From IMG/VR virus record IMGVR_UViG_3300025327_000178, positions 1-20,114 of that record: a stretch of DNA of 20,114 nucleotides, one strand, 5' to 3'. Positions within the stretch are counted from its first letter, which is position 1; the number at the start of each line of letters is the position of its first letter. Both the position numbers and the translations under genes were made by a program. The notes below the pieces were generated by a model. The model was not told where the DNA came from, did no database searches, and worked only from the letters and a program-made list of their open reading frames with translations. The stretch comes from a virus. Below, one piece after another: positions 1 to 20,114 of this stretch.

Positions 1-4
1 GCGC

Positions 5-835
5 ATGGCTAGGCGCGGCATGGGTTGGATCCCCGACCGTCCGGACTTCCGGGACTTCACGGCGGACTGCGAGGCCGTCTGCAAGTGCAAGAAGCCGACG
101 GCGGCGGGCGCGGCGCTCCCGGCGGAGGCGGACCTGCGGAAGTGGTGCTCGCCGATCGAGGACCAGGCGGACCTCGGGAGCTGCACGGCCCACGCCGCCG
201 TCGCCCTCGTCGAGTATTGCGAGCGCCGCGCCTCCGGCCGGCACATCGACGCCTCGCGCCTCTTCGTGTACAAGACCACGCGCCGCCTCGCCCGCCTGCA
301 CGGCGACTCCGGCGCGGACCTGCGCAACGCCATGGGCGCCCTCGTCCTCTTCGGCGCGCCGCCCGAGGAGCACTGGCCCTACGACACGGCGGCCTTCGAC
401 AAGGAGCCGACCGCCTTCTGCTACGCCTTCGGCCAGTCCTTCCAGGCGATCAAATATTACCGCCTCGACCCGCCGGGGGCGCGGCCCGAGGCGACGCTCC
501 GGGCGCTCAAGCAGGAGTTGGCCCGCGGCTACCCGGCCATGTTCGGCTTCACGGTCTATACCTCCATCGACGACGCCGGGGCGGACGGCGCGATCCCGTT
601 CCCCACGGAGGGGGAGCGTATCGACGGGGGCCACGCGGTCGTGGCCGTGGGGTACGCCGACGCCAAGGAGATCAGCGGGCAGCAGGGCGCCCTGCTGATC
701 CGCAACTCGTGGGGCGCGGAGTGGGGGGAGAAGGGCTACGGCTGGCTCCCCTACGCCTACGTGACTCGCGGCCTGGCCGAGGACTTCTGGTGCCTCGCCA
801 AGCAGGAGTGGGTAGACACGGGGGCGTTCGAGTGA
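5..835 (+). CDS. C1A papain-family cysteine peptidase
   Basis: A 276-residue protein with the full papain-type catalytic set. The oxyanion Gln54 and nucleophile Cys60 lie in PIEDQADLGSCTAHA, the catalytic His210 in GGHAVVAVGY, and the Asn234 in IRNSWGAEWGEKGYG. The N-terminal GWIPDRPDFRDF stretch is typical of bacterial and viral C1A peptidases. There is no signal peptide and only a short N-terminal extension (residues 1-45, with a CxxxCxC cluster) rather than a full inhibitory propeptide, so it is probably cytosolic or virion-associated. It should hydrolyse peptide bonds; its substrate cannot be told from sequence. It overlaps the next gene by GTGA. The start lies five bases into the window, so its upstream signals and any longer N-terminus cannot be checked. 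Family assignment is firm; a role (host takeover, virion maturation or lysis) is speculation. Confidence 0.9.
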   Translation: MARRGMGWIPDRPDFRDFTADCEAVCKCKKPTAAGAALPAEADLRKWCSPIEDQADLGSCTAHAAVALVEYCERRASGRHIDASRLFVYKTTRRLARLHGDSGADLRNAMGALVLFGAPPEEHWPYDTAAFDKEPTAFCYAFGQSFQAIKYYRLDPPGARPEATLRALKQELARGYPAMFGFTVYTSIDDAGADGAIPFPTEGERIDGGHAVVAVGYADAKEISGQQGALLIRNSWGAEWGEKGYGWLPYAYVTRGLAEDFWCLAKQEWVDTGAFE

Positions 836-1029
836 GGAGAGAAGCCCCGACCGTCACGGCCGGCCCCGGCTTCTGCTGCTTCTGCCGGGACACGGTCCAT
901 GCCTTCGGCGTTGCCGTGAAGGTCTGCTGCCGGTGCGGGCGCGCCGGCGGTCCGGTCGCCACGGCGGCGATTTGGCTGCCGCTGACGAGGCTGCCCCGCT
1001 GCCCCACGGGGAAGTCCGATGCTGGCTAG
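832..1029 (+). CDS. CxxC microprotein, putative zinc ribbon
   Basis: A 65-residue ORF starting at a GTG that shares bases with the peptidase stop codon (GTGA, 832-835), the junction style used by many genes here. It holds two cysteine pairs, CCFC near residue 15 and CCRCG near residue 33, spaced as in a small four-cysteine zinc ribbon or knuckle. The C-terminal half has no motif I recognise. Function unknown; nucleic-acid binding or a structural zinc site would be usual for such phage microproteins. The same frame stays open far upstream, but that part is a shadow of the peptidase gene. Support is the coupled start and cysteine pattern only. Confidence 0.5.
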   Translation: MRREAPTVTAGPGFCCFCRDTVHAFGVAVKVCCRCGRAGGPVATAAIWLPLTRLPRCPTGKSDAG

Positions 1030-1243
1030 CGCCCGCCGCGCCCATAACGCCAAGGCCGCCCGCAACGCGACCATCTTCCGCCGGGCGGCGGCCGGGGATA
1101 GCCTGATGATGCTTGCGGCGCACTACGGCATCAGCAAGCAGCGCGTGGCGCAGGTGGTGCGGGCCGAGGCGCTGCGCCGGGGGCGGCCCGTCATCGGCGG
1201 TCTGGCGCGCCTACGGGCGGCGCAGGGGGCGGGGCGTGAGTAA
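1019..1243 (+). CDS. small helix-turn-helix protein
   Basis: A 74-residue basic protein whose central segment (about residues 20-50) reads as a helix-turn-helix: a GDSLMMLAAHYGIS first helix and turn, then a KQRVAQVVRAEALRR recognition helix. It resembles the sigma-70 region 4 / resolvase type of HTH. Its ATG lies 11 bases inside the preceding small gene and its stop overlaps the next start. It probably binds DNA as a small phage regulator; the target is unknown. No second domain is present, so it is not a full resolvase or sigma factor. Confidence 0.6.
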   Translation: MLASARRAHNAKAARNATIFRRAAAGDSLMMLAAHYGISKQRVAQVVRAEALRRGRPVIGGLARLRAAQGAGRE

Positions 1244-1433
1244 CGAAAACCTCGCCGGGGCCGTCGAGCAGTTGCGGCGCGTCGCCGTGGCGCTGGGCTA
1301 CCAGCGGGTCTGGCCCGACCCGCGCCACGCCGATCTGTGGCTCATGGAGCGGCCGGGGAAGCAGCAGGGCTTGATCGAAGTGGACTCCATGGACGCTGCG
1401 ATTGAACGCCTAGCGCGAGGCATATCGCCATGA
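1236..1433 (+). CDS. hypothetical protein, 65 aa
   Basis: Starts at GTG 1236, overlapping the end of the HTH gene, and ends in an ATGA junction with the next gene (1430-1433). The product (VSNENLAGAVEQLRRVAVAL...) has an amphipathic N-terminal helix followed by a short segment rich in W, D and E that could form a small alpha/beta fold. I recognise no family. Translation is probably coupled to its neighbours. The same frame is open upstream from 1113, but that portion overlaps the HTH gene and is probably not used. Confidence 0.5.
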   Translation: MSNENLAGAVEQLRRVAVALGYQRVWPDPRHADLWLMERPGKQQGLIEVDSMDAAIERLARGISP

Positions 1434-1663
1434 CGCGGGAGCAACTCCAGGCCGCCGCGGACGAGATCCGCGCCGTATGCAAGCGGCGGGGCGTCGTGCT
1501 GTACGGGACCTGCGACAGCGAGGGGATATACGGCGAGATCGCTATCTCGGGTGCAGACGATGCGGGCGGGTGGCTCGACTGGCGGGAGCGGATCTCGAAC
1601 ATCGTCATCGAGGCCTATGGGGGCCGGTACTATTACGCCACGGGCATCGGCGATGCCGCCTGA
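1430..1663 (+). CDS. hypothetical protein, 77 aa
   Basis: ATG overlaps the upstream stop (ATGA, 1430-1433). The 77-residue product begins with a charged helix (TREQLQAAADEIRAVCKRRG), then a strand-rich part with GVVLYGTCDSEGIYGEIAIS and a tyrosine-rich GGRYYYATG tail. It looks like a small soluble alpha-plus-beta protein. No catalytic motif or known domain is recognised. The downstream zinc-ribbon gene starts inside its last codons (ATG 1653). It belongs to the run of small, translationally coupled early-type genes. Confidence 0.55.
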   Translation: MTREQLQAAADEIRAVCKRRGVVLYGTCDSEGIYGEIAISGADDAGGWLDWRERISNIVIEAYGGRYYYATGIGDAA

Positions 1664-1910
1664 GCAGCTCGCCCTCGTCCCGCGCCCCGGCGGCAAACGG
1701 TATGCCGCCCCCCGCCCCGCCGCCCTCTGGCCCTGCGACGCGTGCCTCGCGCCGTGCTGGTTCGTGGGGGCGGCCGTGACCAAGGGGGCCGGCGGCCGGC
1801 GGCACTGCCACGTGGAGGTCGTCTGCTCGCGCTGCGGCGACCGGCAGACGTTCACGGCGGCGCAGTGGTGGGTCGGCCCCGGCAGCGGCGAGCCGTGCCC
1901 GGACCTGTGA
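1653..1910 (+). CDS. zinc-ribbon protein, 85 aa
   Basis: Start ATG 1653 overlaps the preceding gene by 11 bases; the frame is open further upstream only as a shadow. The protein carries CDACLAPC near residues 29-36 and CSRCGDRQTF near residues 60-69, a classic pair of CxxC knuckles of a zinc ribbon, followed by AQWWVG. Such proteins often bind nucleic acid or act as small adaptors; no specific role can be assigned. It ends in a GTGA junction with the next gene. Confidence 0.6.
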   Translation: MPPEQLALVPRPGGKRYAAPRPAALWPCDACLAPCWFVGAAVTKGAGGRRHCHVEVVCSRCGDRQTFTAAQWWVGPGSGEPCPDL

Positions 1911-2140
1911 CGCCGCTCGCGGTCGCCTACGACGCGGCGCAGGACGTGCTCACCGTGGAGGGCGTCCGCTACAGCGGCACCTTCTTCCGCACCCTGGCCT
2001 GGCCGGCCCGCTCGCGCCTGTACCGCTTCGAGCGGCGCGGCGAGACGGTGGAGGTGGCGGAGGCCGGGGCGGCGGATTTGTGGGAGGCCCTGCGGACGCT
2101 GGGGGCGCCGGGGCGACCCGACGGCGTGAAGGAGGCGTGA
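1907..2140 (+). CDS. hypothetical protein, 77 aa
   Basis: Begins at GTG 1907 in a GTGA overlap with the zinc-ribbon gene. The protein (VTPLAVAYDAAQDVLTVEGV...) is predicted to be mostly beta strand in its first 55 residues and to finish with a helix (AADLWEALRTLGAPG). I do not recognise the family. It sits directly before the thermonuclease gene, and the latter's Shine-Dalgarno sequence (GGAGG, 2131-2135) lies within its last codons, so the two are probably co-translated. Confidence 0.5.
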   Translation: MTPLAVAYDAAQDVLTVEGVRYSGTFFRTLAWPARSRLYRFERRGETVEVAEAGAADLWEALRTLGAPGRPDGVKEA

Positions 2141-2144
2141 CCCC

Positions 2145-2708
2145 TTGCGACATCCGATAGCAGGGTGGCCCCTATGGGCCTGGCTCCTGGCCGCCTCGGC
2201 CCTCGGGGTCGTCCTCGGCCTGCTGGCCGGCCGCTGGGCGGAGGGCGGCGCGGCGCCCGCCGCCTGGCGCGGGACCGTCCGGCGCGTGATCGACGGCGAC
2301 ACGCTCGTCGCCGCCGGCCGCCGCGGCCCCGTGACGGTCCGCCTGGCGGGCATCGACGCGCCGGAGCGGGCCCAGCCGTGCGGGGCCGAGGCCAAGGCCG
2401 CGCTCCTCGCCTACGCGCCCCCCGGGGAGGAGGTCGCCGTCCGGCACATCGGCGTCTGGACCCACGGGCGCCCCGTCGCCTGGGTGGCCGCGCGCCCCGG
2501 GCCGGCCGCCCCGTTGGAGAGGGACCTGAGCCTGCTCATGGTGCGGTCGGGTCACGCCTACCCGTACCCCGGTAAGCCCTGCTACCCGCGCTGCGCGGAG
2601 CTGGCCGCCGCCGAGGAGGAGGCCCGGGCCGCCCGGCGCGGATGCTGGGCCGCCGGGGAGCCGGAGCGCCCCTGGGCGTACCGCGAGCGGATCATGGGGA
2701 AAAGGTAG
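2145..2708 (+). CDS. membrane-anchored thermonuclease (SNase-like)
   Basis: A 187-residue protein with one N-terminal membrane segment or uncleaved signal anchor (about residues 8-29, WPLWAWLLAASALGVVLGLLAG) followed by a staphylococcal-nuclease OB-fold domain (about residues 41-170). Expected active-site residues are visible: Asp50 and Asp52 in VIDGDT, Arg66, Asp71 and Glu74 in RLAGIDAPE, and an Arg at 109 in THGRPVAWV matching the second catalytic arginine. It should cleave DNA or RNA with calcium. The start is TTG 2145, chosen because GGAGG at 2131-2135 is well spaced and the membrane segment follows at once. The topology places the nuclease outside the cytoplasmic membrane, probably in the periplasm. 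Four cysteines (79, and others near CYPRC and GCW) could form disulphides. Confidence 0.85.
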   Translation: MRHPIAGWPLWAWLLAASALGVVLGLLAGRWAEGGAAPAAWRGTVRRVIDGDTLVAAGRRGPVTVRLAGIDAPERAQPCGAEAKAALLAYAPPGEEVAVRHIGVWTHGRPVAWVAARPGPAAPLERDLSLLMVRSGHAYPYPGKPCYPRCAELAAAEEEARAARRGCWAAGEPERPWAYRERIMGKR

Positions 2709-2729
2709 AAGGAGCCGCAGAGGAGATGA

Positions 2730-2972
2730 ATGGTGCCCGGCCCTGTCAGCGACAGCTACGACCCCGAGTTCGGCACCGGAGCGAACGCCCGCGAGGTGGC
2801 CGAGGCGATGCGCGAAGTCCTCGCGCGGGTCGGCCACCCGCTCGGGCCCGGACTGCATCCGATCCTCCAAGTCGTCCGCGGGCCGAAGGGCAAGAGGCGG
2901 TCGATGGCCTTCTCCGAACGCGACCTGCGGATTATCCGCTTCGGCCTCCACCGCGCCCTGGAGTCCATATGA
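2730..2972 (+). CDS. hypothetical protein, 80 aa
   Basis: ATG 2730 follows an AGGAGA motif at 2721-2726. The product has a disordered N-terminus (VPGPVSDSYDPEFGTGAN), a helix AREVAEAMREVLARVG, and a C-terminal helical part with SERDLRIIRFGLHRALESI. I recognise no family. The stop overlaps the next ATG (ATGA 2969-2972). A competing ATG at 2726 in another frame reads an arginine/proline-rich shadow and is less convincing as a start. Confidence 0.5.
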   Translation: MVPGPVSDSYDPEFGTGANAREVAEAMREVLARVGHPLGPGLHPILQVVRGPKGKRRSMAFSERDLRIIRFGLHRALESI

Positions 2973-3298
2973 TGGCGCGTATCGAATGGTTGGATGCATC
3001 GGGCGGGGCGATGAAACATCCGATTGAGAGGTCTTGGCTGGCGATCCGAGGCATGACGAAGGAACGAAGGATCGGGATTCGTAACCTTGGTCGTCCGCTG
3101 ATCGGGCTTGAACTCTATGCGGAAGAGAATGGCGTGACTACAGTCTATTTTAAGCGGGCCGGAAAAGCTCGCAGGTATGTTCGAGGACCACTCCGTCTCG
3201 GCGATTTGCGGCACGGGGAATCAAGGATGTTCTTGGTTAGGGAAACCGCAACGGGGATTGAGGGTCCAGCGTCTTCGATTTCAGTCAGAGAGACGTGA
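2969..3298 (+). CDS. hypothetical protein, 109 aa, lower GC
   Basis: Starts at ATG 2969 (ATGA overlap) or the next codon ATG 2972. The 109-residue product is beta-rich and basic (ERSWLAIRGMTKERRIGIRN, then GLELYAEENGVTTVYFKRAG and ATGIEGPASSISV). No family is recognised. The gene is visibly less GC-rich than the genes on either side, with third positions no longer strongly G/C, which suggests recent acquisition from a different source. The open frame runs on upstream to 2642, but the upstream part is arginine/proline-rich out-of-frame translation of the two preceding genes. Confidence 0.55.
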   Translation: MMARIEWLDASGGAMKHPIERSWLAIRGMTKERRIGIRNLGRPLIGLELYAEENGVTTVYFKRAGKARRYVRGPLRLGDLRHGESRMFLVRETATGIEGPASSISVRET

Positions 3299-3330
3299 AA
3301 TACGGAGGACAGTGGAGCCAAGGAGCTAAC

Positions 3331-3510
3331 ATGCCGCCGCCCACGAACCTCAACGCCGTCGCCCGCCGCCTCACCCTGGAGGAGGGCCGCAAGGTCAGCC
3401 TCCCCATCGGCCAGGTGAAGGAGGTCCTGCGCCTGGCCCTCCGCTGGCTCGCCGAGCTGGAGCCGGAGGAGGTCGCGCGGGTCCTGCGGCGGCACCGGGG
3501 GCGGGCGTGA
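3331..3510 (+). CDS. hypothetical helical protein, 59 aa
   Basis: ATG 3331 has a good Shine-Dalgarno sequence (AAGGAG, 3320-3325), so I prefer it to the in-frame GTG at 3295. The 59-residue product is mostly helical (LTLEEGRKVSLPIGQVKEVL, then WLAELEPEEVARVLRRHRG). It looks like a small soluble phage protein of unknown role. It ends in a GTGA overlap with the following gene (3507-3510). The 32 bases before the start hold only the ribosome-binding site. Confidence 0.55.
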   Translation: MPPPTNLNAVARRLTLEEGRKVSLPIGQVKEVLRLALRWLAELEPEEVARVLRRHRGRA

Positions 3511-3860
3511 CGCCGCACGAACCCGGCTGCCCGCTCGTCAATGCGTATCCGCTCCACGCGATGGCCGACGGCTCGCCGTGCTCTTGGTGCGCGGGTTTCC
3601 GCGTCGGCTGCGACGAGGGGGCGAAACTCGGCAACGCCCAAGTGGCCCTGGCGGACGCCTTCACGCGCGGGCACAAAGCGGGTAGGGCCGATGGGGCGCG
3701 CGAGGCGACCGACCTGCTCGACTCCGCTTTGGGCGCCATCGCCAACGCGGGCGGGGGGGACTGGACGACGCAGACGCCAGAGTGGCAAGACGCAGCCGCG
3801 AGGTGGCGTGACGCTTTCCATAGGTCACTACCCGCGCACATGCCGGAGCCGCCGCGATGA
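3507..3860 (+). CDS. hypothetical protein with CxxC, 117 aa
   Basis: GTG start in a GTGA overlap. The N-terminal third contains CSWCAGFRVGC, a possible zinc or redox site. The rest is alanine-rich and helical (FTRGHKAGRADGAREATDLL) and resembles a short coiled segment. The C-terminus is HMPEPPR, almost the same as the ending of the next gene (TPEPPR), because of a 19-bp direct repeat covering both gene ends. I recognise no family. A second frame over the same DNA (from 3541) is arginine-rich and judged a shadow. Confidence 0.5.
   Translation: MTPHEPGCPLVNAYPLHAMADGSPCSWCAGFRVGCDEGAKLGNAQVALADAFTRGHKAGRADGAREATDLLDSALGAIANAGGGDWTTQTPEWQDAAARWRDAFHRSLPAHMPEPPR
3842..3860 (+). repeat. 19-bp direct repeat, copy 1
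   Basis: The 19 bases GCCGGAGCCGCCGCGATGA occur here and again identically at 4030-4048. Each copy encodes the last residues of one gene (PEPPR), its stop, and the overlapping ATG of the next, so it works as a complete stop/start coupling junction. Confidence 0.85.
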
Positions 3861-4048
3861 GCGACCGCAAACCGGAACACGGGGAGATCGTCGTGGTCAC
3901 GTATCCGGCGAGCAAGCGCCGACGCCGTTGGTGCGGTACGTGTTCTATGTGGACATGGGAGACGGGCTGGCTGGGGAGCAATATCTGGCGTCATGGTAGG
4001 GGGAGTCGCACGAGGGAATGCCAGGCCACGCCGGAGCCGCCGCGATGA
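3857..4048 (+). CDS. hypothetical protein, possibly DUF551-like
   Basis: ATGA overlap at both ends. The 63-residue product begins MSDRKPEHGEIVVVTYPASK, continues through a W/C-rich centre (CGTCSMWTWETGWLG) and ends ECQATPEPPR. The layout of an early P-x-x-G-E-I-V-V-V-T-Y strand, a tryptophan-rich middle and a PEPP tail is reminiscent of the small DUF551 phage proteins, but this is recall from pattern and uncertain. A neighbouring frame also stays open to 3999, so a historic frameshift cannot be ruled out. Confidence 0.45.
   Translation: MSDRKPEHGEIVVVTYPASKRRRRWCGTCSMWTWETGWLGSNIWRHGRGSRTRECQATPEPPR
4030..4048 (+). repeat. 19-bp direct repeat, copy 2
   Basis: Exact second copy of the repeat at 3842-3860, 188 bp downstream. 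It again spans the end of one gene (PEPPR, TGA) and the ATG of the next. The preceding bases differ in part (acat versus ccac), so the identity ends sharply at the 5' side. Confidence 0.85.
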
Positions 4049-4215
4049 CGCGCGATACCGCCGTACCGAACCTCTGTGCCGTGCATCCATGGCGTGCCGC
4101 TGCCATCTTGTCCCGCTATGATGATAAGACCCCCTTATGTACGCTGTGCTGGGATGCGGAACGGTCGGGCATAAGCGTGAAAGAGTACGAGCGCTGCTTG
4201 GCGGCGGGTCGATGA
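4045..4215 (+). CDS. small CxxH/CxxC zinc-binding protein
   Basis: Starts at ATG 4045 in an ATGA overlap; an in-frame ATG at 4018 exists but lies inside the preceding gene and has no advantage. The 56-residue product has CAVHP near residue 11 and CTLCWDAE near residue 32, a CxxH plus CxxC zinc-binding pattern, then a helix ending YERCLAAGR. Function unknown. It couples by ATGA to the resolvase-like gene. Confidence 0.5.
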   Translation: MTRDTAVPNLCAVHPWRAAAILSRYDDKTPLCTLCWDAERSGISVKEYERCLAAGR

Positions 4216-4532
4216 GCGGCCGGGCCAACAAGGAGGCCGGCAAGGCCTTGGAGCGCTATGTCGCGTCTCTGCATCCCCAAGGCCGACGCTATCCTGCGGA
4301 TACGGGGGGGCCGGTGGATGTGGAGTGGCCCGGTGTGGTTTTCCAGTGCAAGCACCGAGCGGCGCTCTCCTTGGGCGAGCTCACCCGGTTAGTGGAAGAT
4401 CGTCCGGCCGGCGCCTACCATGTGCTCGCCGTGAAGCACCGCCGCGGCAAGGGCGTGGAGAGTCCCGTGCTGTTTGTCCTGCATGAGCTGGAGTTTCTGC
4501 GGCTCATGCTTGCGGCGGGGATGGGGGGATGA
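4212..4532 (+). CDS. PD-(D/E)XK nuclease, Hjc-like resolvase
   Basis: A 106-residue protein arranged like the archaeal/phage Holliday-junction resolvase (Hjc) branch of the PD-(D/E)XK superfamily. It has an N-terminal helix with NKEAGKALERYV carrying the early conserved glutamate, a basic loop (GRRYPADTGG), then VDVEW (Asp36) and VVFQCKH with the Gln45-x-Lys47 form of the E/QxK motif. A helix and two further strands follow (AYHVLAVKHRRGKG, PVLFVLHELEFL). It would cleave branched or recombining DNA during replication or before packaging. The length fits the compact family. It overlaps the upstream gene (4212-4215) and the methylase gene (4529-4532), so the three are co-translated. VRR-NUC or another PD-(D/E)XK subgroup is the alternative. 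Confidence 0.65.
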   Translation: MSGRANKEAGKALERYVASLHPQGRRYPADTGGPVDVEWPGVVFQCKHRAALSLGELTRLVEDRPAGAYHVLAVKHRRGKGVESPVLFVLHELEFLRLMLAAGMGG

Positions 4533-5710
4533 CCTGGACCATCCACGAAGGCGATGCCTTGACCATCCTCCGCACCCTGCCCGATGCGCACGTCCAGTGC
4601 GTTGTCACCAGTCCGCCGTACTGGGGCCTCCGCGACTACGGTATGGCCGGTCAACTCGGCCTGGAGCCCACGCCCGAGGCGAACGTGGCGAAGATGGTCG
4701 AGGTGTTCCGCGAGGTGCGGCGCGTCCTCCGGGACGACGGAACGCTGTGGCTGAATATGGGGGATGGGTACGCCTCTGATCAGAAAGGTTCCGGCGGACA
4801 CAATGCATTCGCGGGGGCCAAACGCACCGAAGGAATGTTCTTTGAGTCCCGCAAGATGAACCACGGCCTCAAGCCCAAAGACCTCATCGGTATGCCCTGG
4901 CGCCTCGCCTTTGCCCTCCAAGCCGATGGCTGGTGGCTGCGCTCGGACATCATTTGGGCCAAGCCGAATCCCATGCCTGAGAGCGTGACGGATCGGCCGA
5001 CGAAGGCGCATGAGTACGTGTTCCTGCTGACGAAGAGCGAGAGGTACTACTACGACGCGGATGCGGTGCGGGAGGTGACCGGCCGGGAAGCATCATGGGA
5101 TGGATGGAAAGAGAAACGATTGGTGGCTGCGGCAACTTCAGGAAATCTCGTCGAAGGGAAGGCCGCGTGGAAGTGTCCTTCTTTCATTCACCCAGCCGGC
5201 CGCAACCTCCGCACGGTCTGGACCATCCCCACCGAGCCCTTCCCAGAGGCCCATTTCGCCACCTTCCCCCGCAGGCTCGTGCTGCCCTGTATCTTGGCCG
5301 GCACCTCGGCCAAGGGCTGTTGCGCGCATTGCGGGGCATCGTGGGAGCGGATCGTGGAGGCCGCGGGTGGAACGCTGGGCATGGACATGCAGCGGAGCGC
5401 GGAAAGTGGGAGGAGTCGGACAAGCGATTCTGGGTTTCGAAAACTCCAGACCACCTATCAACGTAACACCATTGGCTGGCGCCCCACCTGTCGCTGTGCC
5501 CAACTCTACGATCCCGAGCGCCAGCCATGCCGAGTTCTTGATCCGTTCTGTGGCTCGGGGACGGTGGGCGTGGTGGCCAGGCATCTCGGACGCGACTTCA
5601 TCGGCATCGAACTGAAGCCCGAGGAGATGGCGCGGCGGCGCATCCAGCACCCCGAGCTGGATCCGGTGGACGAAGTGGCCGAGGGGCAGTTGGGCCTGTT
5701 CGAGTTCTGA
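4529..5710 (+). CDS. DNA adenine/N4-cytosine methyltransferase
   Basis: A 393-residue SAM-dependent DNA methyltransferase of the N6-adenine/N4-cytosine type (PF01555 family). The catalytic motif IV TSPPYWGLRDYG is at residues 27-38 and the SAM-binding motif I DPFCGSGT at 338-345, followed by FIGIEL; this order marks the beta class. GTLWLNMGDGYA and KPNPMPESVTDRPTKAHEYVF style motifs fill the middle. An insertion carries CCAHC (264-268) and CRC (321-323), forming a probable zinc ribbon that may help target recognition, as in many phage methylases. No restriction endonuclease gene lies beside it, so it probably protects phage DNA or marks it for regulation. Recognition sequence unknown. It overlaps the resolvase gene by ATGA and is followed after three bases by the replication gene. 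Confidence 0.9.
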   Translation: MTWTIHEGDALTILRTLPDAHVQCVVTSPPYWGLRDYGMAGQLGLEPTPEANVAKMVEVFREVRRVLRDDGTLWLNMGDGYASDQKGSGGHNAFAGAKRTEGMFFESRKMNHGLKPKDLIGMPWRLAFALQADGWWLRSDIIWAKPNPMPESVTDRPTKAHEYVFLLTKSERYYYDADAVREVTGREASWDGWKEKRLVAAATSGNLVEGKAAWKCPSFIHPAGRNLRTVWTIPTEPFPEAHFATFPRRLVLPCILAGTSAKGCCAHCGASWERIVEAAGGTLGMDMQRSAESGRSRTSDSGFRKLQTTYQRNTIGWRPTCRCAQLYDPERQPCRVLDPFCGSGTVGVVARHLGRDFIGIELKPEEMARRRIQHPELDPVDEVAEGQLGLFEF

Positions 5711-5713
5711 TCC

Positions 5714-6412
5714 ATGGCCGACCAAGGCCGTTGGTTCAAGCTATGGGTGAGCGCGTTGGCCGACCCGTCCTTGGACAACTTGTCCATCGCCCAGTTCGGT
5801 CGCTGGGCCAAGTTGGGCACCTATGCCAAGGCCCACGGACAGGATGGAACGGTTACACTCGTTTCACCGGCAAAGGTACTGGTTTCGATGCTCCAGTGTG
5901 ACGATTTTCAGCACATGATCGCGTGTATTGAGGAGATGCCAAATCTCACTGTTTCACTTGGAACGAATACAGTCGTTTCATTTCGCAACTGGGCGAAATA
6001 CCAAGGGGATTTCAGCACCGCCAGAGTTCGCAAATTTCGCCAAATGAAACGGTCTAAGAGGAGAGGAGAAGAGAAGAGAGGAGAAGAGAAGAGAGGAGAG
6101 GGAAAAGACGTAGGCGCGGAGCCGGGCAAGCCGGCCGCGCCCATTCCGCCCACCCTTGCTGCCTGGCTGGCAGAGACCCGTCACCTGCAGCCGCTAGGAA
6201 ACGGCCGATGCGCCGGACTGTGGCAGACGCTGGAACGGGCCTACGACCAGTACCCTTGGCTGTTCTTCGAGGACGAGATCCGCAAAGCGGATGCCTGGCT
6301 GGAGGCGAATCCCAGCCGCCGTCCGACACCCAAGGGCCTGGGCCGGTTCATGCGGTCGTGGCTGGAGCGGGCCGTGGAGATGGGGAGGAGGCACCATGCC
6401 AAAGGCGCGTGA
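5714..6412 (+). CDS. replication initiator / replisome organizer-like
   Basis: A 232-residue protein. Residues 1-110 (RWFKLWVSALADPSLDNLS, GRWAKLGTYAKAHGQDG, then FRNWAKYQGDFSTARVRKFR) resemble the winged-helix N-terminal domain of phage replisome organizers and DnaT/DnaD-like initiators. Residues 111-130 are a charged linker of RGEEK repeats. The C-terminal half (PPTLAAWLAETRHL, then FFEDEIRKADAWLEANPSRR and GRFMRSWLERA) looks like the helicase-loader contact domain common to such proteins. It would bind the phage origin and recruit host helicase. The gene's middle is less GC-rich and holds iteron-like motifs and a tandem purine repeat, as expected if the origin lies inside the initiator gene. 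Family recognition is by pattern, not search. Confidence 0.65.
   Translation: MADQGRWFKLWVSALADPSLDNLSIAQFGRWAKLGTYAKAHGQDGTVTLVSPAKVLVSMLQCDDFQHMIACIEEMPNLTVSLGTNTVVSFRNWAKYQGDFSTARVRKFRQMKRSKRRGEEKRGEEKRGEGKDVGAEPGKPAAPIPPTLAAWLAETRHLQPLGNGRCAGLWQTLERAYDQYPWLFFEDEIRKADAWLEANPSRRPTPKGLGRFMRSWLERAVEMGRRHHAKGA
5861..6108. other. candidate replication origin inside initiator gene
   Basis: GTTTCA occurs at 5861-5866, 5951-5956 and 5975-5980, the related GTTTC at 5882-5886, and the inverted form TGAAAC at 6045-6050. The surrounding bases are visibly less GC-rich than the rest of the block. An uninterrupted purine run at 6056-6108 follows. Lambdoid phages place their iterons inside the initiator gene next to an easily melted segment, so the layout fits an origin. 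This is inference from arrangement only; the motif is short and the spacing irregular. Confidence 0.3.
6061..6100 (+). repeat. 15-bp tandem purine repeat
   Basis: Two perfect copies of GAGAGGAGAAGAGAA (6061-6075, 6076-6090) and a partial third (6091-6100), inside a 53-base all-purine strand. Because 15 is a multiple of three the repeat stays in frame and encodes RGEEK units in the linker of the initiator-like protein. Confidence 0.9.
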
Positions 6413-6665
6413 CCGCCAGGCCGGAGACGAGGGCGGGGAGCTGGGCCGCACCTGGAAGCCCAGCTTTCCTGCGGGCCGCTACCTGGGCCGCAAGGAGGCT
6501 GCGGCCACCATGTGGGCCGTGATCGACCTGATGGCCCACGGCACCGAGAGCATCTGGCACGGCGTGGAATCGTGGGACCAGGCCAAACGCGAAGGCATTG
6601 TGGAGTGGTATGAGCGGCAGGCGCAGGCGCGCCGCGGTGAGCTGACCGATGACGGTCGTGTTTGA
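6396..6665 (+). CDS. hypothetical protein, 89 aa
   Basis: ATG 6396 lies just inside the end of the initiator gene, behind a purine-rich GGGGAGGAGG Shine-Dalgarno region, and is the natural start although the frame is open upstream. The product (PKARDRQAGDEGGELGRTWK, then GRYLGRKEAAATMWAVIDLM and SWDQAKREGIVEWYERQAQA) is hydrophilic and helical. I recognise no family. Its place after the initiator suggests a replication accessory role, which is inference. It overlaps the next gene by 17 bases. Confidence 0.55.
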   Translation: MPKARDRQAGDEGGELGRTWKPSFPAGRYLGRKEAAATMWAVIDLMAHGTESIWHGVESWDQAKREGIVEWYERQAQARRGELTDDGRV

Positions 6666-6951
6666 CGCTTACGGCACCCGGTATCAGGTGTGCCGGACGT
6701 GCAAGGATCTCCTGCCGGCCCCCATCCCGATGTTCTGGCCTCAGTGTGGGCAGTGTACGACTGCCGCTAAGATCAAGGAAATAGGCCACTTGTTCGTGGC
6801 GGAGCGGAAGACACATTGGCGCGATAGGCTCTTTTGTTCCGGTCCTGCGCTGACCGCTCGCCAGCGAGCCTACATGTTGGGACACGAACCAGTCCCGCAG
6901 ATGGCTCCCAGGCGCGTACGGAGGGCCCCCCCGCGCGTTCTGGAGCGGTAG
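6649..6951 (+). CDS. zinc-ribbon protein, 100 aa
   Basis: Starts at ATG 6649 inside the end of the previous gene. The N-terminal part holds CRTCKDLLPAP and then CGQCTTAAKIKE, two CxxC knuckles 18 residues apart, a zinc-ribbon arrangement. The C-terminal part is basic and arginine/proline-rich (PQMAPRRVRRAPPRV) and probably disordered or nucleic-acid binding. The specific role is unknown. It is the last gene before the non-coding leader of the packaging block. Confidence 0.55.
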   Translation: MTVVFDAYGTRYQVCRTCKDLLPAPIPMFWPQCGQCTTAAKIKEIGHLFVAERKTHWRDRLFCSGPALTARQRAYMLGHEPVPQMAPRRVRRAPPRVLER

Positions 6952-6981
6952 CGGCTAGGGTGGTGGCCGTGGATCGGACCT

Positions 6982-6997
6982 GGCCCATTTATGGGCC
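6982..6997. promoter_or_regulatory. palindrome, operator-like
   Basis: GGCCCAT and ATGGGCC form a perfect 7-bp inverted repeat around a TT centre, 17 bases before the TTGACA hexamer. It could be a regulator binding site. As RNA it could fold with a shorter stem, but no U-run follows directly, so a terminator is less likely. Confidence 0.4.
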
Positions 6998-7013
6998 TCC
7001 CAGCGCTTTTTCC

Positions 7014-7042
7014 TTGACAGGGCGGTTTTCTTACGGTGTGAG
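7014..7042 (+). promoter_or_regulatory. possible sigma-70 type promoter
   Basis: A perfect TTGACA is at 7014-7019, in a rare T-rich patch of this GC-rich window, at the head of the packaging and structural operon. With a 17-base spacer the -10 position would read TGTGAG, a poor match, so either the host sigma factor differs or an activator is needed. No other promoter candidate of this quality was seen. Confidence 0.3.
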
Positions 7043-7248
7043 TAGGGGCGGCAGGATGGACCGGAGGGACGTTCTTGGGCCCCAACGTTGAGGTTGGCCC
7101 GTCGTGAGACGCGCTAGAGCGCAGCGGTACTGCGCCCGCCTGGGAGCATATGCGATGCCGGCGACCTAGCCGGGACTCACCTGCCCCCGCCCGATCTCTC
7201 TCAGGTCGGGCGTGCGCCCCGCGGGCAGTAGTGCGTCACGAGGTCAGC

Positions 7249-7788
7249 ATGGGTGGTCCTGGCAGTGGTCGCAGGCCTTCTGTCAAGCGGAAGCGCGATG
7301 ATTTGGTACTCCAGCGTGGGCCAGATGGGCACTCGGACTATCTGCCGCCACCCACGGGCGGGCCCAGCGAGCGCATGGACGCGGCCGCTGCGGCTCTGGT
7401 GAGCGGTGCGGCTGCGAGCGTGGCGGCCGCCCTGCGGGTGGCAGGATACGCCCACCAAGGCGGTGCTCAAGCGGAGACGGTGAAGGCGCACGCGGCGGAG
7501 GTGGCGGAGCGGGAAGGGCTGACGCTGCCGGCGATTATTCGGACCGTGAGGCAAGGGTTGGATGCGAATATTACGCGGATGGTTGTGGTGGAGGGTGAGC
7601 GGGGTGGGAGGGAACGGATCGAGGAGCCCGACACGGATGCGCGGTTGCGCGCCGCCGAGATCGGCCTGCGGGTCCACGGGGTGGGCCACGAGCGGGCCTC
7701 GGGATCTGCCGTCACGGTGGTGATCATGCCGATGCGTGAGCTGCAAGTGCCCGAATCGAAAGCGATTGAAGTCGAAGTGCAACAGTAG
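7249..7788 (+). CDS. terminase small subunit candidate
   Basis: A 179-residue protein beginning GGPGSGRRPSVKRKR, an N-terminus I associate with phage terminase-region proteins. The middle has a helical alanine-rich part (AALVSGAAASVAAALRVAGY) that may hold the DNA-binding HTH. The part from about 115 (LTLPAIIRTVRQGLDANITR, then DTDARLRAAEIGLRVHGVGH) matches the usual small-terminase ending in which a helix with D-x-x-x-R-L-x-A-x-E-I precedes a beta tail (SAVTVVIMP). It would recognise phage DNA and form the oligomer that feeds the large terminase encoded 194 bases later. The start ATG 7249 is preceded by only a weak GAGGT motif. Assignment rests on pattern plus position. Confidence 0.6.
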   Translation: MGGPGSGRRPSVKRKRDDLVLQRGPDGHSDYLPPPTGGPSERMDAAAAALVSGAAASVAAALRVAGYAHQGGAQAETVKAHAAEVAEREGLTLPAIIRTVRQGLDANITRMVVVEGERGGRERIEEPDTDARLRAAEIGLRVHGVGHERASGSAVTVVIMPMRELQVPESKAIEVEVQQ

Positions 7789-7982
7789 TGCTGAAGGGTT
7801 GCAGGGCCAGATTGGGAGATCCGAGGGGGGGGGAGGGGCAAAAATCGCGCCCCTCGCAAGGGCGTGGGATGCCCCCCACGCGTAGTACACCCCCCAGCGT
7901 TTTCCAGCCCATGGCCCACTTTATCCGCGCCAAGAAAATCCTTGCCATGGTCCGCGACGATCCCGGGGGGGCGCGGGACTGA
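7788..7982 (+). CDS. possible small gene between terminase subunits
   Basis: A 64-codon frame from GTG 7788 (sharing the G of the preceding TAG) to TGA 7980-7982, which overlaps the terminase ATG. The last part (FQPMAHFIRAKKILAMVRDD) looks protein-like; the first part is an arginine/glycine/proline stretch read through a run of nine Gs (7825-7833). A shorter version from ATG 7911 would be only 23 residues. It may be a real coupled microprotein or simply an open frame in the intergenic leader. No family recognised. Confidence 0.3.
   Translation: MLKGCRARLGDPRGGEGQKSRPSQGRGMPPTRSTPPSVFQPMAHFIRAKKILAMVRDDPGGARD
7825..7855 (+). other. G-run and GC-rich hairpin before large terminase
   Basis: A run of nine Gs (7825-7833) leads into a stem GAGGGGC (7833-7839) / GCCCCTC (7849-7855) with a 9-base A-rich loop. 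No T-run follows, so it is not a standard terminator. It could slow readthrough or affect translation; the G-run is also a place where sequencing or slippage errors arise. Confidence 0.45.
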
Positions 7983-9421
7983 TGGCGCGACGGAGACGCA
8001 CGGAGGCGCTGCACCTGCCGCAGCGCAGCACCATCAGCCTGGATGCGGACACGTGGCCGCGGTCGTACCAGCGGCCCTTGCTGGCGGCCCTGCTGGGGCA
8101 TCGCTTCGATCGGTTCATGGCGGTGTGGCATCGGGGGGCGGGGAAGGACTACACCACCCTCTACGCGACAGTGATCCTCATGCTCCAGCGGCCGGGCAAC
8201 TATTACTTCGTCTACCCGGAGGCGGCGCAGGGGCGGCGGATGCTGTGGGATGGGTTGGATGAGCAGGGGCGGCCGTTCCTGGACATCTTCCCGCCCGAGC
8301 TCGTGGTGGAGAAGAACGAGACGGAGATGATGATTCGCTTCAAGCCGGTGGGAACCCACACGGCGGGGGCGACGTGGCAGCTCATCGGGGCGGACGATCC
8401 GGACCGGCACCGGGGCATGAACCCGGCGGGGATCGTGTTCTCGGAGTGGCCGCACATCCCGGAGAGCATGTACACGAAGATCGCGGAGCCCCGGCTGCTC
8501 ACGAACCAAGGATGGGCCGTGTTCATCTTCACTCCCGAGGGTAAGAACCACGCGCACACCATGTGGAAGATGGCGCAGGGGCAGCCCCGGACCTGGTTCA
8601 CGCAGGTGCTCACGGTGGACGACACGAAGAAGGATGCGCCGGGCGAGGCGGGGACCCCGGTGGTGAGCGCCGCGCAGATCCAGGCCCTGCGGGCCGCGGG
8701 GCGCGCCGAGGAGATCATCCAGCAGGAATACTTTTGCTCCTTCGAGGGCTTCCTGCGGGGCACGGTGTACGGGGACGTGATCACCACCGCCCGGAAGGAG
8801 GGGCGGATCGGGGCGTTCCCATACCGGGCGGACCTCCGGGTCCACACGGCCTGGGACATCGGGCTGTCGGATGGGACCGCCATCTGGTTCTACCAGACGG
8901 ACGGCCGGCGGTTCAATTTCATCGACTTCCTCTTTGAGCGGGGCAAGGGCCTGCACCACTTCGCCCACGTGGTGCAGGTGCGGCGGCCGGGGGAGACGGG
9001 GCGGCCCTACGTCTACGGGGACCACACGGGGCCCCATGATCTGGAGATCGTGGAATACAGCAGCCAGCGGGGCCAGACGCGGCGCGAGGTGGCCCGGGAG
9101 TTGGGGCTGGACTTCCGGGTGGCCCCCAAGCTCCTGGTGGCCGAGGGGATCGACATGGCCCGCCGGCTCTTCAGCCGCTGCTACTTCCACGAGACGACCT
9201 GCGGGGCTGGCCTGGACCACCTGGGCGCCTACCACTACGCCTGGGAGGAGCGGAAGCAGGAATACGGCAAGGAGCCGGTGCATGACGAGCACAGCCACGC
9301 CGCGGACGCCTTCCGGACCTTCGCGGTGTGTCCCACCGAGCACAACGAGGGCCGCGACTACCGGCCGCCCCAGCGCTACGCGCGGTCGGAGTGGAACCCC
9401 CACGGGGCCCCGGTGAGGTGA
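7982..9421 (+). CDS. terL: terminase large subunit
   Basis: A 479-residue phage packaging motor. The ATPase half has an adenine-side segment (WPRSYQRPLLAALLG), a Walker A variant WHRGAGKDYT (residues 49-58), Walker B IVFSEW with catalytic Glu155, and a coupling motif FIFTPEGKNH. The RNase H-like nuclease half shows the acidic triad: Asp292 in AWDIGLSDGT, Asp347 in YVYGDHTG, and Asp442 in HDEHSHAADAFR. It translocates genomic DNA into the prohead and cuts it. Length is normal and both active sites look intact. The Walker A ending in GKD rather than GKS/T also occurs in phage terminases. The start ATG overlaps the upstream frame's stop (TGATG). Confidence 0.93.
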   Translation: MARRRRTEALHLPQRSTISLDADTWPRSYQRPLLAALLGHRFDRFMAVWHRGAGKDYTTLYATVILMLQRPGNYYFVYPEAAQGRRMLWDGLDEQGRPFLDIFPPELVVEKNETEMMIRFKPVGTHTAGATWQLIGADDPDRHRGMNPAGIVFSEWPHIPESMYTKIAEPRLLTNQGWAVFIFTPEGKNHAHTMWKMAQGQPRTWFTQVLTVDDTKKDAPGEAGTPVVSAAQIQALRAAGRAEEIIQQEYFCSFEGFLRGTVYGDVITTARKEGRIGAFPYRADLRVHTAWDIGLSDGTAIWFYQTDGRRFNFIDFLFERGKGLHHFAHVVQVRRPGETGRPYVYGDHTGPHDLEIVEYSSQRGQTRREVARELGLDFRVAPKLLVAEGIDMARRLFSRCYFHETTCGAGLDHLGAYHYAWEERKQEYGKEPVHDEHSHAADAFRTFAVCPTEHNEGRDYRPPQRYARSEWNPHGAPVR

Positions 9422-9422
9422 G

Positions 9423-9590
9423 ATGCCCCTGGCCAAGTACGATCGGCACTTCGGCGGCAAGGGGGGCGCGGCCAAGGCGCATGCCGAGATGGCGAAGGAG
9501 TACGGGGCGGAGAAGGGCGAGGCGGTATTCTACGCCACCATGAACAAGCGCAAGAAACGGCGGCGCCGCAGCGTGATGGGGAAGGGCTGA
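9423..9590 (+). CDS. small basic protein between terminase and portal
   Basis: A 55-residue ORF starting at ATG 9423, two bases after the terminase stop, and ending in a TGATG overlap with the portal gene, so no coding gap remains. It begins MPLAKYDRHFGGKGGAAKAH, continues EMAKEYGAEKGEAVFYATMN and ends in a run of K/R (KRKKRRRRSVMGKG). Short proteins with this G-x-x-K-G-x-x-V-F-Y-A-T-x-N-K-R-K signature are, to my recollection, common near podovirus portals. The basic tail would suit binding of DNA or of the acidic prohead interior. Function unknown. Confidence 0.75.
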   Translation: MPLAKYDRHFGGKGGAAKAHAEMAKEYGAEKGEAVFYATMNKRKKRRRRSVMGKG

Positions 9591-11257
9591 TGCCTGCAGA
9601 CGTGAAAGCCCTCTTGGCCCGCTGGGACCGGCTGGACGCCGACCGCCGGACGAACTGGGACGCGGACTTCCTGGAGTTGGCGAACTACCTGTTGCCGACC
9701 CGGGCCATGGCCATCAACCTCACCATCCCCGGGGTCCGCATCACCCGGCAGCTCTTCGACTCGGAGGGCATCACGGCGCCCACGCTGCTGGCCTCCAGCC
9801 TCCACGGGAATCTCAGCAACCCCTCCACCAAGTGGTTCACCTTCTACGTCACCCCGGAGGAGTTGAACGAGGACAACGCGGTGCAGGACTGGCTGGAAGC
9901 GGTGGCCCGCCGGGTCACCCGGGTCCTGGACAGCAGCAATTTCCATTACGAGATCGGGGAGACCTACCTGGAGGGCCCGGTGTTCGGCACCGCGGCCATC
10001 ATCGAGGAGGAGGAGACCGCCGCGACACCCGGCCTGCCACCCCGCCCCCTTTTCACCGCGCTGCCCATCGGCACCTACGGGATCTCGGAGAACGAGAAGG
10101 GGCGGGTGGACGTGCTTTTTTACCAGTCGGTGATGACCGTCCGGGCCTGCCTGCGGGAGTGGGGCGAGGCCAACCATGCGGATCTGCAGGAGAAAGTCAC
10201 GGAGAAGCCGGACGACCTGGTGACGCTTCTCCACGCCATCTACCCGCGGAACGATCGGGACGAGCGCTACGGCCGGCGCGACCGGCGCAACAAGCCCTTC
10301 GCCTCCTGCTGGGTGGACGTGGAGCGCAAGCACATCATCCGCGAGGGGGGCTACGAGGAGTTCCCGGGCGCGGTGTGGCGCTGGCGCAAACAGCCGGGGG
10401 AGACCTATGGGCGCGGCCAGGGCCATCTGGCGCTCCCGGATATCAAGACTTTGAACCGGGAAGTTGAGCTCTTGCTTCAGGGTCTGGCCCTGGACATCGC
10501 GCCGCCCCTCTTCGAATTGGACCGCACCGTGGTCGGAGACCTCCTGTGGGAACCCCTGGCCCGGAACGTGGTCCGCGACAAGCAGGGCGTCTGGACCCTG
10601 CCCTCCGGGGTCCGCTACGACGTGGCCAAGATGAGCTTCGACCGGCTGGAGACGAAAATCCGGAAAATCTTTTTCGTGGACCAGATCCAGGCCCTGCCCC
10701 CCAGCACCCAGGGGCCCAGCTACATGACCGCCTTCGAGGTGGCCAAGCGCGTGGAACAGGAGTTCAAGCTCCTGGGGCCCGCCTACGGGCGCGTCACGGG
10801 GGAGCTGCACGCTCCCATCATCGAGCGCACGGCCCGGATGCTGGCGCGGGCCGGCGGCCTGCCCCCGCCCCCGCCGGGCCTGCGGATGCCCGGCGTGGAG
10901 ATGCACATCAAGTACCTGGGCCCCATGGCCCGCGCCCAGGAGGCCGAGACCCTGACGGGGATCGCCCAGAAGAACCTCTGGGTACAGACCGTGCTCCAGA
11001 TGAACCCCAACGACCAGAGCGTGCTCGACAACTTCGACTTCGACCAGGAGGCCCTGGTGGTGGCCCGGGGCTACGGCGTGCCGGCCAGCGTCACCCGAGG
11101 GAAGGATGCCGTGGAGCAGATCCGCCAGCAGCGGATCCAGGCGCAGGCGGCCCAGCAGCAGAAGATGGACCTGATGGCGGTGGCCGAAGGGGCCGGCAAG
11201 GCGGCTCCCATGGTGCAGGCGCTGCACGCGGGCGCCGCGGAGGAGATCCCGGCATGA
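9590..11257 (+). CDS. portal / head-to-tail connector protein
   Basis: A 555-residue protein of the podovirus head-to-tail connector family (PF12236 type). Recognisable parts are the N-terminal DFLELANYLLPTR, the TLLASSLHGNLSNPSTKWFT motif after the first strand region, a central GPVFGTAAIIEEEE/YQSVMT segment, the GETYGRGQGHLALPDIKTLN portal wing motif, and SYMTAFEVAKRVEQEF, the helix lining the channel. The C-terminus is a glutamine/alanine-rich coiled helix (EQIRQQRIQAQAAQQQ) like the barrel of this family. It forms the dodecameric ring through which DNA enters and onto which the short tail assembles. Length fits the family. It begins in a TGATG overlap and ends in ATGA with the next gene. 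Confidence 0.9.
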   Translation: MPADVKALLARWDRLDADRRTNWDADFLELANYLLPTRAMAINLTIPGVRITRQLFDSEGITAPTLLASSLHGNLSNPSTKWFTFYVTPEELNEDNAVQDWLEAVARRVTRVLDSSNFHYEIGETYLEGPVFGTAAIIEEEETAATPGLPPRPLFTALPIGTYGISENEKGRVDVLFYQSVMTVRACLREWGEANHADLQEKVTEKPDDLVTLLHAIYPRNDRDERYGRRDRRNKPFASCWVDVERKHIIREGGYEEFPGAVWRWRKQPGETYGRGQGHLALPDIKTLNREVELLLQGLALDIAPPLFELDRTVVGDLLWEPLARNVVRDKQGVWTLPSGVRYDVAKMSFDRLETKIRKIFFVDQIQALPPSTQGPSYMTAFEVAKRVEQEFKLLGPAYGRVTGELHAPIIERTARMLARAGGLPPPPPGLRMPGVEMHIKYLGPMARAQEAETLTGIAQKNLWVQTVLQMNPNDQSVLDNFDFDQEALVVARGYGVPASVTRGKDAVEQIRQQRIQAQAAQQQKMDLMAVAEGAGKAAPMVQALHAGAAEEIPA

Positions 11258-11511
11258 CCGAGAACCCCCTGGATCGGGCCGTGGAGCGGGCCGCCCAGCC
11301 CACCTGGCAGATCAGCATCACCGCGCACGGCGCCGCCGTGCAGGTGCAGTGGAGCACGAATCTCCACCCGGAAGCCGTGCCGATGATCCTGGTGGACCAG
11401 GCGAAGCGCATCATCGAGGCGCAGTTCAACCAGCGGCGGAAGGACGCGCCATCGATCGTCGTGCCCACCATGATCCCGAAGGCGGCGAACGGAGGCCATG
11501 ATCGCCGTTGA
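11254..11511 (+). CDS. hypothetical virion-region protein, 85 aa
   Basis: ATG 11254 overlaps the portal stop (ATGA). The 85-residue product starts MTENPLDRAVERAAQPTWQI, has a strand pair (SITAHGAAVQVQWSTN) and a helix (AVPMILVDQAKRIIEAQFNQ), giving a small alpha/beta protein. I recognise no family. A long frame upstream is a shadow of the portal gene. Its place between portal and Bbp19-like gene suggests a head-assembly role, by context only. The next gene starts 14 bases before its end. Confidence 0.6.
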   Translation: MTENPLDRAVERAAQPTWQISITAHGAAVQVQWSTNLHPEAVPMILVDQAKRIIEAQFNQRRKDAPSIVVPTMIPKAANGGHDRR

Positions 11512-11809
11512 TCGCGGGGCCGGGGACCGCGCTCGGGCCCGGGAGCGCCTCCTGCGGGCGTATCACGACGTGGCGTCGTCACCCGCGGGCAAGATCGTGC
11601 TGGAGGACCTGCGGCACCGCTGCTGCGCGGACCGGACCACCGTGGGGGAGGGAGACCTGCAGGGGTGCATCGATCCGTACCGGGTCCTGCTCAACGAGGG
11701 GGCTCGCCTGATGCTCCTGCACATCCTCCAGCACGCCGAGGAGGGCGGGAAGCTGGGGGCCCCCAGGGAGACCCCGCAATTCGCCAAGAGCTCGATGATG
11801 GAGGGATGA
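11498..11809 (+). CDS. Bbp19-like phage protein
   Basis: A 103-residue helical protein. Its core (VASSPAGKIVLEDLRHRCCA, then DPYRVLLNEGARLMLLHILQ) resembles the Bbp19 family named from Bordetella phage BPP-1, where the gene also stands directly before the scaffold gene. The role of the family is not established to my knowledge. The start ATG 11498 has a GGAGG motif only two bases upstream, which is tight, so an alternative start is possible. It overlaps the previous gene by 14 bases and is followed after four bases by the scaffold gene. Confidence 0.6.
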   Translation: MIAVDRGAGDRARARERLLRAYHDVASSPAGKIVLEDLRHRCCADRTTVGEGDLQGCIDPYRVLLNEGARLMLLHILQHAEEGGKLGAPRETPQFAKSSMMEG

Positions 11810-11813
11810 CCTG

Positions 11814-12689
11814 ATGGCCTTCGAGATGGTCACCGAGACCCCGCCCGCCAGTCCCCCGGAGACCTCGCCGCCGGCGGCGCCCGCTTCGCCTGCGGAGCCC
11901 GCAGCGGATTGGCGGGCGGGTCTTCCGGACGACCTCAAGGCCCACAAGGGTCTGGAGAAGTTCAAGGGCGTGGACGCGCTGGCCAAGTCGTACCTCGAGG
12001 TAGAGAAGGCCTACACCGGGAAGCTCGAGGGCCACGTCAAGCTGCCCGTCCCGGACGCGCAGGGCAAGCTGAACGACGCCGAGGTGGCGGCCTTCCGGAA
12101 GGCCACCGGCGTGCCCGAGGCGGCGGAGGGCTACCAGATCCAGGTCTCCGAGGACCTGGCCGACCTGGTGCCGGTCGAGGCGGTGGGCCAGTTCACGCCG
12201 CTCTTCCATCGGCTCAACATCCCGGCGCCCGCGGCCCAGGCCATCGTCCAGGGGTTCGCGGAGTATTCCCAGGCGCAGCTTGCGGCCCTGGATCAGGGCT
12301 ACCGGGCCAAGCTCAACGAGCTGAAGGAGGAATGGGGCGAGCCCACCTTCAATCGGCGCCTGGCCCTGGCCAAGAAGGTGTGGGAGACGGAGCTGCCGGA
12401 AAGCCTGCAGACGGTCTTCGACCGGACGCGGCTCGGCAGCCATCCCGATCTGATCGCCTTCCTGGCCAAGGTCGGGGAGGACCTGGCCGAGAGCGGCCAC
12501 ATCGACGCGCAACTCACCCTGGGATCGCCCACCGGGGAACAGTTGGAGAAGCGGAAGGCCGAGATCATGGCCGATCCCGCCTTTGGCAACGACCGCGAGG
12601 CGGCCCTCAACCCCGCGAAGCACGCGGCGTTGCTGAAGGAGTACCAGGGGATCCTGGCGCAGTTGAGTCCTGCGCCGCTGCGAAAGTAG
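11814..12689 (+). CDS. capsid scaffolding protein
   Basis: A 291-residue protein with a proline/alanine-rich disordered N-terminus (residues 1-40), a DWRAGLPDDLKAHKGLEKFK segment, a helix pair (VDALAKSYLEVEKAYTGKLE), the GYQIQVSEDLAD strand-loop region and long helices (EYSQAQLAALDQGYRAKLNE). The C-terminal ADPAFGNDREAALNPAKHAA ends with a short basic tail. This is the usual plan of scaffold proteins of short-tailed phages, which shape the prohead through coiled helices and bind the capsid through the C-terminus. It lies directly upstream of the major capsid gene, as in BPP-1-like phages. Its stop codon forms part of a large stem-loop. Confidence 0.8.
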   Translation: MAFEMVTETPPASPPETSPPAAPASPAEPAADWRAGLPDDLKAHKGLEKFKGVDALAKSYLEVEKAYTGKLEGHVKLPVPDAQGKLNDAEVAAFRKATGVPEAAEGYQIQVSEDLADLVPVEAVGQFTPLFHRLNIPAPAAQAIVQGFAEYSQAQLAALDQGYRAKLNELKEEWGEPTFNRRLALAKKVWETELPESLQTVFDRTRLGSHPDLIAFLAKVGEDLAESGHIDAQLTLGSPTGEQLEKRKAEIMADPAFGNDREAALNPAKHAALLKEYQGILAQLSPAPLRK

Positions 12690-12731
12690 CCGGACAACTG
12701 TTGCTTCCGCCGAGGAAGCGACAGTCCGGCT
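12688..12731 (+). other. long stem-loop after scaffold gene
   Basis: ACTGTTGCTTCC (12697-12708) pairs with GGAAGCGACAGT (12714-12725) over 12 bp with one G-T pair and a GCCGA loop. The stem continues as AGCCGG/CCGGCT across an ACA bulge, giving about 18 bp. It starts within the scaffold stop codon. No U-run follows, so it is more likely an RNA stabiliser, processing site or partial terminator that sets scaffold and capsid levels. Confidence 0.65.
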
Positions 12732-12773
12732 GACGCGCGCCGAAAGAGGCGCCGAGGCCCCCCGCAGGGGGAA

Positions 12774-12804
12774 GGGAGGTCCGCGAGGTTGCGGGCAACC
12801 TCCC
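12774..12804 (+). promoter_or_regulatory. mutually exclusive hairpins before capsid gene
   Basis: Two foldings compete. GAGGTTGC (12785-12792) pairs perfectly with GCAACCTC (12795-12802) around a 2-base centre (in RNA a few central pairs would open). Alternatively GGGAGGT (12774-12780) pairs with ACCTCCC (12798-12804) enclosing CCGC/GCGG. Smaller hairpins precede it (GCGCC/GGCGC at 12737-12752, CCCCC/GGGGG at 12759-12771). The arrangement resembles an attenuator or switch in the capsid leader, but function is unproven. Confidence 0.45.
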
Positions 12805-12819
12805 GTGAGATGAGTGGTT

Positions 12820-12838
12820 TCCGCATCTTACGGAGGGG
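12820..12838 (+). promoter_or_regulatory. capsid gene ribosome-binding site in small hairpin
   Basis: The strong Shine-Dalgarno GGAGGGG (12832-12838) sits 8 bases before the capsid ATG at 12847. TCCG (12820-12823) can pair with CGGA (12831-12834), partly covering it. This site decides for ATG 12847 over the in-frame GTG 12814. Confidence 0.5.
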
Positions 12839-12846
12839 ACCGCGAC

Positions 12847-13755
12847 ATGGCTGACAGCATCACTGCCGTACAGATCAAGGCGTACACCGAGCTGGTGCTC
12901 ATGCGAGCGCAGCAGACGGAGAGCCGGCTGCGCGGCTGGGCGCGGACCGAGGACAACGTCCGCGGGGAGTCGGTGTCGTTCGACCGGATCGGCATGGTCG
13001 AGATGGCCCCCAAGCCGGGCCAGAACGCCCCGACCCCGAACATGGACCCCCAGCACACGCGGCGCTGGGCCACCCTGGCGCCCTATCAGGCCAACATCTA
13101 CCTGGACCGCAGCATCAAGCCCACCCTGATCACGGATCCCACCAGCGATTACGTGAAGGCCCTGGCGGCCGCCATCGGCCGGCAGTGGGATCGGTTCGTG
13201 CTCCAGGCCGCCTTGGGCACGGCGATCACTGGGCCCATCGGCCCGGGCGGCGACGCCACGCATTCGGGCACCGAGACCTGGCCCGTGACGGACCGGAAGG
13301 CTGTCTCCCACCGGATCGCCTCCGGCGCCGTGGGGCTGACCATCGCCAAGCTGCGCCAGGCCAAGAACATCCTGGACGCGCTGATGGTGGGCAGCGACCG
13401 GGTGTTCGTGTGGGATTCCTTCGGGCAGGAGAACCTGCTGGCCACCACCGAGGTCACCAGCGCGGATTACAACACCGTGCGGGCCCTGGTCAAAGGCGAC
13501 GTCAACACCTACCTGGGGTTCGACTTCACGATGGTGGATTCGGCCCTCATGTCCGTGACCGCCGGCGTGGTCTCGGGGGTCGCCATGGAACGCGGCGCCG
13601 TGGGCCTGGGCATCGGCGAGGACAAGACCATCCGCATCTCCGAGCGCCCGGACCTGTCGTACTCCTGGCAGGTCTACGGCGAGCTCATGGGCGGCGCCGT
13701 GCGGCGCGATGGCGAGCGCGTGGTGGAGGTCCAGTACCTGCAGGAGAACCTGTAA
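12847..13755 (+). CDS. major capsid protein
   Basis: A 302-residue protein with the features of the HK97-fold capsid family of BPP-1-like short-tailed phages (Phage_capsid_2 type). It has an N-terminal helix ITAVQIKAYTELVLMRAQQT, ESRLRGWARTEDNVRGESVS with FDRIG, then a P-domain helix VGLTIAKLRQAKNILDALMV, the RVFVWDSFGQENLLATTEVT strand-helix region and a beta-rich A-domain. The ending RISERPDLSYSWQVYGELMG, VRRDGERVVEVQYLQEN is typical for these capsids. It forms the icosahedral shell. The start ATG 12847 follows a strong ribosome-binding site, in keeping with high expression. No maturation protease is fused or adjacent. Confidence 0.85.
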   Translation: MADSITAVQIKAYTELVLMRAQQTESRLRGWARTEDNVRGESVSFDRIGMVEMAPKPGQNAPTPNMDPQHTRRWATLAPYQANIYLDRSIKPTLITDPTSDYVKALAAAIGRQWDRFVLQAALGTAITGPIGPGGDATHSGTETWPVTDRKAVSHRIASGAVGLTIAKLRQAKNILDALMVGSDRVFVWDSFGQENLLATTEVTSADYNTVRALVKGDVNTYLGFDFTMVDSALMSVTAGVVSGVAMERGAVGLGIGEDKTIRISERPDLSYSWQVYGELMGGAVRRDGERVVEVQYLQENL

Positions 13756-13756
13756 C

Positions 13757-13771
13757 CCCGCCCGCGGCGGG
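13757..13771 (+). other. short GC hairpin after capsid gene
   Basis: CCCGCC (13757-13762) and GGCGGG (13766-13771) form a 6-bp stem with a 3-base loop directly after the capsid stop, followed by GGAGGG (13777-13782), the ribosome-binding site of the cement gene. There is no U-run. Confidence 0.5.
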
Positions 13772-13790
13772 TGAATGGAGGGTGTGACGC

Positions 13791-14297
13791 ATGGCCGTCC
13801 GCACCGATTACAGCACCCAGTACACCCAGGAGCAGCAGGCGCCGAAGATCCAGGACTTCGTCACGCAGAACTTCGGCCTGCAGGTCCTGCCCTTCGATTT
13901 CACCATGGGCTCTGTGGCCGGCGACATCGGGTCCACCGTCGCGCTGCGGCGCCTGCCCTCGGGGCAGGTGTACCTGTTCCCCACGCTCTCCCGCATGAGC
14001 TGGTCGGCGTTCGGTGCCGCCCGGACCCTGGACATCGGCTATGCCGCCTACACGGGCTTCGACCTGGTGGCCGTGGTGGCCGATGACAACCTCTTCGATG
14101 ACAACGTGGACGTGTCGTCGGCCGGGGATGCCTACCTCGGCTCCGACTACGTGGCGGCCACCATCGCCAACACCGGCGGCTTCAGCCTGTTCAACAGCCA
14201 GACCGGCGTGACGATCCTGGCCACCGTGGCCGGCGATACGATCCCGGCGGCGGCGCAGCTCCACGGATTCCTGGTCATCTGCCAGGTCTCGCCGTAG
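13791..14297 (+). CDS. capsid cement/decoration-like protein
   Basis: A 168-residue beta-rich protein (DFTMGSVAGDIGSTVALRRL, then LSRMSWSAFGAARTLDIGYA and LHGFLVICQV) without signal peptide or membrane segment. It follows the major capsid gene directly, where BPP-1 encodes its jellyroll cement protein Bbp16. The GAAR-TLDIGY and SSAGDAYLGSDYVAA segments resemble that type of protein. It would sit on the capsid outer surface and stabilise the shell. Start ATG 13791 has GGAGGG eight bases upstream. The assignment mixes gene order with pattern recall, so a different minor head protein remains possible. Confidence 0.65.
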   Translation: MAVRTDYSTQYTQEQQAPKIQDFVTQNFGLQVLPFDFTMGSVAGDIGSTVALRRLPSGQVYLFPTLSRMSWSAFGAARTLDIGYAAYTGFDLVAVVADDNLFDDNVDVSSAGDAYLGSDYVAATIANTGGFSLFNSQTGVTILATVAGDTIPAAAQLHGFLVICQVSP

Positions 14298-14311
14298 CAC
14301 GCGACCCTTAG

Positions 14312-14343
14312 CAGGGGGCCCGGGGATCGGCCCCGGGCCCCTG
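14312..14343 (+). terminator. strong GC stem-loop, terminator-like
   Basis: CAGGGGGCCCGGGG (14312-14325) pairs with CCCCGGGCCCCTG (14331-14343): 13 bp with one bulged G and an ATCGG loop. It is the strongest hairpin in the window and lies between the head genes and the envelope cassette. It lacks a U-run, so termination may be partial or it may stabilise the 3' end of the head transcript. Its 3' arm runs into GGAGG, the ribosome-binding site of the next gene. Confidence 0.55.
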
Positions 14344-14353
14344 GAGGCGCCCG

Positions 14354-14830
14354 ATGAAGAAGACGCTGCTGATCGCCTTGGTGTCCCTCCTGCTGGTGGC
14401 GGGCACGCTGTGGGCCACCGATGGCACCTGGCTCTACCCCATTCCGACCCTGGGCGGGATCACCGCGGGGGACGTGATCATCGTGGATGCGGCGGGACTG
14501 CGTCTGACGAACAACAGCCGCATCCGCCTGCTGGCCGCCACGCCGCCCACCTGCGCGGCGACCTACGCCGGGTGCGGCACCACGCACACCATCCGGGGCA
14601 ATGATTCCGCGGGGGTCATCACCCTGGGGGGCACCGTGGCGACGACATTGAGCTTGACATTCAACACCGCCTGGACCGCGGCGCCATCCTGTCTCGCCCA
14701 GAAGCAAACCGGCACCGCCGGCAGCGTGGTGCAACAGGTGGATACCGGGACGACCACCATGAATATCATCGTGGCCACCGGGGTCGCCACCAACGATCGG
14801 ATCGCCTACCAGTGCATGGGCACGGCTTAG
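14354..14830 (+). CDS. signal-peptide protein, fibre-like beta domain
   Basis: A 158-residue protein with a clear signal peptide: basic MKK, hydrophobic TLLIALVSLLLVAGT and a cleavage site near LWA-TDG (residues 20-22). The mature part is threonine/alanine-rich and beta-sheeted (GGTVATTLSLTFNTAWTAAP, then TMNIIVATGVATNDRIAYQC). This F-x-x-A-W-x-x-A-P-x-C and GD/ND-R-I-A-Y-x-C pattern is one I associate with repeat-like domains in phage fibre or surface proteins. Export is unusual for a virion protein, so it may act in the host periplasm or envelope. GGAGG at 14343-14347 supports ATG 14354. Its end overlaps the O-antigen ligase-like gene. Confidence 0.65.
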   Translation: MKKTLLIALVSLLLVAGTLWATDGTWLYPIPTLGGITAGDVIIVDAAGLRLTNNSRIRLLAATPPTCAATYAGCGTTHTIRGNDSAGVITLGGTVATTLSLTFNTAWTAAPSCLAQKQTGTAGSVVQQVDTGTTTMNIIVATGVATNDRIAYQCMGTA

Positions 14831-15828
14831 CCATCCGCGGCGCACTCCTGGCAGCCCTGATGGCCATCGTGCCCCTCTGGTACGGCCTGGCGGCCACCCC
14901 GGCCGGCCATCTCGTCGTCCAGGCCGTCCCCGTGTCCTACGTCCTGCTGATGGGGATGCTCTTGGCCGTCTGCGCCTCGTCGGGCGACCTCTGGGCTGGG
15001 CTCCTGGGGGCCTACCTGATCCTCCGGATGCTGGTCACGCCCTTTCCCGATGGGTTCAATACCGTCGTGTTCGCCATCCTCGGCCTGGGCCTTTACGCCG
15101 GTGCCGGCGCGCTGGGGAACCCTTGGCGCCTGCGCCTGCGCTGCGTGGCGCTGGCCGTGGGCCTGGTGCAGGCGGCCTGGGTGATCGCCCACGCCGCTGG
15201 CCTGCCGGGGTTCACCTGGGGCGCCTGGTCTGGCGGCACGCTGGGCAACTCGAACTATGCGGGGGCCTACCTGGCCATCGCCTCCGTCTGGTCGCCCGTC
15301 TGGCTCCTGCCGGCCTTCGCCATCGGCATCCTGGCCACCAAGTCCTTCTTGGCGGCCCTGGCGGCCACAGCGGCCGCCGCCGTGCGGTTCCCTTGGGGCT
15401 GGCGGTGGATCCTGTCGGGAGGCGCCTTCGTGGCCCTCGCCTGGTGGCACCGCGGCGGGGGCCTCCAACCCGTCTTCGAGCGCCTCCTCATCTGGCGCTG
15501 GGCGGTCACCGAGTGGGCCCGGGGTGGTCTGGTCTTCGGCAAGGGCATCGGGTCGTGGGGCATGGCCCAGCCTCGCGTTGGGCAGCACCAACGCTTTGAC
15601 GCAGCGCACAATGACCTGTTGCAGCTTGGGTATGAGGGGGGTCTGGTCGCGCTGGCCCTGGTGGGAGCCTGGCTCTGGTCCCACCGCCGGGCCTTCCAGG
15701 CGCCCGAGTCCGCCGCCCTGCTGGCGGCCGTGCTGATCGAGTCCCTGGGCATGTTCCCCTTCCAGCTTCCCGCCGTGGCCGTGCTGGCGCTGCCGGCGCT
15801 GGCGTTCGCCACCCGGAGGGCCCCATGA
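14812..15828 (+). CDS. O-antigen ligase/polymerase-like membrane protein (Wzy_C)
   Basis: A 338-residue polytopic membrane protein with about nine to ten hydrophobic segments (roughly residues 8-25, 33-56, 58-76, 81-100, 108-130, 146-168, 172-190, 195-210, 272-290, 298-335). The WaaL/Wzy_C signature is visible: GTLGNSNYAGAYLAIAS near 143, ERLLIWRWAVTEW and VFGKGIGSWG near 225-248, then AHNDLLQLGYEGGLVALAL from residue 265, whose AHN corresponds to the conserved periplasmic histidine. This family moves polymerised glycans from undecaprenyl carriers to lipid A-core or polymerises them. It is shorter than most cellular members. The GTG 14812 start lies 19 bases inside the preceding gene with no ribosome-binding site, so coupling is likely; ATG 14860 is an alternative. 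No other glycan genes lie nearby. Confidence 0.75.
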   Translation: MHGHGLAIRGALLAALMAIVPLWYGLAATPAGHLVVQAVPVSYVLLMGMLLAVCASSGDLWAGLLGAYLILRMLVTPFPDGFNTVVFAILGLGLYAGAGALGNPWRLRLRCVALAVGLVQAAWVIAHAAGLPGFTWGAWSGGTLGNSNYAGAYLAIASVWSPVWLLPAFAIGILATKSFLAALAATAAAAVRFPWGWRWILSGGAFVALAWWHRGGGLQPVFERLLIWRWAVTEWARGGLVFGKGIGSWGMAQPRVGQHQRFDAAHNDLLQLGYEGGLVALALVGAWLWSHRRAFQAPESAALLAAVLIESLGMFPFQLPAVAVLALPALAFATRRAP

Positions 15829-16202
15829 AACGTCCGCTCCTGATGGCCCTGGCCATCCTGTCCGGCTGGCTCCTGGCGTTCACCTGGCCCCAGGACTGGA
15901 CCCTCGGCTACCCGTTCGCCACCGGGTCCGTCACCGTGACGCCCTACGCGGCGGTCAACCTGCCGGCCACGGTCTGCCGGCCCGGGGGCACGACCGGCGA
16001 ACCCGAGTACCCGGGCATGATCCAGGTCCTCACGGGGGCCATGTTCCTGAAACTGGGGGTGACGGCGGGCACGCCGGCCTCGACCGACAACAATTTCGCC
16101 ATCGGCGACGTCATGGTCGTCGCCCAGCCCTCGCGCGTGCGCGCGGTCGGCAACGCCGCCACGGGCACCCTGATCGTCACCTGCTTCGCGCCGACACGGT
16201 GA
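15825..16202 (+). CDS. second signal-peptide protein, 125 aa
   Basis: ATG overlaps the ligase-like stop (ATGA). A basic start MKR, the hydrophobic segment PLLMALAILSGWLLAFT, and a mature beta-rich part (TGSVTVTPYAAVNLPATVCR, then IQVLTGAMFLKLGVTAG and TGTLIVTCFAP) with two cysteines that could form a disulphide. Its leader and first mature residues (W-T-L-G-Y-P-x-x-T-G) resemble those of the protein encoded at 14354 (W-L-Y-P-x-x-T-L-G-G), suggesting paralogy or shared function. It is probably exported. I recognise no named family. The three genes 14354-16202 form a coupled envelope cassette. Confidence 0.65.
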   Translation: MKRPLLMALAILSGWLLAFTWPQDWTLGYPFATGSVTVTPYAAVNLPATVCRPGGTTGEPEYPGMIQVLTGAMFLKLGVTAGTPASTDNNFAIGDVMVVAQPSRVRAVGNAATGTLIVTCFAPTR

Positions 16203-16205
16203 GGC

Positions 16206-16913
16206 ATGGCCTTTCCCACCATCTTGGGCCAGCGGGAGTCCAGCCAGACGACCGCCACCTCGTCGCACGCGGTCTCCCGTTCGGCGGGCGTGCCGGGGCG
16301 GTTCGTCGTCGTCCTGTTCGGCTACGTCATCACGGGCCAGACGATCACTTGGCCCGCAGGCTACGCCCCCATCACCGGCTTCAAGAACGAGCAGACCAAC
16401 CGCTGCATGGATGCCGCGTGGCACATCGACAGCGGGGCGGAGAGCACGACGATCACCGTGGGCACGAGTTCCAACACCAAGTCGTGCCACCTGAGTTACA
16501 GCATCGCCGGGGCCGAGAACGCCACCGCCCCCGCCATTGGCACGGCGGCCACGGCCACCAATGCGAACCCCGATCCGCCCTCGATCACCCCCGGCGGCGG
16601 GCCGCAAGACTTTCTCTTCCTTGCCCTCTTCGTCCAGGGGGGGGAGGAAGACGACGACGATACCTGGTGCAACAACGCCCCGAGCAGCCCGGCCTATGGG
16701 GCCCTCGTCCAGAAGACCACGGGCACGGGCGGACTCCCCACCACGAACGCGCAGATCGCCTCCGCCTCCCGGCAGGCGAACGTCACAACCGAGGACCCGA
16801 ATACTTTCAACACCGACCAATCGCTGGCCTGGACGAGCCAGATGATCGCCATCTACCCCGCCATGAACCCCGAGGAGACACGGGCCGGTCGGGCGATGCT
16901 GAGCGTCCCATGA
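16206..16913 (+). CDS. beta-rich phage structural protein
   Basis: A 235-residue soluble protein without signal peptide. It starts MAFPTILGQRESSQTTATSS and is mainly beta strand (GRFVVVLFGYVITGQTITWP AGY..., split here by position: 31-55). The GQTITWPAGY motif and the middle GAESTTITVGTSSNT stretch are of the kind seen in phage tail, fibre or head-fibre beta-sandwich proteins. An acidic loop EEDDDD follows FVQGG near residue 140. No catalytic motif is recognised. Position after the envelope cassette and before the large structural proteins suggests a virion component. It ends in an ATGA overlap. Confidence 0.6.
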   Translation: MAFPTILGQRESSQTTATSSHAVSRSAGVPGRFVVVLFGYVITGQTITWPAGYAPITGFKNEQTNRCMDAAWHIDSGAESTTITVGTSSNTKSCHLSYSIAGAENATAPAIGTAATATNANPDPPSITPGGGPQDFLFLALFVQGGEEDDDDTWCNNAPSSPAYGALVQKTTGTGGLPTTNAQIASASRQANVTTEDPNTFNTDQSLAWTSQMIAIYPAMNPEETRAGRAMLSVP

Positions 16914-17071
16914 GCCCCCACGCCCCACGCCACACCGGCCGCCGCCGCCAAGATCGTGTCCACTGGTGGCTGGCGCGGGTGGTGGCGCCAGTGCTGGCGG
17001 CGCTGGCGGCGAGTTCGTACTTCTGGCGGTTCCTGGCGGAGTGGCTGCTGCCGGTGACGCAGGGGAAGTGA
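16910..17071 (+). CDS. small single-span membrane protein
   Basis: A 53-residue ORF from ATG 16910 (ATGA overlap). A strongly basic N-terminus (SPHAPRHTGRRRQDRVHWW) precedes one hydrophobic helix (LARVVAPVLAALAASSYFWR, then FLAEWLL). The positive-inside rule puts the N-terminus in the cytoplasm. It could be a holin-like or other small envelope protein, but there is no endolysin or spanin next to it, so I leave it as a membrane protein of unknown role. The frame is open far upstream only as a shadow of the preceding gene. Confidence 0.55.
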   Translation: MSPHAPRHTGRRRQDRVHWWLARVVAPVLAALAASSYFWRFLAEWLLPVTQGK

Positions 17072-17072
17072 G

Positions 17073-18179
17073 ATGACCGACTTCGCACGCGGCCTGTTTG
17101 GTGATACGGGGATCACCCTTGACGGTGTGACGCCGACCATGACGAATTTCGTGCTGGACGCGGCCACGGACGCCGCGGAGTGGGTGTTCCAGATGCCCGA
17201 GGCCGCGACGATCACGACCATCCTCTTCCGATACGGCCTACGCACGGGGACCCCACCGACGTTCAAGGCCAGTTTGCAGGGGGTGAACAACACAACAGGG
17301 GCCCCCAACGGCACCATTCTCGGCGGCGGCAGTCCCGCATCCGTGACGTTCACCCCACCCGCAGACGCCACATGGGACGGCACTATCCGCGCCGTCACGT
17401 TAGATAACAGCATCGCGCTCACGCGGGGGCAACTCGTCGCCATCGTGATCGCCTATGACTCCGGAACGATTGACGGGACCAATAATAGTTCGTACACGAC
17501 GCACATCACGCAGCTTGGACCTGTTCACGTGCGGCCCTACGCGATCCAGAACAACGCCGGATCACGGGCCCACCAGTCCGAGAAAGCCGTCTTCGGCCTG
17601 CGGAGCGCCAGCAAAACCTATGGGTTCCCGCTGAAGGCCTACACGACCACCCTGTTCGATGACGCCGATACTCCCGACGAGTATGCGATGAGGTTCAACT
17701 TCGACGCAGGGTACGGATCGACGTTTACGGTGGCCGGCGGTCGTTTGTCGTGGCGGGTCGGCGCGGCCGCACTGACATCGACGCTCACGCTCTACGATGG
17801 GACCACGGCCCTGCAAACCGTGACGATCGACCACAGCGAACTCACCACGTCGCAAAACACCGAACGCCTATGCTCCTTTTACTTTGACGAGGTTACACTG
17901 TCCACGCTGAACTTTGGGAGCGAGTATCGACTGAGCCTGTTCCTCAACAGCGGCGGCGCGACAGGGCAGGACGATGCCTTGGACACACTGGAGTTCGAGA
18001 CGGCTGGCGACCTGACCTGTCTGCCCTATGGTACGCAGTGCTACCTGTCCACCCGCACCGATGCGGGCGCATGGACGGACGTGCCCACCCGGCGGCCGGT
18101 GATGGGGCTGTACTTGGGGGACTGGACGGCCGGTGGAGCGGCGCAACCCGTAGGCCAAGCGCTGGCAACGTATCTATGA
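17073..18179 (+). CDS. large beta-rich virion protein
   Basis: A 368-residue protein built from two similar-sized beta-rich halves. Residues 1-190 start with TDFARGLFGDTGITLDG and contain RYGLRTGTPPTFKASLQGVN and a TGAPNGTILGGG loop. The second half includes FNFDAGYGSTFTVAGGRLSW, TLTLYDGTTALQTVTIDHSE and STLNFGSEYRLSLFLNSGG. The pattern (strands with G-x-P-x-G-T loops) is that of carbohydrate-binding-module-like beta sandwiches often found in phage tail or fibre proteins. No enzyme motif is seen. It ends GDWTAGGAAQPVGQALATYL and overlaps the tailspike-like gene by ATGA. From about 17400 on, GC is visibly lower than in the head genes. Confidence 0.6.
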   Translation: MTDFARGLFGDTGITLDGVTPTMTNFVLDAATDAAEWVFQMPEAATITTILFRYGLRTGTPPTFKASLQGVNNTTGAPNGTILGGGSPASVTFTPPADATWDGTIRAVTLDNSIALTRGQLVAIVIAYDSGTIDGTNNSSYTTHITQLGPVHVRPYAIQNNAGSRAHQSEKAVFGLRSASKTYGFPLKAYTTTLFDDADTPDEYAMRFNFDAGYGSTFTVAGGRLSWRVGAAALTSTLTLYDGTTALQTVTIDHSELTTSQNTERLCSFYFDEVTLSTLNFGSEYRLSLFLNSGGATGQDDALDTLEFETAGDLTCLPYGTQCYLSTRTDAGAWTDVPTRRPVMGLYLGDWTAGGAAQPVGQALATYL

Positions 18180-20017
18180 GGGCGTATCGCCTAGTCGGAG
18201 TCCCCTGGTGGCGTCACCTGCCTGTCTCCTCGGCGGGACGCACCCACGGTCACATCCTCGAACGCGCCCCACGCGATGTGGCCGATGTGCTGCGGGAGAC
18301 GTGGTACTACGCCAAGAAGGGCTGTCTCGCACCCGTCGTTGCGGACACCTACCGTTTCCTGTCAGAGCGCACGCGGCGTATGCTGGCCTTCCCGCCACGG
18401 GGTGGGGTGTGGGCTCCGCCCATCGGCATCCCCATGCCGTCCTTCGGCATTACCGAGGCGGCCGGTGCGGCGACCGAAACCGTGACGACGCTCTCAGGGA
18501 CGAAGACGTTGAGTCCTGGGGACGTGATCCAGATCGACCCTGGAACGTACACGGCAGACGTGATCTTTACGGGTGGTGGGACGGCTGGGAATCCCGCCGT
18601 TGTTCGTGGTGTTGCAGGGAACCTTCCGTCCATCAGCGGTGCGTGGAACACCTCCAACGGAGGCGGAACAATCGGGCTGGTCTATACCATCTTCGAGAAC
18701 TTGGTGTTCGAGGGCGCATCGAGTGCGGGGATCGGTGTGGTGGGGACGGGAACGCACCACCTTTGCGTTCGAGATTGCACGTTCCGGGACCTGCCCTTCG
18801 TCTCGGCAAACTCAGCCACAGGCATTACGCCTGCTCAGGGCGCCGTCATCAACGACATTCTGTTTCTGCGGTGTGTCTTCAATAACCTCGGCATGAACTT
18901 CGAGACCTGGGACTTCATCGACCAGGACTACCATGGAATCGGCCTGAGCCTGTACTCCCGGACGCCACCGACGGAAATCAAGAATGTGTGGGTGCTCGAA
19001 TGTGATGGGCAATTGATCAGCGGAAACCTGATCCAGACCACCGGACGACCCATCCAGGATGCTTCGGAGATGGGGTATATCAATCACATCTATGTCGGCC
19101 GCTGCACGGGAGGACAAAATCGTCAGGCCCCGATTGGCTTAAAGCAATGCGTGGACATCGTATGCTCCCAGAACACCTTCAACTTCTGTCGGGGACACGG
19201 CGGCAGTGCGGGCGAGGCCATCGCATACCAGTACGCGAAGGACCGCATGTGGTTAATCTTCAATCATTTCTTCGACTGCGGCAACGGGACGCGCGCGAGC
19301 GATTCCGGCGCCTCCGACGCGACGATGAACAGCTACATGATTGGCAATCTCATTCACGATACCTACCAGAACCCCACGGACTGGTTGGAGGATTATCCAC
19401 ACTGGGGCAGCCCGAATGGTTGGGGCATCACACGGCACGCTGCGCCAGGTGGCAACCTTTTCACGGTCAACAACACCCTTGCCAATGTCCATAACGGGAT
19501 CGAGTGCGTATTCAATCCGGACGGCATGCACTCGTTGAACGACATCATCGCCTTCCTAAAGGCGCCAGAGGGCGGGGCACCTCAAGCGAGGTTCACAAAC
19601 ATGGGTCAAGCTCCTGGCGCGTACATGTCGATGGATTACGCGCTGCTGCATCCTGGGGTGCAATCGTGGTTCACCCGTTGGGCGCAAGCAACGTATACCA
19701 CACTGGCGGGATTCCAAAGTGGTCAGGGCCAGTGCGCTCATGCGACCACAAATGACCCGTTGTTTGTCGCCGCCCCCCAGGACAACTATCGCCTCCTTAC
19801 GGGGTCCCCAGCGAAGGACGCTGGAACGCTCGCTGCTGCCTATGCCACGTTCCTGGCGAACTACGGCATCAGTGTCCAGGTGGACCAGGACAACGGCGAT
19901 AGACCGCGAGGAGATGGTTGGGATATGGGTGCGTTTGAACTCGTCGCGCAACAAGCCGAGGGTTCTCTGGTGGGTCACACCACGACCATCGACCGCTCCT
20001 CATGGAGGTACGGCTAG
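18176..20017 (+). CDS. right-handed beta-helix tailspike-like protein
   Basis: A 613-residue protein. After an N-terminal adaptor (about residues 1-100: AYRLVGVPWWRHLPVSSAGR, then a helical stretch RETWYYAKKGCLAP and LSERTRRMLAFPP) it has a pectate-lyase-like start (TKTLSPGDVIQIDPGTYTAD). Successive beta-helix coils follow (YTIFENLVFEGASSAGIGVV, CVRDCTFRDLPFV, NDILFLRCVFNNLG, HIYVGRCTGG). The end, DPLFVAAPQDNYRLLTGSPA then GDRPRGDGWDMGAFE, is the closing pattern of many such beta-helix proteins. These proteins trimerise on phage tails and bind or cleave surface polysaccharide; catalytic residues cannot be named. ATG 18176 is chosen for the ATGA overlap; the frame upstream to 18038 is a shadow. 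Its GC is visibly lower than in the head genes, as in exchangeable receptor-binding modules. Confidence 0.8.
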   Translation: MRAYRLVGVPWWRHLPVSSAGRTHGHILERAPRDVADVLRETWYYAKKGCLAPVVADTYRFLSERTRRMLAFPPRGGVWAPPIGIPMPSFGITEAAGAATETVTTLSGTKTLSPGDVIQIDPGTYTADVIFTGGGTAGNPAVVRGVAGNLPSISGAWNTSNGGGTIGLVYTIFENLVFEGASSAGIGVVGTGTHHLCVRDCTFRDLPFVSANSATGITPAQGAVINDILFLRCVFNNLGMNFETWDFIDQDYHGIGLSLYSRTPPTEIKNVWVLECDGQLISGNLIQTTGRPIQDASEMGYINHIYVGRCTGGQNRQAPIGLKQCVDIVCSQNTFNFCRGHGGSAGEAIAYQYAKDRMWLIFNHFFDCGNGTRASDSGASDATMNSYMIGNLIHDTYQNPTDWLEDYPHWGSPNGWGITRHAAPGGNLFTVNNTLANVHNGIECVFNPDGMHSLNDIIAFLKAPEGGAPQARFTNMGQAPGAYMSMDYALLHPGVQSWFTRWAQATYTTLAGFQSGQGQCAHATTNDPLFVAAPQDNYRLLTGSPAKDAGTLAAAYATFLANYGISVQVDQDNGDRPRGDGWDMGAFELVAQQAEGSLVGHTTTIDRSSWRYG

Positions 20018-20114
20018 TGGGCTACGAGGTGATCGACCATAGGGCCTCCCCCCCCAGCGTCCAGCGAAAGTATGGGCGCGTGGTGGAGCGAGAAACCCGT
20101 GCCTGTTGCCACTC
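20017..20114 (+). CDS. start of a gene cut by window end
   Basis: A GTG at 20017, sharing the last base of the tailspike stop, follows GGAGG (20004-20008) at normal spacing and opens a frame that runs off the window. The visible 32 residues begin VGYEVIDHRASPPSVQRKYG and continue RVVERETRACCHS. The composition is coding-like but too short to name. It belongs to the same operon. Confidence 0.5.
   Translation, partial: MGYEVIDHRASPPSVQRKYGRVVERETRACCH

Follow-up and report, generated by a model that had tools for sequence, protein, structure and literature searches.

Organization of the locus

The window, i.e., the whole 20,114-base stretch of an IMG/VR virus record analyzed here, carries a series of phage head genes on one strand (Table 1), and among annotated phages, HTVC010P-type podoviruses have the most similar capsid (~38% identity). 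Among these genes lies a real, phage-borne open reading frame (ORF) at 14812–15828, for which ATG 14857 could serve as an alternative start. Its 5′ end shares 19 bp with the upstream gene and its 3′ end 4 bp (ATGA) with the downstream gene, and these two overlaps make translational coupling with its neighbors plausible, as had been proposed when the gene was first singled out from the letters of the sequence. An identical copy (100%) is present in two further IMG/VR contigs from other metagenomes, and exact-peptide searches across viral and bacterial genomes recovered only this same virus. With the gene found in three contigs and phage genes on both sides, host DNA or a contig-edge artefact is ruled out, in agreement with the original prediction. 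That prediction had also placed the gene in a phage structural operon, which holds, and directly behind a cement-like gene, which does not: the immediate upstream neighbor instead encodes a small protein with a signal peptide. The cement-position protein itself had no match in Pfam and PHROG searches.

Table 1 Genes and motifs around the membrane protein gene, in window coordinates
Feature	Coordinates	Strand	Remarks
Terminase large subunit	7982..9421	+	Pfam Terminase_6N 3.4e-6; phrog_2 9e-29
Portal / head-tail connector	9590..11257	+	Pfam Head-tail_con 5.7e-105
Scaffold/protease-like protein	11814..12689	+	phrog_458 protease 7e-14; phrog_19777 head scaffolding 0.0014
Major capsid protein	12814..13755	+	Pfam Phage_capsid_2 1.7e-64; phrog_3437 major head protein
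Cement-position protein, 168 aa	13791..14297	+	Same place as in HTVC010P and other relatives
Small, predicted exported protein, 158 aa (proposed partner/acceptor)	14354..14830	+	Signal peptide MKKTLLIALVSLLLVAGTLWA, then a Ser/Thr-rich, Lys/Arg-poor domain
Wzy_C/O-antigen-ligase superfamily membrane protein	14812..15828	+	GTG start, 338 aa
GTLGNSNY, residues 142-149	15235..15258	+	GTxGNxN loop of Wzy_C proteins
TKS, residues 176-178	15337..15345	+	Arg-free region opposite R191 of WaaL 7tpg in the alignment
RLLIW, residues 224-228	15481..15495	+	R224 corresponds to R265 of WaaL 7tpg
GKGIGSW, residues 243-249	15538..15558	+	G243, G245 invariant
AHND, residues 265-268	15604..15615	+	H266 corresponds to H313 of the 7tpg chain, proposed catalytic His
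Downstream neighbor, 125 aa	15825..16202	+	ATGA overlap; signal-peptide-like N-terminus

The 338-aa product is hydrophobic, with 7 strong transmembrane windows in its hydropathy profile and 15 helices in the AlphaFold model, which together with the GTLGNSNY and AHND motifs bears out its initial description as a polytopic protein carrying these signatures. Elsewhere in the window, positions 18038–20017 (+) encode a right-handed beta-helix protein (Pfam Beta_helix 7.5e-4; start codon uncertain) that is probably a tailspike or pectate-lyase-like fibre, and an ORF at the left edge (5–835, +) gives the sequence impression of a papain-type cysteine peptidase. The same phage is also represented by contig 3300025164_001380 (hereafter L014), which extends past the right end of the window. 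There, a GT2-like glycosyltransferase gene (L014:5835–6584, −; weak match, 9e-4) and, on the same strand, a Methyltransf_24 O-methyltransferase gene (L014:4877–5503, −; 2.7e-15) are perhaps linked to glycan handling. L014 further encodes a 671-aa protein (2860–4875, −) with many repeats like LLPDRAPGxxxTAxTAYxxxPxPVELYGG and no family match, as well as a 160-aa ORF (5449–5931, −) with a twin-arginine-like N-terminal segment (SRRGILKG), possibly an exported phage protein.

Family, fold, and proposed catalytic residues of the membrane protein

Searched alone, the 338-aa protein had no match in Pfam, NCBIfam, PHROGs, or PDB sequences, nor to the PF04932 model. As a comparison set, 17 bacterial loci were fetched by the shared GTxGNxN motif, and PF04932 (Wzy_C) was found in 14/14 of those scanned. 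To avoid circularity, only residues 191–338, i.e., those outside the selection motif, were tested against the bacterial Wzy_C profile: this segment scored 19.4 bits, while the best of 2000 shuffles reached 8.2 bits and the reversed sequence −2.5 bits, and hhalign gave the comparison with bacterial Wzy_C a probability of 95.8%. The phage relatives among the matches listed (see below) matched the 338-aa protein at phmmer values of 1e-18 to 1e-16. An AlphaFold model based on 44 sequences reached a pLDDT of 80.3 and a pTM of 0.78 (an earlier model based on 15 sequences was poor, with a pLDDT of 58.8, and the fold search from it was uninformative). Its first PDB fold match was WaaL of Cupriavidus metallidurans (7TPG/7TPJ; for 7tpg, Foldseek probability 1.00, TM 0.50, and E 1.6e-3, just above 0.001), followed by RodA. 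When the family profile was compared to PDB sequences, only WaaL 7tpg (1.7e-19) and, equally strongly, the oligosaccharyltransferase 9rmk (2.7e-19) were matched. Based on these profile and model comparisons, we conclude that the protein is a member of the Wzy_C/O-antigen-ligase superfamily, so that both the family originally read from the motifs and the WaaL-like fold expected for it were recovered.

Domain content alone does not distinguish WaaL, Wzy, and O-oligosaccharyltransferases (O-OTases; PMC12645811). The PglL_A and Wzy_C_2 domains of the PglL/PglS O-OTases had no Pfam match in the 338-aa protein, a difference from these enzymes that is shared with TfpO/TfpM. Within an alignment of 44 members from the matches listed, R224, G243, and G245 were invariant (44/44) and W228 nearly so (43/44), all four columns lying outside the search pattern. 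H266 was likewise kept in 44/44 of the same members, although the use of an AHN pattern to collect the viral set accounts for part of this conservation. In WaaL and RodA, the His acts as a general base and the Arg binds undecaprenyl pyrophosphate (PMC10449877), and H266 and R224 would by analogy have these roles here. The second conserved WaaL Arg (R191 of 7tpg) is absent from the 338-aa protein and from most phage members: F179 takes its position in the alignment, K177 stands two residues earlier, and an Arg is found there in only 12/44 members. Among the periplasmic His/Arg residues on which the original assignment was to be judged, the His and one Arg are thus kept while the R191-equivalent Arg is not. 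Compared to WaaL, whose acceptor for O antigen is lipid A-core, the phage protein is also shorter and paired with a predicted exported protein.

Wzy_C-type genes across uncultured phages

Next, we searched viral contigs for related genes. The pattern AHN[DE]xL[EQ]x5G retrieved at least 119 viral stretches, about 105 or more of which hold a polytopic ORF with the AHN motif, while scans with the GTxGN pattern were mostly unproductive. Overall, Wzy_C-type genes are carried by at least about 100 IMG/VR phage contigs, these being predicted viral sequences, often fragments, with rough gene calls in high-GC loci. The original statement that host glycan loci are the normal setting of this family holds for bacteria, yet such genes are common in uncultured phages as well. 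The typical gene order among the matches listed is major capsid, none or one further gene, small signal-peptide protein, and Wzy_C. A Head-tail_con portal was found in 8/50 records tested among these matches, and in 5/8 portal-bearing records the Wzy_C gene follows the portal gene in the same orientation at a distance of ~4–5 kb, an arrangement shared by the window.

A quick tree largely separated the phage from the bacterial members (6 label changes vs 38 in shuffles) and placed the window's protein in a group comprising 51 phage rows and a single bacterial one (support 96). This separation is only suggestive, since phage and bacterial sequences had been collected using different patterns and the tree is long-branched. 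A tblastn search of 50,697 cultured or deposited phage genomes gave no match for any of the six phage Wzy_C representatives tested, the 338-aa protein among them. Similarly, none of the 80 nearest portal-sharing loci carries a gene of the 14812–15828 type or any other polytopic gene, and the Wzy_C gene is therefore not core to this lineage. One candidate in the same place, annotated as a “General glycosylation pathway protein” in MW202572, was rejected, being neither membrane-bound nor related in kind.

Pairing with a gene for a small signal-peptide protein

Among the matches listed, a small signal-peptide ORF directly before the enzyme gene was recurrent in the gene maps. Using a crude signal-peptide rule that 16% of background genes pass, we found a signal peptide in the upstream gene for 60/73 of the listed viral Wzy_C genes that have a coupled upstream ORF vs 85/542 other genes from the same loci (Fisher 2.6e-30; relatedness inflates this and the other pairing P values, with removal limited to exact duplicates). 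The pattern was stronger still at GC under 0.5 (35/37 vs 42/258 for the background, among the matches listed). It was confined to the upstream side, with no enrichment of downstream signal-peptide genes among the matches listed (16/59 vs 96/466, p 0.16). When phages sharing the same capsid type were compared, the capsid gene was followed by a signal-peptide ORF in 12/14 cases with the enzyme vs 2/40 without (p 2e-8). The gap between partner and enzyme genes had a median of 0 bp among the matches listed, and the gene before the pair encodes a PHROG major head protein in 8/10 cases tested, spread over four PHROG families. About 16–21% of the other genes in these loci (the window and many of loci L147–L264) pass the crude rule, and late phage protein export may therefore be broader than the cassette.

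For the matches listed, the mature partners are ~158 aa long, rich in Ser/Thr (23% vs 14%), and poor in Lys/Arg. They group into two larger families, with 21 and 13 members, and many small ones, and since these families are unrelated, no common acceptor sequence was found. The window's own partner had no Pfam or PHROG match and no assignment to a cement or decoration family, while some other partners appear by sequence to resemble capsid cement/decoration proteins: the one at locus L183, for instance, matched Phage_cement_2 (0.0038) and a head decoration family (7e-4), both weakly. A cultured relative of the family of 13, HTVC106P gp61, shares 42% identity over 109 aa with the mature domain of the partner at locus L166 and is likewise encoded directly downstream of a head protein gene, but lacks both the signal peptide and an accompanying Wzy_C gene. 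A pattern search for partner domains without a signal peptide recovered one locus.

Candidate functions of the two-gene cassette

The position of the enzyme gene directly behind the gene of a small, putatively exported, decoration-like protein in many unrelated uncultured viruses suggests that these phages sugar-coat one of their own proteins. Specifically, the best reading is that of a dedicated oligosaccharyltransferase glycosylating its exported partner, to which we assign a probability of about one half. Of the three functions offered in the original prediction (blocking superinfection, preventing progeny from sticking to debris, and glycosylation of a phage product), genomic evidence favors the last, given the pairing of the enzyme gene with one for a signal-peptide protein, a pairing that the prediction had not recognized. 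The cassette would comprise two genes, one for a Wzy_C-family glycan transferase with a WaaL fold and one, just upstream, for its small exported partner. Expressed late in infection with the head operon, the partner would be exported through the inner membrane. On the periplasmic face, R224 would bind a host lipid-linked glycan by its undecaprenyl-pyrophosphate, H266 would activate the acceptor, and the enzyme would then move the glycan onto the partner, as TfpO, TfpM, and PglS do for adjacently encoded pilins. These O-OTases (TfpO/PilO, TfpM, and PglS) belong to the same Wzy_C/WaaL superfamily, and their substrate is often encoded beside the enzyme (PMC12645811). The phage genes resemble those of the TfpO/TfpM-like enzymes in this respect, with a gene for a predicted exported protein beside the enzyme gene both in the window and in the 60/73 listed cases, and a substrate role for its product would follow by analogy. 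The phage partner differs in that it is no pilin but a seemingly beta-rich, capsid-decoration-like protein encoded in a head operon.

The main alternative is that an O-antigen ligase or polymerase remodels the LPS or another surface glycan of the host late in infection, and thereby blocks superinfection or the sticking of progeny to debris, with the partner acting as a helper or as an independent surface protein. We regard this as credible, if somewhat unlikely. Phage Wzy_C proteins acting in this way are known from D3 (Wzy-beta) and epsilon15 (PMC4815439). Like the gene studied here, these are phage-encoded and carry a Wzy_C motif with essential Arg and His residues, namely Arg254, Arg270, Arg272, and His300 in D3 Wzy-beta (PMC4815439). 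WaaL being the best fold match also fits LPS remodeling, as do the GT2-like glycosyltransferase and O-methyltransferase encoded downstream by the same phage. However, the D3 and epsilon15 proteins operate in lysogens and belong to seroconversion units, the D3 unit consisting of three genes including a polymerase inhibitor (PMC4815439), whereas 14812–15828 sits in a head operon, between the capsid and later structural genes. No unit of the D3/epsilon15 type (polymerase with inhibitor/acetylase) was seen around it, its neighbors being head genes and the signal-peptide protein gene, and LPS remodeling would not require a signal-peptide gene to be paired so strongly, and on the upstream side specifically, with that of the enzyme.

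Alternatively, the partner may be a periplasmic or surface exclusion factor that the Wzy_C protein modifies or anchors to a lipid-linked glycan, i.e., a late superinfection-exclusion device rather than a part of the virion. A signal peptide and a membrane enzyme would suit a product residing in the envelope, and the distribution of partners over many unrelated families would be consistent with such a role. Nevertheless, several partners look like virion decoration proteins, and across phages the pair adjoins capsid genes of different families, which makes this alternative decidedly improbable. Finally, a captured host gene without a selected role, i.e., a passenger or a catalytically dead enzyme, would agree with the absence of the gene from the nearest portal-sharing loci (0/80) and with the loss of the R191-type Arg, but is very improbable given that phage members fall mostly into phage-only groups (6 label changes vs 38 shuffled), that the R224, W228, G243, and G245 columns are nearly invariant outside the search pattern, and that the partner pairing recurs widely.

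Returning to glycosylation of the exported partner, the modified protein may decorate either the cell surface or virions once they are released. It counts against this reading that virions would not encounter a periplasmic protein before lysis. In its most far-reaching form, this reading would have many uncultured tailed phages export a capsid-decoration protein to the host periplasm, glycosylate it there with host glycans through their own dedicated oligosaccharyltransferase, and assemble it onto the particles at lysis, so that the virion wears host-type sugars; we consider this unlikely, although, if true, such host-sugar-coated virions would represent a previously undescribed route of virion glycosylation.

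Both this kind of enzyme and phage Wzy_C proteins were already known. The part of the literature covered by our searches yielded neither a Wzy_C gene grouped with a capsid gene and an exported partner nor a phage oligosaccharyltransferase. For annotators, the family can now be named where Pfam and PHROGs miss it. Taken together, phage Wzy_C enzymes, previously known from a few seroconverting temperate phages, now extend to a recurrent, capsid-adjacent cassette with a predicted exported protein, found in uncultured phages with at least four capsid families. If the pair does consist of an enzyme and its acceptor, it would provide a testable case of phages using host lipid-linked glycans on a product of their own, with relevance to superinfection, virion surface chemistry, and glycoengineering.
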